DNA of 64,000 bases from Kutzneria chonburiensis. Lineage in GTDB: Bacteria > Actinomycetota > Actinomycetes > Mycobacteriales > Pseudonocardiaceae. Below are positions 1 through 64,000 of this stretch, in pieces. The position numbers and the translations under genes were made by a program. The notes under the pieces were generated by a model, which was not told the DNA's origin, made no database searches, and saw nothing but the letters and a program-made list of their open reading frames with translations. Numbering within the stretch: the stretch's first letter is position 1; each line of letters starts with the position of its first letter. The stretch spans positions 3,224,001-3,288,000 of the forward strand of contig NZ_CP097263.1 in NCBI RefSeq assembly GCF_028622115.1, in the 5' to 3' direction.

Positions 1-2539
1 CGGGCAGGTTCGAGTCGACGTCCAGCGAGCCGTACCGCGGCCCCGCCGGCAGCGTGCGGGTCGCGGTCACTCCCTTGGCCACCAACGCCGCGAGCAGCTC
101 GCGCACCAGCCGCTCGCCCTCGGCGGCCACCACCTCGGCCACTCCGATGCAATGGTCCTGGCGGTCCTGGAGCCGCAGCCGAACCGGGCTCGACAACCCG
201 GCCCAGGTGTGCGCAGGGCTGTCGAGCGTCCAGAGATGCTCGGCGGCGTCAACGTCAGGAAAACCGAAGGACCGGCCCACGGCGGCGAACCCGACCTCGG
301 CGACGGGCAGGGTGCCGGGCAGATCGAAGGCAAACCTGGCCCGCAGCAGGTGATCCTGCCCGATGGAGCCGTCCACGATGGTCCGTATGTCTACTCTGGA
401 CAGTCCGCGCCAGAGCACAGTGTGTTGGGTGATCCGCAGCCCGCCGAGCGTCAGGATGCTGACAAGCCGTTCGCCCAGCGGACTTGTCTCCACGCGAACC
501 TCGGCCGAAGTCTCGCCGCTGCCCCGACCAGGGCCGGCCGGCAGCAGGTGCCATGGCCCCTCTTCCCACACCGGGTGCTGTGTGTGTTCGGCCTGGAGCA
601 CCAGTTCCGCGGCCAGACCACCGTCTCGCACGAGCTCGCGGTCGCTGCGCCGATCACGTACGCGAGACAGGGCACCGCCCCGGGCCGGATCGGCCTCGAC
701 CAGGAAGGCGTCGTTCTCGATCGGCCGACACGCTTCGGCAGTCCAGGTGGGCGGCACGGTTGAGGCGTCCACGGCCCGGTACACGCGGTATCCGCACGCC
801 GGCAGTTGCTCGGCGAGGAAGGACACCGTGACCTCGGCCAGCGTCCCATCCGGCCGACGCACCACGCCGTCAGTCACGGCGGGCACAGTTTTCCCTTTCG
901 GGTCAACGATTTCGACACCGTCAGGCAGATCACGCAAGGTCACCGTGACGATGGCGTTCCGGGCGAAGGACAGGGTGTTCACCGCCAGCACAGCCACCCC
1001 CGGCCCGGACGTGTCCACCCGCGACGCCAAGTAGTCGAGACCACCGGCCAAAGCCTCGCGACCCAGCTCGTCGGCCTCCCGCCAGCCCGTGAGCAGATCG
1101 AGGTAGACCTGATCCGACTCGGTGCCGGTGATCGCGTCGTGGTGCGCGCCGTACACCAGCTGCCGCCAGGCCTTGTCCAACGCCTCGACGGGATGACGGG
1201 CTCCGAGCAGCCAGGCGAACGTGGCCACCCGCTCACCGTCCAGAACGGACACCTCAGCGGCCCGCTGCGCCTGCTTGGTGTCGATGTAGGAGACGTCCTT
1301 GCCGGTGTAGACCGGATTCATGTCCCGGGTCTGCGGCGAGAACACGATCGACCGCGCAACGGCATCGGCCCGCACGGCGGCGAAGAACTCGCGCGGCAGG
1401 CCGACCACGAACCGAGGCCACACATAGCGGGCGTTCCACTCCCGGTGGATCTGCGTGCAGAACCGGGACGGCACGTTGTGGTCGTGGCCGACCGGCAGCA
1501 GCACGTTGCGGGTCGCCGCCACCTTCCGCAGCAAGCTGAACTGCCGGTACGCCTCGGCCATCGCTTCGTCCACACTGGACTTCCGCTCGATGTCCCAGCC
1601 GGCCACGTAGTGATCGGCCAGGTAGGCGGTGAGCAGGCCCCGCCCGCTCGGCGCGATCCACTCGAACTCCGACGGGAACTGCATCCGCGTGATGTCGCCG
1701 GTGTGCCGCTTCGCGCCGACATGGTGCCACGGGCCGCGCGCCCACACGCTCGAGTCCAGGCCGGCGTCGGCCATCAGGCCCGGATACGCCGGATCGTGCC
1801 CGAACACGTCCAGCATCCACGCCGAACGGGGATCGCCGCCGAGCACGTCACGCTGGTAGCCGACGCCGAGCACGGCGTTGCGGATGGTCGACTCCGGGTG
1901 GGTCAGGTTGGTGTTGGCCTCGTTGTAGTTGCCGCCGACCAGCTCGATCCGCCCGTCCCGGATGAACCGGCGCAGATCGCCGCGGTCGGCCGGGAACGCG
2001 TCCCGGTGCGGCTTGAGGTAGTCGACCTCGGCCAGCACGAACCGGTAGTCCTCGTCCTCGCGGGCCGCGTCGAGATGGGCCCGCACCAGGTCGAACGCGG
2101 ACAGCTGGAACGGCATCCGCTTCTCCTGCGCACCGGGCAGGTCCAGCCAGGTGTCGGTGAAACCGGCCTGGGTGTTCCACCACACCGGGTCGTAGTGGAA
2201 GTGCGAGACCATCCACATGGTCCAGCCGGTCTCCGCGGCCGTGACCATTGTGTCCATAGTGGACAGCACAACACCGTCTTGCTCGACCAGCACCGTCGCC
2301 GGATAGGCCACGCCGGGAGAGGTCGGCGCGGCGAACACCACACCGACCTCCACCACAACCTCACTGTCGCCGGCCGGCACCATGGTCGGCGACGGCGTGC
2401 GGATCACCGGGCCGGCCAACCGGACCAGCAACGGCGCCGAGCGTGGGCCGGCGAGGGTCACCCGCACCACCTGACGCGGCGCCGCCGCCGGTCCGACGAA
2501 CAGATCCGTGTCCCGTACCTCGATGATCCGCACGTCCAC
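1..2539 (-). CDS. GH38 alpha-mannosidase, C-terminus beyond window
   Basis: Retaining alpha-mannosidase of family GH38, probably cytoplasmic (no signal peptide), trimming mannosides brought in by the adjacent importer. 846 codons are visible and the end is cut by the left edge; GH38 enzymes are usually about 1000 residues. After a ~105-residue beta-rich N-domain, the metal-binding HFHYDPVWW motif lies at residues 113-121. The probable nucleophile Asp is at 244 in MLDVFGHD, and the family hallmark HHDAITGT is near residue 466. The GTG start shares one base with the TAG stop of the binding-protein gene (TAGTG), implying translational coupling. The substrate linkage cannot be read from sequence. 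Confidence 0.9.
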   Translation of the reverse strand, partial: MDVRIIEVRDTDLFVGPAAAPRQVVRVTLAGPRSAPLLVRLAGPVIRTPSPTMVPAGDSEVVVEVGVVFAAPTSPGVAYPATVLVEQDGVVLSTMDTMVTAAETGWTMWMVSHFHYDPVWWNTQAGFTDTWLDLPGAQEKRMPFQLSAFDLVRAHLDAAREDEDYRFVLAEVDYLKPHRDAFPADRGDLRRFIRDGRIELVGGNYNEANTNLTHPESTIRNAVLGVGYQRDVLGGDPRSAWMLDVFGHDPAYPGLMADAGLDSSVWARGPWHHVGAKRHTGDITRMQFPSEFEWIAPSGRGLLTAYLADHYVAGWDIERKSSVDEAMAEAYRQFSLLRKVAATRNVLLPVGHDHNVPSRFCTQIHREWNARYVWPRFVVGLPREFFAAVRADAVARSIVFSPQTRDMNPVYTGKDVSYIDTKQAQRAAEVSVLDGERVATFAWLLGARHPVEALDKAWRQLVYGAHHDAITGTESDQVYLDLLTGWREADELGREALAGGLDYLASRVDTSGPGVAVLAVNTLSFARNAIVTVTLRDLPDGVEIVDPKGKTVPAVTDGVVRRPDGTLAEVTVSFLAEQLPACGYRVYRAVDASTVPPTWTAEACRPIENDAFLVEADPARGGALSRVRDRRSDRELVRDGGLAAELVLQAEHTQHPVWEEGPWHLLPAGPGRGSGETSAEVRVETSPLGERLVSILTLGGLRITQHTVLWRGLSRVDIRTIVDGSIGQDHLLRARFAFDLPGTLPVAEVGFAAVGRSFGFPDVDAAEHLWTLDSPAHTWAGLSSPVRLRLQDRQDHCIGVAEVVAAEGERLVRELLAALVAKGVTATRTLPAGPRYGSLDVDSNLP

Positions 2540-3849
2540 TACTTCGCGTTGGCCAGCGCCGTCTTGGCGGTGGTGAAGAACTGGCTGACACCGTCGGCGA
2601 TCGTCACCTTGCCGAAGGCGATCTGCTTGGCCGCGGCGTCCAGCGCCGTCTTGACGTCCTGGTAGCCGGGCGGCGCGGTCGGTGCGGCCGGCAGCCCCTC
2701 CTTGCCCACCTGCTGGGCCACGTACTGCCCGTAGGTGACGTCACGCTTGTCGGCGGCGGTCAGTGATGGCATCAGCAGGTTCAGCGCCTTGTCCGACGGC
2801 GGGAAACCACGCTGGATCCCCATGTCCTTGATGGCGTCGGGATTGCTGACGAACAGGTCGATCAGCTTGGCCGCGCCGTCGGGGTTGCGGCTCTTGGCCG
2901 GGATGCACAGCAGCACCCCGCCGCTGAGCGCCTGGCCGGTCTTGCCGTCCTTGCCCCGCGGCACCACGACGATGTCCAGCGTGTGCTGGGTCAGCGGCTG
3001 CATCTGGGCCAGTCCCCAGCCCGTGGTCATGGCGATCTGCCCGGCGATCAGCGGGTGGGTCCCGCTGGCCTCCCCGGCGTTGGCCAGCAGGTCGGGCGGG
3101 GTGATGGCGCCGCTCTTGCGGAGGCCGGCCCAGTACGTGAACCACTCGGTCAGCTCGTCGGGGCCGAAGCCGACCTCGCCGTTGGCTGTGTAGAGGTCCT
3201 TGCCGCGCTGACGAAGCCAGGGTTGCAGCGCACCGGAGTCGTCGAAGGAGGAATCCAGGGCCCCGTACTTGCCGGAACCCAACGCCTTGGAGATCTCGGC
3301 GGTGATGGTCGAGAAGTCGTCCCACGTCCAGCCGTCGGCCGGCGGCGTGATCTTGAGCTGCTCCAGGACGGTCTTGTCGTAGAGGACCGGGGCGTAGCCG
3401 GAGCCCGACGGCACGCCATAGGGCTTGCCGCTGACCGTGCCGGCCGCGCGGACCGCGGGGTAGAGCGTGTCCAGGTGGATGGTGTCGGGGACGTACTTCG
3501 ACAGGTCGGTCAGCACGCCCTTGGCGGCGTAGGTGCTGACCAGCGCCGTGTCCATCTGGAAGATGTCCGGCGGGTTGCCGCCGGCGAACTCCGTGTTGAG
3601 CTTGTCGAAGTAGCCGTCGTAGCCGGAGTACTGGGTGGTCACCGCGATGCCGGTCTGCTGCGTGAACACCTGGAGAGCCTTCTGGTACGCCTTGTTGCGG
3701 GCGTCGCCGCCCCACCAGCGGAAGGTCAGCGAGGTGTTCGACGACGAACTGCTGCTGGGCGGCGCGAAGCCGCAGCCGGCCAACGCCGTCGCCACGACGC
3801 CGCCGGCCGCGAGGCCGAGGAACCCTCTCCTGGACAGGTTGTCAGGCAT
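2539..3849 (-). CDS. Sugar ABC transporter substrate-binding lipoprotein
   Basis: Extracellular solute-binding protein (family 1, CUT1 importers), 436 aa. The N-terminus SRRGFL resembles a Tat motif and is followed by a hydrophobic stretch and a lipobox LAGC with Cys26 as the predicted lipid anchor. The mature part has the usual binding-protein features (FRWWGGDARN, an NPPDIFQMD segment, a C-terminal ADGVSQFF). The ATG was chosen because the signal peptide starts here and a purine-rich AGAGAAAGAG tract precedes it; upstream codons in frame belong to the permease overlap. It lies 32 nt after the permease gene and overlaps the GH38 start, so all four genes form one operon. The ATPase is not in the window; many actinomycete CUT1 systems share an MsiK-type ATPase encoded elsewhere. 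Confidence 0.92.
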   Translation of the reverse strand: MPDNLSRRGFLGLAAGGVVATALAGCGFAPPSSSSSSNTSLTFRWWGGDARNKAYQKALQVFTQQTGIAVTTQYSGYDGYFDKLNTEFAGGNPPDIFQMDTALVSTYAAKGVLTDLSKYVPDTIHLDTLYPAVRAAGTVSGKPYGVPSGSGYAPVLYDKTVLEQLKITPPADGWTWDDFSTITAEISKALGSGKYGALDSSFDDSGALQPWLRQRGKDLYTANGEVGFGPDELTEWFTYWAGLRKSGAITPPDLLANAGEASGTHPLIAGQIAMTTGWGLAQMQPLTQHTLDIVVVPRGKDGKTGQALSGGVLLCIPAKSRNPDGAAKLIDLFVSNPDAIKDMGIQRGFPPSDKALNLLMPSLTAADKRDVTYGQYVAQQVGKEGLPAAPTAPPGYQDVKTALDAAAKQIAFGKVTIADGVSQFFTTAKTALANAK

Positions 3850-3881
3850 GGCTGTTCTCTTTCTCTGCAGGGCGGGGAAGA

Positions 3882-4715
3882 TCACTTGATCCCGGTGTTG
3901 GCGACGCCGTCGACCAGACGCCGCTGCGAGATCAGGAAGACGGCCACGGTCGGCACGAGGGTGACCACGGACATCGCGAGCATGCCGCCGTAGCTGGAGC
4001 CGCTCGCCTTGTCGATGAACGAGTTGAGCCCGAGCGGCACGGTGTAGCGCGTGTTGTCGGACAGGTAGACCAGCTGGCGCAGGAAGTCGTTGAACGTCCA
4101 GATGAACGTCAGCACGCCGGTGGTGATCAGCGCCGGCCGCAGCAGCGGCAGGATGATGGTGCCGAACACCCGCACGTGGCCGGCGCCGTCCAGCGCGGCC
4201 GCCTCGTCCAGCTCGCGCGGGATGCCGCGGATGAACTGGACCATCAGGAAGATGAAGAACGCGTCGTAGGCCAGGAAGTACGGCACCACCAGCGGCAGGA
4301 ACGTGTTGATCCAGTTGAGCCGGTAGAAGATCGTGTACTGCGGGATCAGCGTGGCCTGGAACGGCAGCATCAGCGTGCCCAGCATCAGTCCGAACCACAC
4401 CCTGCGGAACGCGAAGTCCAGCCGCGCGAAGGCATAGGCCGCCAGCGAGCACGAGATCAGGTTGCCGACCACCACGCACAGCGAGACCGTCACCGAGTTG
4501 GCCAGGTACACGCTGAACGAGGTGCCGGTCGCGGTCCACCCGCTGAAGTAGTTGGCCAGGGTCGGTTCCAGCGGCAGCGGGCTGACCGTGGTGAAGATCT
4601 GGTTCTCCGGCTTGAAGGACGCGCCGACCAGCCAGACCAGCGGGTAGATCATCACGATCAGGGTCACCAGCAGCACGGTGTGGGCACGCCAGTGGATTCG
4701 GCGCCGAGCGGTCAT
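3882..4715 (-). CDS. Sugar ABC transporter permease, MalG type
   Basis: Inner-membrane permease of a CUT1 sugar importer, 277 aa, about six transmembrane segments starting at residues 12-32. The EAA loop that contacts the ATPase is visible as DEAAALDGAGHVRVFGTIILP in the C-terminal half. The ATG at 4715 is set by AGAGGAG 9 nt upstream. The gene starts 14 nt after its partner permease and precedes the binding protein, so the order is permease-permease-binding protein-mannosidase. Substrate is inferred only from the mannosidase. Confidence 0.92.
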   Translation of the reverse strand: MTARRRIHWRAHTVLLVTLIVMIYPLVWLVGASFKPENQIFTTVSPLPLEPTLANYFSGWTATGTSFSVYLANSVTVSLCVVVGNLISCSLAAYAFARLDFAFRRVWFGLMLGTLMLPFQATLIPQYTIFYRLNWINTFLPLVVPYFLAYDAFFIFLMVQFIRGIPRELDEAAALDGAGHVRVFGTIILPLLRPALITTGVLTFIWTFNDFLRQLVYLSDNTRYTVPLGLNSFIDKASGSSYGGMLAMSVVTLVPTVAVFLISQRRLVDGVANTGIK

Positions 4716-4729
4716 CGCGGTGTCTCCTC

Positions 4730-5686
4730 TCACTCGGCGTAGTTGACCCAGCGGCGGGCCGACCAGAAGTAGACGGCGGTGAACGCGCCGATCACCAGGA
4801 ACAGCACCCAGGCCATCGCCGAGGCGTAGCCCATCTGGAGGCTGCCGAAGCCCTTGAGGTACAGGTAGAGCGTGTAGAGCAGGGTGGAGTCGATCGGGCC
4901 GCCGGTGCCGGCCGACACCACGAACGCCGGCGTGAAGGTCTGGAACGCGTTGATCGTCTCCAGCACCAGGTTGAAGAACACCATGGGGGACAACAGCGGC
5001 AGGGTGATCGTGAAGAACACCCTTATCCGCCCGGCGCCGTCCAGCGCCGCGGCCTCGTACAGATCCTGCGGCAGCTGCTTGAGACCGGCGAGGAAGATCA
5101 GCATCGGGGTGCCGAACTGCCAGCCGGACAGCAGCACCAGCGTCCACATCGCGTAGCGGGGATCGCCGATCCAGTCCGCGCCGTGGATGCCGAACCAGCC
5201 CAGGAACTCGTTGAGCAGTCCCTGCTGGGAGAAGATCTGCCGCCACATCACCGAAACCGCGACGCTCGCGCCCAGCAGCGACGGCAGGTAGAACACCGAC
5301 CGGTAGAAGCCCAGCGCCGCCAGGCCGCGGTTGAGGGCGACCGCGACCAGCAGCGCCAGCGCCAGCTTGAGCGGCACCGACGTCACCACGTAGATCAGCG
5401 TGACCTTGACCGCCTGGAGATAGCGCGGGTCGCTCAGCAGGGTCACGTAGTTGTCGAGCCCGGTCCACTGTGGAGCGGTGAGCAGGTTGAACCTGGTCAG
5501 CGACAGGTACAGCGAGTACACCATCGGGATCAGCGTGAAGCCGAAGACGCCGAGCAGCCAGGGCGCGATGAAGCCGTAGCCGGCGAGATTGTGCTTGTGC
5601 CGCTTGCGCTTGTTGACCCGCACCGGCCGGGGCGGCGTCGGTGGCGCGGCGGCGACGGCCGGGGCGGCGACCGTGTTCTCCGACAT
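4730..5686 (-). CDS. Sugar ABC transporter permease, MalF type
   Basis: First gene of the importer operon, 318 aa. A cytoplasmic Ala/Pro-rich and Lys/Arg-rich N-tail (residues 1-33) precedes about six transmembrane segments. The EAA loop reads YEAAALDGAGRIRVFFTITLP. The ATG is supported by AGGAG 9 nt upstream. A promoter and a near-perfect palindromic operator lie within 140 nt upstream (separate entries). Confidence 0.92.
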   Translation of the reverse strand: MSENTVAAPAVAAAPPTPPRPVRVNKRKRHKHNLAGYGFIAPWLLGVFGFTLIPMVYSLYLSLTRFNLLTAPQWTGLDNYVTLLSDPRYLQAVKVTLIYVVTSVPLKLALALLVAVALNRGLAALGFYRSVFYLPSLLGASVAVSVMWRQIFSQQGLLNEFLGWFGIHGADWIGDPRYAMWTLVLLSGWQFGTPMLIFLAGLKQLPQDLYEAAALDGAGRIRVFFTITLPLLSPMVFFNLVLETINAFQTFTPAFVVSAGTGGPIDSTLLYTLYLYLKGFGSLQMGYASAMAWVLFLVIGAFTAVYFWSARRWVNYAE

Positions 5687-5773
5687 GGATGTCACTCCTG
5701 GGACGTGGCGAAGGGGCCGAAGTGGACAGTGCTCTGGTTCCACGCGGCGCGGTGCCAGTCCGTCCCAGGGAAC

Positions 5774-5821
5774 TGGAATGCGCTTTCCAAGACGGTAAGG
5801 GCCGTCCGGTTCAGGTGTCAA
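5774..5821 (-). promoter_or_regulatory. Importer-operon promoter with overlapping LacI/ROK-like operator
   Basis: Read on the minus strand, TTGACA (5821-5816) is followed after 18 nt by TACCGT (5797-5792), a good -35/-10 pair. Immediately downstream is TGGAAAGCGCATTCCA (5789-5774), palindromic except for one base pair and centred on GCGC, placed where transcription should start. Such a GC-centred palindrome is typical of LacI-type operators; a repressor bound here would block initiation. The neighbouring ROK regulator is the nearest candidate, but the site form would suit a LacI protein better. Confidence 0.55.
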
Positions 5822-5840
5822 CGGTAAGAGATGTAGACGA

Positions 5841-6980
5841 TTAGAGCGCGACAACGGCACGCCGCACCCCCAGGTCCCTGGCCAGCTGGGCGGCGCCGAG
5901 CACGGTGGCCCGGTCCCCCAGCCGTCCGACGACCACCTCGGTCGGCCAGCTCAGCCCGGCCAGCGTCGCGACCACTCCCCCGGTGAGCAGCGGATTGGCC
6001 CCGACGCCCCCGCCCAGCACCACCAGGCCCGGATCGAGCACCGCGGTCAGCGACGCCGCCACCTTGCCCACCTCCTGAGCGTGCTCACGCACGAGGTCGG
6101 CGGCCAGCGGATGGCCCTGCCCGGCCAACGCGAACAGGGCGACGGCGTCGTCCGGCGGCGGTCCGTCCCCAGTGGACCATTTGGTCCACATTCGGCGCAG
6201 CAGACCCGGCGACCCCAGCCGGGCTTCCAACGCCTCATGACCGGCCGGCCGCTCGTCCGTCCAGGGATAGGCCAGGCGCGCCAGCTCCCCCGCAGCCCCG
6301 TTCACCCCGCGAACCAGCTGCCCGTTGACCACGACCCCGGCGCCGATGCCCACGCCGACCTGGAGGTAGACGAACGTGTCCCGACTGCCGGCCACCCCCT
6401 CGCGCAACTCCGCGATGGCCGCGCAGTTGACGTTGTTCTCGATCAGGACCGCCGCACCCGCGGGCAGGCCGAGCCCGTCGACCGCGGCCCTGGTCCGTTC
6501 GTCGACGACCGGATCTCCGCGCCCGCCTTCCGGCGTCACCACATCGGGCACGGCGACCACGACCGCCCGCAGCGGACCGGTGCGGCTGCGTCGACGCAAC
6601 GCGGCCCGGACCATCGCGCCGGCCTCGGCCGGGACGTCGGTGTGACCTTCGTCGAGCAGCCGCCCGTCGAGGGTCACCGCCCGGTAGGAGACCTGGGTCG
6701 AGCCGTGATCCACGGCCAGCACATATCCGGCGGCCGGCCCGAGTCGATACACGACGGCCGAGCGACCAATTGTTCCGCGCACCGCACCATAACGTTCGAC
6801 AAATTCGACGGCCTCCAATTCGGACACCGCCCCGGAAACCGTCGGCTTGGAAAGTCCGCAGTCGGCCGACAATTGCGGCCGCGTGGCCTTGCCGCGCGCG
6901 GCAAGGCCGAGGAAAACCTGCTGAGCACTGGAAGACAGGCCCACCGGGCCGACACCCCCTTCGTCGTCGCACCGACACAT
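5841..6980 (-). CDS. ROK-family transcriptional regulator
   Basis: Sugar-responsive repressor, about 379 aa. An N-terminal winged helix-turn-helix (roughly residues 15-65, RPQLSADCGLSKPTVSGAVSEL) is joined to a ROK sugar-kinase fold. The kinase-like ENNVNCAAIAE segment has Asn where active ROK kinases usually have the catalytic Asp, and the Cys-rich zinc motif is missing, so it is probably a sensor and not an enzyme. The ATG at 6980 is preferred for the N-terminal length; GTG at 7013 or 6983 in the same frame remains possible because the ribosome site is weak. It sits between the importer operon and the divergent kinase operon and may control both. Confidence 0.85.
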   Translation of the reverse strand: MCRCDDEGGVGPVGLSSSAQQVFLGLAARGKATRPQLSADCGLSKPTVSGAVSELEAVEFVERYGAVRGTIGRSAVVYRLGPAAGYVLAVDHGSTQVSYRAVTLDGRLLDEGHTDVPAEAGAMVRAALRRRSRTGPLRAVVVAVPDVVTPEGGRGDPVVDERTRAAVDGLGLPAGAAVLIENNVNCAAIAELREGVAGSRDTFVYLQVGVGIGAGVVVNGQLVRGVNGAAGELARLAYPWTDERPAGHEALEARLGSPGLLRRMWTKWSTGDGPPPDDAVALFALAGQGHPLAADLVREHAQEVGKVAASLTAVLDPGLVVLGGGVGANPLLTGGVVATLAGLSWPTEVVVGRLGDRATVLGAAQLARDLGVRRAVVAL

Positions 6981-7013
6981 CACGATTCGCGCCGCCCCTT
7001 GACAGCCGACCAC

Positions 7014-7150
7014 ATTAGTTAGTTGACTGCTTTACGAACAGAGCGGGTCCCAGCCGCTTTTCGCGTTCGCCACGAACGCGAGCACCAGTCTTGAGGCAGT
7101 GCGGTTCCACGCGCCGCGCGACTTCCGACCACACCCGGAAAGGAACCCGC
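7014..7150. promoter_or_regulatory. Divergent ROK/kinase control region with inverted repeat
   Basis: Gene-free space between the divergent ROK regulator and sugar-kinase operon. It contains a perfect 9-bp inverted repeat TCGCGTTCG-cca-CGAACGCGA (7061-7081) and a TTAGTTAGTTGACT tract (7016-7029). Either may be a regulator site; no clear -10 could be assigned on the plus strand. Confidence 0.35.
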
Positions 7151-8056
7151 GTGCCGGATCTGCACTCCGGCGTTCGGGTCGGAATCGATGTCGGCGGCAC
7201 CAAGACCCACCTGCGCGCCGAACGCTGCGGCCAGGTGCTGGCCGACCGCGTCATATCGAGCGAGGGCTGGCGCCCGGCCTACGCCACGTCGGCGGCCGCC
7301 TTCCTCACCGACCTGATCGCCGTCACCCTGCCCGACACCGCCCCGGATGCGGTCGCCGTCGGGGCGCACGGCTGCGACAGCTCGCGGGCGTGCGAGCTGC
7401 TGGAGGCCGAGCTCGCTCGCCGGCTGCCGGCGGCGAAGTGCTTGGTACGCAACGACGCCGAGCTGCTGGTGCCGGCGTGCGGCCTCGCCGCCGGGGTAGG
7501 CGTGGTGGTCGGCACCGGCTCCGTGGCCGTCGGCCGGGACCGCTGGGGCGAGCCGGTGTTCATCGGCGGCTGGGGTTGGCTGATCGGTGACGAGGGCAGC
7601 GCGCCGGGTCTGCTGCGGGAAGCGGTGCGAGCCTGCATGACGGCCCGCGACCGGGGCGAGTCGCCGGATCTGCTGGCGATCCTGTTGATGCGCTCGTACG
7701 ACGTCACCGAGGTCGCCGACCTGCCCGAAGCACTGGCCGCCGAGGCCGGCGCGGCCAGCTGGGGGCGGCGCGCGGAGCTGGTGTTCGAGGCGCTGCACGA
7801 CGGTTCCGCGCTCGCCCGGATCGTCGTTGACGACGCGGCCGTCTCGCTCGCGTCGCTGGTGGCGGGCATGGCCGCCCGCGACGTCGAGGTGGACGACATC
7901 GTCATCGCCGGCGGCGTGATCCTCAACCAGCCCAGCCTGTTCGACGCGTTCGACCACAAACTGAGGACGATCGCGCCGCTGAGCACCGTGCACCGGTTGA
8001 CCGTCGACCCGGTCGTCGGCGCGGTGCGGCTGGCCGACCGACTGGCGGCGACCTGA
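7151..8056 (+). CDS. BadF/BadG-type sugar (N-acetylglucosamine-like) kinase
   Basis: Cytoplasmic ASKHA-fold kinase, 301 aa, of the BadF/BadG/BcrA/D group that includes N-acetylglucosamine kinases. The phosphate-1 loop GIDVGGTKT is at residues 11-19 and a second phosphate motif VGTGSVAVGRD lies mid-protein; GGVILN near the C-terminus completes the nucleotide site. The GTG start was chosen because AAAGGA lies 7 nt upstream. It is first in a four-gene operon with gaps of 1 nt or overlaps, so it likely phosphorylates the sugar processed by the downstream proteins. The exact sugar is unknown. Confidence 0.82.
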   Translation: MPDLHSGVRVGIDVGGTKTHLRAERCGQVLADRVISSEGWRPAYATSAAAFLTDLIAVTLPDTAPDAVAVGAHGCDSSRACELLEAELARRLPAAKCLVRNDAELLVPACGLAAGVGVVVGTGSVAVGRDRWGEPVFIGGWGWLIGDEGSAPGLLREAVRACMTARDRGESPDLLAILLMRSYDVTEVADLPEALAAEAGAASWGRRAELVFEALHDGSALARIVVDDAAVSLASLVAGMAARDVEVDDIVIAGGVILNQPSLFDAFDHKLRTIAPLSTVHRLTVDPVVGAVRLADRLAAT

Positions 8057-8057
8057 C

Positions 8058-9179
8058 GTGGCCGACGTCCCCAGCGTGGCCTTGATCGGCATGCACGGCC
8101 ACGGTCGCGTGCACCTCGACGGGCTGCTCGACCGCGACCGGGCCGGGCGACTGGTCCTGTGCGGAGTGGCGGACGTACGCGAGCCCGCCCAGGATGTGTT
8201 GGCCGGCCGCATGTTCGACACGGACGCGGGTCGGCTGCTCGACCGGGCGCGGGCCGACATCGTCGTCATCACCTCCCCCGCGCACACGCACCTGGCGCTG
8301 GCCGAACGGGCCATGGAGCTCGGATCGCATGTCCTGCTGGAGAAACCACCGGTGACCAGCCTCGCCGACCACGACCGCCTGGCGGCCGTGGCCGCGCGGA
8401 CGCGCCGGCACTGCCAGGTGGGCTTCCAGGCGTTCGGTTCCTCCGTGGTGCAGGAGTTGGTGCGGCGCAGCCGATCCGGCGAGTTGGGGTCGGTACAGCG
8501 GGTCAGCGTCGTCGGCTGCTGGAGCCGGGACGCCGACTACTTCACCCGCTCGCACTGGGCCGGACACCGCGCGGTCGACGGCGTGGTGGTGGCCGACGGC
8601 GCGCTGATCAACCCGTTCGCCCACGGCGTCGCGCTCGCCCTGCGCCTGGCCGCACCTCGGCCTGACGTGTCAGTTCGGGTGCAGGCCGAGGCATATCACG
8701 CCTATCCCATCGAATGCGACGACACGATGAGCGCACGCATCGAGCCGGCCGGTGGCGTGCCGATCACCGCAGCGGTGACGTTGTGCGCGCGTCACGAGTT
8801 CGAGCCGTACGTGCGGGTGTTCGGCAGCCAGGGACACGCGACCATTTGGTACACCGAGGACCGCGCGCGGATCGAGGTCGGCGGCCGGGTCGACGAGCTG
8901 GCCGGCGACCGGGTGGCGCTCATCGACGACCTGGTGGCGAATCTGTCGAACGACTCGGCCGTGCTGTGCAGCCCGCTGAGCGACACGCGATCGTTCACGT
9001 CGGTGCTGGAGGCCGTCGTCGCCGGCCCGGCGGCGCAGCCGATTCCGCCGGACCAGCTGCGGATCACGCCTGCTGGGCGCACCATTCCCGGCATCGAGGA
9101 CGCCGTGGTGACGGCCGGCGAGCGTGGCGTGCCGTTCTCCGAACTGGGTTTGCCCTGGGCTGTCGAGGAGTGCCGATGA
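8058..9179 (+). CDS. Gfo/Idh/MocA-family oxidoreductase
   Basis: NAD(P)-dependent sugar or inositol dehydrogenase-like protein, 373 aa. An N-terminal Rossmann fold has VALIGMHGHGRVH at residues 7-19 and the conserved EKP of the family in LLEKPPVTS. The C-terminal half is the typical mixed alpha/beta substrate domain. GTG start one nucleotide after the kinase stop. Together with the PmoA/DUF6807 partner downstream, the setting suggests modification of an unusual or oxidised sugar. Confidence 0.85.
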   Translation: MADVPSVALIGMHGHGRVHLDGLLDRDRAGRLVLCGVADVREPAQDVLAGRMFDTDAGRLLDRARADIVVITSPAHTHLALAERAMELGSHVLLEKPPVTSLADHDRLAAVAARTRRHCQVGFQAFGSSVVQELVRRSRSGELGSVQRVSVVGCWSRDADYFTRSHWAGHRAVDGVVVADGALINPFAHGVALALRLAAPRPDVSVRVQAEAYHAYPIECDDTMSARIEPAGGVPITAAVTLCARHEFEPYVRVFGSQGHATIWYTEDRARIEVGGRVDELAGDRVALIDDLVANLSNDSAVLCSPLSDTRSFTSVLEAVVAGPAAQPIPPDQLRITPAGRTIPGIEDAVVTAGERGVPFSELGLPWAVEECR

Positions 9180-11155
9180 CCCCCGTCTACCTGCCGAGTC
9201 AGCACGCGAGCATGCACGATCTGCCCGATGACGCCGATACCCTGCACACGGTGCTGACCGAGGCCGTCGCGGCGGCCATCGCCCTGCAGCGGCTGGACGG
9301 CAACCTTGAGGATCCGGCGGCCGATGACGACATCGGGGACATGACGCTCGGTGTCGTGTCGCTGTTCTGCCTGGCGTGGCACCGGGAGGACCGCCGGGAC
9401 GCCGAACTGGTGGACGCCGCCCGCCGTGGCGTCGACTTCTTCTTGGCTCAGAGGGTGTTCCGCACCGACAACCCGGGTGAGCCGTTCCTTCGGCTACGCG
9501 ACAGCGGTCTGCCTTACGTCCGCTATCTGCCGGCTACAGGAAGCCATCCGTTCGGCGACTGGCCGAGCACGGTCTGGGCGCTGCTGCACGCCGTCAACAT
9601 CCTCGATCTCGGGCGGTCCGTCCTCACCGAGCGGCAGTACGCCTCGTTGACCGAAGTCGCGGTCGGGTTCTGGCGCTGGCTCACCGAGGCGAGCCTGTTC
9701 AACCCGCAGCACACCGCCAACCAGGCCATCGGCGCGGTGGTCGGCGGACTGACGCTCGGCCGACACCTCCGCTCCCCTGACGGCCGCCGTATCATCGCCG
9801 AAGCGATGTCCTGGTACCACAACGAGATCCGTGCGGCACGGCTGGTCGACCGTGGCCTGCGGCTGCCGGCGGAGCACGGCGCCGGCCACGACCAGAACTA
9901 CCTGCCGATCTCGTTGACCTTCCTGGCCCGGGCGTTCCAGGTCAGCGGCGAGCAGCGCTTCCTCGACGACGGCGACGAGATCGCCCGGTACCTGGAAGGC
10001 CGGCTGTCCAGCCGCGGCTTCGACTTCGGCGGCCCCCGCTACAGCGAACAGCACAGCGGCAGCGAGGGAATGCTCGGGCTGCGCCTGTTCAGCACCCGGG
10101 TCGGGGCCGACATCGGCCGCTACCTCGGCGACCGCCGGGTGGCGTACTACTGCGCCGCCCCGGCCGGTGTCCCCAGTGGACACTTCGCGTTCGCCACGGT
10201 GTGGTTCTGGTTGGACGACCACCACTGGCATCGCGGTCCTGCCGATGCCGTCGTGCACACCGCGCATTCGCTGCGCCAGGGCCGAACCTCGGTGTCATTG
10301 ACCGCACAGTTGACGCCGTACCTGATCGACGCCGGCGGCACAGCGGTTCTTGAGTCCATTGTGGACCATCAGCACGGCATCGGCCCACTGGTCCGGTACG
10401 CCGACGGCCGGCGCATGCTGCTCACCCGGCCGCTCGGCCCGATGCGCACCCGAGAACGCGTCGGAGACCGCTTGGGGGCCAAGCTGATCACCAAGGCCGT
10501 CGTCACCCGGGACCAGATCATGCTTGCCGTGCAACAGTTGTTCGTGTCCGACGGGACCCGGCTGCACGTGGTGACCGTGCTCGACCGGACAGCCCTTCCG
10601 GCCGACGTCACCTTCCTGGCCGGTCTGCCTTACGCAACCGCCGTGAACTCACACCAGCGCAAGATCGTCGAGGTCACCGAGTTCGGCGGTGTGCCGTTCG
10701 ATCTCGGCCGTCCCGACGAGATGCTGACCACCAGCGGCACGCTGATCGCCGGCGGCATGGCCATCACCGCCGGCGCCGGGCTTCGAGTGATCAATCCCCC
10801 GGCCGGGCGGGCCCACTTCAACAGCCCGCAGACCATCGGCCAAACCCAGGAGCAGGTCGCGTTCGACCTGGCCGACGATCCCCGCGGCTACGGCAATCCG
10901 GACGCCGGCTGGCAGCGGGTCGCACAGACCAACCTGGTGCTCGCCGACCAGATCCCCGACGCGCCAACGGATGCCGCGGTGTTCGTCGTCCGCTACGGTC
11001 CGGCGCGGGACGTGACCTCGCCTGACCCGATCGCCGCCTCCGCCAGCCGGACCGCCGACGGTGTCGTGGTTCGAACCCCGGATTTCGTTGCCCTGATCGG
11101 CAATCCGGCCGGCGATGCGCACGGCGAGCCCGTACTGCGGGTGACCGCGCGATGA
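9176..11155 (+). CDS. Unrecognised toroid-like protein, possible novel glycosidase/lyase
   Basis: I do not recognise a family for this 659-aa protein. There is no signal peptide. Residues ~15-340 look like an all-alpha toroid (repeated Trp/Leu-rich helices, FLAQRVF, WALLHAVNILDL, FLARAFQVSG), with conserved-looking polar clusters EHGAGHDQNY and YSEQHSGSEG. Residues ~360-659 are beta-rich. That layout, helical toroid then beta sandwich, recalls heparinase-type lyases and several glycosidase clans. It is ATGA-coupled to the dehydrogenase before it and to the PmoA-like gene after it, so it should act on the same sugar in the cytoplasm. Confidence 0.6.
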   Translation: MTPVYLPSQHASMHDLPDDADTLHTVLTEAVAAAIALQRLDGNLEDPAADDDIGDMTLGVVSLFCLAWHREDRRDAELVDAARRGVDFFLAQRVFRTDNPGEPFLRLRDSGLPYVRYLPATGSHPFGDWPSTVWALLHAVNILDLGRSVLTERQYASLTEVAVGFWRWLTEASLFNPQHTANQAIGAVVGGLTLGRHLRSPDGRRIIAEAMSWYHNEIRAARLVDRGLRLPAEHGAGHDQNYLPISLTFLARAFQVSGEQRFLDDGDEIARYLEGRLSSRGFDFGGPRYSEQHSGSEGMLGLRLFSTRVGADIGRYLGDRRVAYYCAAPAGVPSGHFAFATVWFWLDDHHWHRGPADAVVHTAHSLRQGRTSVSLTAQLTPYLIDAGGTAVLESIVDHQHGIGPLVRYADGRRMLLTRPLGPMRTRERVGDRLGAKLITKAVVTRDQIMLAVQQLFVSDGTRLHVVTVLDRTALPADVTFLAGLPYATAVNSHQRKIVEVTEFGGVPFDLGRPDEMLTTSGTLIAGGMAITAGAGLRVINPPAGRAHFNSPQTIGQTQEQVAFDLADDPRGYGNPDAGWQRVAQTNLVLADQIPDAPTDAAVFVVRYGPARDVTSPDPIAASASRTADGVVVRTPDFVALIGNPAGDAHGEPVLRVTAR

Positions 11156-11940
11156 CCCCCGTCGTCCTCCGGGTCGGGGATTCCGCGGTCGCCGAGTACG
11201 TGGTCGACGCCGAGATCGACCCTCTGCTGGCACCCCGGCCGTACCTGCATCCGGTGCGTACCAGGGCCGGCACCGTCGTCACCGACCTTCGGCCCGCCGA
11301 CCATCCGTGGCATCTCGGCGCCGGCGTGGCCATGCCCGACGTCGCCGGCGCGAATCTGTGGGGCGGGCGCACCTACGTCGCCGGGCAAGGATACGTCTGG
11401 CTGCCCGATCACGGCCGCATCGAGCACATCGCTTGGCGCGAGCAGACCTCCGGTGCGGTAACGCATGACCTGGCCTGGCGGGGACCGCAGGGCAGCACGC
11501 TGTTGGCCGAGCGGCGTACCGTGAGGGCCGTGGGCACTACCAGCGGCTGGCGTCTGACTTTCGCCCTGCGGCTGACCAATCCCGGCGACGCTGCCGTCGA
11601 GCTCCGCAGCCCCGCCGTCAACGGCCGTGGCGACGGCGCCGGCTACGGCGGCTTCTTCTGGCGTTTGCCGCCCACCGCCGACCTCTCACTCGCCTCCGGA
11701 CCGCTCCGCTCCGAACGTGACATCAACGGTTCCGCGTGGCCCTCCCTCACCGTTCGCGGCCAGGCTGCCGGCGGTCGCTACGCCCTCACCTTCAGCGGCC
11801 TCGCCGGCGACGACCGCTGGTTCGTCCGCGCCGCCGAGTACCCTGCCATCGGCTTCGCCTTCGCCTTCGAGCAGCCCCTGGTCATCCCGCCCACCGAGAC
11901 CATCCAACGGATCTACTCCGTCATGGTCAGCGACGGCTGA
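11152..11940 (+). CDS. PmoA / DUF6807 family protein
   Basis: Protein of 262 aa matching the DUF6807 ('methane oxygenase PmoA') family by its DLRPADHPWHLG motif (residues 45-56) and beta-sandwich character. Despite the family name, members commonly sit beside Gfo/Idh/MocA dehydrogenases in sugar operons and are not known to oxidise methane. It has no signal peptide. ATGA overlap with the preceding gene; a strong terminator ends the operon directly after its stop. Confidence 0.75.
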   Translation: MTPVVLRVGDSAVAEYVVDAEIDPLLAPRPYLHPVRTRAGTVVTDLRPADHPWHLGAGVAMPDVAGANLWGGRTYVAGQGYVWLPDHGRIEHIAWREQTSGAVTHDLAWRGPQGSTLLAERRTVRAVGTTSGWRLTFALRLTNPGDAAVELRSPAVNGRGDGAGYGGFFWRLPPTADLSLASGPLRSERDINGSAWPSLTVRGQAAGGRYALTFSGLAGDDRWFVRAAEYPAIGFAFAFEQPLVIPPTETIQRIYSVMVSDG

Positions 11941-11963
11941 CGGGGTCGCAGGCGACCCCGTCA
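11938..11963. terminator. Hairpin terminator between convergent genes
   Basis: Perfect 11-bp stem TGACGGGGTCG / CGACCCCGTCA with a 4-nt loop, beginning in the stop codon of the plus-strand operon and ending just before the stop of the convergent PI-PLC gene. It can serve both strands. Confidence 0.8.
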
Positions 11964-11970
11964 GCGGGTT

Positions 11971-12993
11971 TCAGCCGCGGGGCAACACCTCGGGCAGAAC
12001 CGTGGTGAGGGAGCGCCAATCCGTCGACACCACACTGGCGTGTGCCGCGGCCAACTGCGCCACCCGGGCCTGTGCCTGGGCGACCGTCGGGACGGTGTCA
12101 TCGATGGCCGGAGCCACGCCCTGCGCGTCGGTCATCACGAGCAGGTAGTGGTTGGTGTCGTACCAGGACGTGTCGACCCCGTTGACGTAGGCCGACGCGT
12201 CACCGTCGAACACCACGAACCACGGGCGGATGGTGGTGTCCGTGTAGCGGGTGCGCGGATCACCGGCGGTCGCGCCGAGCACAGCCGGGAAGATCTGCGC
12301 GCTGCCGATGGTGCCGGCCGCGGCCAGATCCCGGAGGTGCTCGGCGTACTCGACATCGGTCCACAGGTGGTCGAACGGGTTCTTCTCCTCGAACGTGCCC
12401 GGGATCGCCTCGACGATCACCTTGCCGGCCAAGGAGCTGCGGCTCGGCCAGTTTCCCACCTTGGCCGCGCTGTCCAAATCGGACTGCCCACGGAGGAGGT
12501 CGGCCGGACGGAACACGGCGCTGCCGAGATGGGCCTGGACGTAACTGTCGAGCGCGGCCGGGCCGAGGCCGATGCTGTTGTCGAAGCCGTTCTTCATCTC
12601 CAGCTTGACCGTGATCGGGCCGTGGCCGGGGTGGGCGGCCAGCCAGATCCGGATGTCGTCCAGGCAGCTGTCCAGGTTCTGGCTTCGGTTGCCGGTGTAG
12701 AGGTCGGTGGCCTTGCCGGCCTGCACACAGTTGTTGTCACTGGCCAACGGGCTGCCGTGGCTGACGTTCCACTTGTGCGTGATCACGTTGACCCAGGTGT
12801 CCAGCTCGACCATCGCCGCGCCGGCATCCAGCGCCTGCGCCAGATAGGTGTACGCGGCCTTGTCGTAGGTGTTGTGGATGCCGACGGTGGTGGCGGCGGC
12901 GAGCGACAGCGCATCGACGCCGGTCGCGCCGGCCGGCAGGGCGGCGCCGAGCATCAGCGCCGCCGCCAGCAGACTTGTGCGGTACAGGGGCAT
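11971..12993 (-). CDS. Secreted Ca-dependent PI-PLC-like phosphodiesterase
   Basis: Exported protein of 340 aa, signal peptide at residues 1-20 ending ...ALPAGA. The PI-PLC X-type barrel shows GIHNTYDK (catalytic His region), MVELDTWVN and WNVSHGSP, and ITVKLEMKNGFD (metal ligands). This matches the bacterial calcium-dependent phosphoinositide phospholipase C group, though several members have no known substrate. Start ATG is set by GGAG 8 nt upstream. It is in line with, but 147 nt after, the GH5 gene, and has its own candidate regulatory site TCGAAACAGTCGA at 13120. Confidence 0.8.
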   Translation of the reverse strand: MPLYRTSLLAAALMLGAALPAGATGVDALSLAAATTVGIHNTYDKAAYTYLAQALDAGAAMVELDTWVNVITHKWNVSHGSPLASDNNCVQAGKATDLYTGNRSQNLDSCLDDIRIWLAAHPGHGPITVKLEMKNGFDNSIGLGPAALDSYVQAHLGSAVFRPADLLRGQSDLDSAAKVGNWPSRSSLAGKVIVEAIPGTFEEKNPFDHLWTDVEYAEHLRDLAAAGTIGSAQIFPAVLGATAGDPRTRYTDTTIRPWFVVFDGDASAYVNGVDTSWYDTNHYLLVMTDAQGVAPAIDDTVPTVAQAQARVAQLAAAHASVVSTDWRSLTTVLPEVLPRG

Positions 12994-13056
12994 TTCGTCT
13001 CCAGACTGGGCCGGCGACGGACGGGCCGGCCGCACCGGATCCTGCCGAGTGTCGAT

Positions 13057-13132
13057 CACAACCCGGTGTCGTTGTGCCGAAGAATCCGCCAACACCGTCG
13101 AATCGACCGCACCCGTCCGTCGAAACAGTCGA
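13057..13132. promoter_or_regulatory. Candidate regulatory sites upstream of the PI-PLC gene
   Basis: The GH5-PLC intergenic space holds CACAAC-8 nt-GTTGTG (13057-13076), a spaced inverted repeat, and TCGAAACAGTCGA (13120-13132). The latter 13-mer recurs exactly, in reverse, at 41525-41537 and with one change at 20812-20824. Confidence 0.4.
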
Positions 13133-13140
13133 AGACTCGC

Positions 13141-14325
13141 CTACCGCACGCCGCTCATGATGGCGTCGATGATGCCCTGGTGGGTCACCGTGGCGGAACG
13201 ACGGTCGAACAGCCCCAGCCCGTACTGGCCGTTGGAGCCGTTGTCCCAGTAGACGGCGACCGCACCGTACTTCTTGGCCGTGGCCACGACGGCGTGCGCG
13301 AAGTCGGCGCGGTACCGGTTGTTCGACGGGTCGAACGACGACTTGTCGATGGCACCGTACTCGCCCACGACGACCGGATAGCCCTTGGCGGCGAACTTGT
13401 CGTACGTCTTCTTCAGCTGCCCGTCCAGATAGTCCTCCTGGCCCCAGGTCGACCGCTTCGACGGGTTGGTGGCGGCCCGGCCCCACTGCGTGATGGCGCC
13501 GCTCTCCGTCCCGGTGAAGTCCCACGGATCGTAGTAGTGGACGGAGATCATGATCCGCTGCTCGCCGCTGGGGATGGAGGCGGAGCGATAGCGGTCGGTG
13601 GGCAGGGTGAAGCCGTAGTCGCCGGTGGTGTAGTCGACGTTCGTGTTCCAGCCGGGCACGAGCAGCCACCGGGAACCGTTGCCCCCACCGGTCTTGCGCA
13701 CCGTGTCCACGAAGATCTGGTTGTAGGCGTTGATGTTCGAGTAGCACGGCTGGGTCGGGCGGCCGTACTGGCCGTCGAACTCCTCGTTCATCGACTCCAT
13801 GACCAGGTGCTGGTCGTAGCCCTGGAACCTGGTGGCGATCTGCTGCCACGCCTTCTGGTACCTGGCTTTGACGGCCGCCTGGTCGGACGAGTCGCAGATC
13901 AGCCAGGAACCGGTCACGGTCTTGTAGCCGTCGCCGTGCATGTTGATGATCACGTACAGGCCGCGGTTGTGGGCGTAGTCGACGACCTGCTGGACCCGGT
14001 TCAGCCACGCCGAGTTGACCGTGTAGTCGGGGCCCGGCCCGATGTCGTTGAGATAGGACACGGGAATCCGGATCGTCTTGAACCCCGAGGCCTTCACGCG
14101 GTCGATCAGCGCCTGCGTGACGACCGGCTGCCCCCAGGCCGTTTCGCTGGGAGTGCCATTGGCGTTGGCCTCGAGCTGGTTGCCCAGATTCCAGCCCGCG
14201 CCCATGTCGGCGACGATCTGCGGAACACGTGCCGCGGTGCCGGCGGACGCCCGGTCGGCCAGGCCGGACAGGGATGCGGCGACTGCCGACAAGGCGGCGA
14301 GGAAAATGATGATGCGCTTGACCAT
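13141..14325 (-). CDS. Secreted GH5 endo-glycanase (cellulase-like)
   Basis: Family GH5 (clan GH-A) retaining glycanase, 394 aa, acting outside the cell. Signal peptide about residues 1-28. WNLGNQLEA at 45-53 is the classical GH5 entry motif. Acid/base Glu181 lies in MESMNEEFDG and the nucleophile Glu322 in VVVGEYGAID; catalytic-site His and Tyr are in ISVHYYDPW near 260. No carbohydrate-binding module is attached, unlike most enzymes here. The start is 7 nt after the cutinase stop, with GAGGG as ribosome site, so the two are co-transcribed. Endoglucanase or mannanase activity cannot be told apart by eye. Confidence 0.88.
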   Translation of the reverse strand: MVKRIIIFLAALSAVAASLSGLADRASAGTAARVPQIVADMGAGWNLGNQLEANANGTPSETAWGQPVVTQALIDRVKASGFKTIRIPVSYLNDIGPGPDYTVNSAWLNRVQQVVDYAHNRGLYVIINMHGDGYKTVTGSWLICDSSDQAAVKARYQKAWQQIATRFQGYDQHLVMESMNEEFDGQYGRPTQPCYSNINAYNQIFVDTVRKTGGGNGSRWLLVPGWNTNVDYTTGDYGFTLPTDRYRSASIPSGEQRIMISVHYYDPWDFTGTESGAITQWGRAATNPSKRSTWGQEDYLDGQLKKTYDKFAAKGYPVVVGEYGAIDKSSFDPSNNRYRADFAHAVVATAKKYGAVAVYWDNGSNGQYGLGLFDRRSATVTHQGIIDAIMSGVR

Positions 14326-14332
14326 GACGCCC

Positions 14333-15226
14333 TCAACCGGCGTGCAGGGGCACGTAGGGGCACTTGGCGCGGTACTGGGAGATGGTGCTGGGGTCGGGCA
14401 GGGCGGGGCACAGGAACTGCGTGTAGCGGCTGTCGCTGTCGACGAAGATCTTCAGCCAGGGGATGAGGACCTTCATCTCGACGTTGTTGGGGTGCGTGTA
14501 GTAGACGTGGCCGGCCCCGGCGATCTGGACGAAGGCGCTCTTGGTGGCGGCGGGCAGGGTTGCGTAGAGGGTGTTGAGGTAGCTGGGAGTCACGACGGTG
14601 TCGTTCTGTCCGCCGATCACCATCGTCGGGACGTGGTCGGTGGACATGTTCTGCGACGGGGAGAACGGCGCCAGGGCGATGGCGGCCTTGAGCGAAGGCT
14701 GGTGCTCGGTCGCGTAGACGACGCCACCGCCGCCCATCGAGTGCCCGAGCACGGACAGCCGGTTGGGGTCGACCCGGTCGCGCACGGGGCTCTGCGTGGT
14801 CAGGTACTTCAGCGCCGCCAACAGTTCCGTGCCGCGAGCGGCGTCGAAGTCGGTGCGGCTGTTGGTCTCGATGCCGATGACGACGAACCCGAAGGACGAC
14901 AGCCAGGGACCCATCCAGGCTTCCTCGTTGCGGAACAAGGCGGTGTAGCCCGGAACGATGGCGACCGCGCCCCACGTGCCGAGGCTGGTGTCGGTCGGAT
15001 AGTAGATGGTGCCGCCGTTGAATCCGTTGCCTGGTGCGACGTTCACCTGCGCGGTGGCGAACGGGCCGTGGCTGGCCTCGATCATCGCCAGGGTGGGGTT
15101 GGGGCCGCGCTGGGTACTGGTCGGCGCGGCGGACGCGGGTGTCGCGGACATGGTCAGCGCGAGTACAGCCGAGACCGCGACGGCGGCGAGCCTGGCCAGC
15201 CGTCCGGATCCGAGATGTCGTTGCAT
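14333..15226 (-). CDS. Cutinase / polyester hydrolase (PETase-like, type I)
   Basis: Secreted alpha/beta hydrolase of 297 aa closely resembling actinobacterial cutinases that hydrolyse polyesters such as PET (TfCut2 group). Signal peptide 1-33; mature start motif RGPNPT at 40-45. Oxyanion Tyr94 in PGYT, nucleophile Ser163 in GHSMGGGG, Asp209 in GGQNDT, His240 in GAGH, and the C-terminal disulfide pair Cys273/Cys289 (FLCP...KCPY). The substrate-clamping Trp of known PET hydrolases is Phe188 here (LAPFSP). A strong AAGGAGG precedes the ATG. A perfect GTTAGCGCTAAC palindrome lies 38 nt upstream, so it is probably co-regulated with the hemicellulases; natural substrates would be plant cutin or acyl esters. 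Confidence 0.87.
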   Translation of the reverse strand: MQRHLGSGRLARLAAVAVSAVLALTMSATPASAAPTSTQRGPNPTLAMIEASHGPFATAQVNVAPGNGFNGGTIYYPTDTSLGTWGAVAIVPGYTALFRNEEAWMGPWLSSFGFVVIGIETNSRTDFDAARGTELLAALKYLTTQSPVRDRVDPNRLSVLGHSMGGGGVVYATEHQPSLKAAIALAPFSPSQNMSTDHVPTMVIGGQNDTVVTPSYLNTLYATLPAATKSAFVQIAGAGHVYYTHPNNVEMKVLIPWLKIFVDSDSRYTQFLCPALPDPSTISQYRAKCPYVPLHAG

Positions 15227-15264
15227 CGTGTGCCTCCTTGTGCAGGGATCAGCGGAAGGCGTGA

Positions 15265-15276
15265 GTTAGCGCTAAC
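15265..15276. promoter_or_regulatory. LacI-type operator GTTAGCGCTAAC upstream of cutinase-GH5 operon
   Basis: Perfect 12-bp palindrome 38 nt before the cutinase ATG, matching the core of the TGTTAGCG(G/C)TAACA sites found elsewhere in the window. It lies between divergent genes, but the GH54 start is 449 nt away, so the cutinase operon is the likely target. Confidence 0.7.
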
Positions 15277-15724
15277 ACTCGTTGTGGCGGAAGGTGATGG
15301 TGTGATCGCACGAACTGCATGCCGATGCTGGAACCCGACCGTCGACAGTGTCAACGGAATGAACATATTCGACGAAAAGGCTCGGATGTTACGCCGAGCG
15401 GCGGTCGAATACCGCCAGGCACGGTCGGCCCCGGTCCCCGTTCGACGGTCTTGACCAAGCGCGAGCTGGCGAGATCTCAGCCCCGATTTTGTTCGGCAGC
15501 CTCGGACGCCATGGCGGGCACGCGGCACAGCCGGGCGCCCGCCTGCGGATGGAAGTTTCACGGCGGACCGATGATGAGTAGTACCCATTTGCGGGTCTAC
15601 CAGCAGCGATGTCCTGCGGCGCGAGCGACCGAACACCGGCATCTTGTTGGGTACCTACGGTCGTGCTGTTCTGGCGGCGCAGATGAGTAACACACATCCG
15701 ACGCCTGAACAAAGGAGTTCATCC
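15277..15724. other. Gene-free stretch between cutinase and GH54 genes
   Basis: No convincing coding sequence on either strand. It contains GGAAGTTTCA (15551-15560), a copy of the GNAA(C/G)TTTCA element seen ahead of several hydrolase genes, and AAGGAG (15712-15717), the ribosome site of the GH54 gene. Confidence 0.5.
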
Positions 15725-17173
15725 ATGGCCTCGCGAAGGTGGCTGCCTCGTGCCGCCAAGATCCTGGCTGTCGGCGCGGCGACGATGCTCGCGGCCGGCA
15801 CGGCGGTGGGCGCGGCGCCGGCCGCGTCCCAAGGCCCGTGTGACATCTACGCGGCCGGTGGGACGCCGTGCGTGGCCGCGCACAGCACGACCCGCGCGCT
15901 GTACGGCGCGTACAGCGGCTCCCTGTACCAGGTGCGGCGTTCCTCCGACAACACGACCCGGAACATCGGGGTGGTGGACGGCTACGCCGACGCCACCGCG
16001 CAGGACTCCTTCTGCGCCGGCACCACGTGCCTCATCACCGTGATCTACGACCAGTCGGGCAAGGGCAACAACCTCACCCAGGCCCCGGGCGGCGGCGCGG
16101 CCGGCGGACCCGACAACCTGGCCAACGCCACGGCGGCGCCGACGATCCTCAACGGCCACAAGGCCTACGGCGTGTACGTCGCGGCCGGCACCGGCTACCG
16201 GAACAACCACACGTCGGGCATCGCCACCGGCGACCAGCCGGAAGGCATGTACGCCATCGTCGACGGCACGCACTACAACGGCGGCTGCTGCTTCGACTAC
16301 GGCAACGCCGAGACGGACAGCAACGACGACGGCAACGGCACCATGGAGGCCATCTACTTCGGCAACATCCGGGTGTGGGGCTACGGCGCCGGCAACGGTC
16401 CATGGATCATGGCCGACCTGGAGAACGGCCTGTTCTCCGGCGTGAACCAGCACTACAACGCCAACGACCCCACCATCAACTACCGCTACACCACGGCGAT
16501 CATCAAGGGCGGCCAGAACCAGTGGGCCATCCGGGGCGGCAACGCCCAGTCCGGCGGCCTTTCGACGTTCTACAGTGGACAGCGGCCCAATGTGGCCGGC
16601 TACAACCCCATGCGCAAGCAGGGCGCGATCATCCTCGGCACCGGCGGCGACAACAGCAAGGGCGCCACCGGCACCTTCTACGAAGGCGTGATGACGTCGG
16701 GTTATCCGTCCGACGCCACGGAGAACTCGGTGCAGGCCAACATCACCGCGGCGGGCTACGGCACCGGCGGCAGCACCGGCACCACCACGGGCCCGCTGCA
16801 CGCCGTGGGCGCGGGTAAATGCCTGGACGTGCCGAACTCGTCCACCACGCCGGGCACGCAGGTGCAGATCCGCCCGTGTTCCGGCGGCGCGAACCAGTCC
16901 TTCACGCGGAGTTCGACCGGGCAGCTGACGGTCTACAACGGGGCGCTGTGTCTGGATGCCAACGGGAGAGGCACCAGCCCCGGCACGAAGGTGATCATCT
17001 GGTCCTGCAACGGGCAGGACAACCAGCAGTGGAACCTCAACGCCGACGGCACGGTGACCGGCGTGCAATCGAGTCTCTGCCTGGATGTTAGCGGTAACAG
17101 CACCGCCGACGGCGCACCGGTCCAGCTCTGGACGTGCACCGGTGGCAGCAACCAGCAGTGGACCTTGGGTTAG
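15725..17173 (+). CDS. GH54 alpha-L-arabinofuranosidase with CBM13
   Basis: Secreted retaining arabinofuranosidase, 482 aa, removing arabinose side chains from arabinoxylan or arabinan. Signal peptide 1-35; the GH54 catalytic domain (36-350) opens with [21 protein letters not shown]. The vicinal disulfide Cys188-Cys189 (GGCCFDYGNAE), nucleophile Glu233 (ADLENG) and acid/base Asp309 (GTGGDN) align with the Aspergillus AbfB residues Glu221 and Asp297. Fungal GH54 enzymes carry CBM42; this one has a ricin-type CBM13 (355-482) instead. ATG set by AAGGAG. Its 3' end encodes DVSGNS through a perfect-format operator that precedes the next gene. Confidence 0.93.
   Translation: MASRRWLPRAAKILAVGAATMLAAGTAVGAAPAASQGPCDIYAAGGTPCVAAHSTTRALYGAYSGSLYQVRRSSDNTTRNIGVVDGYADATAQDSFCAGTTCLITVIYDQSGKGNNLTQAPGGGAAGGPDNLANATAAPTILNGHKAYGVYVAAGTGYRNNHTSGIATGDQPEGMYAIVDGTHYNGGCCFDYGNAETDSNDDGNGTMEAIYFGNIRVWGYGAGNGPWIMADLENGLFSGVNQHYNANDPTINYRYTTAIIKGGQNQWAIRGGNAQSGGLSTFYSGQRPNVAGYNPMRKQGAIILGTGGDNSKGATGTFYEGVMTSGYPSDATENSVQANITAAGYGTGGSTGTTTGPLHAVGAGKCLDVPNSSTTPGTQVQIRPCSGGANQSFTRSSTGQLTVYNGALCLDANGRGTSPGTKVIIWSCNGQDNQQWNLNADGTVTGVQSSLCLDVSGNSTADGAPVQLWTCTGGSNQQWTLG
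17086..17099. promoter_or_regulatory. Operator TGTTAGCGGTAACA inside GH54 CBM13 codons
   Basis: A 14-bp palindrome (one central mismatch) located in the coding sequence for DVSGNS of the upstream CBM13, 85 nt before the ATG of the CE1 esterase gene. The codons used (GTT, GGT) are AT-richer than the local norm, as expected if the DNA is selected as a binding site. Confidence 0.65.
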
Positions 17174-17183
17174 GGGGCACGTG

Positions 17184-18490
<1,307 letters not shown>

Positions 18491-18500
18491 CGGATCACAC

Positions 18501-18532
18501 CGAGAGGCCGCCGCGATCGCGGCGGCCTCTCG
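18501..18532. terminator. Perfect 16-bp hairpin terminator
   Basis: Self-complementary 32-nt sequence (CGAGAGGCCGCCGCGA and its exact complement) between the convergent esterase and GH/CBM2 genes; probably bidirectional. Confidence 0.82.
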
Positions 18533-18534
18533 CG

Positions 18535-20637
18535 CTATACGGCGGAGCACACGGTGCCGTTGAGGGAGAACACGGTCGGCGCCGGCGCGGCCCCGGTGTC
18601 CGTCCCGTTGAAGCCCAACGACACCGAACCGCCGGCGGCGATGGTGCGGTTCCAGTCGGCGTTGGCGACAGTCACCTGCCGGCCGGTCTGGCTCCAGACG
18701 CCGTTCCAGCCAGACTGCACCGCCTCACCGGCGTCGGGCCAGGAGAAGGTGAGGCTCCACCCGTTCACCGCCGTGGCAGCCCGGTTCGTGACGGTGATCG
18801 CACCGCCGAATCCGCCGTTCCAACTGCTGGTGACTTCGTAGTGCACGGCACAGCTGCTGTTGGCCGGCGGCGGCACGGTGAAGGTCACCGGCGGTGATGG
18901 CAGCGAGGCGTTGCCGTGGCTGTCCACGGCCACGACGTTGTACGTGTAGCTCGTCCCGATCGTCAAGCCGGTCAACGAAACCGAGGTGCCGGTGGTCGAG
19001 GTGGCCAAGGCGGCACCTTGATAGACGTCATAGCGCGCGATCGGGTAGCTGCCCGCGGTCCCCGCCGGCCAGCTCAGCAGTGCGCCGGTGGAGGTCAGGT
19101 TCGACACGGTCGGCTGGCCGGGTGCCCCCGGTGCCGTGGTGCCGGTTCCACCGCTGCCCGGCACCTGCACGACCGTCAGCGAGTACGGCGCGACCGTGAC
19201 CGAGGTCGTTGACGACTGGGTGGTGCTCGTGATCGAGGTTCCGTTGTTGGCCAGCGTGAACACGGTCGGCGATCCCGATGGCGTGAAGCTGTTGTAGTTC
19301 AGGCTGATCGAGTACGTAGTGCTCGGATCCTCGTTGTCTATCAGCACGTCCAGGCTGCCGTTCGCACGGCGCACGGCGTGCGTGCGGACCAACGCGTTGG
19401 CCGACGAGGACGTGACCATCTGGTCGCCGGGCGAGCCCAGTTTGGACAGCATCTGGATCGCGTAGTACGGCGAGAACGGCGTGTTCACGGGCGGCTCCGT
19501 GACGCCGCTTCCGTTGGCGCCGCTGGAGAAGATGCCCTGATCCCCGTAGTCCTGCGCGCCGTTGACCACACTTGGCGTGCCGGGGCCGTTGTGCTCGTTC
19601 CACCAGTCCACAGTGGTCACGCCGTGTTCCAGCCAGCTCATGTACATGTCCGCGCCGAACAGGGCGGCCGGCTGGGTGTCGAGGTCGATGGTGGAGTTGG
19701 TCTCGGTGACGACGATCTTCACGCCGGCCGGGTCGATGCCGGCGTACTGCCGGATCTGGGACCGCAGCGTGGACATGATGCCGGGAATGTCGTCGGGATC
19801 GGTCAGCATCCCTGCCGCGGTGGTGCCGCCCGGGTAGTAGTGCACGATCACGCAGTCGGTCCTGGCCCCGAGCGCCGACAACACGGTCTGGTTCCAGGGT
19901 TGGGGGCTGGTGGTCGAGTTGGTCACGCCGTCGGGCCAGAACCCGGGCGTGGTCAGCACCGCGCAGACGTGGATGTTCGGGCTGGCCGCCTTCATCGCCG
20001 TGTCGTACTTCAGCACGCCCGCCGCGTAGGTGCCCGGCCCGCAGTTGTAGGTCTGGGCCGGTTCGCTGCCGATGGTCACCGGTTTGCCCGACGCGTCGGT
20101 GCAGTGGCTGTCGGCCTCCCAGTTGGCGCCGTAGGTTCCGTTGCCGTAGATCTCGTTGCCCACCTCCCAGTAGGTGATCCCGTAGTTGTTGGTGACGTCG
20201 GCGTTGCGCACCCAGGCCTGGGCGAGCGCGTCGGTTCCGGTGCCGTAGTTGACCGCGATGACCGGGTTCGCCCCGGTGGCCTGCGCGGTCTTCATGAAGT
20301 CGGCGAAGCTGGTGTTGGGCGCGTCGTAGCCGCCCTGGGCCACATTGGTCTGCCAGTTGTAGATGTCCGCATAGGAACCACCGGGATAGCGCAGCGCCGT
20401 GATGCCGGCGGCCTTGACCAGACCCGGGATGGCCGGGTCGTTCATGTGACCGTCGTAGACGGCGGTGTTCAGGCCGATCGCATTCGACGGTATGGCCCCG
20501 AGTCCGCCGGTCGCGTTGACGGATATCGTGGTGCTGGCCGTGGTCGCGGCGGTGGCCGGTGTCGTGACTCCGGCGGCGACGAGCGCCACCGCGGCCAGTC
20601 CGGTGACACCACGGATCCACCTTGGGCTCTTGGGCAT
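18535..20637 (-). CDS. Clan GH-A glycosidase (GH51/GH39-like) with Fn3 and CBM2
   Basis: Secreted 700-aa modular enzyme. Signal peptide 1-31; a TIM-barrel glycosidase (40-400) with acid/base Glu162 in YWEVGNEIYGNG and nucleophile Glu312 in VVTETNS; a beta-sandwich (to ~490); an Fn3 domain (~505-590) and a C-terminal CBM2 cellulose-binding module (~595-700; Cys at both ends, aromatic-rich SSWNGGFGGAITVTN). The barrel resembles arabinofuranosidases of GH51/GH39 type, but I cannot fix the family. Two paralogues occur at 42366 and 47948. ATG preceded by AAGGGGAG. A weak TGTAAGTTCCA element lies 137 nt upstream. Confidence 0.8.
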   Translation of the reverse strand: MPKSPRWIRGVTGLAAVALVAAGVTTPATAATTASTTISVNATGGLGAIPSNAIGLNTAVYDGHMNDPAIPGLVKAAGITALRYPGGSYADIYNWQTNVAQGGYDAPNTSFADFMKTAQATGANPVIAVNYGTGTDALAQAWVRNADVTNNYGITYWEVGNEIYGNGTYGANWEADSHCTDASGKPVTIGSEPAQTYNCGPGTYAAGVLKYDTAMKAASPNIHVCAVLTTPGFWPDGVTNSTTSPQPWNQTVLSALGARTDCVIVHYYPGGTTAAGMLTDPDDIPGIMSTLRSQIRQYAGIDPAGVKIVVTETNSTIDLDTQPAALFGADMYMSWLEHGVTTVDWWNEHNGPGTPSVVNGAQDYGDQGIFSSGANGSGVTEPPVNTPFSPYYAIQMLSKLGSPGDQMVTSSSANALVRTHAVRRANGSLDVLIDNEDPSTTYSISLNYNSFTPSGSPTVFTLANNGTSITSTTQSSTTSVTVAPYSLTVVQVPGSGGTGTTAPGAPGQPTVSNLTSTGALLSWPAGTAGSYPIARYDVYQGAALATSTTGTSVSLTGLTIGTSYTYNVVAVDSHGNASLPSPPVTFTVPPPANSSCAVHYEVTSSWNGGFGGAITVTNRAATAVNGWSLTFSWPDAGEAVQSGWNGVWSQTGRQVTVANADWNRTIAAGGSVSLGFNGTDTGAAPAPTVFSLNGTVCSAV

Positions 20638-20773
20638 TCGGCCACTCCCCTTTCGATCGCTTGCCTGGAACTACAAGCGCTCCGCCGGGAGGTGTCCACG
20701 CGTCGGCCCGGCGGCGCTGTCGAATCGCGTCGAAGGCGCACCTCGGTCCGGCACGGCCGCCCCGCGGCGGCCG

Positions 20774-20857
20774 TGGAACTTACACAGGGCAAGGGAAAGC
20801 GGCCTCGCACATCGAAACTGTCGAATGTGTTCAGCCGGCTGGACCGTGCCGTATGCT
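20774..20857. promoter_or_regulatory. Divergent control region of GH/CBM2 and lectin genes
   Basis: Between the divergent genes lie GGAACTTACA (20775-20784), a weak match to the TTTCA element, TCGAAACTGTCGA (20812-20824), one base from the 13-mer at 13120 and 41525, and TATGCT (20852-20857), a good -10 only 9 nt before the lectin ATG. Confidence 0.4.
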
Positions 20858-20866
20858 GCCCGCGCT

Positions 20867-25469
<4,603 letters not shown>

Positions 25470-25859
25470 ACGAGACCTCCGAGATCGTCACGGCCCGTCA
25501 CACCACAGGGGGCAGGCCGCGTGCCGTCGAGAAGGGACAGCGCGAACTCGCCGTAGGCAACCGCCGACCACCATCGGTGTCAAGGCGGGCCCGGAACCGC
25601 ACGCCGTTCCCACAGCTGCCGCCGCTCTCGGCCGGCTGAAACTTTCACCGCTGCGGCGGCACGATCCCGCAGCGTCCGGCATGAGTACGAAACATCCCGT
25701 TGACCGGCGTTCGCCGTCCTCCGTAGCATCCGGCCCCGTCGAGCCAGCCGGTTTACCGGTCAAAACAAGGGAAGCGGTCCCGGTCCGGTGGCCGGCGCCG
25801 ATCTCGCGTCCCTCGACCCGGCACGCCATGAGTTCTACACATCCTGACCGGAGGAGCCG
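25470..25859. promoter_or_regulatory. Divergent xylanase promoter region
   Basis: 390 nt without a gene between the divergent xylanase and the clan-A-like enzyme. It contains TGAAACTTTCA (25637-25647), a perfect 11-bp palindrome and the best copy of the TTTCA element. No TGTTAGCG site is present. Confidence 0.5.
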
Positions 25860-27668
25860 ATGAGAACCAGTCGCGGAACGGGTCGGCTGCTGCTGGCCAT
25901 CGCGGCCGCCGTGGCGCTGCTGACGCCCGTCACCGGCCATGCGGCCCCGGCCGCGTCCCTGAGCGTCGACCTCTCCGCCACCCGTGGGCCGTCGACCGGT
26001 GTCGGTGAGGGTTTCCTCTACGGCATCACCTCGGACGGCACCCAGCCGGTCGACCAGTTCCTCCAGCCGTTGGGCCTCAACGCCTTCCGCGGCGGCGGCT
26101 GGTACTCCGGCGGCTGGATCAGGGACGGCTACCGCTTCGGCTCGGCCACCCAGGCCGACCTCGACTCGATGATCGCGCAGGCCCGGCGGCTGACCCGACC
26201 GCCGTACCACGCCCAGTACCAGGCGCTGCTCACCGACATCTACGGCCTCAACGGCGGCCAGCCCTCGAACACCACCTACCCGTGCGACAACGGCAGCTGC
26301 GCGAACTGGGTCAGCTTCATCGACGCCACCATCGGCGCGTTGCAGGCGTCGGGACTGACCTTCGCCTACGACATCGACAACGAGCCCGACATCTCCGTGT
26401 TCTGGACCCGGGGTGTGAACAGCGCCCAGTACTTCCAGATGTGGGACACCGCCTACCGGGAGATCCGGCGGCTCGCGCCGGGGGCGAAGATCGTCGGCCC
26501 GTCGTTCGCGTACACGCCGCAGGCCCGCTCGGCCCAGTGGCAGACCTGGCTGGCCCACGTCAAGGCGGCCGGCACCGTGCCCGACATGATCACCAATCAC
26601 GACGAGGGCGACGTCGACGACCCGGTCACCGTCTCGCAGTCGCTGAACAACGCGCTCACGACGGCCGGTGTCGGTCCGGTTCCGTTGTCGGCCAACGAGT
26701 ACCAGCCGGCTGACCGGCAGACCGCCGGCGTGACCGCGTGGTACCTGGCCCGGTTCGCCCAGTCCGGCTACACCAACGCCATGCGCGGCAACTGGGTCTG
26801 CTGCGTCACCCCGAACCTGACCGGGGTCCTCACGCAGAGCGGCGGGACCTGGCAGCCCACCGGCAACTGGTGGGCGCTGCGCGACTACGCCGACCTGACC
26901 GGGACGCTGGTCGCCACCTCGGGGCAGGTCGGCTCGACCGCGATCTCCGCCGCCGAGGACGCCACCGCCAAACGCGCCGTGGCGATCATCGGCGACTCCA
27001 ACGGGTACACCGGTTCCTCGCCGGTCACCTTCAGCGGCCTGTCGGCGGTCCCCTGGCTGGCCAACAACGGTTCGGTGAACGTCACGGTCCAGCGCATCCC
27101 GGACCAGGCGCCGCTGGCCGCGCCGCAGGTGGTCTACAACCAGAATGTTAGCGCTAACAGTGGCTCGATCACCGTGCCGGTGACGTTCCAGGCCTCGCAC
27201 GACGCGTTCGCCGTCTACCTGACACCGGCCACGTCCGGCGGCGGTGGCTTCCCCGGCGGCAACCGCCAGTTCGTGGTCGCCAGCAACAACCTCTGCCTCG
27301 ACGTGTACGGCGCGAGCTCGAACACCGGCGCGGTGATCGACCAGTGGAGCTGCAACGGGCAGACCAACCAGCAGTTCCAGTTCGTCCCGGGCACCGGCGG
27401 CTACGGCGAGCTCCGCGCCCAGGGCTCCGGGCAGGACGTCGTGGCCGGTTCCACCGCGCAAGGCACGCCGAACATCGTCCAGGGACCGCCGGGCACCGGC
27501 GGCCTGTGGCAGCCGCTGCCGCAGTCCGACGGCTCGTACGAGTTCCGCAACCAGGCCAGCGGCCTGTGCCTCGACGTCTACGGCGCCAGCGGCAACCCCG
27601 GCCAGCAGCTCGACCAGTGGCCGTGCAAGGACGCGCCCGGCACCAACCAGGACTTCCTGCTCCGCTGA
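25860..27668 (+). CDS. Secreted clan GH-A-like glycosidase with CBM13
   Basis: 602-aa exported enzyme whose exact family I cannot name. Signal peptide 1-30; a barrel-like domain (40-360) has GVGEGFLYGITSDG, a probable acid/base Glu in YDIDNEPDISVFW and a probable nucleophile Glu in LSANEYQPADRQ, the spacing expected of clan GH-A (GH39/GH30-like). A beta-sandwich follows, then a ricin-like domain (~465-602) with LCLDVYGAS repeats. The stretch NVSANSG is encoded by a perfect TGTTAGCGCTAACA palindrome. ATG set by GGAGG. Probable role: release of xylose or arabinose units. Confidence 0.72.
   Translation: MRTSRGTGRLLLAIAAAVALLTPVTGHAAPAASLSVDLSATRGPSTGVGEGFLYGITSDGTQPVDQFLQPLGLNAFRGGGWYSGGWIRDGYRFGSATQADLDSMIAQARRLTRPPYHAQYQALLTDIYGLNGGQPSNTTYPCDNGSCANWVSFIDATIGALQASGLTFAYDIDNEPDISVFWTRGVNSAQYFQMWDTAYREIRRLAPGAKIVGPSFAYTPQARSAQWQTWLAHVKAAGTVPDMITNHDEGDVDDPVTVSQSLNNALTTAGVGPVPLSANEYQPADRQTAGVTAWYLARFAQSGYTNAMRGNWVCCVTPNLTGVLTQSGGTWQPTGNWWALRDYADLTGTLVATSGQVGSTAISAAEDATAKRAVAIIGDSNGYTGSSPVTFSGLSAVPWLANNGSVNVTVQRIPDQAPLAAPQVVYNQNVSANSGSITVPVTFQASHDAFAVYLTPATSGGGGFPGGNRQFVVASNNLCLDVYGASSNTGAVIDQWSCNGQTNQQFQFVPGTGGYGELRAQGSGQDVVAGSTAQGTPNIVQGPPGTGGLWQPLPQSDGSYEFRNQASGLCLDVYGASGNPGQQLDQWPCKDAPGTNQDFLLR
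27146..27159. promoter_or_regulatory. Perfect palindromic operator TGTTAGCGCTAACA within coding sequence
   Basis: The only fully symmetric 14-bp copy of the motif. It encodes NVSANS between barrel and lectin parts and is 545 nt before the next start codon, so it may act by roadblock, looping, or not at all on transcription of this gene. Confidence 0.5.
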
Positions 27669-27703
27669 CTCGTTTTTTCCCTGCACCGGAAGGCATCAAA
27701 GCC

Positions 27704-30068
27704 ATGGCCATCCGTACCACAGCAGTGCTCGCCGCACTTGCTGCCCTCGCCGGGAGTGCGGTGATCGCGACCCCCGCGCACGCCGCCGGCGCCGTCACGA
27801 TCGCCGTCTCCCCCACCGGCAACGACGCCAATCCCGGCACGCTCGACCAACCCGTCGCCACACCGGCCAAGGCGCAGCAGCTGGCCCGCGCCGTGGCGGC
27901 GAACAACGACGTGGTCGTGCAACTCGCCGGCGGCACCTACCGGCTCACCTCTCCCTGACCCTCACCGCCGCCGACTCGCCCGGCAGCGGTCACCAGGTCA
28001 CCTGGCAGGCCGCGGCCGGCCAGACCCCGGTGCTGTCCGGCGGACAGCAGGTCACCGGCTGGACCGTGCGTGACGCGGCGGCCAACATCTACGTCGCCAC
28101 CGTGCCCAAGGGCATCGACTCCCGGCAGCTCTTCGTGGACGGATCGCTGGCCCCTCGCGCGGCGATCTCGTTGTCCCGCAACGACGTGCAGATCACCACG
28201 GCCGGCATGACGATCACCAACCCGGCGCTGAACTATCTGGCCACGCTGCCCGGGCAGAACCGGATCGAGGTGGAGAGCCAGAACTCGTTCACCGACCGGT
28301 TCGCGCCGGTCGACCACATCAGCGGCACCGCGATCACCATGCAGCAGCCGGCGTGGAACAACAACAACTGGGGCTACGACACGCTGGCCAAGCCGTTCGG
28401 CGGCGGGCAGCTGTTCCTGGAGAACTCGTACTCGTTCCTCAACGCCGGGCAGTGGTTCCTCGATCCGTCGGCCGGACAGCTGTTCTACAAGGCCCCGGCG
28501 GGGAAGAACCCGGCGCAGAGCGACATCGAGCTGCCGCGCCTGACCTCGCTGGTCGACATCGGCGGCAGCTACACCGCCCCGGCGCACGACATCGCGTTCA
28601 AGGGCATCCACTTCGAGCACACGACCTGGCTCACGCCGAGCACCTCGGTCGGCTACGCCGACCAGCAGAGCGGCACGTTCCTCCCGCGCGCCGAGCAGCA
28701 GCCGTCCGACTTCCTGAGCTCGTGCCAGTCGGGCTGCCAGCTGTTCGAGGGCGCGCGCAACGACTGGGCCCAGGCTCCGGCGGCCGTGCAGGTCTCGGCG
28801 GCCAGCCGGATCGCCTTCGCCGACAACACCTTCACCAACCTCGGCGAGGTGGCACTCGGCATCGGCAATGACGCCGACGCCCACGCCTCCGGTGTCGGTC
28901 TCGGCGCATCGTCGATCACCGTCGACCACAACACGTTCACCGAGGACTCGGGGGCGGGCATCGTCGTCGGCGGCGTGCGGCCCGACGCGCACCACCCGTC
29001 CAACCCCGCGATGGTGGACAAGGACATCACGCTGTCCGACAACCTGGTCACCGGCGTCGCCAAGGACTACAAGGACATGGCCGGCATCCTGTCCACCTAC
29101 GTCACGCACGCCGTGATCACCCACAACGAGGTGGCCAACCTCGCCTACGACGGCATCGACATCGGGTGGGGCTGGGGCGCCAACGACGCCGGCGGCAGCC
29201 AGGACTACCGCAACCGCGGCCTGTACAACTACCAGCCGGTCTACACCACCGCCACCACGTTGCGGGACACCGTGGTCAGCTACAACCGCGTGCACGGCAC
29301 CAAGCGGATCTTCCACGACGGCGGCAGCCTCTACAACCTCTCGGCCAACCCCGGCAGCTCCTTCGACCACAACTACGTCTACGACAACCAGCACACCGTC
29401 GGGCTCTACCTGGACGAGGGCTCGCGGTACGTGAGCCTGTCGAACAACGTGGTGCAGGACTCCGGGGTGTGGGCGTTCACCAATGCCAACGGCAGCAACA
29501 ACACCAACGACAACACGTTCTCCACCAACTGGTACAACGGCGGCGCGACCAACGTCGCCACCGGTGCGCCGCACAACAACGTGCTGAGCGGGAACGTGCT
29601 GGTGAGCGGCACCAACTGGCCGTCAGGCGCGCAGCAGGTGATCTCCGCCGCCGGTGTCGGCGGCAGCGGTGGCGGCTCGACGTCTGGCGTGCTGCGCAAC
29701 AGCGCCGCCAATCGGTGCCTCGACGTCAACAACAACAGCACGACGGCCGGCACCCAACTCCAGATCTGGGACTGCAACAGCGGCGGCAACCAGACCTGGA
29801 CCCGTACGGCCAATGGCGAGCTGAGCGTCTACAGCGGCGACAGCATGCGCTGTGCCGACGCCAGCGGTCAGGGCACGACGCCCGGCACCAAGGTGATCAT
29901 CTGGAACTGCAACGGCCAGACCAACCAGCAGTGGACCGTCAACGCCGACGGCACCGTCAAGGAGTCCAATCAGGACTGTGCCTCGACATTACCGGCACCA
30001 CCAACGGAACCCTCGTCCAACTGTCGACCTGCAACGGCCAGACCACCCAGAAGTGGGCCACCAGCTGA
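27704..30068 (+). pseudogene. Secreted beta-helix glycosidase-like protein with CBM13, two frameshifts
   Basis: Right-handed parallel beta-helix protein with signal peptide (1-28) and a C-terminal ricin/CBM13; repeated Asn-ladder segments (HNTFTEDSGAGIVVGG, NEVANLAYDGIDIGWGW, NNVVQDSGVW) suggest a polysaccharide-active family such as GH141/GH120, which I cannot confirm. Two single-base losses break it. Near 27950-27957 (ctctccctg) one C is missing, giving a stop at 27958. Near 29968-29972 (caaggag; the homologous DNA at 34867 reads caagggag) one G is missing. With both restored it codes for 788 aa ending at 30068. As written, only the first 84 residues are made. Confidence 0.8.
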
Positions 30069-30080
30069 CGGGAGCGGACA

Positions 30081-34983
<4,903 letters not shown>

Positions 34984-34993
34984 CCACATGACC

Positions 34994-35064
34994 GATTCCC
35001 CGGGAGCACGGGCGGCTGTCCCGGGGGATCGAAACCGGGCCCGGCGCACTGCGCCGGGCCCGGT
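34994..35064. terminator. Double hairpin terminator between convergent genes
   Basis: First hairpin 34994-35030: 12-bp stem GATTCCCCGGGA/TCCCGGGGGATC with one mismatch. Second 35034-35064: perfect 15-bp stem ACCGGGCCCGGCGCA and its complement around one base. Together they separate the GH54-3 transcript from the convergent CE1 gene. Confidence 0.85.
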
Positions 35065-35080
35065 CCTTCATGCGCGGGAA

Positions 35081-38312
<3,232 letters not shown>

Positions 38313-38315
38313 GGC

Positions 38316-39185
38316 TCAGTCCTTCGTCGCGCCGGACAGCAGGCCGGCCACCAGGAAGCGTTGGGAGAACAGGAAGACCACCAGCACCGGGGTGATCGCC
38401 AGCAGGGTCGCCAACGCCACCTCGGGCCGCTGCACCGCCGCCGCGCCGGCGGTCGGGTTGAACTGCGGGACGTTGTCCAGCAACGTGCCCAGGCCCACCT
38501 GCACCGGAACCTGGTCGCTGCCCGGCAGCAGCACGTACGGCAGGAAGTAGTTCGTCCAGTTGGCCACGAAACTGAAGAAGCCGACCAGGGCGACGACCGG
38601 CGCGGCCAGCGGCAGGGCGATGTGCCGGAAGGCGGCGAACTCCGAGCAGCCGTCCAGCTTGGCCGCGTCCAGCAGGTCCCGTGGCAGCGCGGCGCCGAAG
38701 TAGATGTAGGCCAGGTATACCCCGAAGGGGTAACACGCGTACGGCAGGATGATCGACCACATCGAGCCTATCAGGTGCACCGCGTTGACTTCGAGGAAGA
38801 GCGGCACGACCAGGGTCGCATTGGGCATCAGCATGACCACGAGGGTCGCGATCAGCAACGCCCGCCGGCCGCGGAACTCGGTCAGGGCCAGGGCGTAGCC
38901 GGCCGGGATGGCCACTGCCAGGGTGATCACGAGCGCCGCGAACGAGTACACCGCGGAATTGCCCAGCCACCGCAGGATCGCGCCGCTCTGATAGCCGGTC
39001 AACGCGTCCCAGTTGGCCCGCAGCGCCGACCACGACCCGAACGACAGCGGGCTGTCGTGCACGAGCTGGTCGTCGGTCTTGGTGGCCGCGAGGACCAGCC
39101 AGACCACCGGCAGCACGAAGAAGACGGCGAACAGCCCGAGCACGGCCGCCCTGAGCAGACCGGGAACCGCGCGCTCAGTCCGCAT
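38316..39185 (-). CDS. Sugar ABC transporter permease, MalG type (second system)
   Basis: 289 aa, about six transmembrane helices from residue 12. The EAA-type loop reads LDAAKLDGCSEFAAFRHIALPL. It overlaps the partner permease by 11 nt and is followed 3 nt later by the unknown protein. It is only distantly similar to the permeases of the first importer. Confidence 0.9.
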   Translation of the reverse strand: MRTERAVPGLLRAAVLGLFAVFFVLPVVWLVLAATKTDDQLVHDSPLSFGSWSALRANWDALTGYQSGAILRWLGNSAVYSFAALVITLAVAIPAGYALALTEFRGRRALLIATLVVMLMPNATLVVPLFLEVNAVHLIGSMWSIILPYACYPFGVYLAYIYFGAALPRDLLDAAKLDGCSEFAAFRHIALPLAAPVVALVGFFSFVANWTNYFLPYVLLPGSDQVPVQVGLGTLLDNVPQFNPTAGAAAVQRPEVALATLLAITPVLVVFLFSQRFLVAGLLSGATKD

Positions 39186-40056
39186 CGAAGAACCCCGACC
39201 GCACCACGAAGACCGCGGCCACGACCAGCCCGACCACCAGCAGCTCGACCGAGATCGCCGCGGCGGTGTTGACGTTGTCGTTCTGGAAGGCGAAGTCGTA
39301 GGACAGCTGGTTGGGCGAGTAGTCCCGGCCGGCCACGCCGACGCTGGCCTGGGAGAGCAGCTGCGGCTCGACGAACAGCTGCGTGCCGCCGGCGAAGGCC
39401 AGGATCACCATGTAGACAATCCACTTGCGCAGCAAGGGAATCTGGGTCCGCCACGCCGTCTGCCACGCGCCGGCGCCGTCGATCCGCGCCGCCTCGAGCA
39501 CCTCGGTCGAGATGGTGTTCAAAGCGCCGTACAGCACCACGATCCAGCCGCCGGCGCCGGTCCAGAACGCGATCGCGGCGAACAGCACGGGCAGGTTGCC
39601 GGGCGCGATGACCTGGCCGAACGTCTCATAACCCAGCGCCCGCAACAGAAATCCGACCGGGCTGACCACGGGGTCGAGCACGAACAGCCACACCATCACG
39701 CCGGCCGCGCCGGCCAGCGCACCGGGCAGGTAGTAGAGGAGCCGCAGCGTCCGACCGGCCCCGCTCGCGCCGAGCCGGTGCAGCAGCAGCGCCAAAGCGA
39801 CCACCAGCACGACCAACGCGGCCAGCCAGCACACCAGGTACAGGGCGACGTGCCCGATGGCCGGCAGGAAGCGGAAATCAGCCGCGGCGACGGCGAAGTT
39901 GGCCAGGCCCGCGAAGGCGCCTTCGTTGTCGGTGAAGGCGAAGTAGATCGCATAGGCGGTCGGCACGATGCCGAACGCCACCAGCAGGGTCACGTAGCCG
40001 GCGACGAACGCCGGCGCGGCCCGGCTGGGGCGTGGACGGGATCCGACCGTCGTCAC
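39175..40056 (-). CDS. Sugar ABC transporter permease, MalF type (second system)
   Basis: 293 aa. GTG start in a GTGA overlap with the binding-protein stop; AGGTGA upstream. About six transmembrane helices; the EAA loop is LEAARIDGAGAWQTAWRTQIPLL. As for the first system no ATPase gene is present. Confidence 0.88.
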   Translation of the reverse strand: MTTVGSRPRPSRAAPAFVAGYVTLLVAFGIVPTAYAIYFAFTDNEGAFAGLANFAVAAADFRFLPAIGHVALYLVCWLAALVVLVVALALLLHRLGASGAGRTLRLLYYLPGALAGAAGVMVWLFVLDPVVSPVGFLLRALGYETFGQVIAPGNLPVLFAAIAFWTGAGGWIVVLYGALNTISTEVLEAARIDGAGAWQTAWRTQIPLLRKWIVYMVILAFAGGTQLFVEPQLLSQASVGVAGRDYSPNQLSYDFAFQNDNVNTAAAISVELLVVGLVVAAVFVVRSGFFDAD

Positions 40057-41387
40057 TCGGTCACCTGGTAGCCGTCGGAGCGGGCATAGTCGGCGATCGC
40101 CTTCTGCCAGGCCGGCAGCATGGAGACGATGGTCTTGCCGGCGGTCAGCCCGGGAGTGACGGTGGCGGCCCAGATCGCCTCCTGGCTGAACTGGCCGTAG
40201 CCCCAGTCCGGCCACACCTGGCCGGCCGCGGCCTGAAGCGGCGCGGTGATGTCGTTCGCGTAGTAGCCGGACGCGGCCTGGGCGGCCAGCCAGGTCTTGG
40301 CCGCCGGGGCGTAGGCCGGATAGCCGACGGCGAGCTTGCCCTGGTAGTCGTCCGAGGTGGTGACCCAGGTCAGGAAGTCGGTGGCCGCCTTGAGATGCGC
40401 GGAGTGGGCCGAGAGCAGCCAGGTCCCGCCGCCGACGTTGCCGGCGGACGGGCTCGGGTCGTCGGCCCAGTGCGGCATCGGCGCGATCCCGACCTGCCCC
40501 TTCGGCGTCTTGAACGTGCCCTGGAACAGCGAGCCGCCGTACCAGGACGGGCCGGGCATCATGAGGATCTTGTCGGCCTCGTTCTTGTCGAAGTCCGAGG
40601 AGAAGACGCTGCTCGTCGACATGGTCTTGGCCGCGACAAGGCGGTCCAGCAGCGAGGCCATCCGCGTGCAGGCCGGACTCGTGGTGTTCACCGCGACGGC
40701 CTTGGGCCCGGTGATGTGGTTGGCGCCGCACTTGCTCGCCCAGAGGTAGATCTCCGGGGTGAAGGTGTCGCCGGCCGCGCCGACGAGGTAGCCCGGGTGC
40801 TCCGTGGCGACCTTCTTGCCCAGCGCTTCGTACTGTTCCCACGTGGTGGGGACGGTGTAGCCCCACTGGGTCATCAGCGCGGCGTTGTACCACAACACCG
40901 TCTGCGAGAGGTCGTTGCGCAGGCAGTGGACCACACCGTCCACAGTGCACGGTTGGTTGGCGTTGTTGGCCCAGCCGTCCAACAGGGACTGCGGGATCAG
41001 GCCTTTGTTCAGCGGGGCGGCGAACTTGGCCGTGACGGCCCAGGTCGCCTCGTTGTTCTGGGAGCTGAACACCACGTCCGGCCAGCCGTTGCCGGTGCGG
41101 TTGAACAGACTCACCTTGGTCTGGAGGTAGTTGGACCCGTTGGCGTCGCCGTCGTAGGTGACGATGTCCATCTTCACCGCCGGGTGCTGCTTCTGGTAGA
41201 GCTGCGCCGCGGGCAGCCGGGTCGAGTCGACCCACACGGTCAGCGGGCCGTCGGACTGCGGCGCCTGGGTGAAACCGTCCTTGGTGTCACCGGCGTTCGT
41301 GGTGCCACTGCATGCAGTGGCGGCCAGCGCTGCGGCGACGGCCAGCAGGGTGATCGTCCGGGGAGGTCTTGCCTTGCTTCGGATCAT
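40053..41387 (-). CDS. Sugar ABC transporter substrate-binding lipoprotein (second system)
   Basis: 444 aa, first gene of the operon. N-terminal Arg/Lys followed by a hydrophobic stretch and lipobox-like AATAC; lipid anchor at the Cys near residue 26. Family-1 solute-binding fold (WPDVVFSSQNNEA, TPEIYLWAS). ATG at 41387 is favoured over the GTG at 41399 because GGAG lies 8 nt ahead. Divergent from a FadR-type regulator that probably controls it. Ligand likely an arabinoxylan- or cellulose-derived oligosaccharide, by context only. Confidence 0.9.
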   Translation of the reverse strand: MIRSKARPPRTITLLAVAAALAATACSGTTNAGDTKDGFTQAPQSDGPLTVWVDSTRLPAAQLYQKQHPAVKMDIVTYDGDANGSNYLQTKVSLFNRTGNGWPDVVFSSQNNEATWAVTAKFAAPLNKGLIPQSLLDGWANNANQPCTVDGVVHCLRNDLSQTVLWYNAALMTQWGYTVPTTWEQYEALGKKVATEHPGYLVGAAGDTFTPEIYLWASKCGANHITGPKAVAVNTTSPACTRMASLLDRLVAAKTMSTSSVFSSDFDKNEADKILMMPGPSWYGGSLFQGTFKTPKGQVGIAPMPHWADDPSPSAGNVGGGTWLLSAHSAHLKAATDFLTWVTTSDDYQGKLAVGYPAYAPAAKTWLAAQAASGYYANDITAPLQAAAGQVWPDWGYGQFSQEAIWAATVTPGLTAGKTIVSMLPAWQKAIADYARSDGYQVTE

Positions 41388-41616
41388 GGCTTGCTCCACG
41401 ACTGTGTGGGCCGGAGACGCCCAGAATTAGGCTCCCCATCTCGGCTCACGTCAAGAGGAAGAGCCCACCTATTCCCCGGCTGCTGTCCGCCTTTGCAGCG
41501 CATTTGCCGGACACACCTGCGGCGTCGACTGTTTCGATGGCAGAATAAGTCGTACACATATGGGCCAAGCCGGTGATGGCGTACGCTCATCCCGGCCACG
41601 ATCACGGAGGTACACG
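41388..41616. promoter_or_regulatory. Divergent control region, importer 2 / FadR regulator
   Basis: Contains TCGACTGTTTCGA (41525-41537), the exact reverse complement of the site at 13120, and GTCGTACACATATG (41549-41562), which includes a GTACAC half-site of the sort bound by FadR-type GntR proteins. GGAGG at 41606-41610 is the regulator's ribosome site. Confidence 0.45.
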
Positions 41617-42369
41617 GTGGACGCACTGCCCGTGGAGCCGGCAGCCGGCGGGAAGGCCTACCGTCCCGGCTATGAGCTCGTCGCCGAGCAGATCCTCCAG
41701 CTGATCGCCGATCTCCGGCTGCGGCCGGGCGACCGGATGCCGACCGAGAACGAGCTGGCCGCCCGGCTGGGCACCAGCCGCACCGTGGTCCGGGAGGCCA
41801 TCAAGATCCTCTCCGCGATCGGCCGGGTGCGGGCGCAGAAGGGCCGCGGCCTGTACGTCGCCGACGACGAGGGCATGCTCGGCACGGCCCGCTGGGGCGG
41901 CTTCTTCATGCCGACCGACCTGGACCACGTCTACATGCTCTTCGAGTTCCGCCGCATCCAGGAGATGGAGGCCAGCCGGCTGGCCGCCACCCGGGCCACC
42001 CCGGCCGAGCTGCGGGCCATCGAGGCGGCCGGCGAGACCTGCCGGCACGGCCATCTCACCGGCCAGGCCGCCGTTTTCGAGCAGGGCGACGACGAGTTCC
42101 ACGTCGGCATCGCCACCGCGTCGCACAATCCGCTGCTGGTCATCGCCGTCCGCGAGGCCCGCCGGCTTCAGCACCAGTCCAGCGTGATCGGGCTGAACGG
42201 GACCGTCGGCGGGCACGCCGAGGACGCCGTCGCCGAGCACGCCGCGATCTACCAGGCGATCCGGGACGGTGAGCCGGAGGCCGCCGCGCGGGCGGCGGCC
42301 CTGCACATCGACAACACGCTCGAGGACTACCGCCGGGAGATCCAGCGCCGGGTGTTCGGCCAGGGCTAG
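41617..42369 (+). CDS. FadR-subfamily GntR transcriptional regulator
   Basis: 250-aa repressor. Winged helix at residues ~18-88 (LAARLGTSRTVVREAIKIL recognition part, then the KGRGLYV wing) and an FCD ligand-binding domain (100-240) with the metal-ligand positions of the family (FHVGIATAS and AEHAAIYQAI His residues). GTG start chosen from GGAGG 6 nt upstream. Divergent from the second importer operon, which it likely controls with a sugar acid or sugar effector. Its TAG overlaps the stop of the convergent glycosidase gene in GCTAGC. Confidence 0.87.
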   Translation: MDALPVEPAAGGKAYRPGYELVAEQILQLIADLRLRPGDRMPTENELAARLGTSRTVVREAIKILSAIGRVRAQKGRGLYVADDEGMLGTARWGGFFMPTDLDHVYMLFEFRRIQEMEASRLAATRATPAELRAIEAAGETCRHGHLTGQAAVFEQGDDEFHVGIATASHNPLLVIAVREARRLQHQSSVIGLNGTVGGHAEDAVAEHAAIYQAIRDGEPEAAARAAALHIDNTLEDYRREIQRRVFGQG

Positions 42370-44393
42370 CCGGTGGCGCACACGGTTCCGTTCAGGGTGA
42401 AGGCGATCGGTGTCACGTTCGGCCCGGTGTAGCCGGCGACGAAGCCGGTGTTGACCTTGGCGTTCGGCGCCAGCTGGCCGGTGCCGGTGACGACGACCGT
42501 GGTTCCCTGCTGCGTCCATGTCCCGTTCCAGCCGCTGCTGACCTGCTGGTACGGCGTCGGCCAGGTGAAGGCGAGCGTCCAGCCGTCGAGCGGGGCGGAG
42601 CCGGTGTTGGTGATGTCGACGCTGCCGACGAAGCCGCTGGCCCAGTCGTTGGCGTCGGCGTACCGCACCGAACACGTGCTGTGAGCTGGTGCCGTTGTCG
42701 TGAACGTCAGCGGCGGCGAAGACCACGACACGGCACCGGAACCGTTGCGGGCCAACACGTTCACGGTGTAGCGCGTGCCCGGGTTGAGGTTGGCGACGTC
42801 CAGTGACGTGCCGGTGGTCTCCCCCAACTCCTCGCTGACGGCACCGACCTGCCGGTAGACCTCGTACTTCAGACCGGTGCCGGACGACGGCCAGGAGATC
42901 GTCGCGGTCCGATCCGTGACCGTGCCGGCGGACGGCTGGCCCGGCGGCGCGGGCTGGGCGTTGGTCGCGGCGGGATGCAGCAGCACGGTGGTCAGGGAGT
43001 ACGGCGGCAGTGTTTGGCTGGTGGCCGTGCCGGCGGAGGTGGTGGTGACGGCGCTCGCCCCGTTGGTGAACGTCGAAACTGTCGGAACAGCAGGCGAAGG
43101 CGTGTATCCCGCGTAGTTGACGGCGATGGTGTGGGCGTTGTCGGGATCCTTGTTCACCAACAGGAGCGCGAGATCACCGTTGGCCCGGCGAACGGCGTAG
43201 GCGTTGACGGTCGGCTGATCGCTGCCGGCCCGCACGAACTGATCGCCGGGCCGGGCAAAGGAACCAAGCATGGACAGCGCGTGGTACGGGGCGAAGGGCG
43301 TGTTCACCGCCGGCTCGCACGTGCCGTTGACGCAACCGCCGCTGGACAGCAGCCCGGAGTCGCCGTAGTCGGTCTGGCCGGCCACGGTGGACACTGTTGT
43401 CGGCCCGTTGTGCGTGTCCCACCAGTCGACCGTGAACACGCCGTTGGCCAGCAGACTGGCGTAGGTCTCGGCGGCGAACAGTGCGCCGGGCTGGGTGTCC
43501 ATGCCGACGGCGGTGTTGGTTTCCGTCAAGGCGATGCCGATGTCCCGGCCGCCGGAGTGCCGGTCGATCTCCTGGCGCACCAGGTAGAGCATGTCGGTGA
43601 CCTGGTCCGGGCGGGACAGCTCGTCGGCCGCGGTCGCGCCGGACGGGTACCAGTGCAGGATGACGAAGTCGATGTGCGACGCCGCGATCGACAGCACGGT
43701 CTCGTTCCACGTGGCCGAGTCGCCGCTGCCGACCAGGCCGTCGGGCCAGTTCGCCGGGGTGGTGAGGACCGCGCCGACCTTGATCGTCGGGTCGACGGCC
43801 TTCATCGCGTCGGCGTAGGCGACCACGCCCTGCGCGTAGGCCGTCGGGCTCTTGTCGGCGTGCTGGTCGGCTTCCCAGTTGGCGCCGTAGTGGCCGTTGC
43901 CGTACAGCTCGTTGCCGATCTCCCAGTACTTGGCCCCGTATCCCTTGGTGACATTGGCGTATCGCACCCAGTCGGCGGCCTCCTGCGGCGTGCCGCTGCC
44001 GTAGTCGGCGATGATGATCGGCTGTGCGCCGGCGCGGTGCACGCCGCCCATGAACGTGTCGAAATCGGTGTTCGGCGCGACGTAGCCGCCGGGGGCGGTG
44101 TTGTCCTTCCAATGGTAGATGTCGCCGTAGGAGCCGCCCGGGTAGCGCATCATGCCGACGCCGGCCTTGGCGTACAGATCGGCCACCGTGTTCGTGCCGA
44201 GCTCGCTGTCCCACACCGCGTGGTTCACGCCGACGGCCGTGTCGGACACGGTGGCCAGCCCGGCCCGGGCGTTGACCGTGACCGTCACCGACCCTGGATC
44301 GGCCGCGGCCGGCCCGGCCGCGAGCAGTCCCGCGCCGAGTACCGCGACCGCCGTGATCAGACGGAATCGCCGCGCCGTCAACGAGATCACCAT
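42366..44393 (-). CDS. Clan GH-A glycosidase with Fn3 and CBM2, paralogue 2
   Basis: 675 aa, same architecture as the 18535 gene: signal peptide (~1-31), barrel with YWEIGNELYGNG (acid/base) and ALTETNT (nucleophile), beta-sandwich, Fn3 (~490-570) and CBM2 (~575-675, SSGWNGTWTQQG). Start is uncertain: ATG 44393 follows AGGCAGG directly, too close, so GTG 44390 or TTG 44381 may be used; all give a working signal peptide. Divergent from the expansin-like gene. Confidence 0.8.
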   Translation of the reverse strand: MVISLTARRFRLITAVAVLGAGLLAAGPAAADPGSVTVTVNARAGLATVSDTAVGVNHAVWDSELGTNTVADLYAKAGVGMMRYPGGSYGDIYHWKDNTAPGGYVAPNTDFDTFMGGVHRAGAQPIIIADYGSGTPQEAADWVRYANVTKGYGAKYWEIGNELYGNGHYGANWEADQHADKSPTAYAQGVVAYADAMKAVDPTIKVGAVLTTPANWPDGLVGSGDSATWNETVLSIAASHIDFVILHWYPSGATAADELSRPDQVTDMLYLVRQEIDRHSGGRDIGIALTETNTAVGMDTQPGALFAAETYASLLANGVFTVDWWDTHNGPTTVSTVAGQTDYGDSGLLSSGGCVNGTCEPAVNTPFAPYHALSMLGSFARPGDQFVRAGSDQPTVNAYAVRRANGDLALLLVNKDPDNAHTIAVNYAGYTPSPAVPTVSTFTNGASAVTTTSAGTATSQTLPPYSLTTVLLHPAATNAQPAPPGQPSAGTVTDRTATISWPSSGTGLKYEVYRQVGAVSEELGETTGTSLDVANLNPGTRYTVNVLARNGSGAVSWSSPPLTFTTTAPAHSTCSVRYADANDWASGFVGSVDITNTGSAPLDGWTLAFTWPTPYQQVSSGWNGTWTQQGTTVVVTGTGQLAPNAKVNTGFVAGYTGPNVTPIAFTLNGTVCATG

Positions 44394-44556
44394 CCTGCCT
44401 GTGCCGCAAGGGAAGATCGCTGTCCGGGCCGGAGGAAAGCACCGCCACGACGAGACCGTCAACCACCGCGGCCATCGACGGGGTCGGCCGCGGAAACTTT
44501 CACGCCGGCCACGCGGAAACTTGACAGCGCGACTGTTGGCGCTCACAGAATCGGCC
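44394..44556. promoter_or_regulatory. Divergent promoter region with two GGAAACTT elements
   Basis: GGAAACTTTCA (44492-44502) and GGAAACTTGAC (44515-44525) in tandem, 23 nt apart. TTGACA (44521-44526) and CAGAAT (44546-44551) could form a promoter placing transcription at or next to the expansin ATG at 44557. Confidence 0.45.
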
Positions 44557-45474
44557 ATGCGCAAGGATGTCGTGTCCCGACTGGCCTCGGTCGCCGTGCT
44601 CGCGGCGGGCCTGCTCGCCACCCCGGCCGCGTCCGGTCCGGTGACCGGCAACGCCACGTACTTCTCCGGCCTCGGCTCGCCGTACGGCGGCTGTGGACTG
44701 CCGCAGTCCGCCATCGACAGCCAGAACTTCGTGGCGCTCAACGTGTTCAACACGCCCGGCGACTACGGCTGGCATCAGCGCCCGATCCCCGCGTCGTCGT
44801 CGAATATCATCGGCTCGTTCGACAACGGTCACAACTGCGGCCGGTACGTCCAGGTGACCATCGGCGACCTGTGCACCGGCACCAACGACGGCGCGCCGGG
44901 ACAGCCCTTCTGCCGCAACGGGTCATGGATTTCCGACAAGTACGACGGAGCGACGCTCACCATGCTGGTCGCGGACAGCTGCGCCGATTCCAACGCCTGG
45001 TGCCGTGACGACCCGAACCACCTGGACCTGGCGCAGAACTCGCTCAACCTGTTCGCGAAGGGCGGGCAGCCGGTCGGCGACCTGTACCCGAACCACTGGA
45101 ACAACCGGCGGATCAGCTGGCAGTACGTGCCGGCCCCGGCCTACTCCGGCGACATCCGCATCGGTTTCATCCAGTCGGCCCAACCGTACTGGCCGGTCAT
45201 CGCGATCTCGCACCTGCCCAACGGGATCCACGGCGTGCAGTACTACTCCAATGGCGCCTGGCATGCGGCCACCATGGACTCCGACATGGGCCAGGACTAC
45301 CAGATCGCGCCCACGACCACATCGCCCGCCCAGGGCACGCAGTACCAGATCCGGGTGGTGGACGCCGCGGACGCCCCGGTGGCCGGAGGGCGGATCTACC
45401 AGTTCTCGCTGCCGTCCACCTGCGCAACCGGTTGCGGCCCGGCCTACACGGCGGTCACGTACACCACGTCATGA
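44557..45474 (+). CDS. Secreted expansin-like protein (double-psi beta-barrel)
   Basis: 305 aa, signal peptide 1-26. The N-terminal domain (30-160) is a RlpA/expansin double-psi barrel: NATYFSG, YGGCGLPQS, CHis-like polar face and the LVADSCADSNAWCRDD / HLDLAQNSLNLFA segments. The second domain (165-290) resembles the expansin CBM63-like sandwich (IRIGFIQSAQPYWPVIAISHLP). Bacterial expansins loosen cellulose-hemicellulose contacts without hydrolysis, which fits this locus. No Shine-Dalgarno sequence is visible and a -10-like CAGAAT ends 5 nt before ATG, suggesting a leaderless mRNA. Confidence 0.8.
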   Translation: MRKDVVSRLASVAVLAAGLLATPAASGPVTGNATYFSGLGSPYGGCGLPQSAIDSQNFVALNVFNTPGDYGWHQRPIPASSSNIIGSFDNGHNCGRYVQVTIGDLCTGTNDGAPGQPFCRNGSWISDKYDGATLTMLVADSCADSNAWCRDDPNHLDLAQNSLNLFAKGGQPVGDLYPNHWNNRRISWQYVPAPAYSGDIRIGFIQSAQPYWPVIAISHLPNGIHGVQYYSNGAWHAATMDSDMGQDYQIAPTTTSPAQGTQYQIRVVDAADAPVAGGRIYQFSLPSTCATGCGPAYTAVTYTTS

Positions 45475-45503
45475 GTGAACGTTCCTTCCTTGCCCGGCAT
45501 GAA

Positions 45504-45517
45504 TGTTTGCGGTAACA
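45504..45517. promoter_or_regulatory. LacI autoregulatory operator TGTTTGCGGTAACA
   Basis: 13 of 14 bases match TGTTAGCGGTAACA; located 43 nt before the LacI-type regulator start, where an autoregulatory site is expected. Confidence 0.65.
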
Positions 45518-45560
45518 CTGAGGTTACGCCACTGGACAACGCCGTCGTGTGAGGTGGAGC

Positions 45561-46592
45561 GTGACCGCTGTCGAGCCGTGCCCTTCGCCCCCGACGCTCG
45601 CCGATGTCGCGCGGGCGGCCGGGGTGTCCTCGGCGACCGCGTCCCGAGTGCTCAACGGTTTTCCGCGCGTGCGCGCCGAGACCCGGAGACAGGTCGAGTC
45701 GGCCATAGCCACATTGGGCTATGAACGCCAGCGTGCCGCCCGGGGTGCGCCTCGGCCACGCTCGCGGTCGATCGCGTTCGTGGTGTGCGAGGAGGGACTG
45801 CGGCTGTTCACCGATCCGTACTTCGCGCGCATCGCGGCCGGCGTCAGCCGGGAGCTGACCGCCGCCGGTCTGCAACTGGCACTGTTACCGGTACCGTCCA
45901 CAAGGGACTGCCAGGCGCCGGCCATGCACTACCTGAGCAGTGGTCACGTTGACGGCGCGCTGTTCGTCAGCATGCACGGCCGCAGTCCGCTTGATCTCGA
46001 CCGCATCGAGGTCCCCGTGGTCATCGGCGGCCGACCGGTGCACGGCGACGGACACGACGACTTCTCCTACGTGGACGCGGACAACCTCGGCGGTGCCGCC
46101 CGGGCGGTGCGACACCTCGTGGACAGTGGCCGTTCGGTGATCGCCACCGTGGCCGGGCCACGGGACATGGCCGTTGGCCTTGACCGGCTTGCCGGCTACC
46201 GCCGGGTCATGGCCGAGGCGGAGCGGTCCGACCACGGCCTGATGTTCTTCGGCGACTTCGGCCAGTCGTCCGGCGAGCATGCGGCGGCGCGATTGCTGGA
46301 GCGCCGACCCGACGTGGACGCCATCTTCACCGCGTCCGACCTGATGGCCGTCGGGGTGCTGCGGGCCTTGCGCCGGGCCGGCCGCCGGGTGCCCGACGAC
46401 GTCGCCGTGATCGGCTTCGACGACCTGCCGATCGGCCGGCACACCGATCCCCCGCTGACCACCGTCCGCCAGCCGGTCGAGGAGATGGGCGCTCGGATGA
46501 CCCGGGAACTGCTCAGCCTGATCGGCGGCGGCCCGTCGGCGCCGCGCCGGGTCGTGCTCGACACGGAGCTCGTGCTGCGCGCCTCGGCGTGA
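45561..46592 (+). CDS. LacI-family transcriptional regulator of the hydrolase locus
   Basis: 343-aa repressor. HTH at 12-33 (TLADVARAAGVSSATASRVLNG) with hinge helix after it, then a periplasmic-binding-protein-like sensor domain (60-335; DGALFVSMHG, IFTASDLMAVGVLRALRRAG, VIGFDDLPIG). The GTG at 45561 is chosen because GAGGTGGAGC precedes it; GTG 45549 is in frame. Placed between expansin-like and GH62 genes, with matching palindromes in front of itself and of GH62, it is the best candidate to bind TGTTAGCGGTAACA throughout the window, presumably released by an arabinose- or xylose-containing inducer. Confidence 0.9.
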   Translation: MTAVEPCPSPPTLADVARAAGVSSATASRVLNGFPRVRAETRRQVESAIATLGYERQRAARGAPRPRSRSIAFVVCEEGLRLFTDPYFARIAAGVSRELTAAGLQLALLPVPSTRDCQAPAMHYLSSGHVDGALFVSMHGRSPLDLDRIEVPVVIGGRPVHGDGHDDFSYVDADNLGGAARAVRHLVDSGRSVIATVAGPRDMAVGLDRLAGYRRVMAEAERSDHGLMFFGDFGQSSGEHAAARLLERRPDVDAIFTASDLMAVGVLRALRRAGRRVPDDVAVIGFDDLPIGRHTDPPLTTVRQPVEEMGARMTRELLSLIGGGPSAPRRVVLDTELVLRASA

Positions 46593-46610
46593 CCCCGGAC
46601 CGACGGGCTT

Positions 46611-46761
46611 TGTAACTTTCATCGCCCGACTGTCCTTTGTGGACCGTGCATCGCCGTCTCGACGTGCTGAGGCCGACCCACCAGCCGGACGCCCGTGACA
46701 CACGGATTGACAACTCCCGACCCGGAAGTCGAGGCTTGGCTGCGAGATGTTAGCGGTAACA
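46611..46761 (+). promoter_or_regulatory. GH62 promoter region: TTTCA element and LacI operator
   Basis: TGTAACTTTCA at 46611-46621, 166 nt before the start, and TGTTAGCGGTAACA at 46748-46761, 26 nt before the ATG, between promoter and ribosome site. This is the only gene with both elements close by, suggesting activation through one and repression through the other. Confidence 0.6.
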
Positions 46762-46786
46762 GTCCCTTCGTTCAGGGGGAAGTGCC

Positions 46787-47818
46787 ATGAACAGAGCAAG
46801 TCTCAGGGGCCGGTCCTTGCTGGCCGCCGCGGCCGTGGTCGCGTCGGCCGGGCTGCTGGGCACCGGCACGGCAACGGCCAGCGCTACCGGCCCGTCGTCG
46901 ACCAGCGCCGGCTGCTCGCTGCCGTCCACGTACCACTGGACGTCAACGGGCGCGCTGGCCACGCCGCAGCACGGGTGGGTCTCGGTCAAGGACTTCACCA
47001 ACGTCGTCTACAACGGCCGACATCTGGTCTACGCGTCCAACGTCAACGGGTCCTCGTACGGCTCGATGGCCTTCACTCCCTTCACCAACTGGTCGGACAT
47101 GGCGTCGACCGGGCAGACCGGGATGAGCCAGGGCACGGTGGCGCCGACGCTGTTCTACTTCGCGCCCAAGAACATCTGGGTGCTCGCCTACCAATGGGGC
47201 CAATACCCCTTCATGTATCGCACGTCGAACGATCCCACCAACCCCAACGGCTGGTCCTCGCCGCACGCGCTGTTCACCGGCAGCATCGGTGGCTCCGGCA
47301 CCGGTCCGATCGACCAGACCCTCATCGGCGACGGCACCACCATGTACCTGTTCTTCGCCGGTGACAACGGCAAGATCTACCGGGCCAGCATGCCGATCGG
47401 GAACTTCCCCGGCAGCTTCGGCTCCTCGTACACGACCATCATGAGCGACTCGACGAGCAACCTGTTCGAAGCGGTCCAGGTCTACCACGTCCAGGGCCAG
47501 AACCAGTACCTCATGATCGTCGAGGCGATGGGCACGAACGGGCGCCGCTACTTCCGCTCGTTCACGGCCAGCAGCCTCGGCGGGGCGTGGACCCCGCAGG
47601 CGGCCAGCGAGAGCAATCCCTTTGCGGGCAAGGCCAACAGCGGCGCCACGTGGACCAACGACATCAGCCACGGCGACCTCGTCCGCAGCAATCCGGACCA
47701 GACCATGACCATCGATCCCTGCAACCTCCAACTGCTCTACCAGGGCAAGTCCCCCTCGGCCGGCGGTCCCTACGACCAGCTGCCGTGGCGGCCGGGGCTG
47801 CTGACGTTGCAGCGCTGA
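46787..47818 (+). CDS. GH62 alpha-L-arabinofuranosidase
   Basis: Secreted inverting arabinofuranosidase of 343 aa, single catalytic domain, highly similar to Streptomyces GH62 enzymes as I remember them. Signal peptide 1-32; five-bladed propeller with the base Asp69 (VKDFT), Asp176 (GPIDQT) and acid Glu228 (LFEAVQVY); [12 protein letters not shown] and YQGKSP near the C-terminus are family signatures. It strips single arabinose units from arabinoxylan. Unlike many homologues there is no CBM. ATG with GGGGGAAG upstream. Confidence 0.95.
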
Positions 47819-47947
47819 CCCGACATCCGTGCAAGTTTCATCGGCGATGCCAGGTGGACCGGGGCGTGCCCGGGCGTCGGTTGACGTCCGGGCACGGGCC
47901 TGCCGAATCTCCGCCGTGACGAGTTCCATGACCCGAGGAGCCACGGC
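47819..47947 (+). promoter_or_regulatory. TTTCA element upstream of third GH/Fn3/CBM2 gene
   Basis: TGCAAGTTTCA at 47830-47840, 108 nt before the start codon; same orientation as at 15551 and 46611. Confidence 0.4.
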
Positions 47948-50104
47948 ATGCCGATCCCGCACAGAGATCACCGCAGACGATGGATGACGCTACCCGCCAC
48001 GGCGTTACTGGCCACCGCCTTGGCGACCGGCGGGCCGGCGGCCGCGGTGACCCCGGCGGCCACCGCCGCCTCGGTGAGTGTGAACGCTAACAGCGCGCTC
48101 GCCACCGTGCCCGCGACGGCGATCGGGATCAACGGCTCGGTGTACGACGCCGCACTCACCGACGCCGCCGTGCCCGGACTGCTGAAGTCGGTCGGCACCA
48201 ACGTGATCCGCTTCCCCGGCGGCACGTCGTCGGACACCTACGACTGGCGGGCCAACACCGACGTCACGTCCGGCCAGCGGCAGGCGGTGGACTTCGACCA
48301 CTACGCCACGCTGCTGGGCCAGACCGGGGCGCAAGGCATGATCACCGTCAACTACGGAACCGGCGACGCCGCCGGGGCGGCGCAGAACCCGCCCGAGACC
48401 GGCGCGCAGCTGGCCGCCGACTGGGTCCGCTACGCCAACGTCACCCACCACTACGGCATCAAGTACTGGGAGATCGGCAACGAGATCTACGGCAACGGGA
48501 CCTACGGCGGCAGCTGGGAACCCGACCGGCACTGCGCCGCAGGCTCGAACCCGGCCAACTGCGGTCCGGCCGTGTACGCGCAGAACGCCAAGGCCTACAT
48601 CAGCGCGATGAAGGCGGTCGACCCCAGCATCGTGGTCGGCGTCGTGCTGACCGCGCCCGGCAACTGGCCGGACGGCCTCACCTCGGCCGGCAGCCCGCAG
48701 CCGTGGAACCAGACCGTGCTGTCCACGCTGGGCGACCAGCTGGGTTTCGCCGACGTGCACTGGTATCCGCAGAACCCGAGCAGCGTCACGCCGCCGGGGC
48801 CGACCGACGCCGGCCTGCTGAGCTCCGACGCCCAGATCCCCGGCATGGTGTCGTCGCTGCGCTCGCTGATCGGCAATGCGGTGCCGATCATGATCACCGA
48901 GACGAACTCGGTGTCGTCCAACCCCGGCAAGCAAACCGTCGGCATCGTCAACGCGCTGCACCTCGAGCAGGACTACCTCGGCTGGCTGGGTGCGGGCGTG
49001 GCCAACGTCGACTGGTGGCAGATCCACAACGGCATCGTGACCACCGGCGACAACGGCCCGTCGTTGTACGGCACCGCGAACTACGGCGACTACGGCGTGC
49101 TGTCCGACGCCAGCTGTGACGCGTCGACCGGCACGCGGTTGTGCGAGCCGGCCGTGGACACGCCCTTCCCCGCCTACTACGGACTCCAGCTGCTCGGCCA
49201 GTTCATCCACCCCGGCGACACGCTGGTGTCCACGTCCTCCAGCTCCTCGCTCGTACGGTCGTTCGCCGTGAAGAAGGCCGACGGCTCGCTGAAGGTCATG
49301 CTGGTCAACGGCGATCCGTCCACCAGCTACACGGTGAGCCTGGCGTACAACGGATTCACGCCCAGCGGCGCCACGCCGACCGTGGCCACGCTCGCCCCGC
49401 CCGGCACCGGCATTACCACGACGACGGCCGGTAGCGCGGCGTCGCAGACCATCGCGCCGTACACCGCGACCGTGATCACCCTCCAGCCCGGGACGACCCA
49501 CACCCCGCCGAGCACCCCCGGCACGCCAACCGCCACCGCCGTCACGTCGAACTCCGTCAGCCTGAACTGGACTCCATCGTCCAGTTCGAGTGGCATCGCC
49601 GGCTACGACGTGGTCCAGGTGAACGGCACCGCCGAGACGGTCGTCGCGTCCCCGGCCACGAACGCCGCCACGGTCAGCGGTCTCACGCCCGCCACCGCCT
49701 ACACCTTCGCTGTGTACGCCAAGGACACCGCCGGCACCCGCTCGGCCCGATCCGGCACCCTCGCGGTGACCACCGGTCCACCGGCGTCCGGCGGATGCAA
49801 GGCCACTTATCAGGCCAACACCTGGCCCGGCGGATTCACCGGCAACGTGACCATCACCAACACCGGCGCCACGCCATGGCCGGGCTGGACCGTGACGTTC
49901 ACGTTCGGCGGTGACCAGAAGGTCACAAATGCCTGGAACGCCACGGTCACCCAGTCCGGAGCCAAGGTCACGGCGATCAACGCCGGCTACAACGGATCCG
50001 TACCCGCTGGCGCGTCGGCGTCGTTCGGCTTCCAGGGCGTCTGGTCGAATTCGAGCGCGGCACCGACCGCGTTCTCCGTCAACGGCACGGCCTGCACGGG
50101 CTGA
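47948..50104 (+). CDS. Clan GH-A glycosidase with Fn3 and CBM2, paralogue 3
   Basis: 718 aa. Signal peptide ~1-41; barrel with YWEIGNEIYGNG (acid/base Glu) and MITETNS (nucleophile Glu), then beta-sandwich, Fn3 (~520-605) and CBM2 (~612-718, ANTWPGGFTGNVTITN). Among the three paralogues it is closest to the 18535 protein in the EIYGNGTYG region. ATG set by GAGGAG. A degenerate TGTGAACGCTAACA (12/14 to the LacI motif) lies in codons for VNANS at 48079-48092. Confidence 0.8.
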   Translation: MPIPHRDHRRRWMTLPATALLATALATGGPAAAVTPAATAASVSVNANSALATVPATAIGINGSVYDAALTDAAVPGLLKSVGTNVIRFPGGTSSDTYDWRANTDVTSGQRQAVDFDHYATLLGQTGAQGMITVNYGTGDAAGAAQNPPETGAQLAADWVRYANVTHHYGIKYWEIGNEIYGNGTYGGSWEPDRHCAAGSNPANCGPAVYAQNAKAYISAMKAVDPSIVVGVVLTAPGNWPDGLTSAGSPQPWNQTVLSTLGDQLGFADVHWYPQNPSSVTPPGPTDAGLLSSDAQIPGMVSSLRSLIGNAVPIMITETNSVSSNPGKQTVGIVNALHLEQDYLGWLGAGVANVDWWQIHNGIVTTGDNGPSLYGTANYGDYGVLSDASCDASTGTRLCEPAVDTPFPAYYGLQLLGQFIHPGDTLVSTSSSSSLVRSFAVKKADGSLKVMLVNGDPSTSYTVSLAYNGFTPSGATPTVATLAPPGTGITTTTAGSAASQTIAPYTATVITLQPGTTHTPPSTPGTPTATAVTSNSVSLNWTPSSSSSGIAGYDVVQVNGTAETVVASPATNAATVSGLTPATAYTFAVYAKDTAGTRSARSGTLAVTTGPPASGGCKATYQANTWPGGFTGNVTITNTGATPWPGWTVTFTFGGDQKVTNAWNATVTQSGAKVTAINAGYNGSVPAGASASFGFQGVWSNSSAAPTAFSVNGTACTG

Positions 50105-50106
50105 CC

Positions 50107-50143
50107 GATCGGCGGGTGGTCGACGGCCGGCCACCCGCCGATC
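50107..50143 (+). terminator. Hairpin terminator after GH/CBM2 gene
   Basis: Perfect 13-bp stem GATCGGCGGGTGG / CCACCCGCCGATC with an 11-nt loop, directly after the stop codon. Confidence 0.8.
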
Positions 50144-50271
50144 CCGTGTGAACACGATGTGACGCGTTCGGCCGCCCATCGACTGTTTCCGATACAAGGG
50201 GTTCACCGGACCGACCCGGCGGCGACACCGCCCACCGGTGCACTGGTCACGACCCGCCGCAGCGCGGGGCG

Positions 50272-50390
50272 CGTCTAGGGTTCCGCCGCGGCGACGCGGG
50301 TCTGGTCCGAGAGACGCAGGCGGTCCGCGCCGGTCGCGGCACCGTTCCACGGCGGGAGAAAAGCCCGGGAGGCCACTGGCCCCGGGCTGC
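50272..50390 (+). ncRNA. Guanidine-I (ykkC) riboswitch
   Basis: The conserved blocks of the ykkC/guanidine-I aptamer appear in order: CTAGGGTTCCG (50275-50285), TGGTCCGAGAG (50303-50313), ACCGTTCCACGGCGGGA (50341-50357) and AAAAGCCCGGGAG (50359-50371). The last block also forms an alternative hairpin AGCCCGGG (50362-50369) with CCCGGGCT (50381-50388), a likely expression platform: guanidine binding would hold the first strand in the aptamer and stop hairpin formation. It ends 37 nt before the permease start and identifies guanidine as the operon's substrate. Confidence 0.93.
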
Positions 50391-50426
50391 GCGCGTGGTT
50401 CGGGCTCGCATGATCCGGAGGCTGTC

Positions 50427-51953
50427 GTGAGCGTCAGACCCATGGCTGCGGAGCCGCCCTCCGCCACGGACACCAGCGACCTGTCCACCTTCGGCTACGG
50501 CCAGCAGCTGCGCCGCAAGATCGGCGGCTACGGCTCGTTCGCCGCCGGCTTCTCGTTCGTCTCCATCCTCACCACCGTGTTCCAGCTGTTCTTCTTCGGC
50601 TTCGGATTCGGCGGCCCGGCGTTCTTCTGGACCTGGCCGATCGTCCTGGTCGGACAGCTGCTGGTCGCGCTGTGCTTCGCCGAGCTGGCCGCCCGCTACC
50701 CGATCTCCGGCGCGATCTACCAGTGGGCCACCCGATTGGGCGGCCGGCTCTGGGGCTGGACCGCCGGCTGGCTGATGATGGTCGCCCAGGTGGTGACCCT
50801 GGCCGGCGCCGCGATCGCGTTGCAGGTCGTGCTGCCGCCGGTCTGGTCCGGGTTCCAACTGGTGCCCGGGGACAGCTCGTTGACCAGCCCGACCGGCGCG
50901 GCCAACGCCGTGGTGTTGGGCGTGCTTCTGCTATGCGTCACGACAGCCGTGACGGCGACCGGTGTGCGGCTGATGTCCGTGGTCAACAGCGTCGGCGTGA
51001 CGTGCGAGCTGGTCGGCGTGGCATTGCTGTGCGTTGCCCTGTTCGCCCACTCCGAGCGTGGCCCCGCGGTGGTGTTGGCGACGCAGGGCACCGCCGGGCA
51101 CAGCTACCTGTGGTCGTTCGCGGTGTCGGGCCTGATGGCGGCGTACGTGCTGGTCGGGTTCGACAGCGCGGGTGAGCTGTCGGAGGAGACCCGCGACCCG
51201 CGCCGAACCACGCCCCGCACCATCGTCCGGGCCGTGCTGGTGTCCGGGCTCGGCGGCGCGCTGATGCTGCTGGCCACGTTGATGGCGGCCGGCAGCGTGA
51301 CCGACGGCAGCCTCGGCGACCCGGCCCGCGGCCTGCCCTTCGTGCTGACCGACCGGCTCGGCGACACGCTCGGGCGGGTGTTCCTGGTGGACGTCGCGAT
51401 CGCGGTCGCGGTGTGCACCCTGGCCATCCAGACCGCCGCGACGCGGATGGTGTTCTCGATGTCGCGGGACGGCGTGCTGCCGTTCTCCTCCGGGCTCGCG
51501 GCCGTCAACCGGCGCACCGGCACCCCGGTTCGCGCCGCGGTCCTGGTCGGGGTGCTGGCGGCGGCGCTGTTGCTGGTCAACGTGGGCAATCCGGCCCTGT
51601 TCACGACGATCGCCAGCGTCTGCATCATGTTGCTGTACTTGGCCTATCTCATGGTTACCCTGCCGTTGCTGGTACGACGGCTGCGCGGCGGCCTACCGGC
51701 CCGGGCCGGCGAGTTCAGCCTCGGACGGTGGGGCGTCGTGGTCAACGTCCTGGCCGTCGGGTGGGGCGCGCTGATGGCCGTCAACCTCGGCTGGCCGCGG
51801 AGCGAGGTGTTCGATCCGGCCGGTGGCCACGTCTACCTCCAGTGGTTCGCGCCGCTGTTCTTGATCGGTGCGCTGGCCGTCGGCGGGCTGGCGTACCTGG
51901 CCCGCACCCGCCGTCCGATGATCGTCACGCTGGCGTTGGACGGTGTCGAATGA
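50427..51953 (+). CDS. APC-superfamily permease, probable guanidine importer
   Basis: 508-aa, about 12-helix amino acid/polyamine/organocation transporter (GYGSFAAGFSFVSI at helix 1, FDSAGELSEETRDPRRTTPR between helices 6 and 7). Permeases of this group accompany 'urea carboxylase' clusters. Since the operon is under a guanidine riboswitch, import of guanidine or a guanidino compound is the likely function. GTG start from GGAGG 6 nt upstream. ATGA overlap with the next gene. Confidence 0.85.
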   Translation: MSVRPMAAEPPSATDTSDLSTFGYGQQLRRKIGGYGSFAAGFSFVSILTTVFQLFFFGFGFGGPAFFWTWPIVLVGQLLVALCFAELAARYPISGAIYQWATRLGGRLWGWTAGWLMMVAQVVTLAGAAIALQVVLPPVWSGFQLVPGDSSLTSPTGAANAVVLGVLLLCVTTAVTATGVRLMSVVNSVGVTCELVGVALLCVALFAHSERGPAVVLATQGTAGHSYLWSFAVSGLMAAYVLVGFDSAGELSEETRDPRRTTPRTIVRAVLVSGLGGALMLLATLMAAGSVTDGSLGDPARGLPFVLTDRLGDTLGRVFLVDVAIAVAVCTLAIQTAATRMVFSMSRDGVLPFSSGLAAVNRRTGTPVRAAVLVGVLAAALLLVNVGNPALFTTIASVCIMLLYLAYLMVTLPLLVRRLRGGLPARAGEFSLGRWGVVVNVLAVGWGALMAVNLGWPRSEVFDPAGGHVYLQWFAPLFLIGALAVGGLAYLARTRRPMIVTLALDGVE

Positions 51954-52594
51954 GTGATGTCCTTGTCTCCCATGACATCCCGGCCGGCGCTGCGTGGTCG
52001 GTGCTGGTGCGGGCGGGCCGCGAACTCCGGCTCACCGCGCTCGGTCCCGGCGCGAACTGCTCGACGCTGCTGTTCACCGCCGGGCATCCGGTCGACCGTC
52101 TGAACGTGCCGGACACGTTGAAGGCCCAGATGTCGGCCACGATTCGGCCGCCAATGGTGTTGATGTCCGACCGCGGCCTGGCCTTGTGCTCGGTCACCGG
52201 CTCGTCGCTGCCCTGGCACGACGCCCTGTGCGGCCATTCCGCCGACGCTCGACGAGGCCTGCTCTCCGAACTGCGCAAGCACGGCCGGGACGTGGCCGAC
52301 ATCCACGGCTGTGTGAACTTCTTCGCCAAGGTGGCCACGTCCGATGACGCGGCCGGAACCCTTGCGTACCAACCGAATCACGCTTCTGCCGACGATTGGG
52401 TGGCACTGCGCACCGAGATCGACGTGCTCGCCGTGTTGTCGACCGCGCCCCATCCGCTCGATCCGCGTCAGGAGGCGCAGCCGGTGCGGGCGGAGGTCTG
52501 GGCCGCCGAACCGGCCGGTCCGGACGACCCGTCCCGGACGTTCCGCGTGGAAAGCGAACGGGCCCTGCTGCTGTCGAAGGAGGTCTTCGCATGA
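51950..52594 (+). CDS. DUF1989 protein, carboxyguanidine deiminase subunit (CgdA/CgdB-type)
   Basis: 214 aa, one of the two 'urea amidolyase-associated' DUF1989 proteins. In characterised guanidine pathways these two form carboxyguanidine deiminase, converting carboxyguanidine to allophanate and ammonia. Visible family segments: GANCSTLLF, PWHDALCGHS and HGCVNFFAKV, whose Cys/His residues may bind zinc. Coupled by ATGA to genes on both sides. Confidence 0.85.
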   Translation: MSDVLVSHDIPAGAAWSVLVRAGRELRLTALGPGANCSTLLFTAGHPVDRLNVPDTLKAQMSATIRPPMVLMSDRGLALCSVTGSSLPWHDALCGHSADARRGLLSELRKHGRDVADIHGCVNFFAKVATSDDAAGTLAYQPNHASADDWVALRTEIDVLAVLSTAPHPLDPRQEAQPVRAEVWAAEPAGPDDPSRTFRVESERALLLSKEVFA

Positions 52595-53217
52595 CCGCGT
52601 TCGACCCCGCGACCGCCGCGTTGGACACCGTTGTCGAGGCGGGCGAAGGCTTTCTCGGCCCGATCCCGGCCGGCGGCACGTTCCGCATCGTCGACCTGCA
52701 CGGCAACCAGGCCGTGGACACGCTGTTCTACGACGCCGCCGACGTGGACAACCGGTACAGCGCGTTCGACACCGTCCGTGAGCAGGGCGCGGTCTACCTG
52801 ACCACCGGTTCGCGGCTGCTGTCGACGCGACTGGACGTGTTGGCGACGATCACCGACGACACCTGCGGCCGCCACGACACGCTGGGTGGCGCGTGCGCGC
52901 AGGAGTCCAATGTGGTCCGTTATGGCACGCACACCCGTCACCAGAATGCCTGTCGTGAAACGTTTCTGCGCTACGGCGCGGCGGCCGGCATCGACGCGCG
53001 CCGACTCGGGCACAACATCAACTTCTTCATGAACGTCCCGGTGACGGCAGCCGGCGGGCTCACCTTCGTCGACGGCGTCTCCGCGCCGGGCAAGCACGTC
53101 CAGGTGCGGGCCGAGCGAGATCTGCTGGTGCTGATCAGCAACTGCCCACAGGTCAACAACCCTTGCAACGGCTGGAATCCCACCCCCGTGCGACTGCTGG
53201 GCTGGTGGCCGGTATGA
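52591..53217 (+). CDS. DUF1989 protein, second carboxyguanidine deiminase subunit
   Basis: 208 aa, paralogue of the preceding protein. FRIVDLHGNQAVDTLFYDAAD, DTCGRHDTLGGAC and ISNCPQVNNPCNGWNPTPVR are the family hallmarks; the conserved Cys/His set is more complete than in the first subunit, so this is probably the catalytic one. ATGA overlaps at both ends. Confidence 0.87.
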   Translation: MTAFDPATAALDTVVEAGEGFLGPIPAGGTFRIVDLHGNQAVDTLFYDAADVDNRYSAFDTVREQGAVYLTTGSRLLSTRLDVLATITDDTCGRHDTLGGACAQESNVVRYGTHTRHQNACRETFLRYGAAAGIDARRLGHNINFFMNVPVTAAGGLTFVDGVSAPGKHVQVRAERDLLVLISNCPQVNNPCNGWNPTPVRLLGWWPV

Positions 53218-55250
53218 CCGTCATCGACCACGGCGTGCGGGCCGCGACCGTCACGGTCCTCGCGGCCGGCACGCAGACCACCGTGCAGGATCTGGCCGGT
53301 CGCGGCGGCCTATGGGACGTCGGCGTGCCGCCGTCCGGGGCCTGGGACGACTTGTCTTTCGCTCTGGCCAACGCCGCCGTGGGCAACCCGCCGTCGGCCG
53401 CGGGGCTGGAAGCCGTGGCAACCGGCCCGGTGCTGCGGTTCGACCGCAGGGCAACGGTGTGCGTCACCGGGTCGGCGCATCAGGCCACTGTGGACGGTCG
53501 TCTGCTTCGGCCAGGCGTGGTCACTGTCGTCGGCGCGGGTTCGGTCGTCGACGTCGGCCCCTGCGGCGCGCCGGGCTTCCGGGCCTATCTCGCGATCGGC
53601 GGTGGCATCGCGGTGTCACCGGTGTTCGGCAGCCGGGCGACGTTCCTGCTCGGCAAGTTCGGCGGCCTCGACGGCCGAGCACTGACGGTCGGCGACGCGA
53701 TCCCCTTGGGGCGTGAGGAAAACCTCGCGGTTCCGGTGGACGTCGCGGCCGTGTTGCCAACGCTGGGATCGACCTGGACCGTCCGCGTGCTGGCCGGTCC
53801 GCACGGCGCGCCGGAGCACCTCACCGAAGCCGGTGCCACCGCGCTGCTGGCGGCGACGTGGACGGTCGATCACCGGGCCGACCGCACCGGCGTCCGGCTG
53901 GTCGGCCCCCGGCCGGATTGGGCGCGGCCGGACGGCGGCGAGGCCGGTCTGCATCCGTCCAACATCCACGACAGCGCCTACCCGATCGGCGGCATCATGC
54001 TGTCCGGCGACACCCCGGTCGTGGTCGGGCCGGACGGGCCCAGTCTCGGTGGTTTTGTCGTGCCCTACACGGTGATCCGGGCCGATCGCTGGATGTTCGC
54101 CCAGGCCCGGCCGGGCGACACCGTCCAGTTGGTGCTGGTGTCCCCGGACGAGGCCGATGCCGTCAACGCCGAGCGTGACGCGCTGCTGGCCGACCCGACC
54201 CGTGCCGTGTCCGATGCGTTCGAGCGATCGCTGGCCGGCGTGCCCGCACCGCGTTCGGCCCCGCCGAGCATCCGTCCCGACCTGCTGCGCGATCACGGTT
54301 TGTTGCTGTCCCGGTCCGCCACGGCGGACGCCCCCGCGGTCGTCGTTCGACGCGCCGGCGATCACCACGTTCTCCTGGAGGCCGGCCCGCCGCGGCTTGA
54401 CCTGCGCGTTCGACTGTGGGTGCATCTGCTCGCGCGGTCGCTGCGGGGCTCCGCCGTCGTCGGCGTCCGGGAGATCGTCGAAGGCGTGCGGTCACTGCTG
54501 GTGCGGGTCGACCCCATCGCCTGTCCGCTGCCGCACATCGCCGATGTGCTGGACCACCTGGCCGACGGCCTGCCCGATCCGGCGGCCGTCACCCTGGACG
54601 TGCGCGAGGTGACCCTGCCGATCGCGTTCGACCACCCGGCCGCGCACGAGGCGATGGCCCGCTACGCCCGGTCGGTTCGGCCGGACGCGCCGTGGTGTCC
54701 GGACAACGTCGAGTTCATCCGGCGGGTCAACGCGCTGGCCGAGCGGGACGACGTCTTCGACATCGTGCGGGACGCGACCTATCTCGTGGTCGGCCTCGGC
54801 GACGTGTACCTCGGCGCGCCCGTGGCCATTCCCCTCGATCCCCGGCACCGGCTCGTCACCACCAAGTACGACCCGGCCCGCACCTGGACACCGCAGAACG
54901 CGGTCGGCATCGGCGGCGTGTACCTCTGCGTGTACGGCATGGAAGGCCCCGGCGGCTACCAGCTCGTCGGCCGCACCGTGCCGGTCTGGCGACATGTCCC
55001 CGACGTCGCCGAACCGCCGTGGCTGCTGCGGCAGTTCGACCGGCTGCGGTTCCGGCCGGTCAGTGTCGAGGAGCTGGCCGACCTGCGAGCCGACATCCTC
55101 GCCGGCCGGTCCACATTGGACACCCGAACGGCGGAGTTCGGTCTGGCCGAGGTCACCGCACTCGAGGACCGACATGCCGAGGAGATCGCCCGCTTCCGGA
55201 ACGCGCGTGAGGCGGCCTTCGCCGCCGAGCGGGAAAGGTGGCGGGCATGA
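53214..55250 (+). CDS. Carboxyltransferase-only guanidine/urea carboxylase
   Basis: 678 aa covering only the two carboxyltransferase halves (KipA-like, residues ~10-300, VQDLAGRGGLWDVGVPPSGAWDD; KipI-like, ~320-610, with the C-terminal GIGGVYLCVYGMEGPGGYQLVGRT). Full guanidine/urea carboxylases are about 1200 aa: biotin carboxylase, carboxyltransferase, biotin carrier. Here the protein starts at the first carboxyltransferase boundary and stops (AFAAERERWRA) just where the biotin-carrier domain, with its AMKM lysine motif, should begin. Clean ATGA overlaps at both ends argue against recent decay. It would need biotin carboxylase and carrier proteins in trans. Confidence 0.88.
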   Translation: MTVIDHGVRAATVTVLAAGTQTTVQDLAGRGGLWDVGVPPSGAWDDLSFALANAAVGNPPSAAGLEAVATGPVLRFDRRATVCVTGSAHQATVDGRLLRPGVVTVVGAGSVVDVGPCGAPGFRAYLAIGGGIAVSPVFGSRATFLLGKFGGLDGRALTVGDAIPLGREENLAVPVDVAAVLPTLGSTWTVRVLAGPHGAPEHLTEAGATALLAATWTVDHRADRTGVRLVGPRPDWARPDGGEAGLHPSNIHDSAYPIGGIMLSGDTPVVVGPDGPSLGGFVVPYTVIRADRWMFAQARPGDTVQLVLVSPDEADAVNAERDALLADPTRAVSDAFERSLAGVPAPRSAPPSIRPDLLRDHGLLLSRSATADAPAVVVRRAGDHHVLLEAGPPRLDLRVRLWVHLLARSLRGSAVVGVREIVEGVRSLLVRVDPIACPLPHIADVLDHLADGLPDPAAVTLDVREVTLPIAFDHPAAHEAMARYARSVRPDAPWCPDNVEFIRRVNALAERDDVFDIVRDATYLVVGLGDVYLGAPVAIPLDPRHRLVTTKYDPARTWTPQNAVGIGGVYLCVYGMEGPGGYQLVGRTVPVWRHVPDVAEPPWLLRQFDRLRFRPVSVEELADLRADILAGRSTLDTRTAEFGLAEVTALEDRHAEEIARFRNAREAAFAAERERWRA

Positions 55251-56869
55251 GCCACGACGTGCGCACCGCGCTGAAACTGGCCGCCGAGATCGACCAGCCC
55301 GCCTTCATCACACTGCTGGACGACGCGCCGGACGGGTCGGACGGCCCGCTCAGCGGAATTCCGTTCGCAGTCAAGGACAACATCGACATCGCCGGCGTCC
55401 CGACCACCGCCGCCTGCCCGGACCGCACGGAACCGGCGGCGCGGACGGCGTTTGCCGTTGAGCGGTTGCGGGCCGCCGGTGCGGTGCCGATCGGCAAGAC
55501 GAACCTGGACCAGTTCGCCACCGGACTGGTCGGGACCCGATCGCCGTACGGGGCGTGCCACAGCGTGGCGTCCGCCGCGCACGTCAGCGGTGGCAGCAGT
55601 TCCGGCAGCGCGGTGGCCGTCGCGCTCGGCGTCGTTCCGTTCGCGCTCGGCACCGACACCGCGGGCAGCGGACGGGTGCCGGCGGCGTTCAACGGCCTGG
55701 TTGGCGTGAAGCCGACCCGTGGTCTGGTGTCCACCCGTGGCGTCCTGCCGGCGTGCCCGTCGCTGGACTGCGTGACGACGCTGACCCGTGCCGTCTCGGA
55801 CGCCCGGCCGGTGCTGGCGGCGTTGACCTGTCACGATCCGGCCGACCCGTACTCACGGCCGATGCCGCCGCGACTCCCCCACGGCGTGGCGGCTCGGATG
55901 CGGGTGGTCGCGATCCCTGACCGGCCCCTGGACCTCGATCCGGCGTACGAGACCGCATGGGCCGCCGCGGTGGACCGTCTCAAGCTTGTCGCCCACGTCG
56001 TGCCCGTGGACGTCGAGCCGTTCCTGGCGGCGGCGCGGCTGTTGTACGGCTCGGCGCTGGTCGCCGAACGGCTGGCCGCGTTCGGCGACCAGTTGGACGG
56101 CCCCGGGGTGGATCCGACCGTACGGCAGATCGTGTTGGCCGGCAACGGTTTCCCCGCAGCCGAGGTGTTCGCCGCCCACCGTGAACTGGCCCGGCTGCGG
56201 TCGATCGCGGAACGGACCTTCGTCGGAGCGGACGCCCTCCTGCTGCCCGTGACACCGGGGCATCCGACACTGGCCGACGTCGCCGCCGATCCGGTCGGGG
56301 CGAATGCGCGGCTGGGCGTGTTCACGAACATGGTGAACCTGTTCGACCTGTGCGCGGTCGCGGTGCCGGCCGGCGAGGCCGACGGCCTGCCGTTCGGCGT
56401 GCAGTTGATCGCGCCCGCCTTCGCCGACGCACCGCTGCTCGACCTGGCGGCCCGCTGGACCGGCGAGGCCGAACCGCCGATCGTCGAACGGTGCCTGCTG
56501 GCGGTCGCCGGAGCCCACCTCACCGGTCAGCCCGCCAACGCCGACCTCGTCCGGCTCGGCGGCACCTTGCACAGCCGGGCCCGGACGGCCGCGGGCTACC
56601 GTATGTACACAGTGGACGGACCGTTTCCGCGACCAGGTCTGGTCGCGGGCGACGGTCCGGGCGGTTTCGAGGTAGAGGTGTGGGACCTGCCGGCCGCTGC
56701 CGTCGGCGGTCTGCTGCCTGGCATCGCGCCGCCGCTGCACCTCGGGCCGCTCGGGCTGGACGACGGCACGACGGTGCTCGGCTTCGTCGCGGACACCGGC
56801 TGCGCCGATCCGACCCGGGAGATCAGCCGACACGGCGGCTGGCGAGCCTATCTTGCCGACCGCGCTTGA
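55247..56869 (+). CDS. atzF: Allophanate hydrolase
   Basis: 540 aa. Amidase-signature domain (1-~410) with Lys43 (AVKDNIDIAG), cis-Ser near 117-118 (SGGSSSGS) and nucleophile Ser141 (GTDTAGSGR), plus the C-terminal allophanate hydrolase domain (~430-540, ending DPTREISRHGGWRAYL). It hydrolyses allophanate to CO2 and ammonia, the final step of guanidine or urea use. ATG chosen at 55247 in an ATGA overlap. Its last 47 nt overlap the convergent DUF2306 gene. Confidence 0.92.
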   Translation: MSHDVRTALKLAAEIDQPAFITLLDDAPDGSDGPLSGIPFAVKDNIDIAGVPTTAACPDRTEPAARTAFAVERLRAAGAVPIGKTNLDQFATGLVGTRSPYGACHSVASAAHVSGGSSSGSAVAVALGVVPFALGTDTAGSGRVPAAFNGLVGVKPTRGLVSTRGVLPACPSLDCVTTLTRAVSDARPVLAALTCHDPADPYSRPMPPRLPHGVAARMRVVAIPDRPLDLDPAYETAWAAAVDRLKLVAHVVPVDVEPFLAAARLLYGSALVAERLAAFGDQLDGPGVDPTVRQIVLAGNGFPAAEVFAAHRELARLRSIAERTFVGADALLLPVTPGHPTLADVAADPVGANARLGVFTNMVNLFDLCAVAVPAGEADGLPFGVQLIAPAFADAPLLDLAARWTGEAEPPIVERCLLAVAGAHLTGQPANADLVRLGGTLHSRARTAAGYRMYTVDGPFPRPGLVAGDGPGGFEVEVWDLPAAAVGGLLPGIAPPLHLGPLGLDDGTTVLGFVADTGCADPTREISRHGGWRAYLADRA

Positions 56870-57533
56870 GGGCCGCGCCCAGCACCTGGCGAGAGACGGC
56901 GCGGCCGCGGCGAGACGGCCGCCGGCGCAGGAACCATTCGGCGATCGCCAGGTTGAGCAGCCAGGCCCCGAGCGACATCAACGCGTCGGTGAGCGTGTTG
57001 ACCGAGCCGAACACGACGACCACCGGCAACTGCGTGACCGCCTGGGTGCCGGCACCGATGCCGATGGCGTATCCGCGCGTCATCCATGCGCGATGCCCCG
57101 CGATGTCACGGCGCCTGACGGCCAGGAACCCCAATACCAGCGACACCGCCATCGCGGTGCCGAACACCAACCGGAACGCGGTGAGCAGATCGCCGACGTT
57201 GGCCGCACGCGGGTAGAACACGGTCATCCACAGTCCCGACAACGCCGCCGCGAGCCCGCACGGCAGCACGACGCGGCCGGCGATCCGGTGCCAGCGCGGC
57301 CATCGTGCCCGAAATCCGGCCGAGAACTGGAAAGCGCCGAGCACGCAGAACACGGTGACGCCGATGATGTGCACCACCACCGGCACGGGATCGGCGAAGA
57401 ACCGAGCGTTGTCCGCGGTGATCTGGGCACCGGTGCCGAGCTGGCCGATCCGCAGGCCGCCGGCGAGCACGGGAATGGTGCTGAGCAGCACGAGACCGGT
57501 TGGCAGCAGCCACATCCGCCTGGTTGAAGTCAT
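56823..57533 (-). CDS. DUF2306 membrane protein
   Basis: About 236 aa with seven or so transmembrane helices and the DUF2306 features HIIGVTVFCVLGAFQF, WHRIAGRVVLP and GHRAWMTRGYAIG. Function of the family is unknown. Start could also be ATG 57569; no clear ribosome site favours either. It follows the two-component pair on the same strand and may be its target. Confidence 0.72.
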   Translation of the reverse strand: MTSTRRMWLLPTGLVLLSTIPVLAGGLRIGQLGTGAQITADNARFFADPVPVVVHIIGVTVFCVLGAFQFSAGFRARWPRWHRIAGRVVLPCGLAAALSGLWMTVFYPRAANVGDLLTAFRLVFGTAMAVSLVLGFLAVRRRDIAGHRAWMTRGYAIGIGAGTQAVTQLPVVVVFGSVNTLTDALMSLGAWLLNLAIAEWFLRRRPSRRGRAVSRQVLGAALKRGRQDRLASRRVG

Positions 57534-57590
57534 GGCCAGAGCGTGGCGTCCGGAGCGGGGGCGGCTCATCGGAGCACGGGCCGGAGTTCC

Positions 57591-58256
57591 CTAGTACTTT
57601 CGGTCGCGGGTCCGCCCGGTCTCGTACGCCCACATCGCGATCTCCACCCGGTTGCGGGCCTGGAGCTTGGTCATCAGGCTGGCGATGTGGGTCTTGACGG
57701 TGCTCAGCGTGATGTAGAGCTCGTCGGCGATCTCCGTGTTGGTCCGGCCGGCCGCGACGGCCGCCAACACCTGCTCCTCACGGGCGGTCAGCGGGTCCAA
57801 AGGCTGCGCCGGCGGCGTCGCGGGCCCGCTGCCGGCGAAGGCGTCCAGCAGCCGGGCGGTGATGCTGGGCGCGATGAGCGCCTCGCCGCTGGCCGCCGCC
57901 CGCACGGCCTGGGTGAGCATGGCGGTGCCGGCGTCCTTGAGCAGGAAGCCGCGGGCACCGGCACGCAGTGCCGCGTAGACGTATTCGTCCAGGTCGAACG
58001 TGGTGATCACGACCACGGCGAGAGGATCGGCGACGTCCGGGCCGGCCAGCCGCCGGGTGGCTTCGATGCCGTCGACCACGGGCATGCGGATGTCGAACAG
58101 GCACACGTCCGGCCGCAGCCGGCGGGCCAGCTGGACGGCCCGTTCGCCGTCGGCGGCCTCGCCGACCACCTCGATGTCGGGCTGGGCGTTGAGGATGATG
58201 GTCAACCCGGTGCGGACGATCTCCTGGTCGTCGGCGACGACCACCCGCACGGTCAT
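57591..58256 (-). CDS. NarL/LuxR-type response regulator
   Basis: 221 aa. Receiver domain 3-120 with acidic pocket Asp9-Asp10, phosphorylation site Asp55 (CLFDIRMP) and KDAG switch Lys; LuxR HTH at ~155-215 (LTAREEQVLAAVAAGRTNTEIADELYITLSTVKTHI). ATGA overlap with the kinase gene before it. Targets unknown; DUF2306 gene downstream is a candidate. Confidence 0.93.
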   Translation of the reverse strand: MTVRVVVADDQEIVRTGLTIILNAQPDIEVVGEAADGERAVQLARRLRPDVCLFDIRMPVVDGIEATRRLAGPDVADPLAVVVITTFDLDEYVYAALRAGARGFLLKDAGTAMLTQAVRAAASGEALIAPSITARLLDAFAGSGPATPPAQPLDPLTAREEQVLAAVAAGRTNTEIADELYITLSTVKTHIASLMTKLQARNRVEIAMWAYETGRTRDRKY

Positions 58257-59374
58257 GCCGTGGTTCCGGTGCGCGGCAGCACGGCGGTCACCGTCCAGCC
58301 ACGGTCGGGGTTCGGTCCGGCGGCGCAGGTGCCGCCGAGCAGGCCGGCGCGTTCGGCCATGCCCACCAGTCCGTATCCCGACGATCCGGCGGCCCGGCCG
58401 CCGTCGCCGTCGTCGCTGACCTGGAGCCGTATGGTCCGGTCGTCCGCCGCGACCCGGACCTCGATGCGCGTCGCGTGCCGGGCATGCCGGCGGGCGTTGG
58501 TCACGGATTCCTGGGCCAGCCGGTAGATCGCGGCCCCGACCGACTGGGACACGTCTCGGACGTCGCCGTCGATCGCCACGTCCACCACCGGTCCCCCACG
58601 CTCCCGGCCGGCGAGCTGTTCGAGGTCGCCGATACTCGGATTGGGGGCGAACTCCGCCGGTTCGTCGGTCCTGAGCACGCGGACCATGGCCCGCATCTCC
58701 GTGAGGGCACGGGATGCCTCGGCCTCGATCAGCCGCAGCGCCTCCGTCGCGGCCGCCGGCTGGGTGTCGGCGATCGCGAGCCCGGCCTGGGCCCGAATCG
58801 CCATCGCCGACACGTGATGGGCGACCGTGTCGTGCAGGTCGCGCGCCAGGCGTTCGCGTTCGAGCAGCTTGGCCTGGTCCAACTCGCGCCGGCGGGCCCG
58901 CGCCCGGTAACGCATCGCCGCGCCGATCGCCCCCGCGGTGACGAGCACGGCCGCCTCGCCGAGCGCCTGCCCCGCATCGACGAAGCCGGCCAGCAGCCAG
59001 AAACCGATCTTCGCCAGCACGACCGCCGAGCCCAGCACCATGTCGCGGCCGGATCCCCAGCGCAGCAGCGAATACGGCAGCAGCAGCATGTAGACCATGG
59101 CGTAGAGGTCGGGCGGCTGGCCGTGCGTGAGCAGCGGGGCCAGTCCGGCGACGACGAACGCGGCGGCGATCACCGGCAGCGGCCGGCTCCGCCGCCACAA
59201 CAGCAACGGGGCCAGCACGACCGCGACGGTCACCGAGACCGGGCGCCAGGCCAGGTCCGGCTGGAACACCCCCTCCAGCACGGCCACCAACTCGAACACG
59301 CCGACCAGCGCCCAGTCCCGCCACGTCCGCGGCGCCGGCACGAGGCGGGGTTCGTCCCATCCGGAGCGGAGCAC
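58253..59374 (-). CDS. NarL-type sensor histidine kinase
   Basis: 373 aa with four to six transmembrane helices (20-155), no sizeable extracellular domain, HisKA_3 phosphoacceptor His181 in RLARDLHDTVAHH, and an HATPase domain (SVTNARRHARHATRI, DDGDGGRAAGSSGYGLVGMAERAGLLGG). GTG 59374 is the likely start; upstream in-frame codons give no usable start that avoids the neighbouring gene. Such small-loop kinases often sense membrane stress. Confidence 0.9.
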   Translation of the reverse strand: MLRSGWDEPRLVPAPRTWRDWALVGVFELVAVLEGVFQPDLAWRPVSVTVAVVLAPLLLWRRSRPLPVIAAAFVVAGLAPLLTHGQPPDLYAMVYMLLLPYSLLRWGSGRDMVLGSAVVLAKIGFWLLAGFVDAGQALGEAAVLVTAGAIGAAMRYRARARRRELDQAKLLERERLARDLHDTVAHHVSAMAIRAQAGLAIADTQPAAATEALRLIEAEASRALTEMRAMVRVLRTDEPAEFAPNPSIGDLEQLAGRERGGPVVDVAIDGDVRDVSQSVGAAIYRLAQESVTNARRHARHATRIEVRVAADDRTIRLQVSDDGDGGRAAGSSGYGLVGMAERAGLLGGTCAAGPNPDRGWTVTAVLPRTGTTA

Positions 59375-59429
59375 CGCATCATGGTAGGTGCCGGTCAGGC
59401 CGCCGGTATCGCCCGAAAGTACGACGCGC

Positions 59430-60371
59430 CTACCGAACGCGGATGATCGTCTTTCCCGCGACCGGCGCGGTCGGGTTGAAGGCGGCGACGGCGTCGTCGA
59501 GGGGCGCGACGGCGCCGATGTTGGTCCGCAGTCGCCCGTCACGCACTCGCTGGACGATCTGGCCCAGCTGGGCGCGGTCGGGCACGACGACGAAGTCGAC
59601 CGCGACGCCGTCGGCCGGCCGGGCCTCGGGCGGCCCGGTCACGGTGACCAGGGTTCCGCCGGCGCGAATCAGGCCGGCGGAGCGTTTCTGGATGTCGCCG
59701 CCGAGAACGTCGAAGACCAGGTCGACCTGGCCGACGTCGTCGAGGCAGTCGTGCTGGAGGTCGACGAACTCGTGCGCGCCGAAGTCGAGCGCGGCTGGCC
59801 GACCGGCGGCGCGTCCGGTGCCGATGACGTAGGCACCGATGTCATGGGCGAGCTGGGCGGCCATGGATCCGACCGCGCCGGCCGCGCCGTGCACGAGGAC
59901 CCGCTGCCCCGGCTGAAGGCGGCCGTGCTCGAACAGACCCTGCCACGCGGTCAAGCCGGACATCACCACGCCGGCGCCGGTCGTGAAGTCGACGCCGCCG
60001 GGCAAAGGCGCGAGGTTGCGCGCCTCGACGGTCACGTACTCGGCCAGCGTGCCGTCGCGGGTCCAGTCCGTCAGGCCGAACACCCGCTGGCCGACCGACA
60101 ACCCCGTAGTGCCGTAGCTCAGCGCGGTGACCACGCCGGCCACCTCGTGCCCGGGAATCGACGGCGTCCGGTCATGGCCGAGACGATCGACCCAGGTCGA
60201 CGGCCATTCCAGTTCATTGCCGGTGAATCCCGACGCGTGCACGGCGACGACGACATCGCCGTAGCTCGCCCCGGAGAGGTCGGCCAGCCGCGCCGCATCC
60301 GGATCGGGCCGCTCCGCCAGCACCATGCCGGCCGTCCCGGCGGCCTGGTCGGTGACGACGATCGCCTTCAC
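59430..60371 (-). CDS. Quinone-oxidoreductase-like MDR protein, copy A
   Basis: 313 aa, medium-chain dehydrogenase/reductase without zinc ligands, NADPH-type GAAGAVGSMAAQLAHDIGAYVIGTG Rossmann segment at ~150. GTG start in a GTGA overlap with copy B, to which it is very similar over its whole length, so a tandem duplication. Copy A has a seven-residue-scale insertion near residue 30 (DAARLADLSGAS). Confidence 0.88.
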   Translation of the reverse strand: MKAIVVTDQAAGTAGMVLAERPDPDAARLADLSGASYGDVVVAVHASGFTGNELEWPSTWVDRLGHDRTPSIPGHEVAGVVTALSYGTTGLSVGQRVFGLTDWTRDGTLAEYVTVEARNLAPLPGGVDFTTGAGVVMSGLTAWQGLFEHGRLQPGQRVLVHGAAGAVGSMAAQLAHDIGAYVIGTGRAAGRPAALDFGAHEFVDLQHDCLDDVGQVDLVFDVLGGDIQKRSAGLIRAGGTLVTVTGPPEARPADGVAVDFVVVPDRAQLGQIVQRVRDGRLRTNIGAVAPLDDAVAAFNPTAPVAGKTIIRVR

Positions 60372-61285
60372 GGGCGCACGCTGATGATCGTCTTGCCCTT
60401 GACCCGGTCGGTCGGGTTGAAGGCGGCGACGGCGTCGTCGAGGGAGGCGACCTGGCCGATGAGGGTCCGCAGCCGCCCGTCCCGCACCCGCTGGGCCAAT
60501 TCGGTCAGCTGGGCCCGGTCGGCCTCGACGACGAAGTCGACGGCGAGGCCGTCGGCCGGCCGGACCTCGGGCGGGCCGGCGATGGTGACCAGGGTTCCGC
60601 CGGCCCGGATAAGCCCGACGGATCGCTTCTGGATCTCGCCGCCGAAGATGTCGAAGACGAGATCGACGCCGCGGGCGTCGTCCAGGGAGTCGTTCTCGAG
60701 GTCGATGAACTCGTGGGCGCCGAGGTCGAGCGCGGTCCGGCGGTCGGCGGCCCGTCCGGTGCCGATGACGTGGGCGCCGGCTTCGTGGGCCAGCTGCGTC
60801 ACCACGGAACCGACGCCACCGGCCGCGCCGTGCACCAGGACGCTCTGTCCGACCTGGACCCGGCCGTGCACGAACAAGCCCTGCCACGCGGTCAGACCCG
60901 AGATCGGCAGGCCGGCGCCGATCTCGAAGTCGACGTCGGCCGGCAGCGGCGCGAGGTTGCGCGCCTCGACCGCGACGTACTCGGCCAGGGTGCCGTCACG
61001 AGTCCAGTCGGTGAGGCCGAAGACCCGCTGGCCCACCGACAGACCGGTGGTGCCGTAGCCGAGTTCGCGGACCACCCCGGCCAGCTCGTGCCCGGGAATC
61101 GACGGCGTACGGTCACGGCCGAGGCGATCGGTCCAGGTCGTGTCCCAGTCCAGCTCTCCGGTGGTGAACCCGGAGGCATGCACCTCGACCAGCACATCAT
61201 TCCCGGCCGGCGTGGGCCGGGGACGTTCCGCCAGCGTCATCCCGGCCGTTCCCGCCGCCTGGTCCGTCACCACGATCGCCTTCAT
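60368..61285 (-). CDS. Quinone-oxidoreductase-like MDR protein, copy B
   Basis: 305 aa paralogue of copy A (MKAIVVTDQAAGTAGM start, GAAGGVGSVVTQLAHEAGAHVIGTG). NADPH-dependent quinone or enone reductase is the general activity of the group. ATG set by GGGAGG. A regulatory repeat shared with the DoxX-cupin gene lies 76 nt upstream. Confidence 0.88.
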   Translation of the reverse strand: MKAIVVTDQAAGTAGMTLAERPRPTPAGNDVLVEVHASGFTTGELDWDTTWTDRLGRDRTPSIPGHELAGVVRELGYGTTGLSVGQRVFGLTDWTRDGTLAEYVAVEARNLAPLPADVDFEIGAGLPISGLTAWQGLFVHGRVQVGQSVLVHGAAGGVGSVVTQLAHEAGAHVIGTGRAADRRTALDLGAHEFIDLENDSLDDARGVDLVFDIFGGEIQKRSVGLIRAGGTLVTIAGPPEVRPADGLAVDFVVEADRAQLTELAQRVRDGRLRTLIGQVASLDDAVAAFNPTDRVKGKTIISVRP

Positions 61286-61310
61286 CCGGCACCTCCCTGC
61301 CTCCGCTTGA

Positions 61311-61326
61311 TGGACCATAAAGTCCA
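61311..61326 (-). promoter_or_regulatory. Inverted repeat TGGAC-CATAAA-GTCCA upstream of copy B
   Basis: Five-base arms around six bases, overlapping a plausible minus-strand -10 (TATGGT); 26 nt before the start codon. Confidence 0.4.
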
Positions 61327-61360
61327 TTCCGCCACGCTAACCCGGTGCCGACCCGGAACC

Positions 61361-61394
61361 TGGGTCCACTTCGCCCCCACGAACGGGAACCAGT
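61361..61394. promoter_or_regulatory. Putative MocR-regulator site 1
   Basis: 34-nt element with arms CTGGGTCCA and GGGAACCAG (imperfect inverted repeat), nearly the same as 63861-63894. It overlaps the stop codon of the MocR gene and is 76 nt before oxidoreductase copy B. Confidence 0.55.
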
Positions 61395-62806
61395 CACCGC
61401 AGGGCGCGAACCAGCGCGTCCAGTGCGCCCGACCAGGCGCTGGGGGACGGCGCGGCGAACCCGATGGCCACGCCGTCACGGTCCGATGTGGACTCAGGGT
61501 GCCGGAAGAAGTCCAGCGGCTCCACCGTGACCTGCTCTCGGGCGGCACGGCGCACGAGTTCGGCGCCGGTTCGAGCGGGATGTTCGAGCACGATGTGCAG
61601 CCCGGCGGACATCCCGGTGACCCGAACCTCGGGGGCGTGCCGGCCGATCGTCTCGACCACCTGCTCGCGTCGGCGGCGGTACTGCGAGCGCATCGCGCGG
61701 ATGTGCCGGTCGTACGCCCCCGACTCGATGAACTCGGTCATCGCCAACTGGTTGAGGAAGCCGACGGTCTCCTCGGTCTCGCCCTTCTGCGCGACGACCG
61801 GGCCGACCAGGTGGTCCGGCAGCACGAGCCAGCCCAGGCGCAACCCCGGCGCCAGGGATTTGCTCGCGGTGCCCAGGTAGACCACATGGTCGTGATCCAA
61901 CCCCTGCAACGCGCCGACGGGCGAGCGGTCGTAGCGGAACTCGCCGTCGTAGTCGTCCTCGATGATCGGCGTGCCGCGCCGCCGCGCCCAGTCGACGACC
62001 GCCGCCCGGCGATCGGGATGCAGCGCCACTCCCAAGGGAAAATGGTGCGACGGCGTGAGCAACACCGCGCCTGGACACGGCATCTGATCAAGCGCCGACA
62101 CGTCGGCCCCGTCCCCATCCACCGGGAGCGGAACGGTGTCGAGCCCAGCCTTGGCCAACGCCTCGCGTTGGGTTTGCAGGCCGAACTCCTCGACTGCCAC
62201 CGTCGTGACACCGGCCTCGGCCAGCGCGGCGGCGACGAGCCGCAAGCCTTCCGCCGCGCCGCTACACGCCACGACGTTGTCCGCCCGAGCCCGCAGGCCC
62301 CTGGCGCGAGCCAGATACCGGGCGACTGCCTCGCGGAGTTCACGCCGGCCGTGCGGATCGGTGTACCCGAACGCTTCGAACGGCGCTGTGCTCACCGTCC
62401 GCTTCACCGCCCGAATCCACTCGTCCCGTGGGAACGCCGACAGATCCGGCAGCCCGGGCCGGAGATTGTGCACCAGCTGCGGGCATTTCGCCGGTGGCCG
62501 CGGCCGTTCCCGTTCGCCCGCCGGCTCCGCCGCCCGCTGCGCCACCTCGGTTCCGGAGCCGTGCAGCCCGGTCAGCCAGCCTTCGTTGATCAGCTCCGAG
62601 TACACGCGGACCACGGTGTTGCGGCCCAGCCCGAGATCGTTGGCCAGCACTCGGCTCGACGGCAGCCGCGTCCCCGGGGCCAGCCGCCCGCTGCGGATCG
62701 CCTCCCGGAAGGCATCCATGAGCCCCGCTCGCACATTGCGGCCGATGTGGCCCAGATGCAGGTCGAGGCCGGACGTCCGGGCGCTGCCGGGTCCTTGCTC
62801 GGTCAT
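61394..62806 (-). CDS. MocR/PdxR-type regulator (GntR HTH + aminotransferase domain)
   Basis: 470 aa. GntR winged helix (~20-85, RLPSSRVLANDLGLGRNTVVRVYSEL) and a fold-type I aminotransferase domain (110-470) with the PLP-binding Lys in TASKSLAPGLRLGW and IIEDDYDGEFRYD. MocR proteins bind direct or inverted repeats upstream of target genes. Start ATG 62806; weak ribosome site. It lies 41 nt after the DoxX-cupin gene and before the oxidoreductases, all same strand. Confidence 0.9.
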   Translation of the reverse strand: MTEQGPGSARTSGLDLHLGHIGRNVRAGLMDAFREAIRSGRLAPGTRLPSSRVLANDLGLGRNTVVRVYSELINEGWLTGLHGSGTEVAQRAAEPAGERERPRPPAKCPQLVHNLRPGLPDLSAFPRDEWIRAVKRTVSTAPFEAFGYTDPHGRRELREAVARYLARARGLRARADNVVACSGAAEGLRLVAAALAEAGVTTVAVEEFGLQTQREALAKAGLDTVPLPVDGDGADVSALDQMPCPGAVLLTPSHHFPLGVALHPDRRAAVVDWARRRGTPIIEDDYDGEFRYDRSPVGALQGLDHDHVVYLGTASKSLAPGLRLGWLVLPDHLVGPVVAQKGETEETVGFLNQLAMTEFIESGAYDRHIRAMRSQYRRRREQVVETIGRHAPEVRVTGMSAGLHIVLEHPARTGAELVRRAAREQVTVEPLDFFRHPESTSDRDGVAIGFAAPSPSAWSGALDALVRALR

Positions 62807-62847
62807 GACGGACCACGATACGGCCCGCGCGACCGCACCGCCGGTGG

Positions 62848-63780
62848 TCATGAGTGGGGATCGTTGGCCTGGAGCGCGTCGCCGGTGGTGGAGACGTAGA
62901 CGACCAGCAGCTTGGCCCGTTCGGTGGCGCTGGGATTGGCGGCGACGACGTGGTGGGCACCGGGCTTTTCGAACCAGTTCTCGCCCGGGTGGAACGTGGT
63001 CGCGGGATTGTCGTCGACCTGGCTGCGGACGTCCCCTGCCAGCACGTAGGCGTACACGAAAGCCTGACCGTGTCGGTGCGGCGGCGCGGCCGCGCCGGGC
63101 GGGAAGTCCACGATCTGCGAGGTGAACGTCTTGCCTTCGGCGTTCGGCAGCGCCTGCTGGAGCAGGACATTCACCTGGGGCGGCGTCGAGGCGGCCGTGG
63201 TCGCCGCCACAGGTGTGGTCTGGGTGGCCGGGCTGCACGCGGTTACGCCGGCCAGCGCGGCAACGGCCAGCAGGCGACCGGCGACCTGCGATCGCTTCCT
63301 GGCGAACATTCCGTCGACACTGAAGGCGAACCTGTCCACGGGCGCGAGGGCCAGCAGCAGGGCGGCGGCCGCAGCGGCGGGAACCGAATTGCTCAGCGGT
63401 GCTTCCCAGCCCAGGAACAGCCCCATCGACAGCGCGAAGCCCAGCAGCAGCGCGGTCGCGGCCAATGCGGACCAGCGCACGAGGATGCCGGCCAGCAATG
63501 TCAGGCCCAGCACCGTTTCCGCCGCGGTCGCGGCCCATGCGGCGGCCCCTTGGAACATGTCCGGCAGGTACGGCGAGAGGGTGTGCGTGTAGGCGGTGTA
63601 CGTGGCGAAATCGCCCCACCCGACCGCCCCGGTGTGCGGCGGGCCCCAGATGCCGAACCGGTCGGCGACGGCCGAGAGGAATCCGGCCGCCAAGGCCAGA
63701 CGTGCGAACACGGTCGCGACCGACCACACACGTTCCCGCCGGGCCGTCAGGGACAGCTCCTTCCCCCAGTGCACAACCAT
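62848..63780 (-). CDS. DoxX-like membrane protein fused to a cupin
   Basis: 310 aa. Residues ~20-150 are a DoxX-type domain with four helices (ARLALAAGFLSAVADRFGIWG). Residues ~165-181 repeat a signal-peptide pattern ending in a lipobox-like GVTAC, then a cupin (~200-310) with PPHRHGQAFVYAYVLAG and PGENWFEKPGAHHVV. These are normally separate proteins. The frame is open throughout. A possible MocR site lies 81 nt upstream. Confidence 0.8.
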   Translation of the reverse strand: MVVHWGKELSLTARRERVWSVATVFARLALAAGFLSAVADRFGIWGPPHTGAVGWGDFATYTAYTHTLSPYLPDMFQGAAAWAATAAETVLGLTLLAGILVRWSALAATALLLGFALSMGLFLGWEAPLSNSVPAAAAAALLLALAPVDRFAFSVDGMFARKRSQVAGRLLAVAALAGVTACSPATQTTPVAATTAASTPPQVNVLLQQALPNAEGKTFTSQIVDFPPGAAAPPHRHGQAFVYAYVLAGDVRSQVDDNPATTFHPGENWFEKPGAHHVVAANPSATERAKLLVVYVSTTGDALQANDPHS

Positions 63781-63860
63781 CAGATCTCCCTGGTAGACGC
63801 ATTTTCGGCAGCCAGGAACGGGCCACCGACTCCGAAACTAGCCCGTTTTCGACGGCCGAC

Positions 63861-63894
63861 CTGGGTCCACTCGGCCCCCAGAAACGGGAACCAC
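63861..63894. promoter_or_regulatory. Putative MocR-regulator site 2
   Basis: Second copy of the 34-nt element (CTGGGTCCAC ... ACGGGAACCA), same orientation and nearly the same distance (81 nt) from the DoxX-cupin start as site 1 has from its gene. Confidence 0.55.
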
Positions 63895-63969
63895 TCGCGG
63901 TGGCCCAAAAGGACTGCGCAGTCCACTTCACTGGCCACCTTCACTGACCAAAGGGGTAGCCTCAGGCGG

Positions 63970-64000
63970 ATGAACACGCCGCCGTCCCGGCCGACGTCCC
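63970..64000 (+). CDS. Possible start of a plus-strand gene, cut by right edge
   Basis: ATG at 63970 opens a frame MNTPPSRPTS that runs off the window. TAGCCT (63956-63961) could be a -10 for a near-leaderless transcript. Too short to identify. Confidence 0.25.
   Translation, partial: MNTPPSRPTS

Follow-up and report, generated by a model that had tools for sequence, protein, structure and literature searches.

A guanidine-I riboswitch-linked operon of Kutzneria chonburiensis built around a carboxyltransferase-only member of the urea/guanidine carboxylase family

How might an operon preceded by a guanidine-I riboswitch assimilate guanidine, when its carboxylase gene encodes only the carboxyltransferase (CT) portion of the enzyme? 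The question is raised by a locus of Kutzneria chonburiensis (GCF_028622115.1, contig NZ_CP097263.1), analysed here within a 64-kb stretch of the forward strand (3,224,001-3,288,000) that we refer to as the window. An earlier note on this DNA had described a permease, two DUF1989 proteins, a carboxyltransferase and an allophanate hydrolase in that order, and this is borne out by the profile matches and the intact frames (Table 1): none of the genes of the operon has an internal stop, and ATGA overlaps are found at all four gene junctions.

Table 1. Features of the operon and its leader, numbered within the window.
Feature	Position	Strand	Evidence
Guanidine-I (ykkC) riboswitch aptamer	50264..50373	+	Rfam RF00442, 67.9 bits (cut-off 63)
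Hairpin, aptamer 3' GCCCGGG paired with CCCGGGC; likely expression platform	50363..50388	+	Coordinates read from sequence
Shine-Dalgarno GGAGG of permease	50417..50421	+	Sequence; 5 nt before GTG start at 50427
APC-family permease, candidate guanidine importer	50427..51953	+	TIGR03428, 686 bits (cut-off 740); PF13520
DUF1989 protein, UAAP1/CgdA-like	51950..52594	+	TIGR03425, 182 bits (cut-off 206); PF09347
DUF1989 protein, UAAP2/CgdB-like	52591..53217	+	TIGR03424, 293 bits (above cut-off 285)
CT-only urea/guanidine carboxylase family member, 678 aa	53214..55250	+	TIGR02712 positions 444-1107 of 1201; alignment to 3va7/5i8i
Allophanate hydrolase, amidase and C-terminal domains	55247..56869	+	TIGR02713, 593 bits (cut-off 511); PF01425, PF21986

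The earlier note had also placed a guanidine-I riboswitch ahead of the operon and had asked for a covariance-model search. In that search RF00442 matches over its full length (model positions 1-107; E 6.3e-10 in the 64-kb window) and above the gathering cut-off. It is the only gathering-level Rfam match in the window, the only Rfam family at E<=1 within 50150-50450, and the only RF00442 match in the whole genome, all of which supports guanidine as the signal. The hairpin that overlaps the aptamer had been called terminator-like. The hairpin itself is real, with 7/7 complementarity between its two arms in the window and in 25 of 29 related leaders, a figure to be read in the light of the kinship between the rows and of a chance of 0.07-0.19 per 7/7 row on shuffling. 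It is not, however, a canonical intrinsic terminator: a search for terminator-like sites over 50100-50500 found none, there is no U-run after the hairpin, and a run of at least four T occurs in only one of the 29 leaders. Because the U-run is missing, the word terminator is unproven, and the hairpin is better described as the likely expression platform. A translational relay, passing from the 3' end of the aptamer through elements A and B to the Shine-Dalgarno sequence, was dropped after 28 leaders had been folded. The mean accessibility of the Shine-Dalgarno sequence was 0.28 in bound-like and 0.30 in unbound-like folds (n=28), which is no difference and no better than with shuffled linkers, and in the Kutzneria leader of the window it ran opposite to the model (0.63 to 0.21). 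Neither RNAalifold nor single-strand folding of the leader was informative (whole-leader z-score -0.50).

The allophanate hydrolase scores over the TIGR02713 cut-off and contains both the amidase and the C-terminal domain. The two DUF1989 proteins resemble the CgdAB pair: the UAAP2-like protein is over its cut-off and retains the conserved Cys, His and Asn motifs of the group alignment, while the UAAP1-like protein is below its cut-off and lacks about 25 residues found in the others of its group. Together, the pair and the allophanate hydrolase support the proposal of a guanidine-assimilation operon. Allophanate formation requires an earlier carboxylation. The permease aligns with positions 1-472 of 475 of TIGR03428 ('permease, urea carboxylase system') but below the cut-off of 740.45 bits, and is a close relative of a family that is not new, being already represented in NCBIfam. 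Its proposed role as a guanidine importer is retained as a candidate one. The idea is not original to this locus, since an APC permease under a guanidine-I riboswitch in comammox Nitrospira is a putative guanidine importer that has been shown to be guanidine-induced (PMC11410670). In both organisms the riboswitch lies directly before the permease gene, but Nitrospira degrades guanidine by a Ni guanidinase, whereas the Kutzneria operon would use a carboxylase route (PMC11410670). A search of plasmids for relatives gave only matches of less than 60% identity.

The protein at the centre of the operon differs from the known carboxylases in its domains. The full-length TIGR02712 model, which spans biotin carboxylase (BC), CT and biotin carrier (BCCP) domains, has a cut-off of 1303.85 bits, and the Kutzneria protein scores 759 bits, over positions 444-1107 only. 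No BC or BCCP domain was found in the operon or anywhere in the 64-kb window. That the 'carboxylase' consists of the CT only is a point absent from the earlier account. The same holds for its closest relatives, there being no BC or BCCP beside the CT in any of 40 distinct loci of the clade, with flanks searched up to 10 kb. Among 46 more distant relatives, BCCP is present in all and BC in 43, the contigs of the other three starting at the CT. When loci were sorted by domain content, L171 was placed in the CT-only group, its pyruvate-carboxylase-like gene lying several kb away from the CT; L130, L138 and L143 were removed from that group, as they do have BCCP and their contigs begin at the CT or a short way ahead of it.

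Alignment to 3va7/5i8i shows that the catalytic residues are retained. Asp530 corresponds to Asp1584 of the Kluyveromyces lactis enzyme, which is kept in every row of the alignment, and Lys551 to Lys1605, the general base of carboxyl transfer (PMC5770610), which is kept in at least 95% of each group. The substrate site is different. According to a published rule, Asp at K. lactis position 1330 marks guanidine carboxylases (PMC11410670). The Kutzneria enzyme has Met262 here, which is neither the guanidine-type Asp nor the urea-type Asn, and Met is found in all 42 rows of the clade, representing the 40 distinct loci. At Met262, Arg221 and Val283 the protein departs from residues that the fused enzymes conserve, and Arg221 is as in PxpC structures. 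The earlier note held that the operon assigns guanidine, and not urea, as the substrate. The Met does exclude the urea-type Asn, but the assignment was overstated: because the CT fails the Asp1330 rule and lacks BC and BCCP, it is regulation and gene context that point to guanidine as its substrate.

That context is widely conserved. The Met-type CTs form a monophyletic, riboswitch-linked actinomycete clade spread over many genera. RF00442 is over cut-off directly upstream in 35 of 36 genomes with a Met-clade CT, the one exception (G455) having a contig that begins at the permease, and in none of 21 genomes whose homologues are of the Asp or Asn type. In all 30 loci placed by script the riboswitch shares the strand of the first gene and lies 5' of it, the distance to the first matched residue being 33-305 nt; the remaining five are also directly upstream. 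Most clade loci contain both DUF1989 proteins and the allophanate hydrolase, and in three of the five clade loci without an APC gene an Opp/Dpp-type ABC operon stands behind a second guanidine-I element. At E<=1e-90 no allophanate hydrolase was found in the Met-clade genome G464, nor in four of 12 genomes with Asp-type CT-only enzymes (G042, G215, G378 and G296), so that a CT-only enzyme with DUF1989 proteins does not always represent this full pathway. The missing carboxylase domains, and the residues missing from the Kutzneria UAAP1-like protein, might suggest the decay of what was once an ordinary guanidine carboxylase operon, its BC and BCCP already lost. We consider this very improbable, given that the same CT-only gene, catalytic residues and riboswitch are kept throughout the 40 loci and that all frames in the window are intact and overlapping. 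It is equally hard to credit that the operon serves urea, as the names of TIGR02712, TIGR03424, TIGR03425 and TIGR03428 would have it: the riboswitch is nearly always present, position 1330 is not of the urea type, and DUF1989 deiminases have no role on urea in the known pathway.

If the CT is functional, it must be asked where its carboxy-biotin would come from. Control of a missing BC by extra riboswitches was rejected as an explanation, because the genes tested near extra guanidine-I matches include no BC; they encode ABC importers, isochorismatase-family hydrolases, a 2OG dioxygenase, a luciferase-like monooxygenase and glutamine-synthetase-like proteins. Further extra elements occur in G478 (L185) and G479 (L186, 62.9 bits, just under the cut-off). 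On the urea carboxylase model the BCs of acyl-CoA carboxylases reach as much as 557 bits, so bit score alone is unable to exclude a dedicated BC, and it was the BC tree that did so. In that tree the urea-carboxylase-type BCs form a clade (support 100/99); the five BC genes found in the Kutzneria genome all lie outside it, as do those from 19 stretches of ten other genomes with a Met-clade CT. The Kutzneria genome does have an AccA3-type BC-BCCP gene (C1:6464117-6465904, 595 aa). AccA3 is known to be universal in actinomycetes, and its co-occurrence with the CT is therefore uninformative. Lacking BC and BCCP of its own, the CT probably borrows these functions from another enzyme, likely an acyl-CoA carboxylase alpha subunit. 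A model for one BC-BCCP serving several CTs is provided by the mycobacterial acyl-CoA carboxylases, in which AccA3 is the single alpha subunit common to three complexes (PMC11001197; PMC4347857), although the AccD CTs of mycobacteria share no homology with the CT of urea carboxylase (PMC3199775).

On this basis, the reading that we favour, and think rather probable, is of a guanidine-induced nitrogen-assimilation operon around a split carboxylase. Guanidine would bind the aptamer, which is identified by homology, and allow the leader to be expressed past the overlapping hairpin; the APC permease would then import guanidine. The CT would move a carboxyl group onto guanidine from carboxy-biotin made in trans by a BC-BCCP protein, most likely the AccA3-type alpha subunit. 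By analogy with the characterised pathway, the two DUF1989 subunits would deiminate carboxyguanidine to allophanate, from which the allophanate hydrolase would release ammonia and CO2. That pathway, described for example in Raoultella, Klebsiella, Vreelandella and Pseudomonas under guanidine-I or guanidine-II riboswitches, has the same two DUF1989 proteins (CgdAB), CT family, allophanate hydrolase and riboswitch class. Its enzymes are however BC-CT-BCCP fusions with Asp1330, and its importers are mostly ABC systems, in place of the CT-only enzyme, Met1330 and APC permease of Kutzneria.

The Met itself suggests another reading, in which a hydrophobic pocket accepts a substituted guanidine or other urea-like compound and the part of guanidine is confined to that of inducer or product. 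The Met is invariant where the rule calls for Asp or Asn, and in a Vreelandella operon guanidine riboswitches also control the use of methylguanidine (PMC12508155). The guanidine-I riboswitch, in the single case tested there, is nevertheless specific for guanidine over methylguanidine (PMC12508155), and the operon in the window has no additional processing enzyme; we regard this reading as improbable. Scarcely less doubtful is the proposal that the CT is no longer biotin-dependent, operates without BC and BCCP as the related PxpB/PxpC do and, with the DUF1989 proteins, activates guanidine or a guanidino compound in some other ATP-dependent manner. PxpBC and KipI/KipA (5-oxoprolinase subunits) have homologous CT folds that are separate subunits unfused to BC, and the absence of BC and BCCP from the operon, the three altered residues with the PxpC-like Arg221, the absence of a nearby BC from two of five outgroup KipI/KipA-type loci (L207 and L209) and the four Asp-type CT-only genomes without allophanate hydrolase are all consistent with it. 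Against this, the solved PxpB-type structures lack both Asp1584 and Lys1605, which the Kutzneria CT keeps, and most CTs of the clade adjoin an allophanate hydrolase, which needs a carboxylated product. The CT also scores only 131 of 500 and 35 of 146 bits on the PxpC and PxpB equivalog models, and is in a separate clade of the tree.

The Met clade was at first assumed to have lost its BC secondarily. One tree, rooted with PxpBC/KipI-KipA as outgroup, places the clade as sister group of the fused urea/guanidine carboxylases as a whole, which weakens the assumption; either order may be the true one, the other urea/guanidine CTs being grouped with a support of only 91/89 and the branches being long. 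A second CT-only group, of BC-less Asp-type enzymes, is nested inside the fused Asp-type enzymes (support 99) and arose separately. We tentatively suggest that the Met clade is a riboswitch-governed, BC-less lineage, sister to the fused carboxylases and perhaps the ancestral form that was never fused, which may carboxylate guanidine with carboxy-biotin from an acyl-CoA carboxylase alpha subunit, using a Met-based site that breaks the Asp/Asn rule.

It is worth adding that an operon with the same gene set (permease, urf1, urf2, 'urea carboxylase' and amidase) is known from Mycobacterium smegmatis and other actinobacteria, likewise with unknown frames beside the 'urea carboxylase', but regulated by the proteins GlnR and AmtR and not, as in Kutzneria, by a riboswitch (PMC4222082). 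The available text of that paper makes no mention of guanidine or of a missing BC. Should our proposal be correct, guanidine or its products would be candidate effectors of AmtR, which according to the same text represses this gene set in M. smegmatis (PMC4222082). The CT would represent a split biotin carboxylase whose substrate is not a CoA compound and which works with a borrowed and shared biotin subunit, and nitrogen scavenging in soil actinomycetes would be tied to the fatty-acid machinery. Genome counts of guanidine degraders that rely on the Asp/Asn rule would overlook a riboswitch-linked group, and this group would be a candidate early branch in the assembly of the urea/guanidine carboxylases.

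The window carboxyltransferase (CT) gene encodes 678 aa that span positions 444-1107 only of the 1201-position urea carboxylase model; the protein therefore has neither a biotin carboxylase (BC) nor a biotin carrier (BCCP) domain, a gap in the "carboxylase" that was overlooked in the earlier note. Neither domain is found elsewhere in the 64-kb window. The genome (10.41 Mb, single contig; nearest named records among the matches listed, Kutzneria sp. CA-103260 and K. buriramensis) was searched with the same model, giving five high-scoring BC domains, every one within a larger protein. In the BC tree, urea-carboxylase-type BCs form one clade (100/99), which includes none of the five; one clusters with AccA3-like proteins roughly 600-640 aa long and another with a pyruvate-carboxylase-like group, these names being a reading from domain order and length.

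The riboswitch and operon described in that note are confirmed: the RF00442 match exceeds its cut-off and is the sole guanidine-I match in the whole genome, with no other Rfam family in the leader at E 1 or better. It is followed in order by genes for an APC permease, two DUF1989 proteins, the CT and allophanate hydrolase, each gene after the first overlapping its predecessor by ATGA. A DUF2306 membrane protein gene lies downstream on the opposite strand.

Coordinates of features in the window and in four other regions (L179 and L181 are from Frankiales MAGs)
Region	Positions	Feature	Remarks
Window	47948-50104	Protein-coding gene before the riboswitch	C-terminal part like exoglucanase CbhB; weak arabinosylfuranosidase match
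Window	50264-50373	Guanidine-I riboswitch	RF00442, 67.9 bits, cut-off 63
L179	3241-4278	2OG-Fe(II) dioxygenase, among genes after an extra guanidine-I element	Pfam
L181	5134-6186	Homologue of the L179 dioxygenase, after an extra guanidine-I element	Second MAG
L179	5083-8808	Guanidine-I-led cluster	Opp/Dpp-type ABC importer
L183	566-6983	Guanidine-I-led cluster	Opp/Dpp-type ABC importer
L184	4835-10801	Guanidine-I-led cluster	Opp/Dpp-type ABC importer

Alignment with K. lactis urea amidolyase (positions counted by hand) places Met262 at 1330, Asp530 at 1584 and Lys551 at 1605. Guanidine carboxylase is reported to need Asp1584 and Asp1330 (PMC11410670), urea carboxylase to be marked by Asn at 1330 (PMC12186494), and Lys1605 to be the probable general base (PMC5770610). 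Among 110 rows, Asp1584 is present in all, Lys1605 is conserved in at least 95% of every group, and position 1330 is Met in 42/42 members of the clade containing the window CT (the Met clade) and Asp (66/68) or Asn (2/68) elsewhere. Solved PxpB-type structures have neither Asp1584 nor Lys1605. The Met clade also departs from columns conserved in the fused enzymes, for example Asn221 to Arg and Cys283 to Val; Arg221 occurs in two PxpC-type structures. The neat guanidine/urea split has an exception in L057 (genome G012), a fused actinomycete enzyme with the urea-type Asn that nevertheless adjoins two DUF1989 genes.

Relatives were collected by a GTDB contig scan with a six-sequence alignment, the best 80 of 568 being used. 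The first 34 (L083-L116; 57-91% identity) are all from actinomycetes (Kutzneria, Amycolatopsis, Planosporangium, Goekera, Blastococcus, Pseudonocardia, Nocardioides, Kribbella, Yinghuangia, Actinokineospora, Actinospica, one Streptomyces and several MAGs), with neither BC nor BCCP in the flanks examined, some contigs being short. The remaining 46 are non-actinomycete, with BCCP in 46/46 and BC in 43/46, the three others lying on contigs that start at or just before the CT. A sample of 394 genomes of the class gave 25 with a match at E<=1e-150, in 27 loci: three in the Met clade, 12 of a different CT-only type, and 12 whose open frames reach at least 1205 aa, six of these confirmed as BC-CT-BCCP and six inferred to be so from frame length. 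With the loci from relatives and from this sample, the Met clade amounts to 42 rows, or 40 once duplicates are removed (L047 = L084, L049 = L083). Among the matches listed, 19 BC-gene stretches from ten other Met-clade genomes include no urea-type BC. In Kutzneria sp. CA-103260 (L049/L083), the CT is followed by a distant allophanate hydrolase on the opposite strand, an apparent gene replacement (442 bits, against about 1025-1085 in two other Kutzneria).

In 57 genomes searched, RF00442 was above cut-off in 35 of the 36 of the Met clade, against none of the 21 with Asp- or Asn-type homologues only (12 with CT-only and 9 with fused loci); the lone miss, G455, has a contig beginning at the permease. 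All 30 script-placed loci have a same-strand element 33-305 nt ahead of the first matched residue, and the window, G053, G038, G142 and G073 show the same placement. The aptamer 3' end overlaps a downstream hairpin in 25 of 29 leaders, and a U-run is missing in 28. A model of Shine-Dalgarno release failed. The dioxygenases of L179 and L181 recall the methylguanidine dioxygenase of PMC12508155. The ABC clusters of L179, L183 and L184 add an isochorismatase-family hydrolase, a glutamine-synthetase-like gene or both, possibly forming a further guanidino-compound pathway.

In the tree built from 73 CT rows, a branch with support 100 sets the Met clade apart. A further group of CT-only enzymes (12 loci, all of one family of the order) keeps Asp1330 and forms a clade (99) nested in fused actinomycete enzymes, indicating that BC was lost there. 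When the tree was rooted with PxpC/KipA homologues (N-half, 59 rows), the Met clade (100/99) branched as the sister of all the remaining urea/guanidine CTs (91/89), and its BC-less state may thus be the original one. Five outgroup loci were examined: a BC gene lies near three of them, one of which also has a BCCP match, and near neither of the other two.

By the proposed mechanism, CT would carboxylate guanidine to carboxyguanidine, the DUF1989 pair, which retains CgdB-like motifs, would deiminate it, and allophanate hydrolysis would follow, as in the characterised pathway (PMC12186494, PMC12508155). Since the operon has no BC or BCCP, carboxy-biotin would have to come in trans. The likeliest donor would be an AccA3-type protein, because in mycobacteria a single BC-BCCP alpha subunit, AccA3, serves several CT subunits (PMC11001197, PMC4347857). 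No allophanate hydrolase was found at E<=1e-90 in 4 of 12 Asp-type CT-only genomes (G042, G215, G378, G296) or in G464 of the Met clade, and two further Met-clade genomes (G467, G477) have a fused enzyme besides the CT-only protein; CT-only proteins may therefore do something else in some hosts. Four Asp-type CT-only loci (L051, L166, L171, L176) form one clade in the CT tree, with two DUF1989 proteins, no permease within the region examined and no hydrolase genome-wide at E<=1e-90.

The APC permease had been put forward as a guanidine importer. It is missing from the operon in five Met-clade loci (L088, L095, L112, L114, L164). Of their genomes, three (G452, G475, G073) carry another guanidine-I element at the head of an Opp/Dpp-type ABC cluster; G458 has a cluster of this type downstream of the operon on the same strand, with no riboswitch of its own found, and in G477 none is seen in the stretch examined. 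G452 has a permease homologue elsewhere (44%), and the other four genomes none at E<=1e-60. This replacement fits an import role, which is not a new idea, having been proposed for a guanidine-induced permease of comammox (PMC11410670).

It is worth adding that in M. smegmatis and others the same gene set is a GlnR/AmtR regulon that contains a 'urea carboxylase' and two unknown frames, the AmtR effector reportedly being neither urea nor the tested amino acids (PMC4222082, PMC3662644). In the literature covered, mainly open-access papers, neither a guanidine carboxylase lacking BC nor a Met at position 1330 is mentioned; an earlier description may exist. The main interest lies in the CT-only, Met-type, riboswitch-linked clade, rather than in the permease idea already in print.

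Follow-up and report, generated by a model that had tools for sequence, protein, structure and literature searches.

Guanidine carboxylase has been described as a single biotin-containing chain, in which the carboxyltransferase (CT) lies between a biotin carboxylase (BC) and a biotin carrier (BCCP) domain and which is accompanied by CgdAB and an allophanate hydrolase. The protein analysed here, encoded in a 64,000-nucleotide stretch of the Kutzneria chonburiensis genome (the window), resembles this enzyme in end-to-end CT homology, partner genes, guanidine riboswitch control and Asp1584 (K. lactis numbering), but it lacks BC and BCCP and has Met at position 1330 instead of the Asp of guanidine carboxylases. 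The best structural match of its predicted model (mean pLDDT 81, pTM 0.84) was the CT part of the K. lactis urea amidolyase/carboxylase (3VA7, 5I8I; Foldseek TMq 0.83, 36% identity), which, unlike the host protein, is a single chain with BC and BCCP, carries Asn1330 and uses urea. Stand-alone CT_C_D and CT_A_B proteins without BC or BCCP are represented by the KipI/KipA-type pairs (PxpB/PxpC; MSMEG_0435-0436), but these consist of two chains of about 20–34% identity, without urea-carboxylase motifs and with no established Cgd/allophanate hydrolase partner. MSMEG_0435-0436 has been solved bound to an AccA3-containing complex (9YX5), a parallel to the partner proposed below. In the actinobacterial acyl-CoA carboxylases (AccA alpha, AccD beta, AccE), the CT is also encoded apart from a shared BC-BCCP chain, as proposed here for the host protein, but it comes from an unrelated family and acts on acyl-CoA substrates; in actinobacteria, different CT subunits use the same alpha chain (PMC11001197, PMC13118682). 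The M. smegmatis cluster MSMEG_2184-2189, published as a 'urea amidolyase' cluster (PMC4222082), is similar by its reported gene content (permease, two unknown frames, 'urea carboxylase', amidase) and resembles the second CT-only clade described below, but AmtR/GlnR control was reported there.

The CT gene is the fourth in a five-gene operon (permease, CgdA, CgdB, CT, allophanate hydrolase) on the plus strand, which together with the Guanidine-I riboswitch directly upstream spans 50264–56869 (Table 1). This riboswitch, overlooked in the initial annotation, is the single Guanidine-I match in the whole host genome. The permease starts either with GTG at 50427 or with ATG at 50442. UAAP1 and UAAP2 are presumably the proteins published as the carboxyguanidine deiminase subunits CgdA and CgdB. 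CgdB retained 55 of 59 conserved positions and the allophanate hydrolase 82 of 95, with its conserved Lys and Ser motif positions unchanged, and both of these later-acting enzymes look intact from their sequences; for UAAP1, a mixed alignment yielded a single usable column, too few for a score. The coordinates and the ATGA overlaps given for the CT gene in the initial annotation were correct: its start codon, an ATG at 53214, overlaps the end of UAAP2 at 53217, and the allophanate hydrolase gene begins with an ATG at 55247 that overlaps the CT stop codon at 55250.

Table 1. Features of the operon and of its CT gene (positions in the window).
Feature	Position	Strand	Basis
Guanidine-I (ykkC) riboswitch aptamer, operon leader	50264–50373	+	Rfam RF00442, 67.9 bits vs gathering score 63, full-length model match
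APC permease of 'urea carboxylase system' type, probable guanidine importer	50427–51953	+	TIGR03428, 685.5 bits, below curated cut-off 740
UAAP1-like protein (DUF1989), probable carboxyguanidine deiminase subunit CgdA	51950–52594	+	TIGR03425, 178 bits, below cut-off 206; PF09347
UAAP2, probable carboxyguanidine deiminase subunit CgdB	52591–53217	+	TIGR03424, 291.7 bits, above cut-off 284.7
CT-only urea/guanidine carboxylase protein, 678 aa, without BC or BCCP	53214–55250	+	TIGR02712 positions 442–1107 of 1201; predicted structure similar to KlUC/KlUA CT
CT_A_B subdomain (PF02626)	53319–54131	+	E = 2.4e-78
CT_C_D subdomain (PF02682)	54345–54995	+	E = 6e-33
Met262 codon (K. lactis position 1330, substrate residue)	53997–53999	+	alignment with clade and full-length sequences
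Asp530 codon (K. lactis Asp1584, conserved catalytic residue)	54801–54803	+	Asp in all clade and full-length sequences compared
Allophanate hydrolase, amidase and C-terminal domain	55247–56869	+	TIGR02713, 593 bits, above cut-off 511

Pfam recognized CT_A_B and CT_C_D in the CT protein and nothing else, and the match to the urea carboxylase model TIGR02712 was limited to its central part, so BC and BCCP are missing, one at each end, and the protein is confined to the carboxyltransferase borders as initially annotated. Among the features defining a guanidine carboxylase, CT_A_B and CT_C_D of TIGR02712 type are present, as is an operon with CgdA, CgdB, allophanate hydrolase and a guanidine riboswitch (the CgdA-like gene scoring below its model cut-off), but the same chain contains neither a BC domain, the model match beginning at 442, nor a BCCP domain with a biotinylated Lys, the match stopping at 1107. 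The NCBIfam cut-offs for the 5-oxoprolinase subunits were not reached (131 bits vs 500 for PxpC and 34 vs 145 for PxpB).

Guanidine carboxylases have been called by Asp1584 together with Asp1330 (PMC11410670), and urea carboxylases carry Asn at the latter position (PMC12186494). The host protein has Asp1584, but its Met1330 agrees with neither group. Met occupies this position in all 33 sequences of the host (first) CT-only clade, which represent about 31 distinct loci, at least two being common to the set of relatives and the GTDB set; Asp was found in all 56 full-length enzymes from the GTDB scan. The host protein retained 155 of the 176 positions conserved across 65 full-length enzymes and the urea-carboxylase-specific core motif DGGEAGLHPSN, and residues specific to the first clade include Asp1287, Arg1289, Pro1325, Gly1328, Val1351 and Glu1478, with His1529 in 32 of 33 sequences. 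This combination indicates that the catalytic core was kept and another part of the protein was altered, probably the pocket. As two defining domains and Asp1330 are absent, it would be wrong to class the protein with the guanidine carboxylases as published; its role probably resembles their CT step. The riboswitch favours the guanidine function assumed in the initial annotation, but Met at the residue reported to separate guanidine from urea carboxylases complicates it. Riboswitch-controlled guanidine operons of this kind would escape both the published Asp1330 rule and the cut-offs of full-length models.

About 30 actinobacterial loci, spread over many genera, were found to carry the CT-only operon, and Guanidine-I accompanies nearly all of them. 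Eight genomes among the searched relatives carried close orthologues (64–90% identity, one match split in two pieces), all within the permease-UAAP1-UAAP2-CT-allophanate hydrolase set, and no further neighbour was common to more than three of the nine loci or extended beyond close kin. A GTDB genome scan revealed 24 first-clade loci at ≥57% identity, a few of them incomplete at contig ends or in one frame, from Kutzneria, Amycolatopsis, Goekera, Planosporangium, Blastococcus, Nocardioides, Kribbella, Actinokineospora, Actinospica and MAGs; the closest named match was the Kutzneria buriramensis protein (91% identical). The lack of BC and BCCP genes nearby, noted in the initial annotation, held both for the host, whose five BC domains are all more than 600 kb away on its one 10.4-Mb contig, and for the 24 loci, where none was found in up to 9 kb of DNA on each side. 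In the next-closest 56 loci (≤51% identity, mainly Proteobacteria and Verrucomicrobia), the CT was always fused to BCCP and also to BC in all but one, which starts at a contig edge. Guanidine-I exceeded the Rfam threshold in 22 of the 24 first-clade loci tested; in genome G118 a sub-threshold match (50.6 bits) was in the right place, and the remaining contig begins inside the permease. No Guanidine-I was found in eight loci of relatives with full-length or second-clade enzymes.

The pN/pS of the CT gene relative to congeners was 0.18–0.19, similar to neighbouring genes, and by this measure the gene is under purifying selection and not broken. The initial annotation had left room for a deletion if relatives carried the full-length gene, which is unsupported because they share the split gene; a deletion or pseudogene was rejected on the grounds of conservation, intact frames and pN/pS of about 0.18. 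The CT-only architecture is real and conserved, and apparently undescribed, as no paper noting it was found in a literature search that had most subscription journals outside its reach. In congener G006 (L057:6267-7967), the allophanate hydrolase gene beside the CT gene lies on the other strand, and its score resembles those of hydrolases from full-length operons, which suggests that the original one was replaced.

The initial annotation had proposed searching the genome for unpaired BC and BCCP genes. The five BC domains of the host all belong to other carboxylases, namely an AccA3-type alpha chain (a close homologue, 966 bits), two MCC-like alpha chains, a 1664-aa BC + BCCP protein and a 1125-aa pyruvate-carboxylase-like protein, and one 74-aa biotinyl protein (C1:6359699-6359917) stands alone. 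The latter is closely matched in most CT-only genomes tested and also occurs in operon-less congeners; its distribution therefore does not follow that of the operon, and it was rejected as a dedicated partner. A BC restricted to operon-bearing species was rejected as well, congeners with and without the operon having 5–6 BCs each, as were a BC or BCCP elsewhere in the neighbourhood, where there was none, and a BC under a second guanidine riboswitch, which the host does not have; no biotin enzyme was found in the gene calls around the weaker Guanidine-I matches of relatives. A single conserved donor was rejected too: G118 lacks AccA, and Goekera, which has AccA and an MCC-type alpha chain only, lacks the long fused carboxylase. 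Instead of an AccA3-type chain, G118 has only a stand-alone BC and a fused multidomain carboxylase (≥1790 aa), which we tentatively assign to the S. erythraea type (PMC6491548). As G118 lacks AccA, no one BC donor is common to all CT-only genomes; judging by gene content, the CT would either accept several donors or need none. G118 (C1:3281621-3282943 and 3428344-3429636) is a complete-looking 4.3-Mb genome of the order without an AccA3-type alpha chain, and its stand-alone BC sits beside PxpABC-like genes.

The absence of an encoded biotin-handling half nearby in many actinobacteria suggests that the CT-only protein borrows activated CO2 from a fatty-acid carboxylase or does without biotin. 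We infer the partner in trans, the substrate and the reaction, and give an even chance to a guanidine-assimilation operon with a stand-alone CT subunit fed by a shared BC-BCCP alpha chain. Guanidine would switch the operon on and be imported by the permease, biotin would be carboxylated on a separate shared alpha chain, of AccA3 type or, where AccA is missing, a fused acyl-CoA carboxylase, and the CT subunit would pass the carboxyl to guanidine. CgdAB would then deiminate carboxyguanidine to allophanate, from which the hydrolase would release ammonia and CO2. Such a supply by acyl-CoA carboxylase alpha chains, already raised in the initial annotation, is the likeliest mechanism, and PDB 9YX5 makes it plausible by analogy. 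According to its title, this structure shows MSMEG_0435-0436, a CT pair of KipI/KipA type, bound to the long-chain acyl-CoA carboxylase of M. smegmatis; its chains include AccA3, and its KipA-type chain has a close homologue in the host genome. The bound pair is a distant relative of the host CT and is closer to the 5-oxoprolinase-type pair. CT-only enzymes also occur in two separate clades of a phylum in which alpha chains are shared. This model is weakened by the missing common donor (G118, Goekera), by a BC content not clearly different between congeners with and without the operon and by Met at 1330 in place of the guanidine-type Asp. If the CT is fed in trans, a lipid-making carboxylase would also feed nitrogen assimilation, both being linked through one alpha chain.

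Possible, though doubtful, is a biotin-independent enzyme whose CT fold activates the substrate directly with ATP and needs no BC or BCCP. The biotin-free relatives PxpB/PxpC of 5-oxoprolinase are assumed to phosphorylate 5-oxoproline with ATP (PMC13274462), which keeps such a reaction conceivable, and the lack of a BC donor common to the clade genomes is in its favour. The phylogeny also bears on it. In rooted trees with stand-alone KipI/KipA-like pairs as the outgroup (one on a taxon subset, plus FastTree), the first clade (support 98–100) was sister to all fused enzymes (94–97), whereas with midpoint rooting it grouped with actinobacterial enzymes; long-branch attraction could be another cause of the sister placement. 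Pro1325, Gly1328, a hydrophobic residue at 1330 and Val1351 match the nearest stand-alone relatives, so the absence of BC and BCCP may be ancestral, the clade never having been fused. With the clade placed outside all full-length enzymes, its initial description as a 'reduced' carboxylase may be wrong; the term fits the second, nested clade. The first clade could be a living intermediate in the evolution of fused carboxylases. A more specific proposal, in which it is the surviving pre-fusion form, carboxylates guanidine or a close relative with ATP directly at a rebuilt CT active site and preceded a biotin dependence acquired with the BC and BCCP fusion, is decidedly unlikely. A widespread biotin-free version would mean that biotin is dispensable for a carboxylation believed to require it. 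Against biotin independence, the urea-carboxylase core is kept (DGGEAGLHPSN, Asp1584) and aligns with nothing or poorly in PxpBC-like relatives, no nucleotide-binding motif was noticed on inspection, and the second CT-only clade has the ordinary guanidine-type residue at 1330.

This second clade is widespread in one related family, with 29–30 genomes detected when 399 genomes of the order were sampled. All 18 loci read (L062, L064, L251, L252, L311-L323, L327) have Asp1330 and no BC or BCCP in the operon, one of them with a pyruvate-carboxylase-sized gene about 3 kb upstream; the allophanate hydrolase adjoins the CT gene in nine, the other half being without it. Four members placed on the tree were nested inside the fused enzymes, so BC and BCCP were probably lost there. 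Several second-clade genomes have a full-length copy as well. KipI/KipA-like pairs with urea-carboxylase-like motifs (L271-L274 and L269:5337-7147, the last with DGGxAGxHPSN) are the closest stand-alone relatives of the urea carboxylase CT; no BC or BCCP was found in the DNA read around L269.

A trans-fed carboxylase acting on a guanidine-related compound, the riboswitch reporting guanidine released from or accompanying the substrate, is unlikely. The invariant Met1330 and the clade-specific Asp1287, Arg1289, Glu1478 and His1529 would suit a different substrate, but CgdB and the allophanate hydrolase are conserved, and a congener without the CT operon points to guanidine. In that genome (G002, L211:7362-9913), a strong Guanidine-I match (81.4 bits) is followed by an arginase-family enzyme and a homologous APC permease. 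Guanidinases belong to the arginase family; none of the NCBIfam models named the enzyme above cut-off. The locus is a candidate guanidinase operon, an alternative guanidine module, and suggests that guanidine modules of different kinds are swapped while the riboswitch and the transporter stay the same.

It is improbable that the CT is served by an unpaired BC or BCCP gene of its own at a distant site in the genome: the 74-aa biotinyl protein, matched in most CT-only genomes tested, is not confined to congeners with the operon, the CT-only genomes have no stand-alone BC in common and the host has no second Guanidine-I site. A relict or decaying operon that now carboxylates nothing, as the absence of BC and BCCP and the altered substrate residue might imply, is scarcely credible and already largely refuted by the conservation of intact frames and operon in so many genera, nearly always with the riboswitch, and by pN/pS.

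Two Amycolatopsis loci (L266:5816-10035 in G068 and L267:7589-11800 in G509) carry an operon of LamB/YcsF-like, 82-aa biotinyl-like (with an EVMKS motif), stand-alone BC, KipI-like and KipA-like genes downstream of an apparent multicomponent monooxygenase. It is possibly a multi-subunit biotin carboxylase with a urea-carboxylase-type CT, and its separate BCCP, BC, KipI-like and KipA-like genes suggest that a CT of this kind and its BC can be products of different genes.
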